Assembly (NCBI RefSeq): GCF_900109285.1
Contig: NZ_FNZQ01000003.1
Coordinates: 62,001 to 126,000, forward strand
Source of the DNA: Jannaschia helgolandensis
Lineage (GTDB): Bacteria; Pseudomonadota; Alphaproteobacteria; Rhodobacterales; Rhodobacteraceae
Direction: 5' to 3'
DNA length: 64,000 nucleotides
The position numbers and the translations under genes are program-made. This document shows positions 1 to 64,000 of the stretch, in pieces (within the stretch, counting starts at the first letter, position 1; each line of letters opens with the position of its first letter). The notes under the pieces were generated by a model. That model was not told where the DNA came from. It searched no databases and saw only the letters and a program-made list of their open reading frames with translations.

Positions 1-244
1 AGGTTTCGGGCGCACCTTTGCGGGCACGCAGCCCCAGATCGTCCAGCGTTGCATTGTCCAGATGAAAGCCGTCCATCGGCACGACCTGCGCCGAACGCCC
101 GCGCCGCACGATGGCTTCGGCCAGCGGTTCCGTTACCGTGGACTTACCGGCGGCGGGTGGCCCCGCCACGGCGATCAGCCGTCGGCCCGGTGGCAACGCC
201 ACCAGCTTATCGGCCAATGTCTCCAGATCGACGGCGTCAGGCAA
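1..244 (-). CDS. P-loop nucleoside/pantothenate kinase-like protein (partial)
   Basis: Only the N-terminal ~81 residues are present; the rest lies beyond the left edge. The reading frame shows a Walker A motif ([11 protein letters not shown]) followed by a [10 protein letters not shown] stretch. This combination is typical of the small uridine kinase / PanK-like nucleoside kinase family that phosphorylates a sugar, nucleoside or pantothenate-like substrate. A TTG start at 244 overlaps the end of aroQ by 8 bp, suggesting translational coupling; another in-frame TTG lies 15 bp upstream. The substrate cannot be told from the sequence. Confidence 0.6.
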
Positions 245-662
245 GACGTGTCGCAAGCCAGCGCAGCGCCGCACGGTATCCCTCTACCCCCAGACCGGCG
301 ATCACTGCGTCGGCTCGCCCCGAAACATAGGAGTGGTGTCGGAACGCTTCGCGTTTGTGGATGTTGGAAATATGAACCTCCACGACCGGCCCCTGATAGG
401 CATTCAGCGCATCCAGAATGGCGATGGACGTATGCGAATAGGCACCGGGGTTGATGACGATGCCGTCGCGCGCGCCCCGCGCCTCCTGTATCCAATCAAC
501 CAGTTGTCCCTCGTGGTTCGACTGCCGGAACTCCAGCGTGGCAAGGTCCATCGCCCGGCAGGACGCCTCGACATCGACCAGCGTGTCGGAACCATAGAGA
601 TGCGGTTCCCGCTGCCCCAGAAGGTTCAGGTTCGGTCCGTTGAGGATCAGGATATCGGCCAT
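237..662 (-). CDS. aroQ: 3-dehydroquinate dehydratase, type II
   Basis: A 141-residue cytosolic enzyme that dehydrates 3-dehydroquinate to 3-dehydroshikimate in the shikimate pathway. The N-terminus carries the type II signature [13 protein letters not shown] with Arg18 and Tyr23 in the catalytic positions. Asn71, His77, Glu95, His97 (in VEVHISN), Arg104 and Arg108 match the family's substrate-binding residues. The length is normal. A GAGGGA ribosome-binding site precedes the ATG. The downstream kinase gene overlaps its stop codon. Confidence 0.95.
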
Positions 663-1025
663 GGCGTGTCCCTCGCGGTCGGGCGTTTCAATCGGAGTAG
701 CGCAGCCCGCGCGTCAATCCAACCGTCCTGCGTTCTGGCCCTATGATACGAGCAACTCATAGGTCCAGAGGGTCGCGGGGACTTGATCGACAGGTCGACC
801 TGAACGACCGTCACGTCCAGAGGACACGGAATTGGCCCATCAAACTGCCTTGCGCCGCACAGCGACGACCCTGATCGGGGGCGATCGCACGGCCAAGTCC
901 GTCGCGGTCACGCTGATGGATGCGATGGATGCGCCGCCAGATCTCTCCGTCGTCGATTAGCCACGGGTCCCGCACAGGACCTGTCTGCAAACGGCCCGGT
1001 CCGGGTCCGTGACACAAGGTCCGCC
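663..1025. other. intergenic region, no supported gene
   Basis: This 363-bp stretch separates divergent aroQ and the first dehydrogenase gene, so it should hold promoters for both. A short open frame on the plus strand (832-960, 42 codons from a TTG) has coding-like composition, but it lacks a ribosome-binding site and a recognisable family. No clear operator or terminator was seen. Confidence 0.5.
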
Positions 1026-3464
1026 ATGAACACCCCCGATCCTGCACCGACGCCTGCCACCGCCACCGCCGCCAGATTGCCCGCCCGCGCCCGTGTGGTC
1101 ATCATCGGCGGGGGGGCCGTTGGCGTCTCATCCCTCTATCATCTGGCCAAGCTGGGCTGGACCGATTGCATCCTGCTGGAGCGCAACGAACTGACCGCCG
1201 GGTCGACCTGGCATGCAGCCGGCAACTGCCCGAACTTTGCTGGAAGCTGGGCCGTGATGAATATCCAGCGCTATTCCATGGCGCTCTATCGTGGGCTGGC
1301 CGAAGCGGTCGATTACCCGATGAATTACCACGTCACGGGTGCAATACGGCTGGCACATACCGCAGAGCGAATGCAGGAATTCGAGCATGTGCGCGCAATG
1401 GGCAGCCTTCAGGGCCTGAAACTGTCGATGATGGACCTGCCCGAGATCGGCAATCGCCATCCGATGTGTGAAACGCATGATCTGACCGGGGGGCTATGGG
1501 ACCCGGAGGATGGCGACATCGACCCGGCCCAGTTGACACAGGCACTGGCCAAGGGTGCGCGCGACCTGGGTGCCAAAATTGTCCGCCACTGCCCGGCCAC
1601 GGGCGTGACCCGCGACGGCGACGGCTGGATCGTGCATACGGATGCAGGTGATATTGCCTGCGACAAGGTGGTGAATGCCGCCGGATACTACGCCGCCCGC
1701 GTCGCAGAATGGTTCGAGCCGCATGGCCGCCCGCCATTGCCGATGACCGTCATGTCGCACCAGTATCTGCTGACCGAGCCGATCCCGGAGATCGTGGCAT
1801 GGACCAAGCAGCATGGGCACAAGATGCCGATGATCCGCGACCCGGATGTCAGCTATTACCTGCGACAGGAAAAGACTGGCCTGAACCTTGGCCCGTATGA
1901 GCGGGCGTGCCGATCCGAATGGACCAATGGCGACATGCCCGAGGATTTCAGCTTTCAGCTTTGGCAGGACGATCTTGACCGGTTGGAGGATTATATCGCC
2001 GACGCCATGGAGCGCGTACCGCCCCTTGCAAGCGCGGGCGTCAGCAGTGTCATCAACGGCCCGATTCCCTATACCCCGGACGGGTTGCCCCTGATCGGAC
2101 CAATGCCCGGTGTTAAAAACGCATTTGATGCCAATGTTTTCACCTTCGGCATCGCGCAGGCCGGGGGTGCGGGCAAGGTGCTCGCCGACTGGGTCGTCAA
2201 GGGCGCGCCCGACTGGGATTGCTTCGACGTCGACCCCCGCCGCTTCGGGGCCTATGCCTCCGATCCGACCTATTGCCGCGCCAAGGCCGAAGAGGTCTAC
2301 GGCCACGAATACGCCATGCACTTTCCCCATGCCCGATGGCCCGCCGGGGCGGATCGCCTGATCTCTCCGCTTCATGAAACGCTGAAGGCACAGGGCGCGC
2401 AGATGGCCCCCTACGGCGGATGGGAGCGGGCGACCTGGTTCGCCAGACCCGGCGACGACACCTCGTGGGGAGCTGCCCAGACGTGGCGCCGCGATGGACC
2501 GTGGCACGCTCGTGTGGCCGAAGAGGTCGCGGCCGTCCAAAACGGGTGTGGCGTACTGGACCTGTCCGGTTTCTCGCGGTTCGAACTGTCCGGCCCCGGT
2601 GCAGCCGATTGGCTGGCGGAACAAATCGCGGGTCATCTGCCGCAGACAGGGCGCATGACCCTGTGCTATTTCACTGGTCCCACCGGAAAATTCGCCACCG
2701 AAATGTCCGTCAGTCGCTCGGGCGACGATCAATTCACCCTGATCACGGCGGCCATTGCCCGTGACCATGACCGTGATCTGCTGACCCACGCGCTGCCCGA
2801 TACACTGACCCTTATCGATCAGACCGAAGACATCGCCTGTCTTTTGGTGACGGGTCCAGCGTCACGCGACGTCCTGTCCAAAGTGACCGACGCCGATCTG
2901 TCGTTGCCGTGGCTGTCGGTGCAGGATGCCACCGTTGCCGGACGCACCGCGCGCATGAACCGGGTTAGTTTTGCAGGCGAACTTGGCTGGGAAATCCATG
3001 CGTTGCAAAGCGACATCAAGGTAATACATGAAGCACTGGACGGCGTGACACCCTTCGGGATGTTCGCCCTCGACTCGATGCGCATCGAAAAAGCCTATCG
3101 TGCCTGGGGCAGCGATCTGTCGCCCGGATATACGCTGCGCGAAGTCGGTGCAGACCGATTTATCCGCAAGGAAGATCGAGGCGATGACCCCGCCCGCAAG
3201 CTGGCCGTCCTGACGCTGAATGACCACCCATATGATCCACTGCCGATGTCGCCTGTCTGGATCGGTGACAAGATCGTGGGCGAAATCACATCCGCCGCAT
3301 ATGGTCACCGCGTTCAGAAAGCCATTGCGCTGGCCATGCTGGACTGCACCGATGCGCCTCCAGACACACAGGTAGAGGTTGAAATTTTCGGTCGTCGCGT
3401 CTTGGCAGCCGTTCATGCAGACGCCCCCCTGTGGGACCCAGAAAACGAGCGTATCCGCGCATGA
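1026..3464 (+). CDS. FAD-dependent dimethylglycine/sarcosine dehydrogenase-family protein (DAO + GcvT)
   Basis: An 812-residue protein with an N-terminal FAD-binding DAO domain (dinucleotide motif GGGAVG at residues 28-33) and a C-terminal aminomethyltransferase (GcvT-like) domain. This is the architecture of dimethylglycine, sarcosine and related N-methyl-amino-acid dehydrogenases. His63 in TWHAAG aligns with the histidine that binds FAD covalently in mammalian DMGDH. The expected role is oxidative demethylation of a betaine-derived amine, with the one-carbon unit passed to tetrahydrofolate. Its stop overlaps the start of a paralogue (ATGA). The exact substrate is uncertain, and the segment after WHAAG (NCPNF) differs from that of its neighbour. 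Confidence 0.85.
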   Translation: MNTPDPAPTPATATAARLPARARVVIIGGGAVGVSSLYHLAKLGWTDCILLERNELTAGSTWHAAGNCPNFAGSWAVMNIQRYSMALYRGLAEAVDYPMNYHVTGAIRLAHTAERMQEFEHVRAMGSLQGLKLSMMDLPEIGNRHPMCETHDLTGGLWDPEDGDIDPAQLTQALAKGARDLGAKIVRHCPATGVTRDGDGWIVHTDAGDIACDKVVNAAGYYAARVAEWFEPHGRPPLPMTVMSHQYLLTEPIPEIVAWTKQHGHKMPMIRDPDVSYYLRQEKTGLNLGPYERACRSEWTNGDMPEDFSFQLWQDDLDRLEDYIADAMERVPPLASAGVSSVINGPIPYTPDGLPLIGPMPGVKNAFDANVFTFGIAQAGGAGKVLADWVVKGAPDWDCFDVDPRRFGAYASDPTYCRAKAEEVYGHEYAMHFPHARWPAGADRLISPLHETLKAQGAQMAPYGGWERATWFARPGDDTSWGAAQTWRRDGPWHARVAEEVAAVQNGCGVLDLSGFSRFELSGPGAADWLAEQIAGHLPQTGRMTLCYFTGPTGKFATEMSVSRSGDDQFTLITAAIARDHDRDLLTHALPDTLTLIDQTEDIACLLVTGPASRDVLSKVTDADLSLPWLSVQDATVAGRTARMNRVSFAGELGWEIHALQSDIKVIHEALDGVTPFGMFALDSMRIEKAYRAWGSDLSPGYTLREVGADRFIRKEDRGDDPARKLAVLTLNDHPYDPLPMSPVWIGDKIVGEITSAAYGHRVQKAIALAMLDCTDAPPDTQVEVEIFGRRVLAAVHADAPLWDPENERIRA

Positions 3465-5908
3465 CAGATCCAGTTCCTTCACACGCCCGCGTCGTCATCA
3501 TCGGCGGCGGGGTCATTGGCTGTTCCGTGGCCTATCACCTGACAAAACTCGGCTGGACCGACGTCGTTCTGTTGGAGCGCAAACGCCTGACATCCGGCAC
3601 GACATGGCACGCGGCGGGTCTGATTGCGCAGCTACGGGCGTCAAATCCGGCGACGCGATTGGCGAAATACTCCGCCGACCTCTATGCAAAACTCGAGGAG
3701 GAGACGGGCATCGCCACCGGCGTCCGCCAGAACGGCTCGGTCTCCGTCGCGCTGAATGAAGCGCGGCGCGAGGAACTCCTTCGCACCGCCTCCATGGCCC
3801 GCGCCTTCGGAGTCGAGGTATCGGAATTGACGCCGGATCAGGTCGGCGAAAAATATCCGCACATAAACCTGGAGGGTGTCACGGGCGGTGTCTGGCTGCC
3901 TGGTGACGGACAGGGCGACCCGGCCAACATCGCGCTGGCACTGGCCAAGGGTGCGCGGCAAAAAGGCGCGAAAATCCTGGAAAATACACGCGTCATCGGT
4001 ATCGACACCGACCATCGCACCGCTAGTGCGGTTCACTGGAGCGGCAGCGACGGCCAAGGCAAGATTACCTGCGATCACGTCGTCAACTGCGGTGGCATGT
4101 GGGCGCATGAGGTCGGGCAGATGGCGGGCGTCAATGTCCCGCTGCACGCCTGCGAGCACTTCTACATCGTGACCGAAGCCATTCCCGATTTGACCCGCCT
4201 GCCGGTGCTGCGCGTGCCTGATGAATGTGCCTACTACAAGGAAGATGCGGGTAAGATCCTGCTGGGTGCGTTCGAGCCGGTGTCCAAGCCCTGGGGCATG
4301 AACGGCATTCCCGAAAGCTTCGAGTTCGACCAGCTGCCCGAAGATTTCGATCATTTTGAACCGATTCTGGAGAAAGCGATCGAACGGCTGCCGATGCTGG
4401 CCAACGCGGGTATCCACACGTTCTTCAATGGTCCGGAATCCTTCACCCCTGACGATGCCTACCACCTCGGCCCCTCGCCCGAAGTGCCGAACCTCTGGGT
4501 TGCGGCTGGCTTCAATTCGATCGGCATCCAATCGGCGGGCGGCGCAGGCATGGCGCTGGCACAATGGATGCAGGATGGTGAAATGCCCTTCGATCTGGTC
4601 GATGTGGACGTCGCCCGCAACCAGACGTTCCAGCGCAACCGTCGATATCTGAAAGAACGCGCGTCCGAAACGCTGGGGCTGCTTTATGCCGACCATTGGC
4701 CGTATCGACAGAAGGCAACGGCACGCGGCATTCGACGCTCTCCGTTCCACGCGCAACTTGCGGATCTGGGCGCGGTTTTCGGCGAGTTTGCAGGCTGGGA
4801 ACGCGCCAACTGGTTCGCCTTTCCGGGCGAGCCGCGGCAATATGAATACAGTTGGGGCAAACAGAACTGGTTCGGCAACGCCGCGCATGAACATGGGTTG
4901 ATCCGCAATGGTTGCGGCTTCTACGACATGTCATCCTTCGGCAAGATCAAGATCGACGGCCTGCACGCCGAAGCCTTCCTGAACCGGGTCTGCGGCGGTG
5001 ACATGTCTGTCCCGAACGGCAAGATCGTCTATACTCAGATGCTCAATTCCCGCGCCGGGATCGAAGCGGACGTCACCGTCACCCGCCTGTCGGAGTTCAG
5101 CTATCTGATGGTCACGCCGGCCGCGACGCTGGTCAAAGACATCGCGTGGCTGCGCCGTTTCGAAGACCCTGACGATGCTGTATTCATCACCGATATCACT
5201 GCGGGCGAAGCGGTGCTGGCCGTCATGGGGCCGAAATCGCGCGAGGTATTGCAGTCGATCAGCCCCGCCGATTTCTCGAATGAGGCATTTCCCTTCGGCA
5301 CCGCCCGCGACATCGACATCGGGCTCGGCCTCGCCCGCGCGCACCGGGTGTCCTACGTCGGTGAATTGGGTTGGGAGATCTATATCCCGTCCGATATGGC
5401 GGCGCATGTCATGGAGACATTGATCGAGGCGGAAACCGGCGCGCGTCCCGTCGGTCTGCACACGATGGATAACTGCCGCATCGAACGCGCCTTCCGACAC
5501 ATGGGGCACGATATCACCCCCGAGGATCACGTGGTCGAAGCGGGCCTGGGGTTTGCGGTCAAGGTAAACAAGAAAGCCGACTTCAATGGTCGCAATGCGG
5601 TATTGCGAAAACGGGAGGAGGGGCTGAAGCGTCGGATGTTACAGTTCCGGATGAATGACCCGGACGTGATGCTCTATCACAACGAGCCGATTGTACGGGA
5701 TGGCAGGATCGTGGGCCACATTGCATCCGGGGCTTATGGGCACACCTTGGGCGGCGCCATCGGACTTGGATATGTGCCCTGCGAAGGGCAGTCGGTCGAG
5801 GATTGCCTGTCGTCGCCCTATGAAATTGAAGTGGCAGGCCGTCGACACTCGGCGGACGTGTCGTTCAGACCGATGTATGACCCGACCGGCGAACGTCTGA
5901 AGATGTGA
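3461..5908 (+). CDS. FAD-dependent dimethylglycine/sarcosine dehydrogenase-family protein (DAO + GcvT), second copy
   Basis: An 815-residue paralogue of the preceding gene with the same two-domain layout: dinucleotide motif GGGVIG at 15-20, TWHAAG with His50 as the likely covalent flavin site, then a C-terminal GcvT-like domain. The ATG at 3461 overlaps the previous stop codon, so the two are translationally coupled and probably act in the same glycine betaine / dimethylglycine / sarcosine degradation route. A longer frame from 3431 exists but would overlap the upstream gene. Having two diverged copies suggests two successive demethylations or a heteromeric enzyme; this is inference. Confidence 0.87.
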   Translation: MTDPVPSHARVVIIGGGVIGCSVAYHLTKLGWTDVVLLERKRLTSGTTWHAAGLIAQLRASNPATRLAKYSADLYAKLEEETGIATGVRQNGSVSVALNEARREELLRTASMARAFGVEVSELTPDQVGEKYPHINLEGVTGGVWLPGDGQGDPANIALALAKGARQKGAKILENTRVIGIDTDHRTASAVHWSGSDGQGKITCDHVVNCGGMWAHEVGQMAGVNVPLHACEHFYIVTEAIPDLTRLPVLRVPDECAYYKEDAGKILLGAFEPVSKPWGMNGIPESFEFDQLPEDFDHFEPILEKAIERLPMLANAGIHTFFNGPESFTPDDAYHLGPSPEVPNLWVAAGFNSIGIQSAGGAGMALAQWMQDGEMPFDLVDVDVARNQTFQRNRRYLKERASETLGLLYADHWPYRQKATARGIRRSPFHAQLADLGAVFGEFAGWERANWFAFPGEPRQYEYSWGKQNWFGNAAHEHGLIRNGCGFYDMSSFGKIKIDGLHAEAFLNRVCGGDMSVPNGKIVYTQMLNSRAGIEADVTVTRLSEFSYLMVTPAATLVKDIAWLRRFEDPDDAVFITDITAGEAVLAVMGPKSREVLQSISPADFSNEAFPFGTARDIDIGLGLARAHRVSYVGELGWEIYIPSDMAAHVMETLIEAETGARPVGLHTMDNCRIERAFRHMGHDITPEDHVVEAGLGFAVKVNKKADFNGRNAVLRKREEGLKRRMLQFRMNDPDVMLYHNEPIVRDGRIVGHIASGAYGHTLGGAIGLGYVPCEGQSVEDCLSSPYEIEVAGRRHSADVSFRPMYDPTGERLKM

Positions 5909-5916
5909 TGCGAAAG

Positions 5917-5941
5917 CCGGGGGGCAGCCCTGCTCCCCCGG
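5917..5941. terminator. hairpin between convergent genes
   Basis: A GC-rich inverted repeat (CCGGGGG ... CCCCCGG with an inner GCAG/CTGC extension) lies 8 bp after the second dehydrogenase stop and before the convergent HisD-family gene. The T-run after it is weak (AATATTT), so termination efficiency is uncertain. Confidence 0.5.
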
Positions 5942-6023
5942 AATATTTCAGCAGCAAAGAGGGGTGGCACAGTCGACGCAAGCCATGAGGCGGGATCGTT
6001 GACATGCCGTGTTTCGTGAACTC

Positions 6024-7301
6024 TCACATCTGGCCGTATTTTTTCAGGCGCACATCTGCGGCACGGGCGTGGCCCTCCATTCCTTCGACCCGGCTGATCC
6101 GGGCGCTGGCTTCGGCGACGGGCCGCGCGCCATCGCGGGTTGCGCGCTGCCAGGTCACGATTTTCAGAAACTTGTGAACCGATAGCCCGCCGGTATATCG
6201 CGCCGCGCCGCTGGTCGGCAGGACGTGGTTCGTGCCCGATGCTTTGTCGCCATAGGTCACGGTCACTTCCTCGCCCAGGAACAGCGAGCCGTAGCAGGTC
6301 AGCCGATCCATCCACCACTCCGGGTCGGCGGCCTGAACCGACAGGTGTTCGGGCGCGTAGTTGTCGGAAACCTTCGCCATTTCCTCGCGGTCGGCGCAGA
6401 GAATCACTTCGCCGAAATCGCGCCAGGCGGCCTCGGCACTTTCGCGGTTGGGTGACGGCAGGTCCGCAATCAGCGCGCCCATCCGGTTCATCACGTCATG
6501 CGCCAGAGTTTCGGAATCGGTGACCAGCCAGACCGGAGAGTTCCAACCGTGTTCGGCCTGACTGACCAGATCGACGGCCACGATATCAGGATCGGCTGTC
6601 GCATCCGCAATAATCAGGCTGTCGGTCGGTCCGGCGACCATATCGATACCGACGCGCCCGAATAAAAGCCGCTTGGCTTCGGCCACGAACTGATTGCCCG
6701 GCCCCACCAATATGGATGCTTTGGGTGCGCCGAACAGGCCAAACGCCAGCGCCGCGATACCCTGCACGCCGCCCATGGCAAGGATCGTGTCCGCGCCGCA
6801 CAGGTCGGCCGCATAGGCGATCGCGGGGTCGATACCACCACCCTTGCGCGGTGGCGATGCGACGGTGACATGACTGACGCCCGCGACCTTGGCGGTGGTC
6901 ACCGTCATGATCGCACTGGCGACATGGGCGTATCGCCCGCCTGGAACATAGGCTCCTGCTGCCGTGACAGGGATGACTTTCTGGCCTGTGCTCAGGCCGG
7001 GCAAAAGCTCGATCTGCGTCTCGGTCAGGGTTTTGCGTTGCGCCTTGGCGAAGCGGCGGACGTTGGCATGGGCAAAGGCGATATCCTGCCGCACCTGGTC
7101 GGACAATTGGGCCGTCGCAGCGTCGATATCTGCGCGGCTCAGCACGGGGTTGCCCGGCGCATCGTCCAACTTGCCGGCCCATTCCATCGCCGTCGCGTCG
7201 CCCCCGGCTTCGATTTGCGCCAGCATATCTGCAACCGTGCGGGTGACATCCGCCGCGCCGGTTTCGGCAGTGCGGGTGGCTTTCTTCAGGAATGCGGGCA
7301 T
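6024..7301 (-). CDS. histidinol dehydrogenase-family NAD-dependent dehydrogenase (HisD/HpsN-like)
   Basis: A 424-residue zinc- and NAD-dependent alcohol dehydrogenase of the HisD fold. Gln248 and His251 in SQAEH, a later Asp in YGDKASGTNH, and the His in EGMEGHA match the zinc ligands. The Glu318-His319 pair in YAPEHL matches the catalytic base pair. The start at 7301 has a GGAGG site; a longer frame lacks one. Substrate-loop features (GPTDSLIIAD, EHGWNSPVW) differ from biosynthetic HisD, and no his genes are nearby. It is therefore more likely a catabolic paralogue such as the sulfopropanediol dehydrogenase HpsN group. The neighbouring demethylating dehydrogenases hint at a role in osmolyte breakdown. 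Confidence 0.8.
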   Translation of the reverse strand: MPAFLKKATRTAETGAADVTRTVADMLAQIEAGGDATAMEWAGKLDDAPGNPVLSRADIDAATAQLSDQVRQDIAFAHANVRRFAKAQRKTLTETQIELLPGLSTGQKVIPVTAAGAYVPGGRYAHVASAIMTVTTAKVAGVSHVTVASPPRKGGGIDPAIAYAADLCGADTILAMGGVQGIAALAFGLFGAPKASILVGPGNQFVAEAKRLLFGRVGIDMVAGPTDSLIIADATADPDIVAVDLVSQAEHGWNSPVWLVTDSETLAHDVMNRMGALIADLPSPNRESAEAAWRDFGEVILCADREEMAKVSDNYAPEHLSVQAADPEWWMDRLTCYGSLFLGEEVTVTYGDKASGTNHVLPTSGAARYTGGLSVHKFLKIVTWQRATRDGARPVAEASARISRVEGMEGHARAADVRLKKYGQM

Positions 7302-7533
7302 TGGGTCCTCCGGCGCGAAAGTAGAAATATAGATAAGGATCAAAGAGCTGCGATCCGAGATTGATGTCGACTGGGCATGGGGCCGATCCGCCTCGACGGG
7401 GCATACAGACAGCCGGGCCGATCGCTCGTCGTCGCGGATGAGTGTGCGCCACGCATCAGATGCAGGTAAAGCGAAACAGCCGGATGCAGGCTGTGGACCT
7501 ATCGCATGGTCGCGGTTGGCCTTATCAAGCCAG

Positions 7534-7560
7534 ACAAAAAGGGCGACCCGAAGGCCGCCC
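7534..7560 (-). terminator. rho-independent terminator after glnA
   Basis: On the minus strand an 8-bp stem (GGGCGGCC / GGTCGCCC, one G-T pair) closed by a TTCG tetraloop is followed by TTTTTGT. It lies about 40 bp beyond the glnA stop. Confidence 0.85.
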
Positions 7561-7601
7561 CGTTGTTGTTGAAACCGGCAGGCACGCAGCCTGCCAAGTT
7601 G

Positions 7602-9005
7602 TCAGCAGGAGTAGTACATCTGGTATTCGATCGGATGGGGCGTGTGCTCGTAGGCGTGAACCTCGTCCCACTTGAGCGCCATGTAGCCCTCGATCTGGTC
7701 ACGGGTGAACACATCGCCGGCGATCAGGAAGTCGTGGTCCTTCTCCAGTTCGTCCAGCGCCTCGCGCAAGCTGCCGCAGACGGTCGGGATGGTGGCCAAC
7801 TCTTCCGGAGGCAGGTCGTAGAGATCCTTGTCCGACGGCTCGCCGGGGTGGATTTTGTTCTTGATGCCATCAAGACCGGCCATCAGCAGGGCAGAGAAAC
7901 ACAGGTAGGGGTTCGCCGCCGGATCAGGGAAGCGGGCCTCGACGCGTTTGGCCTTGGGCGACTCGGTCCACGGGATGCGGACGCAACCGGACCGGTTGCG
8001 CGCGGAATAGGCACGCAGGACAGGCGCCTCAAAGTTAGGGATCAGGCGCTTGTAGCTGTTGGTAGCCGGGTTGGTGAAGGCGTTCAGGGCCTTGGCATGC
8101 TTCAGGATGCCACCGATGAAATACAGGGCTTCCATCGAAAGATCGGCATATTGGTCGCCCGCAAACAACGGCTTGCCGTCTTTCCAGATCGACATGTTCA
8201 CGTGCATGCCGGTGCCGTTGTCGCCCGCGATTGGCTTGGGCATGAACGTGGCGGTCTTGCCATAGGCGTGGGCGACGTTGTGGATCACGTACTTGTACTT
8301 CTGGATCTCGTCGGCCTGCTTGGTCAGCGAGCCGAAAATCAGGCCCAACTCGTGCTGGCATGAGGCGACTTCGTGGTGGTGCTTGTCGACCTTCATGCCG
8401 ATGCGCTTCATCGTCGAGAGCATCTCGGAGCGCAGGTCCTGAGCCGAGTCGGTCGGGTTGACCGGGAAGTAGCCACCCTTGACGCCCGGACGATGGCCCA
8501 TGTTGCCCATTTCGTACTCGGTGTTCGTGTTCCACGAGGCGTCGGCGGCATCGACCTCGAACCCGACGGAATTCATCGAGTTGGAATACCGCACGTCGTC
8601 GAACAGGAAGAATTCGGCTTCGGGTCCCATATAGGCCACGTCGCCGATACCCGACGAAATCAGATAGGCTTCGGCCTTCTCGGCGGTGCCGCGCGGGTCA
8701 CGGTCATAGGCTTCGCCGGTGTCCGGCTCCACCACGGAGCAGTGAACGCAGATCGTCTTCTCCGCATAGAACGGATCGACATAAGCGCTCTCCACGTCCA
8801 GCATCAGCTTCATGTCGGAAGCTTCGATCGACTTCCAGCCCGCAATCGAGGAGCCGTCGAACATGAAGCCTTCCTCGATGAAGTCCTCGTCCACCAGGTC
8901 GGATACGACGGTGACGTGCTGCAACTTGCCGCGCGGGTCAGTAAAACGGACGTCGACGTATTCCGCTTCCTCGTCTTTGATCATCTTCAGCAGGGCATTG
9001 GACAT
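7602..9005 (-). CDS. glnA: type I glutamine synthetase
   Basis: A 467-residue subunit of the dodecameric enzyme that makes glutamine from glutamate, ammonia and ATP. The sequence runs from the N-terminal beta-grasp region ([11 protein letters not shown]) to the catalytic domain. Tyr396 in DLYDLPPEE is the conserved adenylylation site used by GlnE, so activity should be under PII/adenylyltransferase control. Downstream of glnB with a 40-bp spacer, it forms the classic alphaproteobacterial glnB-glnA operon ending at the terminator near 7550. Confidence 0.97.
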
Positions 9006-9045
9006 GTGGCGTCCCTTTCCGTGTAGTATCAGTTGTTAGTGGAAT

Positions 9046-9384
<339 letters not shown>

Positions 9385-9534
9385 TCAGTCCTCCCGGAGT
9401 CGGGCTTGGCTTCGCAGTCTGGACCGGGACGGACAATCGCATAGGCTGCGAGACGGGTCCCGGTCGCATGTGAATCGTCCCGACGTGATTAAAAATTAAA
9501 CGCCACGCCTAATTTATAGACGATTGGAAAACAT

Positions 9535-11139
9535 ATGTCCGAACTCCTGCTGACGGCTGCGCAGATGCGCGCGATCGAACAGGCCGCCATCGATGCGGGC
9601 GAGATCACCGGGCTGCAATTGATGGAGCGGGCGGGCCAGGGCGCGGTCGCCGCGATTGAGGCCATGTGGCCAGAACTGGAGCGGGCACCCGGTCGTGCGA
9701 TGATTCTGTGCGGGCCGGGCAACAACGGCGGCGACGGGTTCGTGGTGGCTCGGGTGCTGACCGGAAAGGGGTGGGATGTAGATGCGTTCCTCTATGGGGA
9801 TGCCGGGAAATTGCCACCTGACGCACGGACGAATTATGAACGGTGGTGCAAGATAGGTCAGGTGCGGACGCTTCCGACCGATGGCCTGCCGTTCAAGGAT
9901 GGGACATCGCTGATCATCGATGCCCTTTTCGGGACGGGCCTGACGCGGCCGCTGGGCGCCTTGGGCAAGACACTGCGCGATGTCTGCGATGCGGCGGATG
10001 GTGGACGTGGGCTACCACGCGAGGATCGCACGCCTTTCTTTCCTTACGTCGTAGCGCTGGATATCCCGTCAGGCATTTGCGCCGACAGCGGGAAGATCCT
10101 TCGTGCCGCCGGTGCCGATGCCGCCAAAGGATCGCGCGCATCCTGCGTCGCCGCCGATCTTGTGACCACCTTCCACCGACCGAAGGCCGGACATTATTTG
10201 GCTGACGGCCCACGACACTGTGGAACCCTTTGCATCATCGGCATTGGTCTGACGCAAACGGGGGCGTGGCGCGATCATATCCGGCTGATCGATTTGCCAG
10301 TCGGTCTGTCCAAACGAAGCAAAGGGCACAAATATGATCACGGCCACGCCCTGATCCTGACCGGCGGAATGGGCCGGACCGGGGCCGCACGTCTGTCGGC
10401 CCGTGCGGCGTTGCGTGTCGGGGCAGGACTGGTGACCTGTGCGGCTCCTGGCTCTGCGATGATGGAATGCGCGACGCAGCTGACCTCGATCATGTTGCGC
10501 CGCTGCGATGACGGAGAGGCGCTGGCCGGGTTGCTGGAGGACGAGCGTATAAATGCGCTCTGTCTCGGGCCGGGGATGGGGGTGTCGGATCGGACGTCGG
10601 ACCTGATGGATGTGGCGCTGGCGTCCAAGCGCAGGGTGGTGCTGGATGCGGATGCGCTGACCGTGCTGGCCGGGCGCGACGACCCGTTTGCCGGATTGCA
10701 CGACGGCTGCGTACTAACCCCCCATGGCGGCGAATTCGCGCGGCTGTTTCCCGACATTTCCGACCGGCTGAACGCGCCCGCAACCAAGGGGCCCGCCTAT
10801 TCCAAGGTCGACGCGACCCGCGACGCGGCGGCGCGCGCTGGTTGCACGGTGCTGTTCAAGGGGCCCGATACGGTGATCGCGGATGCCTCGGGCGGGGCCT
10901 GCATCAATACCGCAGTTTATGACAGGGCCGTGCCGTGGCTGGCGACGGCGGGGTCAGGCGATGTATTGGCCGGGATCATCACCGGAATGTTGGCGCGCGG
11001 AAGTTGCCCGATAAATGCCACCTCCTCCGCTGCATGGCTGCATGTCGAGGCGGCGCGGACGTTCGGTCCCGGTCTGATTGCCGAAGATTTGCCCGAGACG
11101 TTACCGCAGGTTCTGCAAGCACTGTTGCAGAACGACTGA
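9535..11139 (+). CDS. nnr: bifunctional NAD(P)H-hydrate epimerase / ADP-dependent NAD(P)H-hydrate dehydratase
   Basis: A 534-residue repair enzyme for hydrated NADH/NADPH (NADHX). The N-terminal YjeF_N epimerase domain carries GNNGGDGF at 62-69. The C-terminal ribokinase-like dehydratase domain carries GSGDVLAG near 473, the nucleotide-binding signature. The two activities are fused as in many bacteria. It is divergent from glnB across a short AT-rich intergenic region (AATTAAAAATTAAAC near 9489) that probably contains its promoter. Confidence 0.92.
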   Translation: MSELLLTAAQMRAIEQAAIDAGEITGLQLMERAGQGAVAAIEAMWPELERAPGRAMILCGPGNNGGDGFVVARVLTGKGWDVDAFLYGDAGKLPPDARTNYERWCKIGQVRTLPTDGLPFKDGTSLIIDALFGTGLTRPLGALGKTLRDVCDAADGGRGLPREDRTPFFPYVVALDIPSGICADSGKILRAAGADAAKGSRASCVAADLVTTFHRPKAGHYLADGPRHCGTLCIIGIGLTQTGAWRDHIRLIDLPVGLSKRSKGHKYDHGHALILTGGMGRTGAARLSARAALRVGAGLVTCAAPGSAMMECATQLTSIMLRRCDDGEALAGLLEDERINALCLGPGMGVSDRTSDLMDVALASKRRVVLDADALTVLAGRDDPFAGLHDGCVLTPHGGEFARLFPDISDRLNAPATKGPAYSKVDATRDAAARAGCTVLFKGPDTVIADASGGACINTAVYDRAVPWLATAGSGDVLAGIITGMLARGSCPINATSSAAWLHVEAARTFGPGLIAEDLPETLPQVLQALLQND

Positions 11140-11141
11140 CG

Positions 11142-11639
11142 TCAGGGGCTCATCGCATCCAGCGCGCCGGACACCAGTTCCAGCCCATCGACATAGACAG
11201 CCGAAGGACGGTCGAGGAGGATGCACCAGACCGTGCCGCCGCTCGATGTCACCGGGCGGATGACCGAACCGTCGGTCAGGCGGGCGGCGGCAACCCTTGC
11301 CTCGCGCGCGTTGAAAATCGTGCGGGCGCGCCAGTCACGAAGCACGACAGGTTGATCCGGGGGCAGGGTCACATCGCGTTCCGGACGTCCCCGTCCCATC
11401 GCGCCAGCCGGGATCAGCACCATCGGAGCGCCGCGCGGCATCGTCAGTCGCAGAACGTCGCGCACCGGCATCATGCCGCGGTCGCGGGTGATGACGCGGT
11501 CATCGGGGGTCAGCGTTTCGATCAGAACTTCGCCTCGTGCGCTCAGCACCCTACTGCCGGAAGGAAGCGCATGGCGAAGGCTGAGCTTGCCCATCACCGG
11601 AATGCCAACCGAAGATGGTCCTGGACTCATCACTGTCAT
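11142..11639 (-). CDS. Hint-domain (Hint_2-like) protein, degenerate copy
   Basis: A ~165-residue protein with a Hedgehog/intein-like fold: SGSRVLSARGEVLIETL, then a TPDDRVITRDRG block, then GRPERDVTLPPDQPVVL. These correspond to the Hint_2 elements found in many Rhodobacteraceae proteins. The Cys/Ser nucleophile that normally opens the domain is absent, and the conserved His of the SPQHR element is Pro here. Self-processing is therefore unlikely. The start at 11639 is chosen because both copies then begin MTV; earlier ATGs exist at 11675 and 11723. It is adjacent to a second copy in the same orientation. Function unknown. Confidence 0.7.
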   Translation of the reverse strand: MTVMSPGPSSVGIPVMGKLSLRHALPSGSRVLSARGEVLIETLTPDDRVITRDRGMMPVRDVLRLTMPRGAPMVLIPAGAMGRGRPERDVTLPPDQPVVLRDWRARTIFNAREARVAAARLTDGSVIRPVTSSGGTVWCILLDRPSAVYVDGLELVSGALDAMSP

Positions 11640-11766
11640 TTTACTGCTCGCGCGATTGTTCGCTTTTCTTGACATGACCCTAGGCCCCGCCAATCCATCG
11701 CGCATCAAATTTATGCGCCACATCCCGAGCCTTCGGCAAAAGTGTTACAAAATAGTTAACAGCAAT

Positions 11767-11796
11767 AAAAAAGGCCCGGACGCAGTGCGCCGGGTC
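11767..11796 (-). terminator. rho-independent terminator after the second Hint-domain gene
   Basis: On the minus strand a GC-rich stem (GACCCGGCGCA ... TGCGTCCGGGCC) is followed by TTTTTTATT. It lies between the two Hint-domain genes, so they are probably separate transcripts. Confidence 0.8.
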
Positions 11797-11833
11797 AATG
11801 ATCAGAAGGCCTGCCAGCCCTGAATGCGGTCGG

Positions 11834-12346
11834 TCAGTCGGCCGGATCGATCTCGATAACACCCGTTTCAGTGCGACCGATAGGGGTTTCCAGTCCATTG
11901 GCATAGATCGTCAGGGCTGTGCCGAAATCGAGACGAAAGAATTCGGCTTCTCCGAATGCGGCGATATGCTTGCCGTCGGCCAGACGACGGGCGGGCACCA
12001 ATGCGGCATCGGCACCGAACAGGGCTTCGGCGCGCCAGTCGCGGACGGCGACATGCTGATCGGACGCAACGGTCGTATCCCGCTCGGGGCGACCGAGGCC
12101 CAGGCTGTCGGTGCGGATCGTGCAGGCCGGTGCAGTATGCGTGATAACCGAAGTCAGGACGGCCATGCCGCGTTCACGGGTGATGATGCGATCGCCGGTC
12201 TTCAACGCTTCGACGGCAACTTCGCCGCTGGCGGTCAGAATGATCGTTCCGCGGGCAATGCCACCCTTGGCGATGACATCTGGTGCGGCCACGGCAGCGG
12301 CGTGAAACGCGAGTTTTTCGGCATTCTGACGAAGTTGGACGGTCAT
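11834..12346 (-). CDS. Hint-domain (Hint_2-like) protein
   Basis: A 170-residue paralogue of the preceding Hint protein, sharing ARGTIILTASGE, VEALKTGDRIITRERG and GLGRPERDTTVASDQHV in the same order. The first-position Cys/Ser expected for protein splicing is again missing (GGIARGT). The His in SDQHV is kept. The chain is essentially a bare Hint domain with a short N-terminal leader. No secretion signal is clear. Possible roles are structural or a processing partner supplied in trans; unknown. Confidence 0.7.
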   Translation of the reverse strand: MTVQLRQNAEKLAFHAAAVAAPDVIAKGGIARGTIILTASGEVAVEALKTGDRIITRERGMAVLTSVITHTAPACTIRTDSLGLGRPERDTTVASDQHVAVRDWRAEALFGADAALVPARRLADGKHIAAFGEAEFFRLDFGTALTIYANGLETPIGRTETGVIEIDPAD

Positions 12347-12523
12347 GGCAGTGATCCAGTCTGTAGATGGCGTGGCGGTTCAGCGTCTTTGAAAGAGAAT
12401 TTGTGGCAGGGCTATTATGGCAATGGAAACTTGATGCTCCCGAATTGAGGCAGGATCTGGGCAGAAAGCGGGACTCTTCGCGGCCCTTTCGGGTTCTGTT
12501 CCGGGATGCTATGGCGTCCCCAG

Positions 12524-12608
12524 GCGGGTGTGGCGGAACTGGTAGACGCACCAGATTTAGGTTCTGGCGCCGCAAGGCGTGGGGGTTCGAGTCCCTTCAC
12601 CCGCACCA
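12524..12608 (+). tRNA. tRNA-Leu (anticodon UAG)
   Basis: The acceptor stem GCGGGTG pairs with CACCCGC, followed by A73 and an encoded CCA. The anticodon arm is CCAGA-TTTAGGT-TCTGG with anticodon TAG at 12558-12560. A long variable arm (GGCGCCGCAAGGCGT region) marks a class II tRNA, and the T-loop GGTTCGAGTCC is intact. Confidence 0.96.
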
Positions 12609-12932
12609 TACCTGGCCTCGTTCATGTGGATTTTCTGTTCACACTACAGGCCTCTATCTCCCGGCCCATTTCGCGTGTTTTCGATAAATTCCATGACCTG
12701 ATTGGTAGTCACGAATGATACGCCGCCGCACGTGTTGGCCCGAAGACCATTCAGCAGAGCCTGATCGCGCTGAAAATGTCTTTGCAAAGGCTACTTCGGC
12801 ACTTCGGACTCAAGGTTGTGCCATAACCCGTGGGCCGCGACTGTTGCTACCCCGCAGCCCGAGCCGATTGACCCGGTGCCGATTGACCCGGTGTCGAAAT
12901 GCGGGGCAGCTACGCCGCCCTGGCGACCCGCG
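12609..12932. other. intergenic region downstream of tRNA-Leu, no supported gene
   Basis: This 324-bp stretch holds no convincing frame. Its only distinct element is a perfect 15-bp tandem duplication (GCCGATTGACCCGGT, 12863-12892). No integrase gene and no duplicated tRNA 3' end were seen that would mark an att site. Confidence 0.5.
12863..12892. repeat. 15-bp tandem repeat, two copies
   Basis: Two exact adjacent copies of GCCGATTGACCCGGT lie just beyond the 3' end of the EF-hand gene. Function unknown; possibly replication slippage. Confidence 0.8.
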
Positions 12933-13445
12933 TCAGAACGGGTTCTGCTGTGCGCGGAATTCCCAAACGGTGACGTTGCCATCGCCGTTTGCATCAGCGG
13001 CTTCATAGTTCGCCTGAACGTTCGCCATGAACTCGGACAATGTGACGTTCGTGTCGGTGTCGGTGTCCATGGACTTGAAACGCGCAATCCGATTTACGAA
13101 ACGCCGTTCCACGTTGCGCCGCCCCATCGGCATGGCCGACGATGCGCCGTCCAGATATTCGTCTTCAGAAATCTGGCCATCATCGTCCCTATCGAACAGG
13201 GCAAACCCAATGCTGGCATGCTGGGACGCTTCGGCGGCACTGACGATCCCGTCCGAATTGCTATCGATAGGCCGAGCCATCATGTTCATGCCGCCATAGG
13301 TTCCAATGCCAAGCGGCATGATCTGAACCCTGTCGTCGTCGCGACTATCGTCATCAGGGTCGGCCAGAGCTGCCGTCCCGGCAATCAAGGCGGTGATTAC
13401 TGCAGATGCCGCGACCACGCCGCGCATTGTAATGTTGTAAGACAT
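12933..13445 (-). CDS. secreted EF-hand calcium-binding protein
   Basis: A 170-residue protein with an N-terminal signal peptide (hydrophobic VVAASAVITALIAG then TAALA-DPD). It has four canonical 12-residue EF-hand loops starting at Asp61, Asp85, Asp127 and Asp151, each ending in Glu at position 12 (for example DRDDDGQISEDE). All four keep acidic positions 1, 3, 5 and 12, so calcium binding is likely, probably in the periplasm. The start at 13445 was chosen because a GGAG site precedes it and the signal peptide begins there. The partner is unknown. Confidence 0.85.
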   Translation of the reverse strand: MSYNITMRGVVAASAVITALIAGTAALADPDDDSRDDDRVQIMPLGIGTYGGMNMMARPIDSNSDGIVSAAEASQHASIGFALFDRDDDGQISEDEYLDGASSAMPMGRRNVERRFVNRIARFKSMDTDTDTNVTLSEFMANVQANYEAADANGDGNVTVWEFRAQQNPF

Positions 13446-14028
13446 CTCTGTGTTCTCCATTTTGCGTCCATACGCACGATATTGAATGCACGACGGACTT
13501 CCGTTGGAGTTGATGCCGATCAAGACAGCGAAGCCTGAATTGGGAAGTTTCGCATATCGCGCGAATGATCACGGTCGCACAGCTAGCATTGGTAGTTTCT
13601 ATAAGGTCCATCCAGTCCCATACTGGCGACCTTCAGTCTTGTTTGGCGTAATTCTACCAGCGTTAAGTGGCGCATCTGACGTGTGAGATCAGCCAAGAAA
13701 GGAAGAGCAGATTTCGGTGCGCCATGTGGCGAACTGCAGTTCTGGGCTTTCCATATTGGGCGCTGCTGAACCGGTTCAGTCACAGCCCATAGGAAGGGTT
13801 AGGCGCGATGAGGCGGGCTATACCGCAACCTGCTTAAAAATATGCGCGAGACTGCACAGCATCAGCGCAGTGAGGCGGGTGAAACCATCCTTGGCAACGC
13901 ATACTCACAATTTAAACCAAAGGTTTCCGAACTGATTGGCTGTAGTGCTGTGCTCGAGCAGGAACTCTCCCTTGACGGCCCGTCGTGCGGCATGGCCCAT
14001 GGGTGACAAATACGGCAGGGGGGGCCGC
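13446..14028. other. AT-richer intergenic region, no supported gene
   Basis: About 580 bp between the divergent EF-hand and glycerate kinase genes. Base composition is visibly less GC-rich than the surroundings (for example around 13590-13930). Short frames on both strands match no family I know. It may be eroded foreign DNA or a long promoter region. Confidence 0.45.
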
Positions 14029-15222
14029 ATGCGCGACGGACTGATCGATATATTCATGGCAGGCGTGACGCGCGCCGAACCCGACAGGGCCGTTCGCACG
14101 GCATTGCGGGATGCGCCGACCCCGGACCTGATCCTGTCGCTGGGCAAGGCCGGGGTCGCGATGGCGCGCGCGGCGCTTGACCGATTTCCCGGCGTCTCCT
14201 GTCTGGTCGTGACCAACCCCGAAAACGCCGCCGACCTGTCCGGCGCGACGGTCATGGTCGGCGGGCATCCGGTGCCGGACGAAGGCTCCCTTGCGGCGGG
14301 AGAGGCGATGCTGAATGCCGCTGACGGGTTGGGGGCAGGGCAACGGTGCCTTGCGCTGATTTCTGGCGGCGGATCGGCGCTGGCAGTGGCCCCGGTGAAT
14401 GGCGTAAGTCTGGCCGACAAGGCCGAAGTGTCGCGCCTGTTGCTGGGCGCTGGGCTGGACATCAAGGCGATGAACCTGATCCGGCAGAACCTGAGCCGCC
14501 TCAAGGGGGGCGGGTTGGCCCGTGCCGCAGCCCCGGCAACGATCGACGCGCTGATCCTGTCGGATGTGGTGGGCGACGATCTGGCGGCCATCGCCTCCGG
14601 TCCCACGGTCCCTCCGCTTGGCAACCCTGCAGCGGCGCGCGATCTGTTGCGGCGCCACGATCTGTGGAACCGGATGCCGGAAGTTTGTCGCACGGTCCTG
14701 TCGCGCCCCGCTGCCGCCGCTGTTCCCGGCGGAACCACGCGCCTGATCGGATCGAACCGGCTGTCGGCAGAAGCCATGCTGGCTGCCGCCCCGGATGCGA
14801 CCCTGATCGAAACCCCTCTGGAGGGAGATGTATCCGATGCTGCCGCCGTCGTCGCCACGCGCGTCGCGGCAGGCCCCGGCATGACCTTATGGGGCGGGGA
14901 AACCACCGTGGTCCTGCGTGGCGACGGGCGCGGCGGCCGCAATCAGGAACTGGCGTTGCGCGTTGCATTAGCCCTGCGCGGGTGCCCCCGGCCATGGGCG
15001 TTCCTGTCGGGGGGAACCGATGGCCGCGACGGCCCCACGGATGCGGCGGGCGCGCTGGTCGACGACGGCACGCTGGCCCGGATCGCGGATGCCGGTATTG
15101 ATATTACGGCTGGGCTGGAGGCCAACGACAGCTATCCGATGCTTCAGGCGTCCGGTGACCTTCTGATGACAGGCGGGACCGGAACGAATGTCGCCGACCT
15201 GCAAATCCTGAGGGTCGGCTGA
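14029..15222 (+). CDS. glycerate 2-kinase (GckA/TtuD, MOFRL family)
   Basis: A ~397-residue kinase that phosphorylates glycerate to 2-phosphoglycerate in serine-cycle, tartronate or photorespiratory-type metabolism. It has an N-terminal DUF4147 domain (LILSLGKAG, MVGGHPVPDEGS, ALISGGGSAL) and a C-terminal MOFRL domain (GGRNQELALRVAL, FLSGGTDGRDGPTDAAGA). The start at 14029 follows a GGGGGG tract; an ATG at 13999 is a possible alternative. The following gene is 36 bp away and may be co-transcribed. Confidence 0.88.
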   Translation: MRDGLIDIFMAGVTRAEPDRAVRTALRDAPTPDLILSLGKAGVAMARAALDRFPGVSCLVVTNPENAADLSGATVMVGGHPVPDEGSLAAGEAMLNAADGLGAGQRCLALISGGGSALAVAPVNGVSLADKAEVSRLLLGAGLDIKAMNLIRQNLSRLKGGGLARAAAPATIDALILSDVVGDDLAAIASGPTVPPLGNPAAARDLLRRHDLWNRMPEVCRTVLSRPAAAAVPGGTTRLIGSNRLSAEAMLAAAPDATLIETPLEGDVSDAAAVVATRVAAGPGMTLWGGETTVVLRGDGRGGRNQELALRVALALRGCPRPWAFLSGGTDGRDGPTDAAGALVDDGTLARIADAGIDITAGLEANDSYPMLQASGDLLMTGGTGTNVADLQILRVG

Positions 15223-15258
15223 GATGACAAATGAAAAGTTCACGCTAACTGAGGCGGC

Positions 15259-15714
15259 ATGATCATTCGTTCACTCGTTCTTGCCGCTGTGGGGCTGACA
15301 GCTCTCGGTCTGACCTATGTTCGTATCGCCCCGACGGACCCGGCCGTCTGGAACGTCGATCCAACGAAGGCGATCCGGTCCGGCAAGCCCAACGATTATC
15401 TGGTGGCAGACGGGGGCAACCGGCCTGCCATCGTCTCGGATGTGCCGCCCGCCGACCTGCTGTCCCGTATTGACGCCGTGGCGATGGCCGAAGTGGGGGT
15501 GACACGTCTGGCCGGATCGCCGGACGAAGGCTTGATAACCTATGTCCAGCGTAGCCGGATCATCGGCTTCCCCGACGCCATCTCGGTCTCGGCCAGGCCC
15601 GACGGAATGGACAGTCGCCTGAATATCTGGAGCCGGTCGCGATACGGTCAGTACGATTTCGGCGTGAACCGGGCGCGGGTCGAGCGCTGGCTGGCGGCGC
15701 TGAACCTCGGCTGA
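15259..15714 (+). CDS. DUF1499 family protein
   Basis: A 151-residue protein with one N-terminal membrane segment or signal anchor (LVLAAVGLTALGLTYV), then a globular DUF1499 domain (TYVQRSRIIGFPDAISV and SRSRYGQYDFGVNRARVERWL). The family is common in alphaproteobacteria and its function is unknown. A GAGGCGG site precedes the ATG, and it lies close behind glycerate kinase. Confidence 0.8.
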   Translation: MIIRSLVLAAVGLTALGLTYVRIAPTDPAVWNVDPTKAIRSGKPNDYLVADGGNRPAIVSDVPPADLLSRIDAVAMAEVGVTRLAGSPDEGLITYVQRSRIIGFPDAISVSARPDGMDSRLNIWSRSRYGQYDFGVNRARVERWLAALNLG

Positions 15715-15729
15715 CCGGGCCACCGGCCC

Positions 15730-16773
15730 TCAATAGGGCAATGGATGCGCTTTGTTCAGATTGTCGATGGCCGCGAGAAGTTCGTCCGACAGCACCATGT
15801 CCTGCGCCTTCAACCCATGCTCCAGTTGCGGAACCGTCGTGGCACCCAGAATGGCGGAGCAGTTGAAGGGCCGCGTCTGCAACCACGCCAGCGCCATGTG
15901 CACCGGGTCGATACCGTGCTCTGCCGCCATGTCCAGATAGGCCGCAACCGTCCCCTCGACACGATCCGACCAGCGTCCGCCCAGATTTTCGTTCAGCGAC
16001 TTGCGCGATCCCTCCGGCACCGCGCCGTTCTGGTATTTACCGGTGATCAGCCCGGTCGCCAGCGGCGAGAAGGCCAGCATCGTGATATCCTCATAGGTCA
16101 TCATCTCGGCCATGTCGGTGTCGGCCAGGCGGAACAGAACCGAATATTCGTTCTGGATGGACACCGGGCGGGCGGGGCCGTCCCCGCCGTCCTCGTCCGA
16201 CGACAGCATCATCCACTGATCCATGCCCCAGGTTGATTCGTTGGACAGGCCGAAGGATTTGATGGTGCCGCGCGACACCTCCCGCTCCAGCGCGCCCACG
16301 CAATCGGCCATGTTCTGCAGAATCGTATCGCGCGTGCCTTCGGGACGGTAGGTCCAGTATTTTCGGAACTGGAAACTGCCCCGGTTCGGCCAGTGGAACT
16401 GGTACAGGTCGATGGCCTCGGACTTCAGCCGCTTCAGGCTGCCCTCGATGGCTTTTGGAATGCTCTCGGAGGTGATCGGCGCGCCGCCCCGCGCATGCGA
16501 CCCGTCTCCGGAATGCTTGGAGGCCAGCTTGATTCGCCCGGCACCGCCGTTCGCGACCCAGTTGCCGACGATTTCCTCGGTCAGGCCAAGGGTCTCCGCG
16601 CGCACCGGGTTCACAGGATACATCTCAGCGGTGTCGAGCCACGTCACACCCGCGTCACAGGCCATGTCGATCTGGGTGTGGGCGTCGGATTGCGGCGTCT
16701 GGGTGCCGAAGGTCATCGTCCCCAGCATGATTTCCGAAATCGTGTCGTGACGTCCGAGGGGTATATGGCGCAT
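15730..16773 (-). CDS. aldo/keto reductase (Tas-like)
   Basis: A 347-residue NADPH-dependent oxidoreductase with an (alpha/beta)8 barrel. The catalytic tetrad is visible as Asp47 and Tyr52 (WLDTAEMY), Lys86 (LASKHSG) and His127 (LYQFHWPNRG). Overall form, with MTFGTQ near the N-terminus and the C-terminal LAWLQTRPF and ILGATTVPQLE, matches the E. coli Tas subgroup. The substrate is unknown. It lies convergent to the DUF1499 gene with a 15-bp gap. Confidence 0.88.
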   Translation of the reverse strand: MRHIPLGRHDTISEIMLGTMTFGTQTPQSDAHTQIDMACDAGVTWLDTAEMYPVNPVRAETLGLTEEIVGNWVANGGAGRIKLASKHSGDGSHARGGAPITSESIPKAIEGSLKRLKSEAIDLYQFHWPNRGSFQFRKYWTYRPEGTRDTILQNMADCVGALEREVSRGTIKSFGLSNESTWGMDQWMMLSSDEDGGDGPARPVSIQNEYSVLFRLADTDMAEMMTYEDITMLAFSPLATGLITGKYQNGAVPEGSRKSLNENLGGRWSDRVEGTVAAYLDMAAEHGIDPVHMALAWLQTRPFNCSAILGATTVPQLEHGLKAQDMVLSDELLAAIDNLNKAHPLPY

Positions 16774-16897
16774 GGGGTCATCCTGTCAGGCAAATCTGCC
16801 CCTAGATGCGCGCCCGGCCCGATAAGGTCCAGTCCGGGGATGTCGTCCCGGACCTTCCCGTCTATACCCCTGAAATATTCCCGCCGGAGGTCCCGTT

Positions 16898-17695
16898 CTA
16901 TAAATCCAGATCCAGCCAGACCGGCACATGATCCGATGGCTTTTCGCGGCCCCGCATATCCGCCTGGATCGTGCAATCGCGCATATGGTCCGCCACGGCA
17001 GGCGACAGCAGGAAATGATCAATGCGGATGCCATCGTTCTTGTTCCAGGCACCGGCCTGATAATCCCAGAAACTATAGTGCCCCGCAGCCTGCGTTCTTG
17101 CCCGGAACGCCTCGGTCAGACCAAGGTTCAGGATGCGCCGCCATGCGGATCGCGTCTGCGGCAATCCCAGCGCGTCCTTCTCCCACGCCGCGGGTCGGGC
17201 GGCGTCGCGGGCGTCGGGGATGACGTTGAAATCCCCGGTCATCAGGAACGGCGTTTCTTCGGCCAGCAAGGCCTTCGCCCGCGCCTCCAGCCGCGTCATC
17301 CACGCCAGTTTGTAATCGTATTTAGGCCCCGGCGCCGGATTGCCGTTCGGCAGATACAGCCCGCAAATCCGCACTGCACCGGTCTCTCCGATTACCGTGC
17401 CTTCGATATAGCGGGCCTGATCGTCGTCGTTGTCATGCGCCCCGTCCAAGGCCGGCAGACCCCGCGAGATATCCTCTACCGGCGTTTTCGACAGAAGAGC
17501 CACGCCGTTGAATCCCTTTTGCCCATGGGTGTGCAATTCGTAACCCGCATCCTCGACCAACTCTCGCGGAAAGGCTTCGTCGATGGACTTGATCTCCTGC
17601 AACACGGCGACATCGGGCGCGTCGTCCCGCAGCCAGTTGGCCACGGTCTCATAGCGGGCCTTGATGCCGTTGACGTTGAATGTGGCGATCTTCAT
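16898..17695 (-). CDS. xthA: exodeoxyribonuclease III
   Basis: A 265-residue AP endonuclease / 3'-5' exonuclease of base excision repair. It has the exonuclease-endonuclease-phosphatase fold: FNVNGIKAR at the N-terminus, the metal-binding Glu34 in VLQEIKS, the GDFNVIPDA element with the catalytic Asp, and the C-terminal SDHVPVW with the catalytic His. Length and motif order are normal. Confidence 0.93.
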   Translation of the reverse strand: MKIATFNVNGIKARYETVANWLRDDAPDVAVLQEIKSIDEAFPRELVEDAGYELHTHGQKGFNGVALLSKTPVEDISRGLPALDGAHDNDDDQARYIEGTVIGETGAVRICGLYLPNGNPAPGPKYDYKLAWMTRLEARAKALLAEETPFLMTGDFNVIPDARDAARPAAWEKDALGLPQTRSAWRRILNLGLTEAFRARTQAAGHYSFWDYQAGAWNKNDGIRIDHFLLSPAVADHMRDCTIQADMRGREKPSDHVPVWLDLDL

Positions 17696-17751
17696 GGGCG
17701 ACCCTCCGGGTTTCGCAAACGCTTAGGCGAGCGTTCGGGCGATGTCACCCG

Positions 17752-18156
17752 TCAGTCCTTCAGCACCCGATCCGCCCGCTTCTTGACCAGCACGGTCCGC
17801 AGATCATGCATCGCCAACAACAGACGGTCGGTCACCGCATCCAACTGCGCGTCCGTGGCCCGCGACTGTACCCAATGCGCCGTCAGGTTCAGGTGATCGA
17901 CAGCCCGCAGGATGTCATCGATGTCCCGTGCCGCCAACTCCGCCGTCCGTGCGACCATCCAGTCCGCGATAGCGTCTTCATCGGCTTCAGTCAGCTCGGT
18001 GTCGCCCTGCGGCTTCACTAACCCGTTGTTGATATTGATCGTGGCGATCTGGTTCAGTTCCAGCCGCCGCTGCCGGTTTTCGGCATCCACGCGGAAGACG
18101 AGCGCGCCGTTGTCCTTGACGCGGAAGTAATAGGGGGGGAGGCCGCCGTTGGTCAT
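17752..18156 (-). CDS. conserved hypothetical protein
   Basis: A 134-residue soluble protein with no signal peptide or membrane segment and no domain I recognise. The N-terminal half is beta-like (YYFRVKDNGALVFRV) and the C-terminal half helical. It begins 3 bp after the aatA stop on the same strand, so it is probably co-transcribed and translated with the aminotransferase. It looks like a genus- or family-level conserved protein. Confidence 0.65.
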   Translation of the reverse strand: MTNGGLPPYYFRVKDNGALVFRVDAENRQRRLELNQIATININNGLVKPQGDTELTEADEDAIADWMVARTAELAARDIDDILRAVDHLNLTAHWVQSRATDAQLDAVTDRLLLAMHDLRTVLVKKRADRVLKD

Positions 18157-18159
18157 GGG

Positions 18160-20120
<1,961 letters not shown>

Positions 20121-20199
20121 ATTCCGTGTTTTAACGAATTATCAGGACTTTTCGGTTCAAACCTGTGTCGACGATGATCGAGATCAGGATGCCTGCCGC

Positions 20200-20697
20200 A
20201 TGAGCCGACTGGAAAACTTCAAGCCCCGCACGCAGCCGGATTTCATGTCCGGCTACCTTGATGCGCTGACGCTGGTAGAACGGTTGCACCGACTTCTGCT
20301 GGACGTCATCAAGGACGAGTTCGAACGTGTCGGAATACTGGAAATCAATGCTGTTCAGGGGCTGCTTCTGTTCAACATCTCCGACAACGAGGTCACAGCG
20401 GGCGAGTTGAAATCGCGCGGCTACTATCAGGGTTCGAATGTCAGCTATAATCTCAAGAAGCTGGTCGAGATGGGCTATATGCATCATCAAAGGTGCGAAA
20501 TTGACCGTCGCGCCGTCCGCGTTCGACTGACACCCAAGGGGCGCGATGTCCGCGATATTGTCGAGGCGCTGTTCCTGCGCCACGCTGACGGTATCCGCCA
20601 CACAGGCGTTCTGTCGGATGCGGGCCTGGTGGAAATCGTCGGCACGCTGCGCCGGGTCGAGCGTTACTGGGCCGACCAGATCCGCTACATCTACTGA
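20200..20697 (+). CDS. MarR-family regulator, LdtR-like
   Basis: A 165-residue winged-helix regulator. The helix-turn-helix sits around residues 66-90 (GELKSRGYYQGSNVSYNLKK) and the wing at RRAVRVRLTPKG. The N-terminal FMSGYLDALTLVERLHRLLL and the whole layout match the alphaproteobacterial LdtR group, which controls L,D-transpeptidase and stress genes in Liberibacter and Sinorhizobium. It is monocistronic, preceded by an AT-rich segment (TTTTAACGAATTATC near 20130) that likely holds its promoter. Confidence 0.85.
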   Translation: MSRLENFKPRTQPDFMSGYLDALTLVERLHRLLLDVIKDEFERVGILEINAVQGLLLFNISDNEVTAGELKSRGYYQGSNVSYNLKKLVEMGYMHHQRCEIDRRAVRVRLTPKGRDVRDIVEALFLRHADGIRHTGVLSDAGLVEIVGTLRRVERYWADQIRYIY

Positions 20698-20991
20698 CGT
20701 GTCGCTCCGGGACGGGCAGGATACCTGCCGCCCTGGCCTGATCACACTGACCAGACCGCTTCAACTCGACCGCATGGTTTCGCTGTGCGACCGTCTTCCA
20801 CCGATCCCATCCTCCGCCCATCTCTGACATGACCTGCGTGAGGCTGGGGAATCGGCTTGCACCCCCTTTCCCCCGCACATAGAGACATGCTCGATTTCAC
20901 CCCGCCTTCCGGCGGGGCAATTCGCATATGCGCGCGGCCCCAAGGCGGTCCCGCAGCCCACGAGACAAAGCAAGCTACAAAGGATGATCCC

Positions 20992-22317
20992 ATGCAGGTG
21001 ACCGAGACCCTGAACGAAGGCCTCAAGCGCGGCTACACCATCACGGTCCCCGCCTCTGATCTGGAAGCCAAGGTCAGCCAAAAGCTGGTCGAAGCGCAGC
21101 CCGACATTGAAATGAAGGGTTTCCGCAAGGGTAAGGTCCCGATGGCGCTGCTCAAGAAACAGTTCGGCCAGCGGTTGATGGGCGAGTCGATGCAGGAAGC
21201 CATCGACGGCGCCATGGGTGAGCATTTCGAGAAATCGGGCGAACGCCCGGCAATGCAGCCCAAGGTCGAAATGGCTAACGAAGACTGGAAAGACGGCGAC
21301 GACGTCGTTGTCTCGCTGTCCTACGAAGCGTTGCCGGACGTCCCTGAGGTCGACTTCTCGGACGTGAAGATTGAAAAGCTGACGGTCGAGCCGGCCGAGG
21401 CCGATGTGCAGGAAGCTCTCGAAGGGCTGGCCAAGAACGCCCAGACCTTCGAGACCAAAAAGGGCAAGGCTGCCAAGGGCGATCAGGTCGTCTTCGATTT
21501 TCTGGGCAAGGTCGACGGCGAACCGTTCGAAGGCGGCGCCGCCGAGGATTATCCCCTCGTGCTGGGGTCCAACTCCTTCATTCCGGGATTCGAGGACCAG
21601 CTGATCGGTGTGAAGGCCGGCGAGGAGAAGGCCGTCGAGGTGTCTTTCCCCGAAGATTACCAGGCCGAACATCTGGCCGGCAAGGCCGCCGTCTTCGATT
21701 GCACCGTCAAGCAAGTGAAGAAACCCGCCGATGCCAAGATCGACGATGAAATGGCCAAGCAGTTCGGGGCCGAAAGCCTTGAGGCGCTGAAGGGTCAGAT
21801 CAAGGAGCGTCTGGGCGCCGAATACGCCGGGGCCGCCCGCCAGGTCGTCAAGCGCCAGCTTCTCGACCAACTTGACGGTCTGGTCACGTTCGATCTGCCC
21901 CCCAGCCTGGTCGAAGCCGAGGCGAACCAGGTCGCACACCAGTTGTGGCACGAAGAAAACCCCGACGTGCAAGGTCACGATCACCCGGAGATCACCCCGA
22001 CGGAGGAGCATAAGTCGCTCGCCGCTCGTCGCGTTCGTCTGGGCCTTCTGCTGGCCGAACTGGGTCAGAAGGAAAAGGTCGAGGTCACCGACGCCGAAAT
22101 GACGCAGGCGATCATGACCCAGGCGCGTCAGTATCCGGGTCAGGAGCGCGAGTTCTTCGAATTCATCCAGAAGAACCAGCAGGCCCAACAGCAGCTGCGC
22201 GCGCCGCTGTTCGAAGACAAGGTCATCGACCTGATCCTTGACCGCGCCAAGGTCACCGACAAGGCGGTTACCAAGGAAGAATTGCAGGCCGAGGTCGAAA
22301 AGCTGGAAGAACTGTAA
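20992..22317 (+). CDS. tig: trigger factor (ribosome-associated chaperone / PPIase)
   Basis: A 441-residue chaperone that binds the ribosome exit tunnel. Domains in order: the N-terminal ribosome-binding domain with the signature GFRKGKVP near residue 43, a central FKBP-type prolyl isomerase domain ([20 protein letters not shown]), and the long helical C-terminal substrate-binding domain. The start at 20992 gives the normal family N-terminus (MQVTETL); the open frame extends further upstream but is not supported. A strong terminator follows. Confidence 0.96.
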
Positions 22318-22339
22318 GACTGGACGACATCGGAACAAT

Positions 22340-22367
22340 CAAGGGCGGCTTTCGGGTCGCCCTTTTT
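22340..22367 (+). terminator. rho-independent terminator after tig
   Basis: A stem AAGGGCGGC / GGTCGCCCTT closed by a short TTTCG-type loop is followed by TTTTTTG, about 25 bp after the tig stop. Confidence 0.88.
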
Positions 22368-22586
22368 TGCGACACTTCTGAATAAGCGGATCGCAGTCCA
22401 AGACCCTGGCCTCTGAATCTCGGATCCGCGCCAATGAACCAGTTGAACCTGTGCCTGACCGAAACGTCCCGGTGCTGCGCGTGACGCCGACTGATCTCCC
22501 GCCCTGACAGCCTTACCTTGCCCCCGGACGAACCGGAGCGGTGTTTTCATGGCATGCAGATCATTATCGAGCGGCGACCGCCGCCG

Positions 22587-23786
22587 TCATTCATCGGGCG
22601 TTATGCGCAGGACTTCGCCGTCGTCGCGGTCGGTCAGCACGATAAATGACCCGTCGGGCTGAACGTCGACATCTCGCACCCGGCCCAGATCGCGCAACAG
22701 GCGCTCTTCTTCGACGACCAGACCGTTTTCCAGCGACAGGCGGACCAGCCCGCCCGGATTAAGGGATGCGATCAGGATGTCACCGTTCCAGTCACCGAAT
22801 GCCTCGCCGGAATGGAACGTCATACCGCCCGGCGCGATCACAGGGTCCCAGAAATAAACCGGCTGCTCCATTCCCTCCGCCACAGCCGCTCCGGACCCGA
22901 TGGGGCCACCGGAATATCGTTCTCCATAGGAAATCACCGGCCAGCCATAGTTCAGTCCTGCTTCGGGGCGGTTCAGTTCATCGCCGCCCTTGGGTCCGTG
23001 TTCGACCGTCCAGAGCGTCCCGTCAGCATCCAGCGCCGCGCCCTGAATGTTGCGGTGGCCATAGGACCAGATCGTGTCGATGGCCCCCGCCTGGCCGATG
23101 AAGGGGTTTCCATCGACCGCATCGCCGTCCATCGTCACGCGGACCACCTTGCCATATGTCTTGTCCAGGTCCTGCGCATAGACACGTTCCTTGTCAGACG
23201 ACCGCTCTCCTACTGTGATTGCCAGATTGCCGTCGGGCAGAACAACGACGCGGCTTCCATACTGCTTGGTCGTGGGCGAGGCCGGGCTCTGCACGAAAAT
23301 ATCGGTAACATCGGACACGGCGGACATATCATCCGAGAGTGTCATCTTGGCCGCCGCCGTGACGCTGCCGCCTTCGATCGGCTTGGCATAGGTAATCACG
23401 ATGATATTCGTTTCGTTGAAATCGGGGGCCAGCACCACGTCCAGCAGTCCGCCCTGTCCCTGAGCCAGCACGTCCGGCACGCCGGCGATCGGGTCCGACA
23501 GGATGCCGTTGGGCGAAATGTAGCGCAATCGGCCCACCCGTTCGGTCACAAGCCAGCCTTCGCCATCGGGAAGGGTGGCGATTCCCCAAGGGCGTTCCAG
23601 CCCGCTTGCCAGCGTCTCGACCTTCAGGGCCACTCCGCTGTCGATCAGGGGCGCGCGCGTCTGTTCGGGGAAGGCGGGGGGGAAATCGGTGTTGCGGGGA
23701 CCATAGGAAAAACTTTGCGCCGCAGCCATCAGAGGCAGGATCGTGAAGGTCAGGGCAACGACAGACAGGCTTGGCAATGGGTGCAT
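22587..23786 (-). CDS. secreted PQQ-dependent sugar dehydrogenase (Asd/YliI-like)
   Basis: A 399-residue protein with a signal peptide (VVALTFTILPLMAAAQS), then a six-bladed beta-propeller of the soluble glucose/sorbosone dehydrogenase family. Family marks include PWGIATLPDGEGWLVTER, GQGGLLDVVLAPDF, YGHRNIQGAALD and ELNRPEAGLNYGWPVISYG. It probably oxidises aldose sugars in the periplasm using PQQ. The start at 23786 follows a GGAG site and opens with the signal peptide. No PQQ biosynthesis genes are in the window. Confidence 0.85.
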   Translation of the reverse strand: MHPLPSLSVVALTFTILPLMAAAQSFSYGPRNTDFPPAFPEQTRAPLIDSGVALKVETLASGLERPWGIATLPDGEGWLVTERVGRLRYISPNGILSDPIAGVPDVLAQGQGGLLDVVLAPDFNETNIIVITYAKPIEGGSVTAAAKMTLSDDMSAVSDVTDIFVQSPASPTTKQYGSRVVVLPDGNLAITVGERSSDKERVYAQDLDKTYGKVVRVTMDGDAVDGNPFIGQAGAIDTIWSYGHRNIQGAALDADGTLWTVEHGPKGGDELNRPEAGLNYGWPVISYGERYSGGPIGSGAAVAEGMEQPVYFWDPVIAPGGMTFHSGEAFGDWNGDILIASLNPGGLVRLSLENGLVVEEERLLRDLGRVRDVDVQPDGSFIVLTDRDDGEVLRITPDE

Positions 23787-23881
23787 TGGAGCGTCTCCGG
23801 ATCTCTGAGGTCTTTCTGATGAAGATAGGGCAACGGCATCCCTTGTCATGATGATTTCCAACCAGTCCGGGAGATATCGAC

Positions 23882-23915
23882 AAAAAAGGGCCGCGCCAGA
23901 TCTGGCGCGGCCCTT
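23882..23915 (-). terminator. rho-independent terminator after rplI
   Basis: A perfect inverted repeat with 13-bp arms (GGGCCGCGCCAGA / TCTGGCGCGGCCC) is followed on the minus strand by TTTTTTG. It ends the rpsF-rpsR-rplI operon. Confidence 0.92.
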
Positions 23916-23941
23916 ATCAGCTTGATGTACGGTCTGCCCGA

Positions 23942-24577
23942 TCAGGCAGGCTGTTCTTCGCTATCATCGCTCTTTGGCGCTTCGGCCGAGGCACCTTCAT
24001 CGTCGCTTCCGAAGTCATCGGCAGCCGCACCCAGGTCGTCGAACAACTCCGAAATCTCGAACTCTGCAGCGGCTTCTTCTTCCGCGGCCAGTTCCTGAAT
24101 CGACTTGCCGGCGGCCTGAAGCTCGGCTTCTTCGTTCGAGCGGGCGACATTCAGCTCGATCTCGACCTCGACTTCGGGGTGCAGGCGAACCGTCACACCA
24201 TGGATGCCGAGGTCTTTGATCGGCGCTTGCAGGATGACCTGCCCGCGCGCCACGGTGAACCCGTTTTCGGTCGCCACGTCGGCGGCGTCACGCGTGGTGA
24301 CAGAGCCGTAGAGCGCGCCCGAATCCGACGCGGAGCGGATGATGATGAACTGCTGGCCAGCCAGCTTGTCGCCCATCGCCTCGGCTTCCTTGCGGGTCTC
24401 CAGGTTGGTGGCTTCCAGCTGTGCCTTGCGGCCTTCGAACGCCTTGATGTTGGCATCGGATGCCGAGAGCGCCTTGCCTTGCGGCAGCAGGAAATTGCGG
24501 GCGTGACCGGGCTTGACGTCCACGACCTCGCCCATCTGGCCAAGCTTGGCCACACGTTCCAGAAGGATCACTTTCAT
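23942..24577 (-). CDS. rplI: 50S ribosomal protein L9
   Basis: A 211-residue L9. The N-terminal RNA-binding domain carries the signature ([20 protein letters not shown]), followed by the long connecting helix and C-terminal domain. It is about 60 residues longer than E. coli L9 because of a Glu/Ala/Asp-rich acidic tail (residues ~165-211). Such tails are seen in several alphaproteobacteria. It is the third gene of the rpsF operon. Confidence 0.95.
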
Positions 24578-24589
24578 GTCGAAGTCTCC

Positions 24590-24817
24590 TTATTTCACGG
24601 CATAGGGCAGCAGGGCCAGGAACCGGGCGCGCTTGATTGCCTTGGCAAGGCGACGCTGGTTCTTGGCCGACACGGCCGTAATACGGGACGGGACGATCTT
24701 GCCGCGTTCGCTGATGTAACGTTGCAGCAGACGGGTGTCCTTATAGTCGATCTTCGGGGCGTTGGGGCCTTCGAACGGATCGGACTTGCGACGGCGGAAG
24801 AAAGGTTTCGTAGCCAT
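24590..24817 (-). CDS. rpsR: 30S ribosomal protein S18
   Basis: A 75-residue S18, recognised by [19 protein letters not shown] and by [20 protein letters not shown]. It lies between rpsF and rplI with 12-bp gaps on each side, the standard operon order. Confidence 0.96.
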
Positions 24818-24829
24818 GTGTTCCGCTCC

Positions 24830-25192
24830 TTATCGCCGCTCGCGGCGTTCGCCGCGTTCGGGGCGCTCATCACGCTTCTGCATCTGGACCGAGGGGCCTT
24901 CCTCGTGGGCGTCAACCTTGATGGTCAGCACGCGCATGACATCGTCATGCAGGCGCGCAAGACGCTCCATTTCCTGAATCGCATCCGACGGCGCGTCGGT
25001 GCGCAGGAAGGCATAGTGGCCCTTGCGGTTCTTGTTGATCTTGTAGGCCATGGTCTTCACGCCCCAGTACTCGCTTTCGACGACGCTGCCGCCGTTGTCC
25101 GCGAGGACGGTGCTGAAGTGTTCCACAAGGCCCTCGGCCTGCGCGGTGGACAAGTCCTGCCGCGAAATCATCACATGCTCATAGAGCGGCAT
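24830..25192 (-). CDS. rpsF: 30S ribosomal protein S6
   Basis: A 120-residue S6 beginning MPLYEHVMISRQDLS, with GVKTMAYKINKNRKGHYAF as the S18-contacting core and a basic Arg/Glu-rich tail. The start at 25192 is the family start; the frame open to 25393 is non-coding. First gene of rpsF-rpsR-rplI. Confidence 0.95.
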   Translation of the reverse strand: MPLYEHVMISRQDLSTAQAEGLVEHFSTVLADNGGSVVESEYWGVKTMAYKINKNRKGHYAFLRTDAPSDAIQEMERLARLHDDVMRVLTIKVDAHEEGPSVQMQKRDERPERGERRERR

Positions 25193-25511
25193 GTCAGCTC
25201 CTGTTCTTGTAACGCGTGTTTCATAGTCCAGGCCAGACCCGCCCCCCGGACACGAGAGACCACGCGGTTGAAAAGCGTGGCGGGATGGGCAGGGTATAGC
25301 GATGTCGGGGCAGGGCGCAAGGGGGCACGCTGCCAGGATCGGACGGCCAGATACGCGCAGCGTTTGCGCCGTGAAAAGAATGTCTGTCTCCAACGTTATA
25401 ACGCTTCAGCCAGTTGTCAGATACATCTGTTGAGGATCGGCATATACCCTTTGACCTTCCAAGTGCTGGAAGGTGTATCGCGGCAGAAAGTCCCCAGTGG
25501 GCGGAGATTTC
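25193..25511. other. intergenic region with rpsF promoter, no supported gene
   Basis: 319 bp between divergent rpsF and the saccharopine dehydrogenase-like gene. It should hold both promoters and the rpsF leader, where S6:S18-type autoregulatory RNA structures occur in other bacteria. I could not identify a specific structure by eye. Confidence 0.4.
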
Positions 25512-26534
25512 ATGCAGAAGACTAAGCCAATCCTTGTGGTGGGCGGGTATGGCGCCGTTGGACGATATATTGTCCAGCATCTTCACACCCTCCTGCCGCA
25601 CTCCGGGATCGTCATCGCCGGTCGTTCGCGCGACAAGGCGGAGGCTGCGGCGCGCAAATTCGACAGCAGGGTATCGGCGGCGCAGGTCGATCTGACGTCT
25701 CAAGACTCGATCGCAACTGTCTTCCCGACCGTATCGCTTGTCATTCTGAACACCGAAACCGGTTCCGAGAATGCCGCGCGCGCCTGCATCGATCATGGCA
25801 TATCCATGATATCGGTCGCGGCGAGCGTTCCTGTCATGCAGGCTATTGGAAATCTGGACGATATGGCGAAGGCCGCGAACGTCGCGCTTGTCACCGAGGT
25901 CGGCCTTGCGCCGGGCCTGTTGAACATACTGGCGCGGGAGGTAGTCACCCGTCTCCCGGATACGCGACATCTGGACCTGGTCGTTCAACTCGGGCTGATC
26001 GGAGAACACGGCCCGGAAGCGATGAACTGGACGATTGCGCGGGCAAACGAGGTCGAACGCGCGGTCATCCTCGATCCGCCCTTTCCGGATGTCGGTCGTC
26101 GCGTCATTCCGGTGGACTTCGTCGATCGGGATAAAATGCGGAAAGACCTTGGAGTCGAGACCGTCGCTTCGTTCCTGGTGATATTGCCCAGATGGACGAC
26201 AACATGGGTGCAGCGACTGGCACCCTATGTCGTCAACCGAACGGGATTGCTCGCCAGACTGGAACCGGCCCTGAAAGCCCTCACCAAATTGACCGGAATG
26301 CGTGAAAACGAAATGGTGCTCGTTGTGCGTGCGCGCTCAGGCAGCAGGCGCGAAACACTTCGGATTACCGGCGAAAACCAGTCCCGTGTCACCGGGATCG
26401 CCGCGGCAAGAACAGCAGAACGCCTCATGACGATGCCTCCCGACGGCAGAACCGGCACCATCGGCATGGCAGACATCGTCAGCCTGGAAGACATCATGAA
26501 AGACCTCGAACGAATTGGATGCTCCCTGGCTTGA
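25512..26534 (+). CDS. saccharopine dehydrogenase-like NAD(P)-binding protein
   Basis: A 340-residue oxidoreductase-like protein. The N-terminal Rossmann fold has VVGGYGAVGRYIV, then VIAGRSRDKAEAAA at the second strand, as in saccharopine dehydrogenase/reductase-family proteins. GLAPGLLNILARE fits the middle catalytic-domain region of the family. The start at 25512 has a GGAG site. No neighbouring lysine genes exist, so the true substrate is unknown; it could be an integral sterol- or ketide-type reductase relative. Confidence 0.72.
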   Translation: MQKTKPILVVGGYGAVGRYIVQHLHTLLPHSGIVIAGRSRDKAEAAARKFDSRVSAAQVDLTSQDSIATVFPTVSLVILNTETGSENAARACIDHGISMISVAASVPVMQAIGNLDDMAKAANVALVTEVGLAPGLLNILAREVVTRLPDTRHLDLVVQLGLIGEHGPEAMNWTIARANEVERAVILDPPFPDVGRRVIPVDFVDRDKMRKDLGVETVASFLVILPRWTTTWVQRLAPYVVNRTGLLARLEPALKALTKLTGMRENEMVLVVRARSGSRRETLRITGENQSRVTGIAAARTAERLMTMPPDGRTGTIGMADIVSLEDIMKDLERIGCSLA

Positions 26535-26685
26535 CGCGAAACTTCGGCTCACACGCACAAACGGATCTTGGTCCGCGGTCGGACATGCGCACCTGCACAC
26601 AACCTGTTGATCTCTTTATCTTTGCTTTTCCTCTCACAAGGCGGTGGTATCACCAACGAACCTGATGCCCATTTCGGAGATCGCA

Positions 26686-27258
26686 ATGATCCGCGCGCCC
26701 CTTATCACCGCCCTTCTGGCGGCCTCCCCGGCTTTCGCCGAGCCCGAGACATACGTTCTCGATCCAAGCCAGAGCCAGACGCTGTTCAGCTATAGCAATT
26801 TTGGCTATTCGACGACCTGGGGCATGTTTTCGGGCTGGGAAGGCACCCTCGACTTCGACGCCGAAGACCCCGCCAATTCATCGGTCGAGGTGTCGATTCC
26901 CGCGTCGGCCCTGTTCACCGGCTGGAAACAGCGGGACGAAAACCTGTCCTCTCCCGACTTTTTCGACATGGCGACCAACGATACCGTCAGTTTCGTGTCG
27001 ACGGCCATCGACGTGACCGGCGATGACACCGCCAAGATCACAGGCGATCTGACATTGGGCGGTGTGACCAGATCCATCGTACTGGATGCCAGGCTGAATC
27101 AGCAGGCGGATCACCCGCAGGAAGGCAAGCCATGGGTCGGCTTCACCGCGACGACCAACCTGCTGCGGTCGGAGTTCGACGCTGGCGCCTTCGCACCGTT
27201 CATCTCGGACGAAGTCGATGTGCAGATCTCGATCGAGGCGGGCAAGCGAGACGACTGA
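26686..27258 (+). CDS. YceI-family periplasmic lipid-binding protein
   Basis: A 190-residue protein with a signal peptide (LITALLAASPAFA-EPE) and a YceI beta-barrel, which in relatives binds isoprenoid or fatty-acyl chains. Family marks are YVLDPSQSQTLFSYSNFG, LFTGWKQRDENLSSPDFFD and GDLTLGGVTRSIVLD. The start at 26686 follows a GGAG site. It is convergent with the acyl-CoA dehydrogenase gene. Confidence 0.87.
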   Translation: MIRAPLITALLAASPAFAEPETYVLDPSQSQTLFSYSNFGYSTTWGMFSGWEGTLDFDAEDPANSSVEVSIPASALFTGWKQRDENLSSPDFFDMATNDTVSFVSTAIDVTGDDTAKITGDLTLGGVTRSIVLDARLNQQADHPQEGKPWVGFTATTNLLRSEFDAGAFAPFISDEVDVQISIEAGKRDD

Positions 27259-27300
27259 TGCAAAGGACCGATGCTGCCGACGAGGCATCGCGGGCGGTCA

Positions 27301-28515
27301 TCAGAAAAACGCCTGCAACCCGGTTTGCGCCCGGCCCAGGATCAGGGCGTGAACATCATGCGTGCCTTCGTAGGTGTTCACCGTCTCCAGGTTCATCATG
27401 TGGCGGATGACGTGATATTCCTCGGAAATCCCGTTGCCGCCGTGCATGTCCCGCGCCATTCGTGCGATTTCCAGCGCCTTGCCGCAGTTGTTGCGTTTGA
27501 TCAGGCTGATCATCTCGGGGGCCGCTCGCCCTTCGTCCATCAGGCGCCCCACACGCAGGCAGCCCTGCAATCCGAATGAAATCTCGGTCTGCATGTCGGC
27601 CAGTTTCTTCTGGAACAACTGCGTCTGCGCCAGCGGTTTGCCGAACTGCTTGCGGTCCAACCCGTAACTGCGCGCCGCATGCCAGCACGCCTCCGCCGCG
27701 CCCATCACGCCCCAGCCAATGCCATAGCGCGCCCGGTTCAGACACCCGAATGGCCCCTTCAGGCCCTGCACGTTCGGCAGCAACGCATCTTCGCCGACCT
27801 CGACACCGTCCATCACGATCTCGCCGGTGGTCGAGGCGCGCAAGGACTGCTTGCCGACGATTTTCGGCGCGGACAGGCCGGGCATTCCCTTGTCCAGAAC
27901 GAAGCCACGGATCTTGCCCTCATGCGCGTCGGACTTGGCCCAGACAACGAAGACATCGGCAAATGGCGCGTTCGAAATCCACATTTTCGATCCCGAAATC
28001 CGGTATCCGCCGTCGGTCTTCACCGCCCGCGTCTTCATGCCCGCCGGGTCCGACCCGGCATCCGGTTCGGTCAGGCCGAAACAGCCGATCAACGTGCCCG
28101 CCGACAATCCGGGCAGGTACTTCTTACGCTGATCTTCCGACCCGTAGGCATGAATCGGGTACATCACGAGCGAGGATTGCACCGACATCATGCTGCGATA
28201 TCCCGAATCCACCCGCTCGATCTCGCGCGCGACCAGGCCATAGGTGACATAACTCGACCCCAGCCCGCCGTATTCCTCGGGGATGGTGATACCCAAAAGG
28301 CCTGCGTCACCCATCTTCCTGAAAAGTCCGGGGTTTTCGGTCTCCTCGGCGTAGGCGTCCCGCACGATCGGGGCCAGTTCCGCCGCGGCAAAGGCGCGCG
28401 CCGCATCGCGCAGCATCCGCTCCTCTTCGCTCAGCTGATCTTCCAGCCGGAACGCATCGGCCCAGTCGAACTGTGCCAGATCGGGGCCGAACCCCTCGGC
28501 AGACAAGTCTTTCAT
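27301..28515 (-). CDS. gcdH: acyl-CoA dehydrogenase, probably glutaryl-CoA dehydrogenase
   Basis: A 404-residue flavoprotein that would oxidise and decarboxylate glutaryl-CoA to crotonyl-CoA in lysine/tryptophan breakdown. Marks of the GcdH subgroup are [37 protein letters not shown] and the C-terminal [20 protein letters not shown] with the catalytic Glu. The start at 28515 follows AGGAGG. It is divergent from the MoxR ATPase gene with a 92-bp spacer. Confidence 0.9.
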
Positions 28516-28607
28516 CGCATCCTCCTGACCGTTTCGTCCTGAATACGCGTCGCGCGCCCCGGCAGCAACGCGGCCTGACCGCGCGCCTTGACCAGGGGGG
28601 GCTGAAA

Positions 28608-29513
28608 ATGCCCCATGCGCGGATGAAATCACCAATGACCTCAATCGACGACGTGCAACTCCGCCTGGCCGGGCAGGACTATGTTTGCGGACGTGCGCTG
28701 GCGACCGTGATCTATCTGGCGCTGACCCTGAACCGCCCGCTTTTTCTGGAAGGCGAGGCCGGGACCGGCAAGACCGAGGTGGCCAAGGCCATCGCCGCGA
28801 CACTGGGCCGCCGTCTGATCCGCCTGCAATGCTACGAAGGCCTCGACGCCTCCAGCGCCGTCTACGAATGGAATTTCGCCGCGCAGATGGTCGCCATCCG
28901 CCGGGCCGAAGCGACGGGCGAGCCGCCGCCCGACCTGTTCTCGGACGACTTCCTGATCGCGCGCCCGTTGCTGGAGGCGATGAAACCCCAACCCGGCGGC
29001 CCCCCCGTCCTGCTGATCGACGAGGTCGACCGCACCGACGCCCCGTTCGAGGCCTTCCTGCTGGAAGCCCTGTCCGATTTCCAGGTCACGATCCCCGAAA
29101 CCGGCACCGTCAGGGCGCCAGAGCCGCCCATCGTCATCCTGACGTCCAATCGCACCCGCGAGGTCCATGACGCCCTGAAACGACGCTGCCTGTATCACTG
29201 GGTCGATTACCCGACGCATGACCGAGAGATGGAAATCCTCGCCGCCCGCGCGCCCGAGGCCAGCGCGGCCCTGTCCCGCGAAGTCGTGGCTTTCGTCCAG
29301 AAACTCCGCACCGAGGACCTGTTCAAAAAGCCCGGCGTGGCCGAAACCATCGACTGGGCCAAGTGCCTGCTGGCGCTGGACATGATCAACCTTTCGCCCG
29401 AGGTCATTGCCGACACGCTGGGCGCGCTGCTGAAATATCAGGACGATATCCAGAAGCTGCACGGGTCCGAGGCCAGGCGGATTCTGGACGAAGTGCGGGC
29501 GGAGGTCGGGTGA
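28608..29513 (+). CDS. MoxR-family AAA ATPase (CoxD-like)
   Basis: A ~301-residue AAA+ ATPase with Walker A (GEAGTGKT, 49-56) and Walker B (VLLIDEVDR), and an arginine-containing sensor region ([20 protein letters not shown]). It is the partner type of the VWA protein encoded 0.6 kb downstream. In CO dehydrogenase clusters the CoxD/CoxE pair helps build the Mo-Cu active site. The start is set at 28608 because a GGGGGGG tract lies just upstream; ATGs at 28623 and 28635 are possible. Molybdenum hydroxylase genes from 34 kb on support a maturation role. Confidence 0.85.
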
Positions 29514-29514
29514 T

Positions 29515-30042
29515 TTACCGGCGCGATTCCCGCGCACGCGCCCCCAGTTCCGTCAGGGTATAGGCCGGGGCGACCACGCCGAAACCGCCCCGCACGAACC
29601 ACGGATCGGACGGCAGACATCCCGGTCCGCAGATCAATTGCACCCGTGCCCCGGCCCCGTCCACGAACCACAGCCGCCCGCCGGGCGTGGCGATGTAACC
29701 ATCAACCCCCTGCCGACGATCGGCGCGAACGTCGCCAGGAGAGGGAATCTCCGAATCGGCATTGGGCGAAAACGCGCCGTGGGTATGATATGATGCCAGC
29801 ACATCGACCATCGACCGGCCCCGACGCGGGGAACAGCCGTTCTGGCCTCCGCGCCGTGCACGGGTGGCAAGAACGCGTCCGGCCCGGTCCACCCCGATGG
29901 TGCCGCAGTATTCGCGGTCGTCGCGAAAGCTCTGGGCTTGCAGGCTCGACAAGACCTGTCGGGCAGCCTGCGTTATCTGGGCATCCTGCGCAGCGGCGGG
30001 GGTGGCGAGTGTAAAGGCGAAGGCGGCAAGCAGAAAACGCAT
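29515..30042 (-). CDS. secreted DUF4329/JAB-like protein
   Basis: A 175-residue protein with a signal peptide (LAAFAFTLATPAAAQ). It contains the motif SYHTHGAFSPNADSEIPSPGD, an H-x-H...S-x-x-D arrangement like the metal-binding site of JAB/MPN (JAMM) isopeptidases, as in DUF4329 proteins. It is transcribed opposite to, and wedged between, the MoxR ATPase and VWA genes. The start at 30042 has a GGAG site and begins the signal peptide. Its relation to the flanking maturation genes is unclear; it may be an insertion. Confidence 0.72.
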   Translation of the reverse strand: MRFLLAAFAFTLATPAAAQDAQITQAARQVLSSLQAQSFRDDREYCGTIGVDRAGRVLATRARRGGQNGCSPRRGRSMVDVLASYHTHGAFSPNADSEIPSPGDVRADRRQGVDGYIATPGGRLWFVDGAGARVQLICGPGCLPSDPWFVRGGFGVVAPAYTLTELGARARESRR

Positions 30043-30138
30043 CGGTGTCTCCGGTGAATACCTCCCGAATGATGTGGCGCGCGGCGGCAGAGTAAAGCTC
30101 CTCTGTCCCGGTTTCCGGTCACATGCTAGGGAAGGGCC

Positions 30139-31368
30139 GTGGAACACGCTCCCCTCGACCTCCCCGAAGATCCCCGGCTCGCGGGCAACATCGCGCATTT
30201 TGCCGCTGCCCTGCGCCGTGCCGGTGTCCCCGCCGGTCCCGACCGCCTGATCCTTGCCACCCGTGCGGTGCAGGCGGCAGGGTTCACCGATCGGACCGAC
30301 TTCTATCACACGCTGCATGCCGTTTTCGTTCGGCGTCCCGAACATCGCGCCACCTTCGCGCAGCTGTTCCGGCTGTATTGGCGCGACCCGCGATACCTCG
30401 AACACATGATGGCGATGCTGACGCCGACGGTGCGCGGCGTGCAGCAGGATCGCACCCCGAAACCCGCCGAGAAACGCGCCGCCGAAGCGCTGTTGAATCA
30501 GCCCGCGCATCTGCCCGAACCGCAGGCCGATCCGCCCGAAACCCTCGACCTTGACGCCGCCGCGACGGCCAGCACGCGCGAACGCCTGCGCACGCTGGAT
30601 TTCGAGCAGATGTCGACTGCCGAGATGGCCGTGGCAAAGCGCATGCTTGCCACCCTGCGCCTGCCGGTCAAACCGTTGACCAGTCGCCGCATCCAGACCG
30701 CGCCACAGGGCCGCATCGACCGGCGCGCGACCCTGCGCGCGGCGTTGCGCCGGGGTGACCTGACCACGCTGAAGCGGGCGAAACCGACGACCCGCTGGCC
30801 CAATCTGGTGGCGCTCTGCGACATCTCCGGCTCGATGTCGTCCTATTCCCGCGCGCTGCTGCATTTTCTGCACGCGGTCGCCAACCGCGAGGGACAGGGC
30901 TGGGCCGAGGTGCATGGCTTCACATTCGGCACCCGCCTGACCAATATCACCCGTCACTTGCGGACCCGCGACGTCGATGCTGCGCTGGCCGCCGCCGGGG
31001 CCGAGACGCAGGATTGGGAGGGCGGCACCCGCATCGGCGACACGCTGCACGTCTTCAATCGCGACTGGTCGCGGCGGGTGCTGGGGCAGGGGGCCGTCGT
31101 GTTGCTGGTGACCGACGGACTGGACCGGGGCGATGCCGACCGCCTGGCGTTCGAGGCGCGCCGCCTTCACCTCTCGGCACGTCGGGTGATCTGGCTGAAT
31201 CCGTTGTTGCGCTTCGACGGCTTCGCGCCAAAAGCCGCCGGCATCCGCGCACTGCTGCCACATGTCGACAGCCTGCGGGCCGGGCATTCAATCGCAGCGC
31301 TTGAGGGGTTGGCCGAGGCCCTGTCGCGCCCCGACGATACCGGCGACCTGACCCGCTTGCGGCGATAG
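30139..31368 (+). CDS. VWA-domain protein (CoxE-like)
   Basis: A 409-residue cytosolic protein with a von Willebrand A domain at the C-terminal half. The MIDAS motif DISGSMSS lies at 228-235, with EGGTRIGD and LLVTDGLDRGD as the second and third metal-site elements. It starts with GTG. The CoxE family works with the MoxR/CoxD ATPase in metal-centre maturation of CO dehydrogenase-like enzymes. The ATPase gene lies upstream on the same strand, separated by an opposed DUF4329 gene. Confidence 0.86.
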   Translation: MEHAPLDLPEDPRLAGNIAHFAAALRRAGVPAGPDRLILATRAVQAAGFTDRTDFYHTLHAVFVRRPEHRATFAQLFRLYWRDPRYLEHMMAMLTPTVRGVQQDRTPKPAEKRAAEALLNQPAHLPEPQADPPETLDLDAAATASTRERLRTLDFEQMSTAEMAVAKRMLATLRLPVKPLTSRRIQTAPQGRIDRRATLRAALRRGDLTTLKRAKPTTRWPNLVALCDISGSMSSYSRALLHFLHAVANREGQGWAEVHGFTFGTRLTNITRHLRTRDVDAALAAAGAETQDWEGGTRIGDTLHVFNRDWSRRVLGQGAVVLLVTDGLDRGDADRLAFEARRLHLSARRVIWLNPLLRFDGFAPKAAGIRALLPHVDSLRAGHSIAALEGLAEALSRPDDTGDLTRLRR

Positions 31369-31446
31369 CGCAGGTTCCGGGTCGCGACGGATCTGCGCGC
31401 GAACGTATGACCCACGTAATACCCGAGTCATACGTCAGGACATACC

Positions 31447-31797
31447 ATGCATTTCACCCCTCTCGATGCCGGTTTCGTCACCCGGATTCGCACGGGCGGA
31501 CCCTATGCCGAGACCGGTCCGGTCTTCCTGTGCGCCGATCCCTGCACGGCATGGTCTGACGACGGGGTTCCCCCGATTCTCACCACGTCACCGGACTATC
31601 TGGTCAAGGGATACACGGCCGACGACCGCATACTGTATGGCACCGGTGCGATTGTTCCGGCCGCCGATCCGGCCCGCGAAGTCGCGCTCCGGCTGGAGAA
31701 TCCGGCTATCGCCTATGTCGATGTGCGGTCGGCGCGGAACAATTGTTTTCAGACGCGGGCCATGCGCGACGATGAAAGCGGGACTGCTATCCGATAA
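31447..31797 (+). CDS. DUF1203-like small protein
   Basis: A 116-residue protein that looks like the C-terminal two-thirds of the DUF1203 family: GPYAETGPVFLCADPC, then a GYTADDRILYGTG block, then YVDVRSARNNCFQTRA. The usual N-terminal segment with its Cys pair seems shortened. Function unknown. The start is close behind the VWA gene (78 bp), so it may share a transcript. Confidence 0.6.
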   Translation: MHFTPLDAGFVTRIRTGGPYAETGPVFLCADPCTAWSDDGVPPILTTSPDYLVKGYTADDRILYGTGAIVPAADPAREVALRLENPAIAYVDVRSARNNCFQTRAMRDDESGTAIR

Positions 31798-31872
31798 CAA
31801 GCGGTTGCAGTGGAACTACAGGGCGGAGGTGGGGTTGATACCGGCAATATCGTGTTCCTAAAGGAGGCCACA

Positions 31873-34008
31873 ATGCCCCGTCAGATTCGTCGCGGACAAT
31901 CTTTCCGCACTGCCACCGCCCTCGCCGCCAGCGTATCATTGCTGGTGCCCGGATTTGCCCTGCCCGTCGCTGCGCAAGATGCCGGAGACATCACTGCGGA
32001 TTGTACCGCCGAATTCTCAACCGACGCCGAAGGATTGGCGAATTGCGTGACCGATCGTACGGCGCAAGCCCTCGAGCAGACGCAGTCAGATGCGGATGCC
32101 GCCGCCGCACAGGCCGAAGCCGACGCTGCCGCTGCCGTAGCTGCCGAGGCACAGGCTGAAGCGGATGCCTCTGTCGAGGCCGAGGCCGATGCGGAAGTTC
32201 AGGCACAAGCCGACGCCGCCGCCGCCGCCGCTCAGGAAGCCGCCGACAAGGCTCAGGCCGAGGCCGATGAGGCAGCTCAGGCTCAAGCCGATGCCGAGGC
32301 CGCCGCACAGGCTCAAGCTGAAGCAGACGCTGAAGCTGAAGCCGAAGCCCAGGCGGAGGCAGATGCCGCCGCAGCAGAGGAAGCCGCAGCAGAGGAAGCT
32401 GACCGTGCTGCGGCCGAAGCCGAAGCTGCCGAAGCCGAAGCCGCCGAGCAGGCGCAGGCCGAAGCCGAAGCTGCCGAAGCCGAAGCCGCCGAGCAGGCGC
32501 AGGCCGATGCAGATGCCGCCGAGCAGGCACAGGCCGAAGCGGAGTTGGAGGCAAATCTTAAGGCCGAAGCGGATGCCGCCGCCGCCGCCGAAGAAGCTGA
32601 CAGGGCTGCTGCCCAGGCCGAAGCAGATGCTACCGCGAAAGCCGATGCGGAAGCCAAAGCTGAAGCTGCTGCCACGGCCCCGGAAAACGGGAACGGCGCA
32701 GCCGTCGAGACTCAGGCCGCCGAAGGCGAGAACGGTGCAGAGGCCCTGCAATCGCAGGAAGCCGCGAGCGCCGATGCCAACGCGGCTCCGGTTATGGATG
32801 AGACTCCGTTGATCGTATCTGCACCCGCCGAGAGCGCAATCGCCGCCGAAGTCGCCGCCCGTCCCGAGCCGGTGCTGAATGCCGAGCAGGAAGAAGCCCG
32901 GGAGCAGGCCGAAATGGCACTCGGCGCACTGTCGGACAACAATGCCGATGCGACGCCGGTCGCTGCAGCCGCCGCTCAGGAAGGCGAGGCGGATAACGTG
33001 GAGGTCGCCGAGGAGACCATCCAGGCATCGGATGTCCGGACCTCGTCCGAGGAGTTCGAAACCCAGGCCACCGTGTCTGCCGAATCCACTGCGACGGCGG
33101 AAGATGAAGACCGTTTCGACCGCAACGACAAGATCCTGCTGGGTGCCCTTGGTGCCTTGGCGGTCGGTGCAATTCTGGTGAACAACAATAACCGTTCGCG
33201 TGTCGTTTCGAACTCGGGCGACCGGGTGGTTGTGCAGCGGGAAGACGGTAACCTGCAGATTCTCAAGGATGATGACGTTCTGCTGCGTCAGGCCGGATCG
33301 AATGTGCGGACCGAGCGGTTCGACGACGGATCGACCCGCCAGACCGTGCTGCGTGAAGACGGCAGCAGTGTGGTGACGATCCGCGATGCGTCGCTGCGGG
33401 TTCTGCGTCGGGAGTTGGTGCAGGCCGATGGCTCGCGTTACTTGCTGATCGATGACACTGCCAAGGTTGAGCCGGTGGATGTCGAGCATTTGCCCGATCC
33501 GATCGTATCGACCCGCTCGGTCACGACGAACGGGACTGATCCGCTGCGCGATGCACTGGCCCGCGAACGTGGTTTGGACCGCCGCTTCAGCCTGGCGCAG
33601 GTCCGCAACATCCCGCAGGTTCGCGCGCTGGCCCCGGCCTTCGAAGTCAACACCGTGACCTTCGCGTCCGGCTCTGCCGCCATCGCGCCTGAACAGGCGG
33701 CGAATCTGTCCGGACTGGCACGTGAAGTCGTCGCCGCCATTGAGGCCAACCCGCGCGAAGTCTTCCTGATCGAAGGCCATACCGACGCAGTGGGCGACGC
33801 TGCCTATAATCTGGCACTGTCGGACCGCAGAGCTGAAAGCCTTGCGCTGGCGTTGAACGAATACTTCAACGTTCCGGTCGAGAACATGGTCATCCAAGGC
33901 TATGGTGAGCAGTTCCTGAAGGTGCAGACGCAAACCGACGAGCGGGCCAACCGCCGCGCCACCGTGCGTCAGATCACCGACCTGTTGCAGACTGCCGCCG
34001 CGAACTGA
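31873..34008 (+). CDS. OmpA-family envelope protein with giant Ala/Glu-rich region
   Basis: A 711-residue envelope protein. Order: signal peptide (residues ~1-35, ends VAAQ), an extremely Ala/Glu/Gln/Asp-rich, helix- or coiled-coil-forming stretch (about 60-280), an acidic linker, one hydrophobic segment near 421-436 (LGALGALAVGAILV), and a C-terminal OmpA peptidoglycan-binding domain (about 590-700: VTFASGSAAIAP, FLIEGHTDAVGD, NLALSDRRAESLALAL). The start at 31873 has a perfect AAAGGAGG site. It could bridge the inner membrane to peptidoglycan or the outer membrane. A strong terminator follows. Confidence 0.85.
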   Translation: MPRQIRRGQSFRTATALAASVSLLVPGFALPVAAQDAGDITADCTAEFSTDAEGLANCVTDRTAQALEQTQSDADAAAAQAEADAAAAVAAEAQAEADASVEAEADAEVQAQADAAAAAAQEAADKAQAEADEAAQAQADAEAAAQAQAEADAEAEAEAQAEADAAAAEEAAAEEADRAAAEAEAAEAEAAEQAQAEAEAAEAEAAEQAQADADAAEQAQAEAELEANLKAEADAAAAAEEADRAAAQAEADATAKADAEAKAEAAATAPENGNGAAVETQAAEGENGAEALQSQEAASADANAAPVMDETPLIVSAPAESAIAAEVAARPEPVLNAEQEEAREQAEMALGALSDNNADATPVAAAAAQEGEADNVEVAEETIQASDVRTSSEEFETQATVSAESTATAEDEDRFDRNDKILLGALGALAVGAILVNNNNRSRVVSNSGDRVVVQREDGNLQILKDDDVLLRQAGSNVRTERFDDGSTRQTVLREDGSSVVTIRDASLRVLRRELVQADGSRYLLIDDTAKVEPVDVEHLPDPIVSTRSVTTNGTDPLRDALARERGLDRRFSLAQVRNIPQVRALAPAFEVNTVTFASGSAAIAPEQAANLSGLAREVVAAIEANPREVFLIEGHTDAVGDAAYNLALSDRRAESLALALNEYFNVPVENMVIQGYGEQFLKVQTQTDERANRRATVRQITDLLQTAAAN
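32413..32502 (+). repeat. exact 45-bp in-frame tandem duplication
   Basis: Two identical adjacent 45-bp copies (32413-32457, 32458-32502), each encoding AEAEAAEAEAAEQAQ, lie within the Ala-rich part of the OmpA-family gene. Identity at every third codon position suggests a recent duplication, so length may vary among strains. Confidence 0.9.
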
Positions 34009-34031
34009 TCGCGGTTCACACGGCACGACAT

Positions 34032-34065
34032 CGGCCCGCCCCTTTCCGGGGGCGGGCCGTTTTGC
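34032..34065 (+). terminator. rho-independent terminator after the OmpA-family gene
   Basis: Stem CGGCCCGCCCC / GGGGCGGGCCG with a short TTTCCG loop, followed by TTTTG, 24 bp after the stop codon. Confidence 0.88.
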
Positions 34066-34106
34066 GTATGATGCCTGCCTATATCCCTGGCACCGGAGAG
34101 ACGGAC

Positions 34107-35081
34107 ATGGACTCCATCGACGACGCCCCGGCCGCTGCACTGGCCTGGCACCGCGCGGGCAAGGGTGCTGCCCTGGCCACGGTGATCGAGACCTGGGGCA
34201 GCGCGCCGCGTCCGCGTGGATCGCAACTGGCAATCTCGGAGGACGCGCAGATCGTCGGCTCGGTCTCCGGCGGCTGCGTCGAAGGGGCAGTGGTGGCCGA
34301 GGCGCTGGACGCGATGGGCGACGGTGCACATCGGATTCTGGAATATGGTGTGTCGGACGACGAGGCGTTTGCCGTTGGGCTGGCCTGCGGCGGCACAATC
34401 CGCATCCTGCTGGAGCCGGTGGGCGGGACGTTGCCCGAGGATGTGCTGACCGAGCTGGTGTCGCGGCGATCGAGGTCCGAAGCGGTGGGGCAGGCCGTCA
34501 ACATCAGAACCGGTGCGACGAACCTGATCGCGTCTGACGCCATTCAGGACCGCCTGCGCCACGACCGCAGCGGGTTCGAGGCGGATGGCGAGACCTTCGT
34601 GACCCTGCACGCTACTCCCCTGCGACTGGCAGTGGTCGGTGGGGCTCATATCGCGCAGGCGCTGATACCGATGGCGCGGCTGGCGGGCTATGCCGTTAGC
34701 TTGATCGACCCGCGCGAAGCCTTCGCGGCACCCGAACGGTTTCCTGACACGGTCCTGGTCCACGACTGGCCCGACGAGGCGATGAAGGCCTTGGCGCCCG
34801 ATGCCCGGACCGCGGTTGTTCTTCTGTCGCACGACCCCAAACTGGACGATCCGGCGCTTGGCGTCGCCTTGGCGAGCGATGCTTTCTACGTCGGCGCGCT
34901 GGGGTCGACCCGGACGCACGCCAAACGGATCGCGCGATTGCAGGCCGCAGGTTTGTCCGACGCCGACATCACACGGATCGATGCGCCGATCGGACTGGAT
35001 ATCGGCGCGAAAACACCGGGCGAAATCGCCGTCGCGGTGCTTGCGGCGATGACCCGGGCGCTGCGGCGAGGTTCGGCGTGA
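34107..35081 (+). CDS. XdhC/CoxI-family molybdenum cofactor chaperone
   Basis: A 324-residue protein of the XdhC family that binds molybdenum cofactor, promotes its sulfuration and inserts it into xanthine dehydrogenase-like enzymes. The N-terminal XdhC domain shows ATVIETWGSAPRPRGSQLAI and GSVSGGCVEGAVV. The C-terminal Rossmann part shows LAVVGGAHIAQAL, VVLLSHDPKLDDPAL and FYVGALGSTRTHAKR. The start at 34107 has a GGAGA site. It is coupled (GTGA) to the next gene. Confidence 0.88.
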   Translation: MDSIDDAPAAALAWHRAGKGAALATVIETWGSAPRPRGSQLAISEDAQIVGSVSGGCVEGAVVAEALDAMGDGAHRILEYGVSDDEAFAVGLACGGTIRILLEPVGGTLPEDVLTELVSRRSRSEAVGQAVNIRTGATNLIASDAIQDRLRHDRSGFEADGETFVTLHATPLRLAVVGGAHIAQALIPMARLAGYAVSLIDPREAFAAPERFPDTVLVHDWPDEAMKALAPDARTAVVLLSHDPKLDDPALGVALASDAFYVGALGSTRTHAKRIARLQAAGLSDADITRIDAPIGLDIGAKTPGEIAVAVLAAMTRALRRGSA

Positions 35082-36055
35082 TCTTCGGGGATGTGCCGCT
35101 GGACCGCGCGGCGGGCGCGATTTTGGCGCATTCGGTGCGATTGCCGGAGGGCCGCTTGCGAAAAGGTGTCGTGCTGGGCGATGCGGAGGTTGCGCGCCTG
35201 CGGGACGCCGGAATTGACCATGTGACGGTCGCACGCTTGACCAGCACCGATATGGACGAAAACGAGGCCGCCACGCGGATCGGCTCGGCTTTGCTGGCGG
35301 ACGGACTGGAACTGCGCCCCGCCTTCACCGGGCGCGCAAACCTGCATGCAACGCAGGCCGGCGTGTTCGAGGTATCGCGCCAACGGATCGACGCACTGAA
35401 CCTCTGCGACCCGGATATCACCGTGGCGACCCTGCCGGAATGGCAGCGGGTGGCGGCAGGCATGATGGTGGCGACCGTGAAGATCATCCCCTACGCCGCC
35501 GATTTTGCGGTCTTCGGTCCACATCTGGATGCGGCCCGTGGCGCGCTGCGCCTGCATCCGCCTGCGATTGACCGGGCGGAGCTGATCGTGACGAAGCTGA
35601 CCGGCGCACCGACCGGGGTGATGGCAGTGCTGTCGCGCCTCGACCGGCTTGGCGTGGCGCATTCGGTGACCGAAGTGGCACACGAGATCGGGGCGTTGTC
35701 GCAGGTTTTGGCAGCGGGCGATGCGCCCCTGCGGCTGATCCTGACGGCCTCGGCCACATCCGATGTGCGCGACGTGGGGCCTGCCGCGCTGGTGGCGGCT
35801 GGGGGCCGGCTGACACGGTTCGGTATGCCTGTCGATCCGGGGAACCTGCTGTTTCTGGGCGACCTGAAGGATGCCCGGGTGATCGGCCTGCCGGGATGCG
35901 CGCGGTCGCCCGCGCTCAATGGTGCGGACTGGGTGCTGGAGCGGGTGATCTGCGGGGTGCCCGTCACGTCCGGCGATATCGCAGGCATGGGGGTCGGTGG
36001 CCTGTTGAACGAAATTCCGACGCGCCCGCAACCCCGCGACAGGGCAAACCGCTGA
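35078..36055 (+). CDS. molybdopterin-binding domain protein
   Basis: A 325-residue protein with a C-terminal MogA/MoaB-type molybdopterin-binding domain (LILTASATSDVRDVGPAAL) and an N-terminal part (MIFGDVPLDRAAGAILAHSV) typical of MobA-less molybdopterin-binding proteins beside xdhC genes. The GTG start overlaps the XdhC stop. It probably handles or delivers molybdenum cofactor for the hydroxylase encoded downstream. The next gene overlaps its stop (TGATG). Confidence 0.82.
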   Translation: MIFGDVPLDRAAGAILAHSVRLPEGRLRKGVVLGDAEVARLRDAGIDHVTVARLTSTDMDENEAATRIGSALLADGLELRPAFTGRANLHATQAGVFEVSRQRIDALNLCDPDITVATLPEWQRVAAGMMVATVKIIPYAADFAVFGPHLDAARGALRLHPPAIDRAELIVTKLTGAPTGVMAVLSRLDRLGVAHSVTEVAHEIGALSQVLAAGDAPLRLILTASATSDVRDVGPAALVAAGGRLTRFGMPVDPGNLLFLGDLKDARVIGLPGCARSPALNGADWVLERVICGVPVTSGDIAGMGVGGLLNEIPTRPQPRDRANR

Positions 36056-36453
36056 TGTTGTCGCATATCACGCTGGGCACCGACGATCTGCCGCGTGCGA
36101 TGGCGTTCTATGACCCGGTTCTGGCAACGCTGGGCCTGTCGCTTCGCTTTCGGGAGGAGCACTGGGCCGGGTGGCAGGCAACCGACGCGGAGCGGCCGCT
36201 GTTCATCGTGACCCCGCCGCTGGATGGCAGCGCCAGCGCGGGCAACGGCACGATGATCGCGTTCGAGGCGATGGACCGGGCGGCGGTGACGCGCTGTCAC
36301 GCCGTCGCGCTGACCCATGGTGGCACGGACGCAGGCGCGCCGGGTCCGCGCCCGCAATATCACGCCGATTATTTCGGTGCATATTTCCGCGATCCGGACG
36401 GCAACAAGCTGGCGGTTGCCTGTCACGCGCCTTCGTCGCCATCGGGACGCTAG
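36055..36453 (+). CDS. VOC (glyoxalase/bleomycin-resistance) family protein
   Basis: A 132-residue protein with one vicinal-oxygen-chelate fold: HITLGTDDLPRAMAFYDPVL at the N-terminus and YFGAYFRDPDGNKLAVACH at the C-terminus. His4 and the C-terminal metal-binding positions are in place. It overlaps the molybdopterin-binding gene by 1 bp, so it belongs to the same operon. The substrate is unknown and might be a glutathione conjugate or aldehyde. Confidence 0.82.
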   Translation: MLSHITLGTDDLPRAMAFYDPVLATLGLSLRFREEHWAGWQATDAERPLFIVTPPLDGSASAGNGTMIAFEAMDRAAVTRCHAVALTHGGTDAGAPGPRPQYHADYFGAYFRDPDGNKLAVACHAPSSPSGR

Positions 36454-36524
36454 CCAAGACAAAATCAGTGGTTCTCAGTCAGGCGCGGCTGTGCTTACCT
36501 GTCTTCAGTTGAGGAGGATACCCA

Positions 36525-37010
36525 ATGACGAAAGTCACTATGACGGTAAACGGCAAGTCCCGCACCGCGGATGCCGAAGGCCGCACCTTGCTGGTGGACT
36601 GGCTGCGCGAGGGGTTGCGCCTGACTGGCACGCACGTCGGGTGCGACACCAGCCAGTGCGGCGCCTGCGTGGTTCATGTCAACGGCGCGCCCATCAAGGC
36701 CTGCACCGCGCTGGCGCAGGAACTGGACGGCGCCGATGTTACCACTATCGAAGGCATGGCAAACGCCGACGGATCGCTTGGCGCCGTCCAGCAGGCGTTT
36801 CAGGATTACCATGGATTGCAGTGCGGGTTCTGCACGCCGGGCATGGTGATGTCGGCGGCAGCCTTGCTGAAGGACAATCCGAAACCGTCGGAAGCGGATG
36901 TCCGGCATTACCTCGAAGGGAACATCTGCCGCTGCACGGGCTATCACAATATCGTCAAGGCGGTGATGGCAGCCAGCGGTCAGGAGGTCGCGCCCGTCGC
37001 AGCCGAATAG
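36525..37010 (+). CDS. 2Fe-2S small subunit of CO dehydrogenase/xanthine dehydrogenase-type enzyme (CoxS-like)
   Basis: A 161-residue electron-transfer subunit with two 2Fe-2S clusters. The N-terminal plant-ferredoxin-type cluster uses Cys40, 45, 48 and 60. The C-terminal helical cluster uses Cys100, 103, 135 and 137 ([17 protein letters not shown]). A GAGGAGG site precedes the ATG. It is the first structural gene of an S-L-M order operon. Confidence 0.92.
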
Positions 37011-37157
37011 GCACGACGAACGCGAATGACGGGGACCGGTCCGACCGCGGGCCGATCCTCGGGGGCGCGGAAGGGAGGAGCCGCGCCCCAGTCTCAAACA
37101 TCGGCAGGGCGAGGCGTCCCCCACGGACCGCCCCCTGCGCAACGGGAGGATCTGATT

Positions 37158-39584
37158 ATGCCCAAGGACACCGGAATTGGCGCCAGCCCCAAACGGCGCG
37201 AAGACGTTCGCTTTCTGACCGGGAAGGGGCGTTATACCGATGACATCAACGTCGCCGGGCAGACGCATGTTGTTTTCCTGCGCTCGGACGTGGCGCATGG
37301 TACCATAAAATCGATCGACATTGCCGCCGCCGAGGCGATGGATGGCGTGGTGCGGATTTTCACTTCCAAGGATTTCGAGGGTGTGGGCGGCATCCCATGT
37401 GGTTGGCAGATCACCAGCCGTGACGGCAACGTCATGCAGGAGCCGAAACACCCGGTTCTGGCCGAAGGCAAGGTTCGGCATGTCGGCGATCCGATTGCCG
37501 CCGTCGTTGCCGAGACCGAAAGTCAGGCGCGCGACGCGATGGAGGCCATCGTCGTCGAGATCGACGAGTTGCCCGCTGTCATAGACATGAAGAAGGCCGT
37601 CGCCGAAGGCGCGACCAAGGTGCATGACGAACTGGACAGCAACCTGTGCTATGATTGGGGCTTCGTCGAGGAAAACCGCGATGCCGTCGAGCAGGCGATG
37701 AAAGACGCGGCGCATGTCACGACGCTGGAATTGGTCAACAACCGTCTGATCGCGAATCCGATGGAACCGCGCGTGGCAGTAGGCGATTACACATCGCATG
37801 ACGGTCAGTCGACGCTTTATACAACGTCGCAGAACCCGCATGTCATCCGTTTGTTGATGGGCGCGTTTGTCCTGAACATCCCCGAGCACAAGCTGCGCGT
37901 GGTGGCCCCGGACGTGGGTGGCGGCTTCGGCACCAAGATTTTCCACTATGCCGAGGAAGCCTTCTGCACCTTCGCGGCCAAGGCACTGGAGCGTCCGGTC
38001 AAATGGACCTCCACCCGGTCGGAGGCGTTCATGTCCGACGCGCATGGCCGTGACCACGTCACCAAGATCGAACTGGCGCTGGATGCGGACCACAACTTCA
38101 CCGCCGTCCGCACCGAAACCTATGCCAACATGGGGGCCTATCTGTCGACCTTCGCGCCCTCGGTCCCGACGTGGCTGCATGGCACGCTTATGGCAGGAAA
38201 TTACAAGACGCCCCTGGTTTATGTGAACGTCAAGGCGGTGTTCACCACGACGGTGCCGGTCGATGCCTATCGCGGCGCGGGTCGCCCCGAAGCGACATTC
38301 CAACTGGAACGGGTGATCGACAAGGCGGCGCGAGAACTGGGTGTCGACCCGGTCGAGTTGCGGCGCAGGAACTTCATCCGCGAATTTCCGTATCAGACGC
38401 CTGTGGCCGTGGAATACGACACCGGCGATTACGACGCGACGATGGACAAACTGCTTACGATGATCGACCGCGACGGGTTCGAGGCGCGCCGCAAGGACAG
38501 CGAGAGCCGGGGCAAGCTGCGGGGCCTGGGCATCAATTGTTATATCGAGGCCTGCGGCATCGCGCCGTCGAAACTTGTGGGTCAGTTGGGCGCGCGGGCG
38601 GGTCTATACGAATCTGCCACCGTGCGGGTGAATGCGACCGGTGGTCTGGTCGTCATGACCGGCAGCCACAGTCACGGGCAGGGGCACGAGACATCGTTTC
38701 CGCAGGTCGTTGCCGACATGATCGGCATCCCCGAAGACCAGATCGAGATCGTGCATGGCGACACCGCCAATACGCCGATGGGCATGGGCACTTACGGGTC
38801 ACGCAGCCTTGCCGTCGGCGGCAGTGCGATTTTCCGCGCCACCGAGAAAATCATCGCCAAGGCCAAGAAGATCGCGGCGCACATCATGGAAGCCGCCGAG
38901 GGCGATATCGAATTGAAGGACGGCAAGTTCACCGTCGCGGGTACCGACAAGGAATTGGCCTGGGGGGACGTGACGCTGGCGGCGTATGTGCCGCACAACT
39001 ATCCGCTGGAAGATATCGAACCGGGGCTGGAGGAGACGGCATTCTACGACCCGAACAACTTCACCTATCCGTCGGGCGCCTATGCCTGCGAAGTCGAGGT
39101 CGACCCCGAGACCGGCAAGGTCGACGTGCTGTCGTTTGCCGCCGCAGACGATTTCGGCAACGTGATCAACCCGATGATCGTCGAAGGTCAGGTCCATGGC
39201 GGCATCGCGCAGGGCATCGGTCAGGCGCTTCTGGAAAATTGCGCCTATGACGAAGACGGGCAATTATTGTCGGCCAGTTACATGGATTATGCCATGCCGC
39301 GTGCCCATGATTTCCCGATGTTTCAGGTTGACCATTCCTGCGCCACGCCCTGTACCCACAACCCGTTGGGCGTCAAGGGCTGCGGCGAAGCGGGCGCGAT
39401 CGGATCGCCACCGTCGGTCGTGAACGCCGTGCTGGACGCGCTGGCCAGCGCCGGTCACGACGTCGGGCATATCAACATGCCGCTGACCCCCGCGAAGGTG
39501 TGGGCAGCGATGAACAACGCTGGCGGAACCGGAAGCGGCACGGCCCATGGCCGGTCGGTCGATGGCCCTGCGGCCAAGATCTGA
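37158..39584 (+). CDS. molybdenum hydroxylase large subunit, form II CoxL-like
   Basis: An 808-residue molybdopterin-binding catalytic subunit. The active-site loop reads AYRGAGR (370-376), the form II signature, instead of the AYxCSFR loop that carries the Mo-Cu-binding Cys in form I CO dehydrogenases. GGGFGTK and Glu744 in [12 protein letters not shown] are the molybdopterin site and the base of the family. It may thus oxidise an aldehyde, purine or other carbon compound rather than CO. The start at 37158 has a GGGAGGA site; a frame from 37026 is open but unsupported. Confidence 0.9.
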
Positions 39585-39594
39585 GGAGACAAAG

Positions 39595-40386
39595 ATGTAT
39601 AATTTCGAACTGGTAAAACCCTCGACCCTGCAGGACGCCGTTGCGGCCCTGAAGTCCGAGGATGCGCAGGCACTGGGCGGCGGGCAGACATTGTTGCCCA
39701 CCATGAAGGCGCGGCTGGCGATGACTGAACAACTGGTCGCGCTATCCGGCATCGACGAAATCAAGGGCATCTGCACCGATGACGACGGGCGTATCTGTAT
39801 CGGCGGGGCCACAACACACACCGCCGTGGCCGAAGGCGCGACGGGCTATCCGGCGCTCGCGTCGCTGGCGGCGCGGATCGGCGACCCTGCAGTGCGGAAC
39901 CGGGGCACGATTGGCGGATCGCTGGCCAACAACGATCCCTCGGCCTGTTATCCGGCGGGGGCACTGGCGTCGAATGCGACCATCGTGACCAATGCGCGCG
40001 AGATCGACGCCGACGACTTCTTCCGGGGCATGTTCGAGACCGCGCTGGACGAGGGCGAAATCATCACCGAGGTGAAGTTCCCGGTCCCCGAAAAGGCTGC
40101 TTATGAAAAGTTCATCCAGCCCGCCTCGCGCTTTCCGCTGGTCGCGGTCTTCGTGGCCAAGTTCTCGGACGGGGTGCGCGTTGCGGTAACGGGGGCTGCT
40201 TCGGACGGCGTGTTCCACTGGTCCGAGGCCGAGGAGGCGCTGTCGTCTGATTTCTCGGAGGACGCGGTCAAGAGCCTGACGGCACCGGACGCGGTCGGCA
40301 TGATCTCGGACCTGCATGGTGACGGGACGTACCGCGCACATCTGGTCAAGGTGATGACGGCGCGTGCGGTCAAGGCAGCGGTCTGA
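39595..40386 (+). CDS. FAD-binding medium subunit (CoxM-like)
   Basis: A 263-residue FAD subunit of the xanthine dehydrogenase/CO dehydrogenase family. FAD motifs are seen as LGGGQTLLPTMK and RGTIGGSLANNDPSA. It passes electrons from the Fe-S subunit to the final acceptor. The start at 39595 is 10 bp after the large-subunit stop. Unusually the order is small-large-medium with an extra acetyltransferase gene after it. Confidence 0.9.
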   Translation: MYNFELVKPSTLQDAVAALKSEDAQALGGGQTLLPTMKARLAMTEQLVALSGIDEIKGICTDDDGRICIGGATTHTAVAEGATGYPALASLAARIGDPAVRNRGTIGGSLANNDPSACYPAGALASNATIVTNAREIDADDFFRGMFETALDEGEIITEVKFPVPEKAAYEKFIQPASRFPLVAVFVAKFSDGVRVAVTGAASDGVFHWSEAEEALSSDFSEDAVKSLTAPDAVGMISDLHGDGTYRAHLVKVMTARAVKAAV

Positions 40387-40400
40387 CCCCTCGCGACCCG

Positions 40401-40925
40401 ATGGCGGAGGGGCAGTGGTATAGCTGTCTCGCCCCTGAATTGGAGGCGATGCGCGTCACGGCGCGCGCCGCCTGCCATTCCCACGCGACACTTGCGCCGG
40501 ACCGGCGCGGCGCGGTCGCGCCAATGTTGGCACGCCTGTTCGCGAACATTGCCGAGGACTGCTTCATCGAAGCGCCGTTCCATTGCTCCTATGGGGTGAA
40601 CACCTCGCTGGGCGCATCGGTCTATCTGAACGCGGGCTGCGTGATCCTGGATTCGGGACCTGTGTCGATTGGACGGGGAACGATGTGCGGACCGGGTGTG
40701 CAGATCTATACCGCCGACCACCACCGGGATCCCGCCGAGCGCGCCAAGGGGATCGAACGGGCCTTGCCGGTGACAATCGGTGCGGACGTCTGGGTCGGTG
40801 GCGGAGCGATCATCCTGCCCGGCGTGACTGTCGGGGCGGGTGCAATCATCGGGGCCGGGTCCGTCGTGACGCGGGACGTGATGCCCGGAACCTGTGTGCT
40901 GGGTAACCCAGCACGCGCGCGGTGA
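40401..40925 (+). CDS. sugar O-acetyltransferase (left-handed beta-helix, maltose acetyltransferase-like)
   Basis: A 174-residue hexapeptide-repeat acetyltransferase, with an N-terminal Mac-type segment (MAEGQWYSCLAPELEAMR), then LbH repeats with CSYGVNTSLG, the active-site His in IYTADHHRD and the end block GAGSVVTRDV. It probably acetylates a sugar using acetyl-CoA. It begins 14 bp after the medium-subunit gene, so it is likely in the operon, though its role there is unclear. Confidence 0.85.
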   Translation: MAEGQWYSCLAPELEAMRVTARAACHSHATLAPDRRGAVAPMLARLFANIAEDCFIEAPFHCSYGVNTSLGASVYLNAGCVILDSGPVSIGRGTMCGPGVQIYTADHHRDPAERAKGIERALPVTIGADVWVGGGAIILPGVTVGAGAIIGAGSVVTRDVMPGTCVLGNPARAR

Positions 40926-41151
40926 TGGCGAGGCGTCGACGTTTCAAGCCCGGCAAATGCAGAGTTGATCCCTGCCCGGCGCGTCCGGGTCGGCGCATCG
41001 GCTATTTTTGGCGCAGCGCTGAGCCATCATCAGCGCATCGTTCAATCGCCTGAATGAATCTGCTGGAACGCTACCTTTGCTCCGGTGTTGATGAGGTGTC
41101 GGTGCGATGCGACCCGTCCGACCTTCGCAACGGTCGCTTGGAAATCCTGCA
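40926..41151. other. intergenic region upstream of a small transcription unit
   Basis: Part of a 493-bp space between the acetyltransferase and infC genes. It shows a weak hairpin (CCCGGCGCGTCCGGG near 40975) but no supported gene. It probably contains the promoter of the small unit at 41152-41313. Confidence 0.4.
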
Positions 41152-41226
41152 ATGGATAAGAAACCTACTCCGAAATCTAACCCGAAACCTTCGGAAAAAG
41201 GCGGCTCCCAAACCCAGAAGAAATAG
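41152..41226 (+). CDS. possible 24-residue Lys/Pro-rich small protein (or part of an sRNA)
   Basis: An ATG at 41152 opens a 24-codon frame encoding a Lys/Pro/Ser-rich peptide (begins MDKKPTPKSNPKP, ends GSQTQKK). It is A-rich in an otherwise GC-rich region, with an atypical GGAAA site upstream. A strong terminator 55 bp later suggests a discrete short transcript. No family recognised; a non-coding RNA is the alternative. Confidence 0.4.
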   Translation: MDKKPTPKSNPKPSEKGGSQTQKK

Positions 41227-41280
41227 GCCGCACAGGGACGGGAAACCGACTGTTCCCCATGATATGTCCCTGATGCAAGG

Positions 41281-41313
41281 AAACCCCGGCGCGATGCCGG
41301 GGTTTCTGTTTTT
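41281..41313 (+). terminator. rho-independent terminator of the small transcript
   Basis: A perfect 10-bp stem (AAACCCCGGC / GCCGGGGTTT, loop GCGAT) followed by CTGTTTTTCTG. A second small hairpin (GGGAA ... TTCCC) precedes it at about 41240. Confidence 0.88.
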
Positions 41314-41369
41314 CTGTGGATCGGCCGTCGGAGTGAAGTCTCCAGCCGTCACAAGGATGGCCGGACAGC

Positions 41370-41393
41370 AAAAAGGGCGCTGATAAAGCGCCC
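41370..41393 (-). terminator. rho-independent terminator after infC
   Basis: On the minus strand the stem GGGCGCT / AGCGCCC (loop TTATC) is followed by TTTTTGC, about 25 bp after the infC stop. Confidence 0.88.
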
Positions 41394-41418
41394 CCTTCTA
41401 CATCTCGAACAGAACGAC

Positions 41419-41964
41419 TTAACGCTGGGTCGGGCCGATCATCATGACCATCTGGCGGCCTTCCATCTTGGGAAAGCTCTCGACCTTGCCGATGTCCTTG
41501 GTGTCTTCCTGCACGCGCTTGAGCAATTCGTAGCCCAGGTTCTGGTGGGCCATTTCACGACCACGGAACCGCAGGGTGACCTTGACCTTGTCACCGGTTT
41601 CCAGAAAGCGAAACACGTTGCGCATCTTGACTTCGTAATCATTGGTGTCGGTGTTCGGGCGGAACTTGACCTCTTTGATTTCGATGGTCTTCTGCTTTTT
41701 CCGGGCTTCGTTTTCTTTCTTCTGCGTCTCGTATTTGAACTTGCCGAAGTCCATGATCTTGCAGACCGGCGGGACCGCATTCGGGCTGATCTCGACCAGA
41801 TCGAGCCCGGCGTCTTCCGCCATCTGGCGTGCGCGGGCAGGGCTGACAACACCTACGTTTTCACCTTCCGCCCCGATCAGGCGGATTTCGGTGTTGCGGA
41901 TCTTGTCGTTGACGCGGGGGCCGGTGTCGCGCTGCGGAGGCGCGTTATGGGGTCTGCGGGCGAT
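41419..41964 (-). CDS. infC: translation initiation factor IF-3
   Basis: A 181-residue IF-3 that checks start codons and keeps 30S subunits free. The N-terminal domain shows [20 protein letters not shown] and the linker [17 protein letters not shown]. The C-terminal domain shows [20 protein letters not shown] and [12 protein letters not shown]. The likely start is ATC at 41964, with AAAGGA 8 bp upstream. No ATG or GTG fits, matching the AUU/AUC starts known in infC that allow autoregulation. The frame is open further upstream but unlike IF-3. Confidence 0.93.
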
Positions 41965-42147
41965 GGTGGCGGTCCTTTCAGGGACATTGATACAGGGCCG
42001 TAACTTAGCCGCGTCAGGGGTGGCCTTCAAGGTCGGAACAGCGGTCTGTGACCGATTTGGCGCCCTTTCGGGGTGCTTGCCATTGTCCTTGGCGTGCCCA
42101 TGCGTCAATCACCGCATCAATGGGAATCGCATATCTGGAGAATTCAC

Positions 42148-42729
42148 ATGTCTCGTAATTTAATTGTCGGTCTGGCTGTCCTCGTTGTCGCGGTACTGGG
42201 CTGGATCGTGATCGACCGCATGGCCGAGAACCGGGCCGAAGTCGCCCGCATCGAAGCCGAAACCGTGCAGGCCGCCCAAGAGGCCGAAGAAGCCGCGCGC
42301 CTGGCCGAGGAGCAGGCCGCCGAGGAGGTCCGCCTGGCCGAAGAAGCGCGTGTGGCCGAGGAAGAAGCCGCCGCTGCCGAGGAGGCCCGTCTGGCCGAGG
42401 AAGCCCGCATTGCCGCGGAAGCCGAGGCCGCCGCTGAAGCCGAAGCTGCTGCCGAAGCCGATGCCACGACGGGCACGGATGCCGTCGATGCGACCGCCGA
42501 GGCTGCGACCGATGGGACCGAAACCCCCGCGACCGCTCAAGCCGATCTGGCCACCGTGCTGACGCCGGACGGCTTCGATGCCGATGCCCTGATCGTTTAC
42601 GTGGACGAATCGGACATGAACGCGGTCGCCAAGACCACGCTCAAGGCCGGGATTGAACAGGCACGGGACAATCCGACGCTGATCCCCGCCTTGCTGGAGC
42701 AGTTGAAAGCCCGTCTCGGCGTAGAATAA
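42148..42729 (+). CDS. membrane-anchored Ala/Glu-rich coiled-coil protein
   Basis: A 193-residue protein with one N-terminal transmembrane segment (LIVGLAVLVVAVLGWIVI, residues ~5-22), then an Ala/Glu-rich helical coiled coil (about 28-105), a Thr/Ala-rich linker, and a C-terminal globular segment (about 135-193, LTPDGFDADALIVYVDES). The composition is reminiscent of the Ala-rich OmpA protein at 31.9 kb, though the sequences differ. A GGAG site precedes the ATG. Function unknown. Confidence 0.72.
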   Translation: MSRNLIVGLAVLVVAVLGWIVIDRMAENRAEVARIEAETVQAAQEAEEAARLAEEQAAEEVRLAEEARVAEEEAAAAEEARLAEEARIAAEAEAAAEAEAAAEADATTGTDAVDATAEAATDGTETPATAQADLATVLTPDGFDADALIVYVDESDMNAVAKTTLKAGIEQARDNPTLIPALLEQLKARLGVE

Positions 42730-42742
42730 GCGTCCCACGACA

Positions 42743-42785
42743 TAAAAAGGGCCGCGGCGGGGAGCACCCGGCGCGGCCCTTTTTC
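42743..42785. terminator. bidirectional terminator between convergent genes
   Basis: Inverted repeat AAAAAGGGCCGCG ... CGCGGCCCTTTTT with A-run and T-run on the two sides. It serves both the coiled-coil gene and the convergent fpr gene. Confidence 0.9.
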
Positions 42786-42801
42786 GTTTGTCGCACTGGT
42801 C

Positions 42802-43650
42802 CTAGCCGACGAAAGCCTTCTCGACGACGTAATGTTTGGGCTCGGAATTCGCACCTTCCTCCAGCCCATAGCCTTCGAGGATTTCCTTCAGGTCGGTGTT
42901 CAGCCCGATTGATCCGCAGACCATGGCGCGGTCCGTTGCCGGGCTGATACTGTCCACACCAAGATCCGCAAAGAGACTGCCGTCGCGCAGACGGTCGGTG
43001 ATACGCCCCACGGTCGGAGAGGTTTCGCGTGTGGTGGTCGGGTAATACGTCAGTTTCGCCAGATTGTCCTCGCCCAACAACTCGCCCAGCATCTCGTCGG
43101 TGCGGATTTCCTCGATCAGCTTGCGGCTGTATTCCAGCTCCGCCACTTCGCGCGTGGTGTGGGTGACGATGATCTGCTCGTAGGCCTCGAATGTTTCAGG
43201 GTCGCGCAGCAGCGACGCGAAGGGCGCAAAGCCGGTGCCGGTCGCAAACAGCCACAGGCGTTTGCCGGGCAGCAGGGCGTCATGCACCAGCGTGCCGACG
43301 GGCTTGGGCCGCAGGATGATCTGATCGCCCGGCTGGATGTGCTGCAACCTCGACGTCAGTGGGCCGTCCTGCACCTTGATGGAATAGAACTCCAGCTCAT
43401 CATCCCAACTGGGCGAGGCGATGGAATAGGCGCGCAGCAGCGGCTTTTGCTTGCCGGTCTCGGGGTGCGGGTCGCCCATCAGGCCGATCATCACGAACTC
43501 GCCCGACCGGAACCGCAGCGAGGCGGGCCGTGTCACGCGAAACGAGAACAGGAAGTCGGTCCAATGCGTGACCGAGGTAACGGTCTGCGCGTCGGGCAGG
43601 ACCGGGGCAGCCGGGGCGGTGGACGTCTGGTGGGCGGTCATATCGTTCAT
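42802..43650 (-). CDS. fpr: ferredoxin(flavodoxin)-NADP+ reductase
   Basis: A 282-residue FAD enzyme that exchanges electrons between NADPH and ferredoxin or flavodoxin. The FAD-binding RAYSIASP and the NADP-binding GTGFAPFASLL are clear. The C-terminus YVVEKAFVG is the Rhodobacter-type FPR ending without a terminal aromatic stack residue. It lies next to the sulfate reduction cluster on the same strand and could supply electrons to sulfite reductase, though 51 bp separate it from the cluster. Confidence 0.93.
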   Translation of the reverse strand: MNDMTAHQTSTAPAAPVLPDAQTVTSVTHWTDFLFSFRVTRPASLRFRSGEFVMIGLMGDPHPETGKQKPLLRAYSIASPSWDDELEFYSIKVQDGPLTSRLQHIQPGDQIILRPKPVGTLVHDALLPGKRLWLFATGTGFAPFASLLRDPETFEAYEQIIVTHTTREVAELEYSRKLIEEIRTDEMLGELLGEDNLAKLTYYPTTTRETSPTVGRITDRLRDGSLFADLGVDSISPATDRAMVCGSIGLNTDLKEILEGYGLEEGANSEPKHYVVEKAFVG

Positions 43651-43701
43651 GGCTTCGATTGCGGCGGGTGCCGCACCTCTAGGGAATAGGGACGGAAAGT
43701 T

Positions 43702-44142
43702 CTAGGCGGATGCGGCGGCGCTTTTGGTGTCGCGCCTCCGGCCAAGGCGGGACTGATAATCGTGAGCCTGCCAATCGGCGCGGGCCAGCCACTGATCCTC
43801 GGGTTGGCGCGCGGCAAGGTCGTCGGAGATTTCCACCTCGTCGAACCCGGACCGGCGTGCCATCGCGTATTGGTCGGCGATCACATGGCCCTCGGCGCGC
43901 AGCCGCCCGGTGTAACCCGCACGGCGAAGCTGTCGGGCAATCGTGAACCCACGCCCATCGGCGGAACTCGGAAACGCCACGCGGATGGCGGTCGCCTCCT
44001 CCAAACGCGCCAGAACAGGCGTCAGATCGGCGTCGGACGCGACGTCGATAGACAACGGGCCGTTTGCAGGCAAATCGTCGGATGGCGAAAAGCGGGCATT
44101 CAGGTCGTCGGGTGCAAAGCCCGCGTCAGTCACGATGGGCAT
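43702..44142 (-). CDS. DUF934 family protein linked to sulfite reductase
   Basis: A 146-residue protein of DUF934. Marks are VAFPSSADGRGFTIARQLR, RAEGHVIADQY and FDEVEISDD. The family is almost always found with cysI and cysH and is presumed to help assimilatory sulfite reduction, but its biochemical role is unknown. It lies 4 bp after cysH, so it shares the operon. Confidence 0.85.
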   Translation of the reverse strand: MPIVTDAGFAPDDLNARFSPSDDLPANGPLSIDVASDADLTPVLARLEEATAIRVAFPSSADGRGFTIARQLRRAGYTGRLRAEGHVIADQYAMARRSGFDEVEISDDLAARQPEDQWLARADWQAHDYQSRLGRRRDTKSAAASA

Positions 44143-44146
44143 GAAA

Positions 44147-44890
44147 TCAGACCTTTGTCGATTGGATGGCGGGCCAAAGCCGTGCGCCGTTCAGATGGAT
44201 GCCGCATTCGGTCTTTTCCTTGGTGCGCCAGCGCCCGGCCCGAACGTCTTCGCCCGGCATGGTGCTGTCGGTGCATGGCGCGCAGCCGATCGACTGGAAC
44301 CCCTTTGCCACCAGAGGGTGACGCGGCAGGTCGTGGGCATCCAGATACGCGGCGATGTCGTCGCGCGACCAATCGGCCAGCGGATTGATCTTCAGCTTGC
44401 CGCTGTCCGCCTCGAACACTGCGATATCGGCGCGGTCGCCACCGTGGTGCCGCTTGCGTCCGGTGATCCATCCGTCGAAGTCCTGCAAAGCCAACTCCAG
44501 CGGCTTGACCTTCCGCAGAGCGCAGCAGGTATCGGTATCGGACTTGTGCAACTCTCCCTCGGGGTCGTGCAGGAACAGGTCGGTGGCATCGGGGCGGACG
44601 ATCCGCACGTCGCTCAGACCCAGCGTTTCCGCGACTTCGATCTGATAGGTCAGCGTTTCCGGGAACAGCATCGCGGTTTCCAGAAACAGCACCGGACGCG
44701 AGGCATCGACCTGCGCCATCAGGTGCAGCAGCACGACCGATTCCGCCCCGAAGGACGAGACCATGGCGATTTCGCCCAGCCGGGCATCGCGGAACACGGT
44801 CTCAAGGACAGATTGCGGAGTCGCCGCTGCCAGATCGGTGTTCAGCTGCGCGGCGCGGGTGGCGAGAAGGGCATGTGCGTCAAGCGGCAT
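44147..44890 (-). CDS. cysH: phosphoadenylyl-/adenylyl-sulfate reductase
   Basis: A 247-residue reductase producing sulfite from APS (or PAPS). The paired cysteines in TCCALRKVKPL and in IGCAPCTDST form the four-cysteine set (CC...CxxC) that holds a 4Fe-4S cluster in APS-type enzymes, and the C-terminal ECGIHL holds the catalytic Cys. So APS is the more likely substrate. It starts inside the end of cysI (11-bp overlap, start 44890) and is coupled to it. Confidence 0.92.
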   Translation of the reverse strand: MPLDAHALLATRAAQLNTDLAAATPQSVLETVFRDARLGEIAMVSSFGAESVVLLHLMAQVDASRPVLFLETAMLFPETLTYQIEVAETLGLSDVRIVRPDATDLFLHDPEGELHKSDTDTCCALRKVKPLELALQDFDGWITGRKRHHGGDRADIAVFEADSGKLKINPLADWSRDDIAAYLDAHDLPRHPLVAKGFQSIGCAPCTDSTMPGEDVRAGRWRTKEKTECGIHLNGARLWPAIQSTKV

Positions 44891-46529
44891 CCTGATTCTC
44901 CTGAGGGTAGAGGGCGGCTTTGAAGGGTGCAGGCCCAAGGCGGCGGAAGGCGTCGATAAAGGTTTCTTCGTCGCCCGCCCGCAGATCGAGATAGGCGAGG
45001 ATCAGGCGTTCGATGGCCGGAACAACCTGATCGTAGGCGAAACCGGGGCCCGCGCGTTCGCCGATGGCAGCGGTTTCCGTTGCGTCGCCGCCCAGCGTGA
45101 TCTGGTAGTTTTCGACCCCGGCGCGATCCAGCCCCAGAATGCCGATATGCCCGACATGGTGATGACCGCAGGCGTTGATGCAGCCCGAAATCTTGATCTT
45201 CAGGGCACCGACCTCGTGTTCGATCCTGAGTGCGTCGATCCGCTTGGCGATCTCCTGCGCGACCGGGATCGAACGGGCTGTCGCCAATGCGCAGTAGTCC
45301 ATGCCGGGGCAGGCGATGATGTCGGACGCCAGCCCGATATTGGCGGTGCCCAGCCCGGCGGACCTGAGGGCCGCGAACAGCACGGGCAGGGCGTCGCGCC
45401 GGACATGGGGCAGGATGACGTTCTGTTCGTGGCTGATGCGCAGTTCACCGTATGCATGTGCATCGGCCAGATCGGCCATCAGGCGCATCTGGTCGGCGGT
45501 CGCATCACCCGGCGTCTCGCCGTGCTTTTTCAGCGAGATCGTGACGATGGCGTGGTCATCGCGCTTGTGCGCCGTGACATTCGTGTCGACGAAGCTTTGC
45601 AGCACCGGGTCCAGAATGGGCGCAGGGGCGTTACTGGTGAACGCGGGCAGGGCGAACTGCGCTTCGATCCCGGCCAGCATCACTTGATCGACGCCGGAAA
45701 ACAGCGGCTTAAGCTGCGCGAAACGGTCTTCGATCCGCTGGCGCATTTCCTCGATGCCGTTCTCGTGGACGGTGATTTTGAGGCGCGCCTTGTATTTGTT
45801 GTCGCGTCGACCCAGCCGGTTGTAGACCGACACGATCGCTTCGCAATAGGGCAGCAGATCGGCCTTGGGCACGAAGTCGCGCACCGTTTTGCCGATCATC
45901 GGAGTGCGGCCCAGCCCACCACCGATGATGACTTCGAAGCCGATCTCGCCGTCCTGTTCCTTCATCACCAGACCGATGTCATGCGAGCGGGTGACGGCGC
46001 GGTCGTTGGGCGACCCGGTGACGGCGATCTTGAACTTGCGAGGCAGGAACTGAAACTCCGGGTGATCGGTGGACCATTGGCGCAGCAATTCGGCGACCGG
46101 ACGTGGGTCGGCGATCTCGTCCTTGGCGGCCCCGGCGAAATGGTCGGCGGTCACATTGCGGATCGTGTTGCCGGACGTCTGGATCGCGTGCATCCCGACC
46201 TCGCCCAACGTGTCGAGCATATCGGGAATGTCGACCAGTCGCGGCCAGTTGTATTGAATATTCTGGCGCGTGGTGAAGTGGCCGTAGCCCTTGTCCCACT
46301 TCTCGGCCAGCACGGCGAGTGTGCGCATCTGTCCCGACGCCAGCGTGCCATAGGGAATTGCGACACGCAGCATATACGCATGCAGTTGCAGATAGATGCC
46401 GTTCATCAGGCGCAGCGGCTTGAACTCATCCTCGGTCAGGGAGCCGTCCAGACGACGCTCGACCTGGGCGCGGAACTGGGCGTTGCGTTCGGCGAGGAAA
46501 TCGCGATCGAAATCGGTGTAGTGATACAT
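44880..46529 (-). CDS. cysI: sulfite reductase (siroheme/4Fe-4S), nitrite/sulfite reductase family
   Basis: A 549-residue hemoprotein reducing sulfite to sulfide by six electrons. Two nitrite/sulfite reductase repeats are visible. The siroheme-4Fe-4S cysteines are in ACPGMDYCALA and GCINACGHHHVGHIG, following the C-x5-C...C-x3-C pattern. GHFTTRQNIQYNW is the family's siroheme-binding segment. It is coupled to DUF2849 upstream (1-bp gap) and cysH downstream. Confidence 0.93.
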   Translation of the reverse strand: MYHYTDFDRDFLAERNAQFRAQVERRLDGSLTEDEFKPLRLMNGIYLQLHAYMLRVAIPYGTLASGQMRTLAVLAEKWDKGYGHFTTRQNIQYNWPRLVDIPDMLDTLGEVGMHAIQTSGNTIRNVTADHFAGAAKDEIADPRPVAELLRQWSTDHPEFQFLPRKFKIAVTGSPNDRAVTRSHDIGLVMKEQDGEIGFEVIIGGGLGRTPMIGKTVRDFVPKADLLPYCEAIVSVYNRLGRRDNKYKARLKITVHENGIEEMRQRIEDRFAQLKPLFSGVDQVMLAGIEAQFALPAFTSNAPAPILDPVLQSFVDTNVTAHKRDDHAIVTISLKKHGETPGDATADQMRLMADLADAHAYGELRISHEQNVILPHVRRDALPVLFAALRSAGLGTANIGLASDIIACPGMDYCALATARSIPVAQEIAKRIDALRIEHEVGALKIKISGCINACGHHHVGHIGILGLDRAGVENYQITLGGDATETAAIGERAGPGFAYDQVVPAIERLILAYLDLRAGDEETFIDAFRRLGPAPFKAALYPQENQDAA

Positions 46530-46530
46530 C

Positions 46531-46839
46531 TCAGGCGTCCTTCTCGGCAGCTTTGCCGTGGGCGTAATTTGTCGGGCCGGTGGCGCGGAAATCCTCGCGG
46601 AAGTGTGTCGGAACGGGGCCGCTTTCGGTCACGCGCACATCCGCCAGATAGGTGCCGACGACGACCGAGGGTTTGTCGGCATCGACCAGCCGCATCTGGG
46701 CATGGGCCTCGTCGGTCAGCACTTCGGCCTCGGTCAACGAGGCGACCCAGCGGTCGTCCTCGGTCAGGTAAACGACGTCGCCTTCGCGCAGCAGGTTGGC
46801 GGTGACGACTTTGGGAGAGAAGGAGCGATTGCGGCTCAT
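46531..46839 (-). CDS. DUF2849 family protein
   Basis: A 102-residue protein of DUF2849, which sits between cysG and cysI in many alphaproteobacteria. Marks are VVTANLLREGDVVYLTEDDR and EVLTDEAHAQM. Function unknown but linked by context to sulfite reduction. Its start overlaps the cysG stop by ATGA. Confidence 0.85.
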   Translation of the reverse strand: MSRNRSFSPKVVTANLLREGDVVYLTEDDRWVASLTEAEVLTDEAHAQMRLVDADKPSVVVGTYLADVRVTESGPVPTHFREDFRATGPTNYAHGKAAEKDA

Positions 46840-48218
46840 AACGCGATTTCCTCATGGGTAAGGGCTTGGGCGGCGGCGCGGGGGGCCAGACCGAAAAGAA
46901 GGACAGCAGGACCCGAGACATCGGACAGCGCGTCGGGCAGGGTGGCCAGAGTGGTGGCGTGAATGGTCTGATCGCTGCGCGAGGCGTTCTCGACCACAGA
47001 CACGGGCGTGGCGGGCGCGGCCCCGTGCATAAGCAAACGTCCCTGCATCCAGCGCGCGGCGCGCTTGCCCATATAGATGGCGGCGACCTCATCGGGTTTG
47101 GCCAATGCGGCCCAGTCCTGATCGGCGAAACCCTTCATGTCGTGACCCGTCAGGAAACGAACCGACCCGTTGCGGCCCCGTTTGGTCAGGCTTTGCCCGA
47201 TGGTGGCAACGGCGGCGCTGGCGGCGGTGATACCCGGAACAATGGCCCAGTCCAGACCGGCAGCGTCCAGTGCCTCGATTTCTTCGTCCAGACGGCCGAA
47301 CACGGTCGGGTCGCCCGCCTTGAGGCGTACGACGTGATGGCCCCGCAACCCGTGTTCGACGATCAGCGCGTTGATGACGTCCTGCGATGTCGAGGGTCCG
47401 AAGCCTTCCTTCCCGGCGTCGATGATGATCGCCTCGCGGCGTGCCAGTTCGAGAATTTCCGGCGCGACCAGACGGTCGTGAATCACAACGTCGGCGGCAT
47501 CCAGCGCCTTGCGCGCCCTGAGGGTCAACAGTTCCGGATCGCCAGGACCGGCGCCGACCAGATCAACGTGACCGGGGCGGGTTTCGGCGTTCAGATGGCT
47601 CTCCAGCAGGGTGTCGAGCGCGTCACGGATTGCTGCCTCGCCCTGATCGGCGGCGCGGGGACCGGCTTCGTTATAGTAAGCTGCCCAGAATCTGCGGCGG
47701 ACGGCGCCCATGGGAAGCACATCGGCTGCCTTGCGAAAGGTCTTGCCCACACGCGCCAGCAGGCCCAGCCCGGCGGGCAGGCTCGCTTCCAGGTCTGCCT
47801 TGATCTTGCGCGCCAGAACAGGGGCCGCGCCTTCGGTACCGATGGCGACGACGACGGGGTCGCGGTCGACGATGGCGGGAGTGATGAACTGGCTGCGCGC
47901 CAGATCGTCGACAATGTTGACGATGGCACCGTCTGCGGCGGCCAGTTGCAGGGTGCGTCCGTCCAGCACGGCATCCTCGTGCGCACCATAGGCGATCACG
48001 CAGCACAGCGCGTCGCCGGGTTCCTGCGCACGCGGGATCAGGTTCAGCTTGCCCGCATCGGCCCATGCCACAATCTCGGGCGCGGCGTGTTCCGCGACCA
48101 CCGTGATCCGCGCCGTCGTCTTGAGCAGCAGCCGCAGCTTGGCCACCGCCGCATCGCCACCGCCCGCAACGAGGACGCGGCGGTTTTCTAGGGCGAGGAA
48201 GATGGGGAAGTGGTTCAT
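46836..48218 (-). CDS. cysG: siroheme synthase CysG (bifunctional)
   Basis: A 460-residue fused enzyme that turns uroporphyrinogen III into siroheme. The N-terminal dehydrogenase/ferrochelatase domain begins MNHFPIFLALENRRVLVAGG. The C-terminal SUMT methyltransferase domain carries VGAGPGDPELLTLRA, LKAGDPTVFGRLDEE and VPGITAASA. The start at 48218 has a GGAG site and gives the family N-terminus; the longer frame is not supported. First gene of the cys operon. Confidence 0.93.
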   Translation of the reverse strand: MNHFPIFLALENRRVLVAGGGDAAVAKLRLLLKTTARITVVAEHAAPEIVAWADAGKLNLIPRAQEPGDALCCVIAYGAHEDAVLDGRTLQLAAADGAIVNIVDDLARSQFITPAIVDRDPVVVAIGTEGAAPVLARKIKADLEASLPAGLGLLARVGKTFRKAADVLPMGAVRRRFWAAYYNEAGPRAADQGEAAIRDALDTLLESHLNAETRPGHVDLVGAGPGDPELLTLRARKALDAADVVIHDRLVAPEILELARREAIIIDAGKEGFGPSTSQDVINALIVEHGLRGHHVVRLKAGDPTVFGRLDEEIEALDAAGLDWAIVPGITAASAAVATIGQSLTKRGRNGSVRFLTGHDMKGFADQDWAALAKPDEVAAIYMGKRAARWMQGRLLMHGAAPATPVSVVENASRSDQTIHATTLATLPDALSDVSGPAVLLFGLAPRAAAQALTHEEIAL

Positions 48219-48250
48219 CTGGGCGCTCCGGCGTTCGTTCCCTTGTATAT

Positions 48251-48263
48251 AGAACATTGTTCT
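48251..48263. promoter_or_regulatory. inverted repeat AGAACATTGTTCT, candidate operator
   Basis: A perfect palindrome with 6-bp arms around a central T, in the 120-bp space between divergent cysG and the Lrp/AsnC gene. Its position fits an operator for the Lrp-type regulator acting on the cys operon and on itself. Inference from position and symmetry. Confidence 0.55.
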
Positions 48264-48338
48264 GGATATTTGGGAGGGGGAGGGCGATAACAGGGACGTA
48301 TCGCGTATTTTACGCCTCAAACCGGTAGGATATTCCAC

Positions 48339-48818
48339 ATGACCACGGAAACGCGGAAGCCCGTCCGATTGGATGACCTGGACCGGAATATCCTTCGGGC
48401 CTTGCAAGCCGATGCAGGGCAATCACTGGATGAAATCGCCCGTCAGGTGGGGTCTTCGAAGACGCCAGTCTGGAATCGCATCCGCAAGATGCGCGACGCC
48501 GGTGTAATGGGGCCGTCGACGGTGGTGGTCGACCCGGAAGCCCTTGGTCTGGAAGCCTGTTTCTTCGTCCTGATCCGCACGTCGGAGCATGAAACCGACT
48601 GGCAGCAGAAGTTCCTGGCCGCCCTGCGCGCCCGCCCTGAGGTGCAGGAGGCGCATCGGCTGGCGGGGGAAATCGACTATATCCTGAAGGTGCGCGTGGC
48701 GAACGCACGGGCCTATGACGTGTTCTATCAGGCGCTGATCTCGGAGGTGCGGGTGTTCAACGTCACGGCGCTTCTGTCGATGGAGGAGATCAAATCGACG
48801 GTGGCGCTGCCGGTCTGA
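48339..48818 (+). CDS. Lrp/AsnC-family transcriptional regulator
   Basis: A 159-residue regulator. The N-terminal HTH is at residues ~10-55 (LDDLDRNILRALQADAG, SLDEIARQVGSSKTPVWNRI). The C-terminal RAM ligand-binding domain follows (HRLAGEIDYILKVRV). It is divergent from cysG with a palindrome between them, so it probably controls the assimilatory sulfate genes in response to an amino acid such as cysteine; this is inferred. Confidence 0.88.
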   Translation: MTTETRKPVRLDDLDRNILRALQADAGQSLDEIARQVGSSKTPVWNRIRKMRDAGVMGPSTVVVDPEALGLEACFFVLIRTSEHETDWQQKFLAALRARPEVQEAHRLAGEIDYILKVRVANARAYDVFYQALISEVRVFNVTALLSMEEIKSTVALPV

Positions 48819-48940
48819 ACATAACGGAGCGGGCGGGAAAATCTTCCCGGAGTTGGGCTGGGGGGTGACTTCCGACCGTTGGGTGATCCGGGGGTGATCC
48901 ACGTCGGATATGGGGCGGACACGATTGGGGGCGAGGCTAC

Positions 48941-49108
48941 ATGCAGGCGCGTGCGTCTGATCAGGTCTTGCTTGTGCTGACGCTCGTTCTGACCGTGTTC
49001 GCGGACCTGACTGTCGCGATCGGCGTCGGCGTCTCCATTGGTCTTGCCCTGCGGCTCCGTCGGCGCAATGCGGGGATGGAGAAAGACTGGACCCCTCCGG
49101 ATCGCTGA
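48941..49108 (+). pseudogene. fragment of a SulP-type sulfate permease
   Basis: A 55-codon frame whose middle (VLLVLTLVLTVFADLTVAIG followed by a VGVSIGLALRLRRR block) matches the last transmembrane hairpin region of SulP sulfate permeases, where DLTVA is highly conserved. The rest of the transporter and the STAS domain are absent, so this is a decayed relic. It sits beside the sulfate assimilation genes, where such a permease would be expected. Confidence 0.7.
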
Positions 49109-49310
49109 GTGGACTGCGCCTCATCACAGTCAACAATGGATAGTCAAAGCGGAGAAGACCGGGCCTTAACTGCACTGTGGAAAGATGAGCAAACCGGACG
49201 TTCGTCTTTCCGAAAACCGGAATTTCCACGGCCCTTTGCCTGTGGTCCGTTGCGCGAAGTGGCGGAGTGAACCCGGTCTTACGCTTGGCGAAGCCGCGGC
49301 GAAGGCGAGG

Positions 49311-49778
49311 TCACTCGAAGTCGCGCGGCACCGCGAAATCCAGAACGCGGCCCGGTTGGTCGTCCACGATCTCGACCACCAGACAGGCTCCGGTCGGATA
49401 ACGGGCAAATTCGGGGTGGACGGGCGGGGTTGCGGCAAGCTGTTTTGCGGCTTCAGCGATGCCTGGATTGTGCGAGACGATCAGGACGCAATCGGCGGTT
49501 TGCTTGCGGGCTAGGGCCACGATCATCTCGGCATCCGACAGATAGAGGTCGGGGCGCGTTTCGGTCGTCGTCTCAGGCAGGCCGAGGGCGGCGAGGGTCT
49601 GGCGCGTGCGAGTCGCGTCGGAGCAGAGGATAAGGTCGGGCAGGTGGCGGCGGGAGGTCAGCCATTCGCCCATCGCGCGCGCGGCGGCGCGGCCCCGGTC
49701 GTTCAGCGGACGGTCGTGGTCGTCCTGATCCGGGTCGGACCAGTCGGATTTTGTGTGGCGCAGCAGAATGAGTTTCAT
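49311..49778 (-). CDS. SixA-like histidine phosphatase
   Basis: A 155-residue phosphohistidine phosphatase of the RHG family. Catalytic Arg7-His8 in LLRHTKSDW, a second Arg in DATRTRQTL and the second His in IVSHNPGI are present. It might dephosphorylate a histidine phosphotransfer domain, as SixA does. Its start overlaps the stop of the following ferredoxin-like gene (ATGA) upstream on this strand. Confidence 0.88.
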   Translation of the reverse strand: MKLILLRHTKSDWSDPDQDDHDRPLNDRGRAAARAMGEWLTSRRHLPDLILCSDATRTRQTLAALGLPETTTETRPDLYLSDAEMIVALARKQTADCVLIVSHNPGIAEAAKQLAATPPVHPEFARYPTGACLVVEIVDDQPGRVLDFAVPRDFE

Positions 49779-50407
49779 CGTTCCTCCGTTTGAAGCGTGG
49801 GCCTGTGGAAATAGGCCATGTGATGAGCCGATTGGGCGTCAGGGCGTGGGGGTGAGGCGGGGCAGGCGCGCCGCACGGAGCAGCCCCTGGCCATGCAGGT
49901 ATTGCGCGGATCGTCGAGCCAGTCGTGACAGGCCCGAAGGTCATACCCATCGCCGGTCATGGCACCGACGGGACAGGCGGTCAGGCAGGGCGCGGCGCAG
50001 CCTGTGCAGGGGGACGGCGGCGCGGCAGGCAGGGCGATGTCGTGGTCGAATGTCAGTGCGCCCCGAAAGCTGACCATCAGGCCCTGCGCATCATGCACCA
50101 GCAGGCCGACAGGCGAGATATGGCACCGGCCCGTCCGCCTGGCCCAGGTGATGAAGGGATGAAGGGGCGTGCCGAAGGGAAAGCGTGCCTGTGCCCCCAG
50201 ATCGGCGGCCCAGTCACCGACGATGCGCGTGGACCAGCGGTCGACGGGATCGGGGTGCCGCGCCTCGGGGGCGGTTTGCAGGATCGGCCAGAAGCCCTGC
50301 GGATCGGGGCCGAGGAGGACGGTGGTTCGGTTGTCATCGGTAAAGCCGCCCAGGAGGGTCAACCCGCGCTCCGCCGCGCCAGTCTGGAGCGCGGCGTAGT
50401 CTGTCAT
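49775..50407 (-). CDS. 4Fe-4S ferredoxin-like (QueG-related) protein
   Basis: A 210-residue protein with a ferredoxin-type cluster motif, [18 protein letters not shown], then additional Cys ([21 protein letters not shown]), resembling the Fe-S part of epoxyqueuosine reductase (QueG). It lacks the full QueG cobalamin-binding N-terminal domain, so it is not a proven queuosine enzyme. It is coupled to SixA downstream and to moaA upstream (both 4-bp overlaps). Confidence 0.78.
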
Positions 50408-51429
50408 CCGCCGGTATGGCTCATGTGGCGGATCGTCTGGCCCGCCACCTGCTGTCGCGAATAATCGAAATCATGCCCCTTGGGTTTACGGGCGATGGCG
50501 GCGTGGATCGCGTCTTCCAGCGGGGTATCGGATTCGGAGGCGCGCAGGGGGGCGCGCAGGTCGGCCATGTCTTCCTGCCCGAGACACATGTAAAGTTCGC
50601 CTGTGCAGGTGACGCGGACGCGATTGCACGACTCGCAGAAGTTATGCGTCAGCGGCGTGATGAAGCCGATCCGCTGGCCGGTTTCGCCGATTTCGAAGTA
50701 TCGTGCCGGGCCGCCGGTCTTGTAGTCCAGTTCGGTCAGGGTGAAGCGGGTGGCAAGCTGGGCGCGCAGGTCTTTCAGCGGCCAGTACTGATCCAGCCGC
50801 TGCACTTCGCCCATGTCGCCCATCGGCATGACCTCGATGAAGGTCAGGTCCAGATCGCTCCGGTCAGCCCAGTCCAGCAGGTCGAACAATTCGACATCGT
50901 TGAAGCCCTTGATGGCAACGGTGTTGATCTTGACGCGCATCCCGACCGCCTTGGCCGCGTCGATGCCGCGCAGCACCTTGTCGAGCGTGCCCCAGCGGGT
51001 GATGTCCTTGAATTTGACCGGGTCCAGCGTGTCGAGCGAGACATTGATGCGCCGCACGCCCGCGTCCCAGAGGGGCTGCGCGAAGCGGTCGAGCTGGCTG
51101 CCGTTGGTGGTCAGTGTCAATTCGTCCAGGCCGTTGCCCAGATGGCGGGACATGCCGTCGAAGAAGGTCATGATGCCCTTGCGGACGAGCGGTTCGCCCC
51201 CGGTGATGCGAAGCTTTCTGACGCCCAGACGAACGAAGGCCGAGCACATGCGGTCCAGCTCTTCCAGCGTCAGCAGATCCTTTTTGGGCAGGAAGGTCAT
51301 GTGCTCCGCCATGCAATAGGTGCAGCGGAAGTCGCAGCGGTCGGTGACCGAGACCCGCAGATAGTCGATGGTCCGCGCGAAGGGGTCGACCAGTTTGGGG
51401 GGCAGTGTGGAAGAATTTGCAGATGTCAT
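50404..51429 (-). CDS. moaA: GTP 3',8-cyclase (molybdenum cofactor biosynthesis)
   Basis: A 341-residue radical SAM enzyme for the first step of molybdopterin synthesis. The N-terminal radical SAM Cys32-x3-Cys36-x2-Cys39 (CDFRCTYC) and the C-terminal cluster motif [18 protein letters not shown] are clear, and the C-terminus ends SHTGG with the essential double Gly. The start at 51429 is chosen for family fit; the frame extends to 51465. It would supply cofactor for the molybdenum hydroxylase at 37 kb. Confidence 0.93.
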
Positions 51430-51532
51430 GCGCGAAACGCTACGCGTCCGCGCCCGCCGCGACAAGTGGGGCTGACAGAGAGGTGCGGCGCACTAGGATA
51501 AGACACTGTGCAAACATGCGAGGCCCGTTCCG

Positions 51533-52012
51533 ATGACCCGATACCTTTTGATCCTGCCCGCCGTTCTTGCCGGTTGCGGCCAGTTTGCATCTCTTGACCG
51601 GACCCCGCCCGGAGACGCGTCGGCTTCAGCCCCGGCGACAGCAACGGCGACTGCCCCGACCGCGCCGCCCGTGGTGACCGGACCGGCGACGTCCGTCGCC
51701 TCGCTGGACACCGTGTCCGAGGCGGACAAGGCCACCGCCCGTCAGGCTGCGGCCGCAGCGCCCGTCGGCGGCGCGTTGGGGACGGTCACAGTCGCGTTGG
51801 GTGATCCGACGGACGGCGGACTATGGGTCAAGTCGGAGCTGGTGGCGTCGGATACGCCCGGAACGGTCCGCACCGGGAACGGGGAAGCGATTGCCGTAAC
51901 GCTGCGTCCGCTGGGTGGCGCGGGCGGGCCGCAGATTTCGCTGTCGGCCTTGCAGGCACTGGGCTTGCCGTTGGGCGGATTGCACTCCGTAACGCTGGCA
52001 CGGACCGGATGA
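51533..52012 (+). CDS. lipoprotein, unknown function
   Basis: A 159-residue protein with a lipoprotein signal (LILPAVLAGC, lipobox LAGC). A Thr/Ala/Pro-rich linker (about 28-60) leads to a small globular C-terminal domain (about 75-159, VALGDPTDGGLWVKSE). It is probably outer-membrane anchored. Function unknown. It is coupled by ATGA overlap to the acyl-CoA synthetase. Confidence 0.75.
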   Translation: MTRYLLILPAVLAGCGQFASLDRTPPGDASASAPATATATAPTAPPVVTGPATSVASLDTVSEADKATARQAAAAAPVGGALGTVTVALGDPTDGGLWVKSELVASDTPGTVRTGNGEAIAVTLRPLGGAGGPQISLSALQALGLPLGGLHSVTLARTG

Positions 52013-53595
52013 AACGGCGGACGATTTCGCATCTGGCCCCTTGGTCCGAGATGCGGGGGACCTTCGTCTGGGATGTGCCCGCACGGTTCAACATTGCGGT
52101 CGGCTGCTGCGACAGCTGGGCCGAGGAGGATCCGGATCGCGCGGCCATTGTCGACCTGTCCAACGGACGACGGGTCTGGACATATCGCGACCTGAAAGAC
52201 GCGTCGGACCGTCTGGCGGGGGTGCTGGCGCGCGGCGGCATCGGACGCGGCGACCGTGTCGCGATCCTGTTGCCGCAGCGTGCCGAGGTCATGGTGGCGC
52301 ATCTGGCGGCAATGAAGCTGGGTGCCGTGTCCCTGCCCCTGTTCACGCTGTTCGGGCCGGATGCGCTGGCCTACCGGCTGGCGGATTCGGGCGCACGGGC
52401 CATTGTCGGGGACGCGGAGGGACTGGCGCGGATCGCACCGCTGGACCTGGCCGATCTGACGCTGCGGATCGACGCGGACGATTGGGACCTGTCGGGACCA
52501 CCGATAGCGGAGGTGGCGGACACCGGGGCCGACGATCCGGCGATGATGATCTATACCTCCGGCACGACGGGCACGCCCAAGGGCGTGTTGCACGCGCATC
52601 GGTTCCTGATCGGACATCTGCCCTGTGTCGAGACGGCGCTGGAGGGGTTTCCGGTGGAGGGCGACGTCGGCTGGACCCCGGCGGACTGGGCATGGATCGG
52701 CGGGTTGATGGATCTGGCGATGCCCTGCCTGTGGTTCGGTGTGCCGCTGGTGGCCAAGCGGTTCACCAAGTTCGACGCGGACGCGGCCTGGGCGCTTATG
52801 GTGGCCGAGGGCGTGACCGCCAGTTTTCTGCCACCAACCGCGCTGAAGCTGTTGCGGCGGACGAAAGTGCCGCGCGGTCTGGCCTTGCGCGCGGTCCTGT
52901 CGGGTGGAGAGGCGCTGGGCACGGATCTGCTGGACTGGGGGCGGGATGCCCTTGGCGTTCCGATCAACGAGATATACGGCCAGACGGAATGCAACCTGGT
53001 GATGGCAAGCTGTGCCGGCACGCAGGATCTGCGACCGGGCACCCTGGGGCGCGGGGTGCCGGGGGTCGAGGTCGCGGTTCAGGCAGCGGATGGACAGGAC
53101 GTCAGGGTGGGCGAGACCGGGGAAATCTGCACACGCGGATCGCCTGCGGCGTTCCTGCGATACTGGAACAAGCCGGAGGAAACCGTCGGCAAGTGGCGGA
53201 ACGGATGGCTGAGGACGGGAGACCTCGGGCGGAGAGAGGCCGGTGGAGTCATCACATACATCAGTCGGGACGACGACGTGATAACATCATCGGGATACCG
53301 CATCGGTCCGAGCGAGATCGAAACCTGTCTGACCGGGCACCCCGACGTTGTCATGTGTGCGGTCGTCGGCCTGCCCGATCCGAGGCGCGGTGAAGCTGTG
53401 ACGGCGTTCGTCGTGGCACCGGATCGCGGCCCGGATTTGGAAAACGAGCTGATTTCGAGGGTTTCTGCCCAGATTTCGCCACATATGACACCGAGGTCCG
53501 TGCAGTTTGTGGACAGTCTTCCGATGACGGCCACGGGCAAGATACTGCGGCGAGCGCTGCGGGAATCGGAAAACGAAAGTGACGTTCGAGAATAA
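52009..53595 (+). CDS. AMP-dependent acyl-CoA synthetase (acetyl-/medium-chain type)
   Basis: A 528-residue ATP-dependent acyl-CoA ligase. The A3 phosphate-binding motif MIYTSGTTGTPKGVLHAHR, A5 motif NEIYGQTE, A8 motif GYRIGPSEIE and the C-terminal catalytic Lys in PMTATGKILRR are all present. It would activate a short- or medium-chain carboxylate; chain length is not deducible. The ATG at 52009 overlaps the upstream lipoprotein stop. Confidence 0.88.
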   Translation: MKRRTISHLAPWSEMRGTFVWDVPARFNIAVGCCDSWAEEDPDRAAIVDLSNGRRVWTYRDLKDASDRLAGVLARGGIGRGDRVAILLPQRAEVMVAHLAAMKLGAVSLPLFTLFGPDALAYRLADSGARAIVGDAEGLARIAPLDLADLTLRIDADDWDLSGPPIAEVADTGADDPAMMIYTSGTTGTPKGVLHAHRFLIGHLPCVETALEGFPVEGDVGWTPADWAWIGGLMDLAMPCLWFGVPLVAKRFTKFDADAAWALMVAEGVTASFLPPTALKLLRRTKVPRGLALRAVLSGGEALGTDLLDWGRDALGVPINEIYGQTECNLVMASCAGTQDLRPGTLGRGVPGVEVAVQAADGQDVRVGETGEICTRGSPAAFLRYWNKPEETVGKWRNGWLRTGDLGRREAGGVITYISRDDDVITSSGYRIGPSEIETCLTGHPDVVMCAVVGLPDPRRGEAVTAFVVAPDRGPDLENELISRVSAQISPHMTPRSVQFVDSLPMTATGKILRRALRESENESDVRE

Positions 53596-53833
53596 CGGTT
53601 TATGTGATTTTTGCGGGCCGATGCCCTTGCCAGCAAGGCATGGAGCGCCGATGATGGAGTCGGAAATGTGTAACGTTTCAGTTGCGACAGATTGGCCGCA
53701 GTTGATAATAAACCCGGACAGAACCTTGCGGAATTACCCCTGTCGCAAAGGAGTTATGGCAAGGTTTTAGAGGCCGGATCGCGCGACGCGTGGTGTGCCG
53801 CAGTATTGTAGTCTGATTTATGAGGATATTTTC

Positions 53834-54262
53834 ATGTCCCGACTTTCAAATCTAATCGCGATTTCCGCGATATTCACAGCCGGTGTCGCATCGGCGAACG
53901 GATTCGGCGAATCCGTCTCGTTCCAGTTCCGCAGCCCGGCCGAAAGGCAGATTCTGCTGCAGGGCGAGCAGACACGCCTCAATTACAAGGTTTACGAGGA
54001 CAGCCGCGACGCCGCTGCCGCCGCAGCTTCGGGCGGGCAGACCGGCAATTCGCTTTCGATCACGATCAGTGGCAACGGAGACAATACGATCGACGTCGGT
54101 CAGGACAACACCGGCGATCAGACGATCCAGGAATCCGAGGGTGGATCGACCAATACCATCGGGGGCGAGCCCGCCCCGGCAGCGACGGCATTTAGTTCCA
54201 CCTCCATAGAAGAGGCAGTCGCCGTCATGAACGCCATTCCGGTCTCGGCGGCCGGCGAATGA
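53834..54262 (+). CDS. secreted CsgF-like/curlin-like small protein
   Basis: A 142-residue protein with a signal peptide ending near VASA-NG. The mature N-terminus reads GESVSFQFRSPAERQILL then LNYK, closely parallel to the N-terminal segment of CsgF (TFQFRNP...LLN...NSYK) that plugs into the CsgG pore. The C-terminal half is Gly/Asn/Asp/Gln-rich (ISGNGDNTIDVGQDNTGDQT), like curlin or HfaA repeats. It thus combines a CsgG-docking segment with a fibre-like segment. GAGG precedes the ATG at 53834. It overlaps the CsgG-like gene by 4 bp. Confidence 0.72.
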   Translation: MSRLSNLIAISAIFTAGVASANGFGESVSFQFRSPAERQILLQGEQTRLNYKVYEDSRDAAAAAASGGQTGNSLSITISGNGDNTIDVGQDNTGDQTIQESEGGSTNTIGGEPAPAATAFSSTSIEEAVAVMNAIPVSAAGE

Positions 54263-55152
54263 AATCGCTTCGTTTCCGCGCAAGCATCGTCGCCACTCTG
54301 GTTCTGGCAGGTTGCCAGTCCGCATTGCCGATCCCGTTCAGCGCCCCGACCCCGCAATTCAACGGCACGATCCCGGTTGTCACGGCCACGCCGGCTGATG
54401 CCGCGCTTGAATGCCTGTCCAATTCGTCCGCCGTTCGAAACTCGAACCGCGTCTTTTCCGTCCATATCATCTCGGACCTGACGCAGAAGATCGAAGTCGA
54501 CGAAACGGGCGGGTATATCCCGCGCGATACGGCCGGGATGTTGGTGACCGCGCTTTCTCGGGCCGGTGTCCGGCAGGTGAACCGCGTGAACACGACCGTC
54601 ACCGAATTCGAGATCGCCCGCGCCCGCGAGCAGATCCTGGGTGATGGCCGCGTGACCATCGTTGAAGGCGAGCCGCTCAACTATCGCCCGCTGGAGCGGG
54701 GGTCGCTGCGTGGCTCTGACATCGTCATCGACGGCGCGATCACGCAGCTTGATTTCAACACCTATTCTCGCGGGGCCGAAGCCGGACTGTTCGGACTTTC
54801 CGGCGGACGCCGGAATTTCGCGCTGACGGTAGCGGCGGATCTGCGGGTGACCGATACGCGCACGACCGAGTTGCTGATGGCCGAGGCCTATTCCAAGCAG
54901 GCTGTCGGGGTCGAGGTTTTCGGGTCGATCTTCCGGTTCTTCGGGGACGAACTGTTCGACGTGCAGATCGGATCGCGATCGCAGGAAGGCCTGCACGCGG
55001 GTATCCGGTGGATGCTGGCCGAAGCTGCCTATGACATCGTGTCGCAAACGCTGAACCATGACGGAAGTTGCGATCGCTTCCTGCCGAAATTTCAGGCGCA
55101 GCAGCAGGTTACCGATGCAAGTGTAACCGCCGTCGCGGTGGAGCCGACCTGA
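54259..55152 (+). CDS. CsgG/HfaB-family outer-membrane secretion lipoprotein
   Basis: A 297-residue lipoprotein (lipobox LVLAGC, Cys19). It matches the CsgG family of nonameric curli secretion channels and its relative HfaB: YIPRDTAGMLVTALSRAGV, GSDIVIDGAITQLDFNT, ALTVAADLRVTDTRTTEL, and the C-terminal GIRWMLAEAAYDI. It probably exports the repeat proteins encoded nearby. It overlaps the upstream small gene (ATGA) and the downstream gene (TGATG), forming a tight operon. Confidence 0.86.
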   Translation: MKSLRFRASIVATLVLAGCQSALPIPFSAPTPQFNGTIPVVTATPADAALECLSNSSAVRNSNRVFSVHIISDLTQKIEVDETGGYIPRDTAGMLVTALSRAGVRQVNRVNTTVTEFEIARAREQILGDGRVTIVEGEPLNYRPLERGSLRGSDIVIDGAITQLDFNTYSRGAEAGLFGLSGGRRNFALTVAADLRVTDTRTTELLMAEAYSKQAVGVEVFGSIFRFFGDELFDVQIGSRSQEGLHAGIRWMLAEAAYDIVSQTLNHDGSCDRFLPKFQAQQQVTDASVTAVAVEPT

Positions 55153-55619
55153 TGCGGGCTACGATCGTGATGGCATTTGCCGTCGGACTGGTCTGGGGGC
55201 CGGTCGCGGCGCAGACCACTTTGCCGCCGGTGGAGGAGCGCCCTGCGCCCGAAACCCCGCCTTACGATCCGACGCTTTTCCTTGAATCGATGGTGAATTA
55301 CCGGACGCTTGCCTTCACCTGCGAGCAGACCCTTCCGGGGTCGCCGGTCAACGATTCAGCCGAAATCGGCCGTTTCTTCCAGACGCTTGGCCTGCCCGAG
55401 CCGCAGGGCACGGACGCGCGCCTCAGCCGTTTGGTCAAGCGGCTGGTCCGGTCGCAGGGCGCGTCGATCTGCGGTGAGCGATTGGCCGACAGCGCCCAGA
55501 TCTATGGCAGGCGTGCGGTGGATTATTCCGTCAACAAACCGGAGGAATGGCCCGAGGCGCCGCGAATCAGCGCCGGGCCCTGGTGTGCATCGCAGTCATG
55601 CTCGGAAATCGGGTTCTGA
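55152..55619 (+). CDS. secreted protein of the CsgG-like operon, unknown function
   Basis: A 155-residue protein with a signal peptide (MAFAVGLVWGPVAA). It contains four cysteines (FTCEQT, ASICGER, GPWCASQSC), possibly two disulfides. It has no similarity that I can see to CsgE, CsgC or HfaD. Coupled to the csgG-like gene (TGATG), it may be a periplasmic accessory factor of the secretion system. It is convergent with the 375-residue repeat gene. Confidence 0.68.
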   Translation: MRATIVMAFAVGLVWGPVAAQTTLPPVEERPAPETPPYDPTLFLESMVNYRTLAFTCEQTLPGSPVNDSAEIGRFFQTLGLPEPQGTDARLSRLVKRLVRSQGASICGERLADSAQIYGRRAVDYSVNKPEEWPEAPRISAGPWCASQSCSEIGF

Positions 55620-55656
55620 TACGGGGCGTCGTTTGACATCGATCAAGTGACTGGCA

Positions 55657-56784
55657 TCATCGCTCGATCGTGGCCGCATTGCCGACCTGTGTATGGATGC
55701 CATCGCTGGCCTGAACCCGCTGTTCCTGATCGGCGCGTTGGGTCGCCACGATAGGATCGCCCGAGCGGGAGGAGCCGTCGTTGCGAATATCCAGAAGGTT
55801 CACGATGTTCGTGCTGGAATGGGTATAGCCGGGGACGCCGTTTTCCAGATCGGCCAGGGTCACGCCTTCGAGGTTGTTCTCGACGACCTGGCGACCATCG
55901 GACACCTGCGTCAGGCCGTTGACAATATTCGCAGATACGAAGTTGGCGATGTTCAGACCCGACTGGCTGACGCCGTAGGGCGTCCGGCCGTCAGCCGCAT
56001 TGACGGTGTTCCTTACGATCTGATCGCCCGAGAAGACCCGCGCGACGTTATAGACCTCGTCCGCGATCAGCACGTTGCCGATGTTGGTGCCGGATTGCAC
56101 GATCCGGCCCGGCAGCGACCCGGCCTGATCGAGATTGACCGTGTTCTCGATTTCCTGCGAGGTCTCATCGGGGAAAAGCTGTTCCCCCGATCCGATGGAC
56201 ACGTCAGCGATCACGATGTTCGCGGTATTGCGCCCGATCTGGCTTATGCCACGCAGGCTGCCGGTGCCGCCGCCGATTTCGTTGATGACCTGCTGGATCG
56301 CGCCGGGGCCGAAGGCCTGCCGGACGTTGTCCACCTGTTCGACGATAATGATGTTCGCAAGGTTCTCGCCGGTCTGGGACACGGCGAGGGATCCGCCTTC
56401 TTCACTGGCTTCCATGATGTTGATGGCGCGTTGTTCGCCCAGAAAAGTCTGATTGGCCTGGGATACCACGGTGCCGCTTGACAGCAGAATGTTGACCGCG
56501 TTCAGCACCGACTGGTCGACCTGGTCGGCAGAAATGACAGGGGGCAGGCCGACGCCGGAGCCTTCGCCGACTGTCACGAATTCGTCAAACAACTCGGAAT
56601 AGCCGTCCATGTCCGGAGCGTCGTCACCGTTCAGAATGTAGGAGCTGCCCTGAACGACTGCGATGTTGGTGCCGATCTGGTCGCCGGTGGCGATCTGATT
56701 GAGGATGATGCCTTCGGGGCCTTCCGCTACGGCGGCTGTCGTCGTCAGGCCGAGAAGGGCGAGAGCTGTGAGCGTGCGCTGCAT
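55657..56784 (-). CDS. secreted curlin-like repeat protein (375 residues)
   Basis: A 375-residue protein with a signal peptide (LTALALLGLTTTAAVA). It has five or more repeats around residues 136, 181, 230, 274 and 322, each with S-Q-x-G-x-N-x-A-N followed by a hydrophobic strand (for example SQTGENLANIIIV, SQIGRNTANIVIA, QSGTNIGNVLIA), spaced 44-49 residues. This resembles curlin repeats. The start at 56784 lacks a clear ribosome-binding site. It is downstream of the 765-residue repeat gene on the same strand, separated by 82 bp containing a strong hairpin. Confidence 0.72.
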   Translation of the reverse strand: MQRTLTALALLGLTTTAAVAEGPEGIILNQIATGDQIGTNIAVVQGSSYILNGDDAPDMDGYSELFDEFVTVGEGSGVGLPPVISADQVDQSVLNAVNILLSSGTVVSQANQTFLGEQRAINIMEASEEGGSLAVSQTGENLANIIIVEQVDNVRQAFGPGAIQQVINEIGGGTGSLRGISQIGRNTANIVIADVSIGSGEQLFPDETSQEIENTVNLDQAGSLPGRIVQSGTNIGNVLIADEVYNVARVFSGDQIVRNTVNAADGRTPYGVSQSGLNIANFVSANIVNGLTQVSDGRQVVENNLEGVTLADLENGVPGYTHSSTNIVNLLDIRNDGSSRSGDPIVATQRADQEQRVQASDGIHTQVGNAATIER

Positions 56785-56814
56785 GGGAAGATACCGATTT
56801 TGAGGGGCGGGGGA

Positions 56815-56841
56815 GGAATGGCGGCGGGGTGCCGCCATTCC
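56815..56841 (-). other. intercistronic hairpin between the two repeat genes
   Basis: A perfect 11-bp inverted repeat (GGAATGGCGGC / GCCGCCATTCC, 5-nt loop) lies just after the stop of the 765-residue gene. It has no T-run, so it looks like a processing or attenuation element that could lower expression of the following gene. Confidence 0.6.
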
Positions 56842-56866
56842 GATTGATCTATCGTGGTGCCCTAGA

Positions 56867-59164
56867 TTACGGGACCGACGGCGGCGGGTTGCTGATCGAG
56901 TTCGCAACGTTGGTCGCGGCCTGCGTCACATTATTGATCGTATCGGCGTCGTAGAGACCGTTGCCGGCGAGTTGGAAGCCGGAGTAGGACTGCGAGACTT
57001 CCAGACCGCCGAGGTCGGGCAGCGTCTTCACGGTCACCAGGTTCGCGGCGTTGACCGCAGTCTGGGTCAGACCGCTGACGGTCCCGGCCGAGTCGAAGAA
57101 CGGAGCCGAACCAGTCGAACCGGAGTAGTTCACGAGGTTACCCGCGATCTGGGCGCCGTTGATGACTTCCTGCGACAGGGTTCCGCGCAACGCGTCCAGC
57201 GTGGCCAGGTTTACCGCGTTGGTGGCGGTCTGGGCCGCAGTCGTCACACCGAACTTGCCGAACTCGACATAGTTCAGTGCAGCCTGACCATTCAGGAAGC
57301 CGGTCATGTCGGCCGTCTGGGTCAGGGTCGCCGAGGCTTCGACGTCATCCAGCGTGGCCGAGTTGGCAACGTTGGTCGCAGCCTGCGTCAGGTCCGAGAT
57401 GCCACCTTTCGATGCATCGACATCAACGACAGTGTTGATGGCCAGCTGTCCAAGGCCCGAGACGGACTGGTCCAGCGAGACATTGACGTCCTGCAGCGTC
57501 GCGAGGTTCGCGGCGTTGACGGCGGTCTGGTTGACGTTCGCGACACCGGTCACTTCATCGCCCCCGATCGGCGATGCACCGATGTTGTTGGCGGCAATCT
57601 GGGTCGCATCAATCACCTCTTGATCGAGCGTTTCGATCTCGAGCCCGTCACCGGCAGCAGACACGCTGTTGGCGACGTTGGTCGCTTCCTGAGTGGCTGG
57701 TATCGCTTCCATAGTGACTGGATCAACCTCGTTACCTGCGACCGAACCGATTACCAGAAGTGCCTCGTTCGTTGCAAGCTGATCAACGTCTTCGACGGTC
57801 TGGTCGATATCACCGCCGACAGTCATCAGCGTCGCGAGGTTCGCGGCATTGACGGCGGCCTGAGTCGAGTTCGAGATGCTCAGGACACCGTCCAGAGTGT
57901 TTCCGGCCGTCTGCGACGAGTCGCCGAGGGTCTGGGACACATTGCCACCGACCGTACCGGCGATATCAAGACTGTTGACCACGTTGGTCGCAGCCTGATC
58001 GACGAGGTTGATATTGCCGTCGAAGGCAAAGGCCAGGTTGTCAGCGTCCTGATCCAGATCGTAGGCGTATTGATCGACGTTATCGCCCACGCTTGCGGCC
58101 GTGGCCAGGTTGGCGGCGTTCACAGCGTTCTGTATCATTCCACCGACATCGCCGTCGGCGTCGGCCACGTTGGACGCAGACTGCGACACGGGCTGGGGAT
58201 GGTGCCCGCTCTCGCTGACGCTCTGGATGATGTCGTCATCGACGGCCCCGGCTACAGTGACGCTGTTTGCGACGTTGGTCGCGGCCTGAACACCGTTGAA
58301 GATACCGCCCGTGCTGACTGCAGCGTTCGAAGCAGTCTGAGCCAGATCAGCGACGTCCTGGTTCACATCGTCATCGAGGCTGTCGACAGTGGCCAGGTTG
58401 GCCGCGTTGACCGCGCTTTGATCGAAGGTGAAGATGCTTTCACCGCCGCCGTTGGACAACAGGTTCGACGCGTCCTGCAGGGTGTCATCGACGTCCTGCT
58501 CAAGATGGTTGCCGACGCTGCCGACGATAGTCGCGCTGTTCACCACGTTTGTCGCGGACTGGCTGTTTCCGGCCCCCATGACGATGATGCCCTGGCTGGA
58601 CACTGCCGAGTTGCTGGCGGTCTGGACGGTATCGTCGACATCCTGATCAAGGTCGTTCTGCACACCATCGAGAGTTGCCAGGTTGCCGGCGTTGACGGCC
58701 GTCTGGTTAAAGCTCGTGATGCCGGTCGGGCCCGAGATCGAGTTGATCGCAACCTGCGTGGCCTCGAGATCCTGATCCAGGTCTTCGAGGTTCAGGGCTT
58801 CGATGCTGTTGGCGACGTTGGTCGCGGTTTGCGTGACGTCGTCAAAGGCGCCCGTGAATACGCCGCCCGAGAAGCCGCCTGTCGAAACCAGGCTGTTGAC
58901 AGCGAACTGGCCGAGACCACCGTCACCGGTGCTGGGATCGGTCGTCTGGAGAACGTCATGCAGATCGTCGGCCGTGTAGTTGATCAGGTTGGCTGCGTTG
59001 GTGGCCGCCTGAGATACGGTGGTGCCGTCGAAGTTGATGACAATGGAATTGAGGGCGGCCTGAAGCGCGCCAACGGTTTGGGTGACATCGGTACTTTCGT
59101 GCGCCGCCGTCGCCGGCAGTGCGAGCGCCGATGCGATCGCGGTTGTTGTGAGGAACTTTTTCAT
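56867..59164 (-). CDS. large secreted repeat protein, candidate fibre subunit
   Basis: A 765-residue protein with a signal peptide (LTTTAIASALALPATAA) and almost entirely built from repeats. Type A units (N/T-Q-x-A-V-N-A-A-N-L-A-T-L) occur at about 51, 153, 249, 345, 434, 545, 644 and 700. Type B units (Q-x-A-T-N-V-A-N-S) occur at 111, 201, 293, 389, 491, 593 and 747. The A-to-A and B-to-B spacing is about 96, so A and B alternate every ~48 residues, each followed by a D-Q-x-V-x-D-x-x-Q-x-A-x-N block. The composition (Asn, Ala, Gln, Asp; no Cys) fits a beta-solenoid or amyloid fibre. Not recognised in known families. Confidence 0.8.
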   Translation of the reverse strand: MKKFLTTTAIASALALPATAAHESTDVTQTVGALQAALNSIVINFDGTTVSQAATNAANLINYTADDLHDVLQTTDPSTGDGGLGQFAVNSLVSTGGFSGGVFTGAFDDVTQTATNVANSIEALNLEDLDQDLEATQVAINSISGPTGITSFNQTAVNAGNLATLDGVQNDLDQDVDDTVQTASNSAVSSQGIIVMGAGNSQSATNVVNSATIVGSVGNHLEQDVDDTLQDASNLLSNGGGESIFTFDQSAVNAANLATVDSLDDDVNQDVADLAQTASNAAVSTGGIFNGVQAATNVANSVTVAGAVDDDIIQSVSESGHHPQPVSQSASNVADADGDVGGMIQNAVNAANLATAASVGDNVDQYAYDLDQDADNLAFAFDGNINLVDQAATNVVNSLDIAGTVGGNVSQTLGDSSQTAGNTLDGVLSISNSTQAAVNAANLATLMTVGGDIDQTVEDVDQLATNEALLVIGSVAGNEVDPVTMEAIPATQEATNVANSVSAAGDGLEIETLDQEVIDATQIAANNIGASPIGGDEVTGVANVNQTAVNAANLATLQDVNVSLDQSVSGLGQLAINTVVDVDASKGGISDLTQAATNVANSATLDDVEASATLTQTADMTGFLNGQAALNYVEFGKFGVTTAAQTATNAVNLATLDALRGTLSQEVINGAQIAGNLVNYSGSTGSAPFFDSAGTVSGLTQTAVNAANLVTVKTLPDLGGLEVSQSYSGFQLAGNGLYDADTINNVTQAATNVANSISNPPPSVP

Positions 59165-59736
59165 TGGAGTCTCCGTCCTTCTCTGATGCCGCCGCCAACA
59201 CGGCGACGATCAACCTTCCTGAAGTGGCCGACGGCGTGGAACCGTAGTCGGCAATGTCGACGGACGAGAAGGGACAAAAGAAAGACGACAGGACCCGCGC
59301 CGAGGATGAAATACCGTCGCGAAATCGGACCCGGACGAATCAGTCCGCGGTCGTGTCAGTCGTCCAAAGACCCCCAGGTCAGTCGGAACAGGGAATGATT
59401 TGCATCTGAAACGGGACGAATACAGTCAGGCAAAACCTTACAAGCGCAGTTCGAGGGCCACTTGTGGAGATTATCCACCTGAAATCCTTACCATACTGGA
59501 AGGTTTGCGGTGCCAGGATCGCAGTGGAAACGGTTTGTTCCCGGATAGGTCATGAATAATCATGACATAGCTAATCCTTGAGTCGATAATTATCGGGGGA
59601 TGTGTTAAAGATGAGTTAAGACCAAGGCATTTTCGTGACCTGCGCATTAGCAGGCCGGGGAATGCCGACTATTTGGCCTTTCGGGCGAATTTCCGCCAAC
59701 GACTGAGACGTAATTTGTATTTTCAAAGGTTTTCCT
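59165..59736. promoter_or_regulatory. divergent regulatory region with three palindromes
   Basis: This 572-bp region between the 765-residue gene and the LuxR-type regulator becomes AT-rich from about 59400. It holds inverted repeats GTGGA-N5-TCCAC (59464-59478), GTCATGA-N4-TCATGAC (59549-59566) and CGATAATTATCG (59584-59595). It probably carries both promoters and regulator-binding sites. Confidence 0.6.
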
Positions 59737-60363
59737 ATGAAGCATTTATCCACCCTGTCCACCAATGCTCCCTCCGAAGTCATGATACGCACAGCCCGCC
59801 CTGTTCCGGTGGTTGTCATGTCGCCGTGCGATGCATTTCTGACCGACGTTCAGTGTGCGGCCGAACGGGCCGGACTGGGCGAGGTCCGAAGGATCGATAT
59901 TCATGACTGTGACGAGATCAGCGTCATCGGGAAATCCATAGTCGTTCTTGACCCTGATGCGTTGGATGACCCGGTCAGCGGTGCATCCGACCTGTTGGAT
60001 TGCCCGTCGAACCGTGTCGTGCTTTTTGGCAAGGGATCAGGTCTGATCATCAACCGACATGCCATCCGCCGGGTCGTGGACCGTGACATGGGTCTTGACG
60101 TTCTGGCCATGGCGCTGCGGTCCGTCGCCGCAGATGCCGACAAGGTCGACAAAGCCTGCATTCCGAAGCTGAGCGCGCGGGAACGCCAGGCGCTGCACCT
60201 TTATGGGCGGGGGTTCACGCTTAAGGAAATCGCGCAGCGCCTGGGCATCAGCGACAAATCGGTCGAGACCTACAAGGGACGGGCATGCCGCAAGCTGGGT
60301 CTGAACGGGCGGGCCGAGGTGCTGTCGTATATCGAACCTTTCCTGACGCCTGCGGCGATGTAG
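59737..60363 (+). CDS. LuxR-type transcriptional regulator (CsgD-like position)
   Basis: A 208-residue regulator. The C-terminal LuxR/FixJ helix-turn-helix (LSARERQALHLYGRGFTLKE, then QRLGISDKSVETYKGRACRK) lies at about 143-205. The N-terminal half (about 20-135) is receiver-like in length but without a clear phosphorylatable Asp arrangement. An AAAGG site precedes the ATG at 59737. Divergent from the 765-residue repeat gene, it probably controls that locus, as CsgD does in curli systems; inference from position. Confidence 0.82.
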   Translation: MKHLSTLSTNAPSEVMIRTARPVPVVVMSPCDAFLTDVQCAAERAGLGEVRRIDIHDCDEISVIGKSIVVLDPDALDDPVSGASDLLDCPSNRVVLFGKGSGLIINRHAIRRVVDRDMGLDVLAMALRSVAADADKVDKACIPKLSARERQALHLYGRGFTLKEIAQRLGISDKSVETYKGRACRKLGLNGRAEVLSYIEPFLTPAAM

Positions 60364-60389
60364 CCGGTCAGCGCGTCGTCCGGGCCAAG

Positions 60390-60415
60390 ACGGGTCGCCC
60401 TTTGGTGCGACCCGT
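60390..60415. terminator. bidirectional hairpin between convergent genes
   Basis: Inverted repeat ACGGGTCGC / GCGACCCGT with an 8-nt loop between the convergent LuxR-type and M20 peptidase genes. The T-runs are weak. Confidence 0.6.
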
Positions 60416-60431
60416 CTGCGTCAGGCGCGGA

Positions 60432-61592
60432 TCAGGTCGCAGGCATCCGGCGTTCAACGATTTCGGCCCACCAGCTGCAACCGGCGGGAATTGCCTCGTC
60501 GGTGAAGTCGTATTCGGGATGGTGAACGGGGGCGGTGTCGCCGTTGCCGACCAGGATATAGGCACCGGGCCGTTCCTGCAGCATGAAGGCGAAATCCTCG
60601 CCGCCCATGACAAGGGGGGCCTCGTCGCAGCCACCCGACACCGCGGTTGCGACCTCTGCCGCGAAAGCGGTCTGTTCGTCGTGGTTGACCATCGTGGGAT
60701 AGCTTCGGTGATACGTGACGTCTGCCGAGCCGCCGAATGTCGCGCAGATACCGGCGCTGATGTCCCTGATCCGTTGTTCCGCAAGATCGCGCATCGCATC
60801 GGTCATGGTGCGGACGGTGCCCTTGACCTGCATCCGCTGGGGGATCACGTTGAATGCCTTGGACGACGATTCCAGCGATGTGACCGACACGACGATCTGC
60901 TCCACCGGGTCGGCATTGCGCGATACGATGGTCTGCAAGGCGGTTACGAACTGGGCGGTCATCACGCAGGTATCGACGACTTCGTGCGGTTTGGCGGCGT
61001 GGCCCCCACGGCCTTCCAGCGTGATGTCGAACTGGTCTGTGGCCGCAAAGAACGTGCCGGACCGGATGGAAAAGCTGCCGACGGGGCGACCGGGCCAATT
61101 GTGCATGCCGTAGACTTCCTGGATGTTCCAGCGGTCCATCATGCCATCGTCGCACATCTCCTTGCCGCCGCCGCCGCCTTCTTCGGCGGGCTGGAAGATC
61201 AGGACGACGGTACCGTCGAAATTGCGCGTCTCGGACAGGTATTTGGCGGCACCGACCAACATCGACGTGTGACCGTCATGGCCACAGGCGTGCATCGCGT
61301 TCGGCGTCCTGGAAGAATAATCCAGACCGGTCTGTTCGTGGATCGGCAGGGCGTCCATGTCCGCGCGCAGACCGATCACCTTGCCCGAGCCGGTCTTGCC
61401 CTTGATGACGCCGACAACACCGGTGCGACCGATGCCTTCGACCACTTCATCACAGCCGAAGTCGCGCAGTTTATCGGCGACGATCCTGGACGTGCGGTGT
61501 GTCTCGAACAGGATTTCGGGGTTTTGGTGGAGGTCGTGGCGCCAGGCTGTGATCTCGGGCAGCAGTTCGGCGAAGCGGTTCTTGACGGGCAT
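60432..61592 (-). CDS. M20-family amidohydrolase (hippurate hydrolase/ aminoacylase type)
   Basis: A 386-residue metal-dependent amidohydrolase. Marks are DLHQNPEILFETHRTS, GLRADMDALPIHEQTG, HACGHDGHTSMLVGAA (metal ligands) and FQPAEEGGGGGKEM with the catalytic Glu. The family cleaves N-acyl amino acids such as hippurate; the substrate is unknown. A GGAG-type site precedes the ATG. It lies in the same orientation as the next peptidase gene. Confidence 0.86.
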   Translation of the reverse strand: MPVKNRFAELLPEITAWRHDLHQNPEILFETHRTSRIVADKLRDFGCDEVVEGIGRTGVVGVIKGKTGSGKVIGLRADMDALPIHEQTGLDYSSRTPNAMHACGHDGHTSMLVGAAKYLSETRNFDGTVVLIFQPAEEGGGGGKEMCDDGMMDRWNIQEVYGMHNWPGRPVGSFSIRSGTFFAATDQFDITLEGRGGHAAKPHEVVDTCVMTAQFVTALQTIVSRNADPVEQIVVSVTSLESSSKAFNVIPQRMQVKGTVRTMTDAMRDLAEQRIRDISAGICATFGGSADVTYHRSYPTMVNHDEQTAFAAEVATAVSGGCDEAPLVMGGEDFAFMLQERPGAYILVGNGDTAPVHHPEYDFTDEAIPAGCSWWAEIVERRMPAT

Positions 61593-61646
61593 TGCAGGTC
61601 TCCTTTTCGGGCAAGGTGCGCCTGAGAACGCAAACCTGCAAGTCGA

Positions 61647-61844
61647 TCAGGATTGATCGGAGTCGCGTCCCTCCTGACGACGGTCTTCGCGGGTGCGGGG
61701 CACGTCGCCTTGACCGGCGGGCCAGCCTTCGCGCTGTTTGGCGCGGGCCCGTGACGGCACCCGGATCATATCGTCCGCGCGGGCGGGGCGGCGGGCCGTC
61801 CAGGCAAAGGTCGATCTTGTCGAGAATAACCTGAGGATCTGCAT
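61647..61844 (-). CDS. possible 65-residue basic protein
   Basis: A frame between the two M20 genes on the same strand, encoding an Arg-rich basic peptide (begins MQILRLFSTRSTFAW, ends RRQEGRDSDQS). Third codon positions are GC-rich mainly from codon 26, and a GGGAA element lies upstream of the ATG. No family is recognised; it may be a real small gene or non-coding. Confidence 0.35.
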   Translation of the reverse strand: MQILRLFSTRSTFAWTARRPARADDMIRVPSRARAKQREGWPAGQGDVPRTREDRRQEGRDSDQS

Positions 61845-61869
61845 CGATCGGTTCCCGCCCGGTAGTCGA

Positions 61870-63048
61870 TCAGATCAGCGTATCGATCACGCGCTTCAAC
61901 AGATCCTCGCCCGCGTGGAACTGAGCCTTATCGATCCATTCATCGGTTTGGTGCGCCTGCGCGATGTCGCCGGGCCCGCAGACCACGGCGGAATAGCCGC
62001 GTTCCTGAAACTGACCCGCTTCGGTGCCATAGGTCACGACGTGGGTGCCGTTGTCGCCCGTCAGGCTGCGGATCAGCGCCTCGGCCACGCCGTCGGTTTC
62101 CGGTTTCAGCGCGGGCACGCCCGGGTTGCGGTCCCATGTGACGCCAGCGTTGGGGTGCCTGGTGCGTAATGTTGCATTCAGCTTTGTCAGAAAAGCCGAC
62201 AACGCTGCTTCGTGACGTTCCAGGTCGTCGCCCGCAGGCACCCGAAAGCCCAACTTGAAGGTGCAGTCCCTTGCGGTGATGTTGTGCGCCGTGCCGCCCG
62301 CAATCAAACCGACATGGGCGGTCGTATGCGGAGGATCGAACATTGCGGACACCGGGTCGGGCGTTTCCGCCATCAGCATGTCGTTCAAGTCGTTGACCCA
62401 GCCCAGAACGCGCCCCGCCTCGTGGATGGCGCTGACGCCTTGCGGCAGCTTCGAGGAATGGACCTCGTATCCGTGAATGTGGACATCGGTGATCGATGAA
62501 GCGTTATGCCCCGTCACCGGTCGCAGCATCGACGGTTCCCCTATGATGGCGGCGGCGGCGCGGGGCAGGTGTGTCAGCATGTCGTCGATCATCGGCGGTG
62601 CGCCGATACAGCCGACTTCCTCGTCATACGACAGCGCGATTTGCAGGGGGCGCGTGATACCGCGTGACAGGGCATAGGGCACCATTGCCAGGGCAAGTGC
62701 GTCGAAGCCCTTCATGTCGCAGGTGCCGCGCCCGTAATACCGCCCGTCTTTCTCGGTCACGGCAAAAGGATCCATCGTCCAGTCCTGCCCATCGACAGGC
62801 ACGACATCGGTATGACCCGACAATACGATTCCCCCCGCCACCTCGGGACCGACATTGGCGTAGAGCGCCGCCTTTTTTCCGGTCGCGTCGTAAACCCGGC
62901 GGGCCGGGACGCCGTGCGACGCGAGGTAATCTTCGACCCAATCGACCAGATCGAGGTTCGGGTCACGGCTGACCGTCGGGAATGCCACAAGTTTTTCCAT
63001 GATCTCGCGGGCGGTCAGAATCATTGGGCGGGAACGGGTTTGCGACAT
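61870..63048 (-). CDS. argE: acetylornithine deacetylase-type M20 peptidase
   Basis: A 392-residue zinc deacylase. The family elements VLSGHTDVVPVDGQDW, YGRGTCDMKGFDALAL, SYDEEVGCIGAPPMI and the C-terminal YGTEAGQFQERGYSAVVCGP are in order. These match ArgE, which makes ornithine from N-acetylornithine. The start at 63048 is chosen for family length; the longer frame adds an unlikely leader. ArgE-like deacylases with other substrates cannot be excluded. Confidence 0.83.
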   Translation of the reverse strand: MSQTRSRPMILTAREIMEKLVAFPTVSRDPNLDLVDWVEDYLASHGVPARRVYDATGKKAALYANVGPEVAGGIVLSGHTDVVPVDGQDWTMDPFAVTEKDGRYYGRGTCDMKGFDALALAMVPYALSRGITRPLQIALSYDEEVGCIGAPPMIDDMLTHLPRAAAAIIGEPSMLRPVTGHNASSITDVHIHGYEVHSSKLPQGVSAIHEAGRVLGWVNDLNDMLMAETPDPVSAMFDPPHTTAHVGLIAGGTAHNITARDCTFKLGFRVPAGDDLERHEAALSAFLTKLNATLRTRHPNAGVTWDRNPGVPALKPETDGVAEALIRSLTGDNGTHVVTYGTEAGQFQERGYSAVVCGPGDIAQAHQTDEWIDKAQFHAGEDLLKRVIDTLI

Positions 63049-63275
63049 CGGGGGTGACCTTTGCAGGAGGTGCAGTCCAATGGGTGCTGCCCGCGCGGGC
63101 AACAGTCAAGCCAACGGCACAATCTTCGGGCGATCCGGGCGGGCTGCACAGGAAACGGGCAAACCGCTTGCGGGACCGGGATCATCTGATAGCGTCGCCT
63201 TCAGATGACGGGCGCAAGACCCTCAGAGAACAAACTGCATCCACCTTGAAGGATGCCGGACATGGGGAGCGGTGG

Positions 63276-64000
63276 ATGCCGGACGGCGACACCCGAAACG
63301 TGCTGGAGGTCCGGGGCCTCCGCACGGTCTTTGAAACGCGCAGGGGCGAGGTTCACGCCGTAAACTCGGTCAGCTTCGAGGTGAAACCCGGCGAACTGCT
63401 GGGCGTCGTCGGCGAATCGGGGTCCGGCAAGTCGGTCACGATGATGTCGCTGGTCGGTCTTCTGCCGTCACCCCCTGCAGAAGTGCGCGAGGGGAAGGTT
63501 TTGCTGGATGGCGAAGACCTGCTGCAGGTCACGCCGGCCAGGTTGCGCGATATACGAGGCTCGGACGTTGGGTTCATTTTCCAAGACCCGATGACCTCGC
63601 TCAATCCTGTGTTCACAGTGGGCTTCCAGATCATGGAGCCGGTGCGCCGCCATATGGGTCTGAACAAGAAACAGGCACGGGCGCGGGCTATCGAGCTGCT
63701 GGAACTGGTCGGCATTCCCGGTGCCGCCGGTCGCTTGTCGGATTACCCGCACCAGTTTTCAGGTGGCATGCGGCAGCGCGTGATGATCGCCATCGCGCTG
63801 GCCTGCGACCCCAAGGTTCTGATCGCGGACGAGCCGACGACGGCGCTGGACGTCACGATCCAGGCGCAGATCCTGGAAATCATCGAGGACCTGCGCAGCA
63901 AGCTGGGCATGGCCATTGTCTGGATTACCCACGACCTGGGCGTGATCGCGGGCATCGCCGACCGGGTTGCGGTGATGTACGGCGGGCAGATCGTCGAACA
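63276..64000 (+). CDS. Dpp/Opp-type ABC transporter ATP-binding protein (partial)
   Basis: The first 241 codons of a peptide/nickel-type ABC ATPase, cut by the right edge. Visible motifs: Walker A GESGSGKS, the Q-loop [12 protein letters not shown], the signature [16 protein letters not shown], Walker [14 protein letters not shown] and the H-loop WITHDLG. The start at 63276 follows a GGAG element. It should power import of oligopeptides or related solutes; its partner genes lie beyond the window. Confidence 0.9.

Follow-up and report, generated by a model that had tools for sequence, protein, structure and literature searches.

We identified, at positions 53834-60363 of the window (the whole 64,000-nucleotide stretch of DNA that was analysed, from the marine bacterium Jannaschia helgolandensis), a compact, conserved module of six genes whose probable task is the secretion of a long protein fibre, spring-like in shape. 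The fibre would leave the cell by an outer-membrane pore akin to the pores of curli and the Caulobacter holdfast anchor, but no counterparts of its cargo proteins were recognised in these two systems. The initial annotation had proposed a non-canonical curli- or holdfast-anchor-type fibre secretion locus in Rhodobacterales, and this proposal is supported: all six ORFs that it listed are present, and the cluster recurs in other genomes. We consider it moderately probable that the locus is a self-contained module for secretion and assembly of a surface fibre, within the HfaB branch of the CsgG superfamily; it might act as a free fibre or as a polysaccharide anchor.

The six genes, P0001 to P0006, keep one order and orientation across seven Rhodobacteraceae genomes from four genera (three Jannaschia, Loktanella salsilacus, Hasllibacter halocynthiae and two of a fourth genus), and the complete cluster, including the CsgG-like gene, was read in all seven, with that gene apparently split in G753. 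Across 390 genomes of Rhodobacterales, P0003, P0004 and P0005 occur in an identical set of six genomes, five weak partial matches having been dropped. Among the dropped matches, that to P0003 in G710 belongs to what appears to be an ABC sugar-binding protein, and those to P0005 in G810, G796, G183 and G644 span only profile positions 1-22 to 1-56; inspection of the G796 locus revealed no relative. The system is taxonomically narrow. Its flanks vary among the seven genomes, being an acyl-CoA synthetase and an M20 peptidase in the window and in G753, and the two genes that bracket the Jannaschia block are neighbours in 13 of 20 genomes of that genus. Because the block is conserved and its genes co-occur, we rejected a chance assembly of the six genes. 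The recurrence of the whole block between differing flanks, together with the co-occurrence across 390 genomes, also makes it extremely improbable that the repeat proteins leave the cell by another route, next to a CsgG-like lipoprotein that has an unrelated envelope role and is a neighbour by coincidence, even though members of the CsgG Pfam family are reported outside curli operons as well (PMC3521004). The initial annotation had made its claim depend on linkage of the repeat proteins to CsgG and on conservation of the neighbourhood beyond this strain; weak partial matches aside, the repeat proteins are confined to P0003-carrying genomes, and the neighbourhood is conserved across the four genera.

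P0002 (54259-55152, + strand) encodes a CsgG-superfamily outer-membrane lipoprotein, predicted to be an HfaB-like secretion channel. It matches the Pfam CsgG family (PF03783; E 7.1e-14, 52.1 bits, cut-off 20.8), and its lipobox cysteine, Cys19, is invariant in all six homologues aligned, in agreement with the earlier CsgG/HfaB assignment, which phylogeny refines. In a superfamily tree of 58 rows, the HfaB side is split at SH-aLRT 100 from the curli side, consisting of E. coli CsgG and nine Rhodobacteraceae curli-type CsgG rows, and P0002 forms a clade of its own on the HfaB side. Its score against the NCBIfam HfaB model, 146.3 bits, is far under the equivalog cut-off of 300. On this tree, P0002 sides with HfaB and not with curli CsgG.

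These results bear on whether the locus could be a canonical curli locus (CsgG, CsgF, CsgA/B, CsgD) that has diverged past recognition, which we consider very unlikely. The CsgG match of P0002, the CsgF-like N-terminus of P0001 and the presence of a LuxR-type regulator, as in csgD, are in its favour, but the branch with support of 100 parts P0002 from the E. coli and Rhodobacteraceae curli-type proteins, and the repeat motif of the cargo is unlike the curlin repeat. Moreover, CsgF (PF10614) and curlin repeats (PF07012) gave no match at E <= 0.1 in the J. helgolandensis genome and none in any of the seven genomes with the locus, whereas CsgF scored above cut-off in 8, and curlin repeats were matched in 9, of 11 comparison Rhodobacteraceae genomes with a distant CsgG. 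We rejected canonical curli because of the tree split and the missing CsgF and curlin matches. Of the three families that the initial annotation had named for HMM searches, CsgG was recovered and the other two were not; in Pfam, as it had stated, none of the six locus proteins is recognisable as CsgE, CsgA or CsgB.

P0001 (53834-54262, + strand), a secreted HfaA-like protein of 142 aa that we propose to be a channel-docked nucleator, is encoded directly upstream of the hfaB-like gene and overlaps it (ATGA at 54259-54262); P0002 and P0003 overlap in turn (TGATG at 55150-55154), so that the three genes resemble a translationally coupled operon. In an alignment of seven sequences, P0001 consists of a signal peptide (judged by eye from the N-terminus, as for the other secreted proteins), an N-terminal FQFRSP...LL...Q segment and curlin/HfaA-like GNSLxI..GxGDNTIxxxQxNxGDQ repeats. 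Comparison with an HfaA set using hhalign yielded a probability of 90.8 and E 1.2e-6 over 28 columns, covering the repeat part only, with a score of 43.8, where 100 column shuffles reached no more than 20.4. The N-terminus of E. coli CsgF aligned with about 25 residues directly after the signal peptide at E 0.0038 and a probability of only 8.8 (score 23.1 versus at most 19.8 in 200 shuffles), and the match weakened to E 0.045 with a profile built from the E. coli protein and four CsgF sequences of Rhodobacteraceae. A PDB sequence search with the P0001 alignment returned nothing useful. As a refinement of the CsgF/curlin-like character first ascribed to it, P0001 is HfaA-like, with a weak CsgF likeness confined to its N-terminus.

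The two genes on the facing strand encode secreted Asn/Gln/Ala repeat proteins, as predicted. P0005 (56867-59164, - strand) is a 765-aa protein of alternating QxAxN / QxATNxxN repeats, proposed to be the main beta-solenoid fibre subunit, and P0004 (55657-56784, - strand), with QxGxNxxN units, is a candidate minor fibre subunit or anchor. P0005 contains 30 QxAxN motifs (1000 shuffles: mean 1.5, maximum 6) and 16 QxAxNxxN motifs (mean 0.14, maximum 2); the repeats of P0004, with 6 QxAxN (shuffle maximum 5) and 4 QxAxNxxN (maximum 2), also exceed chance, though less strongly. The double unit of P0005 measures about 45 residues and is present about 15 times per chain, and Lys and Arg are very scarce (0.7% and 0.1%). 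P0005 length ranges over 428-765 aa (428-646 aa in the homologues) and that of the channel P0002 is steady at 293-310 aa; in curli, CsgA is described as varying in length while CsgG stays constant (PMC3521004). P0004 is conserved in all seven loci and related to P0005 (profile comparison, E 6.2e-13), and when its profile was compared with 7950 ORFs from 80 loci, of which some overlap, HfaA proteins were the best matches (E 0.0012). It showed no similarity to E. coli CsgB (E 0.41), and a PDB sequence search with its alignment found nothing useful. Neither protein was detectably HfaD by hhalign (E 0.32 for P0004 and 0.42 for P0005, within 50-shuffle nulls), an identification rejected at the sensitivity of a test that is weak because only two HfaD sequences were gathered.

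P0005 matched no Pfam or NCBIfam family above cut-off. The best of five AlphaFold models is all-beta (pLDDT 82.1, pTM 0.86; mean pLDDT 66.6 to 82.1 across the five), and a single all-beta solenoid is predicted, by a method prone to build solenoids from repeat proteins. Of the suggested amyloid-like or solenoid fibre, the solenoid is the form that the model predicts, and an amyloid-like character stays hypothetical. Foldseek found no solved structure at E <= 0.001; beta-helix adhesins and S-layer proteins are among its top rows, which are not significant. P0005 could instead be secreted as a monomer and act as a beta-helix adhesin that the channel retains, given the single very long all-beta chain, those top rows and no known route by which it would polymerise. 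We regard this as unlikely, since a related second subunit and an HfaA-like protein would fit polymer assembly better.

The annotated Cys-containing secreted accessory protein corresponds to P0003 (55152-55619, + strand), a small putative accessory or chaperone kept in all seven loci, with four cysteines invariant in 7/7 homologues. It matches no Pfam family, its predicted structure is helical (pLDDT 68) with no PDB match at E <= 0.001 in Foldseek, and its identification as CsgE is unsupported (E 0.79 against E. coli CsgE). The divergent LuxR-type regulator is likewise confirmed as P0006 (59737-60363, + strand; GerE, E 3.2e-13), present in 7/7 loci and CsgD-like in position and HTH only. Between P0005 and P0006 lies a divergent region of 572 bp (59165-59736), presumably a control region.

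From these features, we infer a model in which P0002 forms the outer-membrane channel and P0001 spans it, its FQFRSP segment docking in P0002 as CsgF does in CsgG and its repeats staying outside as the site of nucleation and anchoring. P0005 would be exported unfolded and, once outside, form the main filament by folding into a long beta-solenoid with a Q/N ladder, and P0004, its shorter relative, would be the minor or adaptor subunit joining P0001 to P0005. P0003 may, as a periplasmic accessory, retain the cargo or hand it over, in a role like that of CsgE, and P0006 would turn on both divergent units.

Alternatively, the HfaA/HfaB-like proteins, together with P0004 and P0005, could hold a polysaccharide adhesin, once exported, on the outer membrane, with the solenoid as tether, as Caulobacter HfaABD do for the holdfast (PMC6707917). 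The affinities of P0001 and P0002 agree with such an anchor, and polysaccharide genes flank three of the seven loci: that of Loktanella directly adjoins a Poly_export protein, a Wzz/GNVR protein and a glycosyltransferase, that of Jannaschia sp. Os4 is flanked by a glycosyltransferase and that of G823 by sugar epimerases. The J. helgolandensis genome itself has four Poly_export matches, but this family is common, being present in 4 of 14 control genomes. The synthetase and peptidase flanks in the window and G753, the lack of polysaccharide genes among the scanned flanking proteins in Hasllibacter (two) and G892 (three, one without a family match) and the undetectable HfaD likeness of the cargo, against two HfaD sequences, also speak against an anchor, which we consider rather improbable.

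More broadly, it is quite possible, though tentative, that fibre secretion systems built around HfaB-side channels make up a broad class in Alphaproteobacteria, largely undescribed and parallel to curli. Such systems would retain the channel and an HfaA-like plug/nucleator and swap the cargo wholesale; in the Rhodobacteraceae type, a single P0005 chain would fold outside into a ready-made solenoid filament. In the literature we found on the CsgG superfamily, curli and HfaABD are the systems that have been studied, next to CsgG-like genes carried by marine phages. A third type that is compact and conserved, with channel, plug and cargo cleanly laid out, brings two questions within reach of testing: in what way the plug peptide specifies the cargo, and whether a CsgG-like pore can pass a 765-residue solenoid protein. 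In one survey, a Jannaschia strain, which may or may not carry the locus, was the most abundant Roseobacter strain, at 1.88% of a biofilm on plastic (PMC10090131).

With curli, the locus shares a CsgG-superfamily channel, a cargo of Q/N-rich repeats without Cys, an FQFRxP N-terminal segment as in CsgF and a LuxR-type regulator; it differs in its HfaB-side channel, in its QxAxN / QxATNxxN repeat, in a subunit far longer than E. coli CsgA and in a genome where the models find neither CsgF nor curlin. The likeness to HfaABD of Caulobacter crescentus extends to an hfaA-hfaB pair in the same order and a locus that includes a large secreted repeat protein (PMC6707917), an HfaB-side lipoprotein and a small secreted HfaA-like protein with a curlin-like motif. 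Unlike HfaABD, however, it has P0003, a second repeat protein and a LuxR regulator in addition, its repeat genes lie on the facing strand and encode no detectable HfaD (two sequences compared), and P0002 forms a separate clade with 146 of the 300 bits of the HfaB equivalog cut-off. Finally, the alphaproteobacterial HfaB-side AVGNN-repeat clusters (L070-L073, L075, L076) have another repeat motif, no P0003 match and a separate clade (SH-aLRT 84), but combine, like our locus, a lipoprotein of the CsgG/HfaB family, a secreted repeat protein, LuxR-type regulators nearby and, in most, a small secreted protein.

Six genes occupy positions 53834-60363 of the window. Three on the + strand, overlapping head to tail, encode P0001 (142 aa), the lipoprotein P0002 (297 aa) and P0003 (155 aa); P0001 and P0003 are predicted to be secreted, as read from their N-termini. 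Facing them on the - strand are the genes for P0005 (765 aa) and, 82 bp further on, P0004 (375 aa counted from the ATG), and past a 572-bp intergenic region lies the divergent gene for P0006, a LuxR-type regulator. The locus is bounded on one side by an AMP-binding enzyme gene and on the other by a gene for an M20 peptidase.

P0002, the only CsgG-family match in its own genome, bears out the CsgG/HfaB outer-membrane lipoprotein of the initial annotation: it matches Pfam CsgG (E 7.1e-14), and its top NCBIfam match is HfaB, which at 146 bits falls short of the cut-off (300), followed by CsgG (34.8 bits, cut-off 505). In a quick 58-row channel tree with SH-aLRT support and no bootstrap, the six intact P0002 homologues form a single clade (100) on the HfaB side, split from the CsgG of E. 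coli and from each of the nine curli-type Rhodobacteraceae CsgG rows (100), and HfaB proper (19 rows above the NCBIfam cut-off) forms a clade distinct from the P0002 type (99). Support is only 86 for joining the P0002 type to G364 and another Rhodobacteraceae clade (G065, G077, G149). Labels of the other clades were assigned from the neighborhoods read, which cover part of those clades.

Neighborhood conservation, which the initial annotation had proposed as a check, extends beyond this strain. Searching 198 genomes of the family with P0002 gave matches in 15: its own genome, two at 71-76% identity, whose loci proved on reading to contain all six genes, and twelve at 25-37%. An alignment search with P0003 across 390 genomes of the order returned seven matches, one of them false, and led to four further complete loci, giving seven genomes with all six genes in one order, including Loktanella salsilacus DSM 16199, Hasllibacter halocynthiae and Jannaschia sp. 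Os4. The P0004 and P0005 alignments found the same 6/390 genomes as P0003; four extra P0005 matches, spanning merely the first 22-56 profile positions, were rejected. In one carrier, G753, the hfaB-like gene seems to be split into two overlapping reading frames (L097 7572-8574), and the other six genomes have intact copies.

The P0003 search covered 12 Jannaschia genomes, three of which carry the locus; a survey of the right-hand M20 peptidase, present in 20/20 Jannaschia genomes, includes eight outside that search. Within 1.5 kb of the best peptidase match we found the left-flank acyl-CoA synthetase in 13 genomes, the locus in two (G000 and G753, the latter with both flanks identical in kind to those in the window), and neither in five. 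Among those 13 is Jannaschia sp. Os4, which has the locus at another position of the same contig. The six-gene block is thus gained or lost as a unit. In the window, the locus takes up the gap (53595-60432) between AMP-binding enzyme and peptidase genes that are adjacent in 13/20 Jannaschia genomes.

Pfam and NCBIfam gave no match with E <= 1 for either P0001 or P0003, and none of the homologues of P0001, P0003 or P0004, each scanned in Pfam, exceeded the cut-off. The repeat part of P0001 resembles HfaA (E 1.2e-6; the score of 43.8 compares with a maximum of 20.4 over 100 column shuffles), using a set of 14 ORFs, two of them duplicates, from 27 loci searched. Its N-terminus, VSFQFRSP...LL...Q..LNYK directly after the predicted signal peptide, resembles that of E. 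coli CsgF (E 0.0038, probability only 8.8; the score of 23.1 compares with a maximum of 19.8 over 200 shuffles); when E. coli CsgF was combined in one profile with four Rhodobacteraceae CsgF loci out of eight, E was 0.045. The CsgF N-terminus is located in the CsgG barrel. The HfaA and CsgF resemblances are independent of each other. Searched against 7950 ORFs from 80 loci, some of which overlap, the P0001 profile best matched small ORFs of three other genomes that adjoin HfaB or lie no more than 1 kb from it (E 4.9e-4 to 7.1e-3), and the P0003 profile found nothing at E <= 1.

P0003 is present in 7/7 loci with Cys58, Cys108, Cys146 and Cys151 invariant; its model is helical, of low to medium confidence, and has no fold match. 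Sequence comparison gave no support for P0003 as a CsgE.

P0004 and P0005 are related by profile comparison (E 6.2e-13) and have only Pfam matches far under cut-off (E 0.02 and 0.091, respectively) and none in NCBIfam. Against the 7950 ORFs, the P0004 profile best matched HfaA proteins (E 0.0012); P0004 did not match CsgB, and neither protein matched HfaD in a comparison with two HfaD sequences. In P0005, a short QxAxN unit alternates with a long QxATNxxN unit, the pair of ~45 residues recurring ~15 times, with no Cys or Trp, 0.7% Lys and 0.1% Arg; homologues span 428 to 646 aa. The best AlphaFold model (seven sequences) is all-beta over residues 27 to 758 (mean pLDDT 82.1, pTM 0.86; the other four, pLDDT 66.6-75.5), and because of this strand pattern and high pTM, P0005 is predicted to form a continuous solenoid. 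No solved structure matched the model at E <= 0.001, the top match being a bacterial self-associating protein (E 0.69).

Other HfaB-side loci were also observed. L024, L028 and L031, a further Rhodobacteraceae type grouped weakly (86) with the clade of the window, encode predicted secreted proteins with (S/T)TALGAVNTG- or TTAIGAM-like repeats. L070-L073, L075 and L076, from several alphaproteobacterial families, combine AVGNN repeat proteins with LuxR-type regulators, and we found no description of them in the open-access literature searched. The alphaproteobacterial genome G212 (L077, L078, L079) has five HfaB-like genes (141-154 bits), three within ~9 kb. From translation, the HfaB-like protein at L068 7700-9046 has a C-terminal part resembling an OmpA-type domain, and one ORF further on is a 1737-codon open frame for a repeat protein. 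A curli survey (PMC3521004) takes CsgG matches outside curli systems for paralogues, reports variable repeat numbers with constant CsgG size, and contains no word starting 'Rhodobacter' or 'Hfa'. We found no open-access paper mentioning both Rhodobacterales and CsgG, and four that mention Jannaschia as well as curli.

The locus differs from curli within the same family: whole-genome model searches found CsgF in 0/7 and curlin repeats in 0/7 carriers, whereas among 11 of the 12 genomes with distant CsgG (all but G162), CsgF scores above cut-off in 8/11 and curlin repeats occur in 9/11. A tie to exopolysaccharide is suggestive only: sugar-polymer genes adjoin the block in 3/7 loci, and none was recognized among the scanned part of the flanking genes in the other four. 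The flanks concerned hold sugar epimerases in G823, a glycosyltransferase in Jannaschia sp. Os4 and, in Loktanella salsilacus, immediately next to the locus regulator (L020 704-5503), glycosyltransferase, Wzz/GNVR and Poly_export genes, a set reminiscent of the Caulobacter holdfast export genes.
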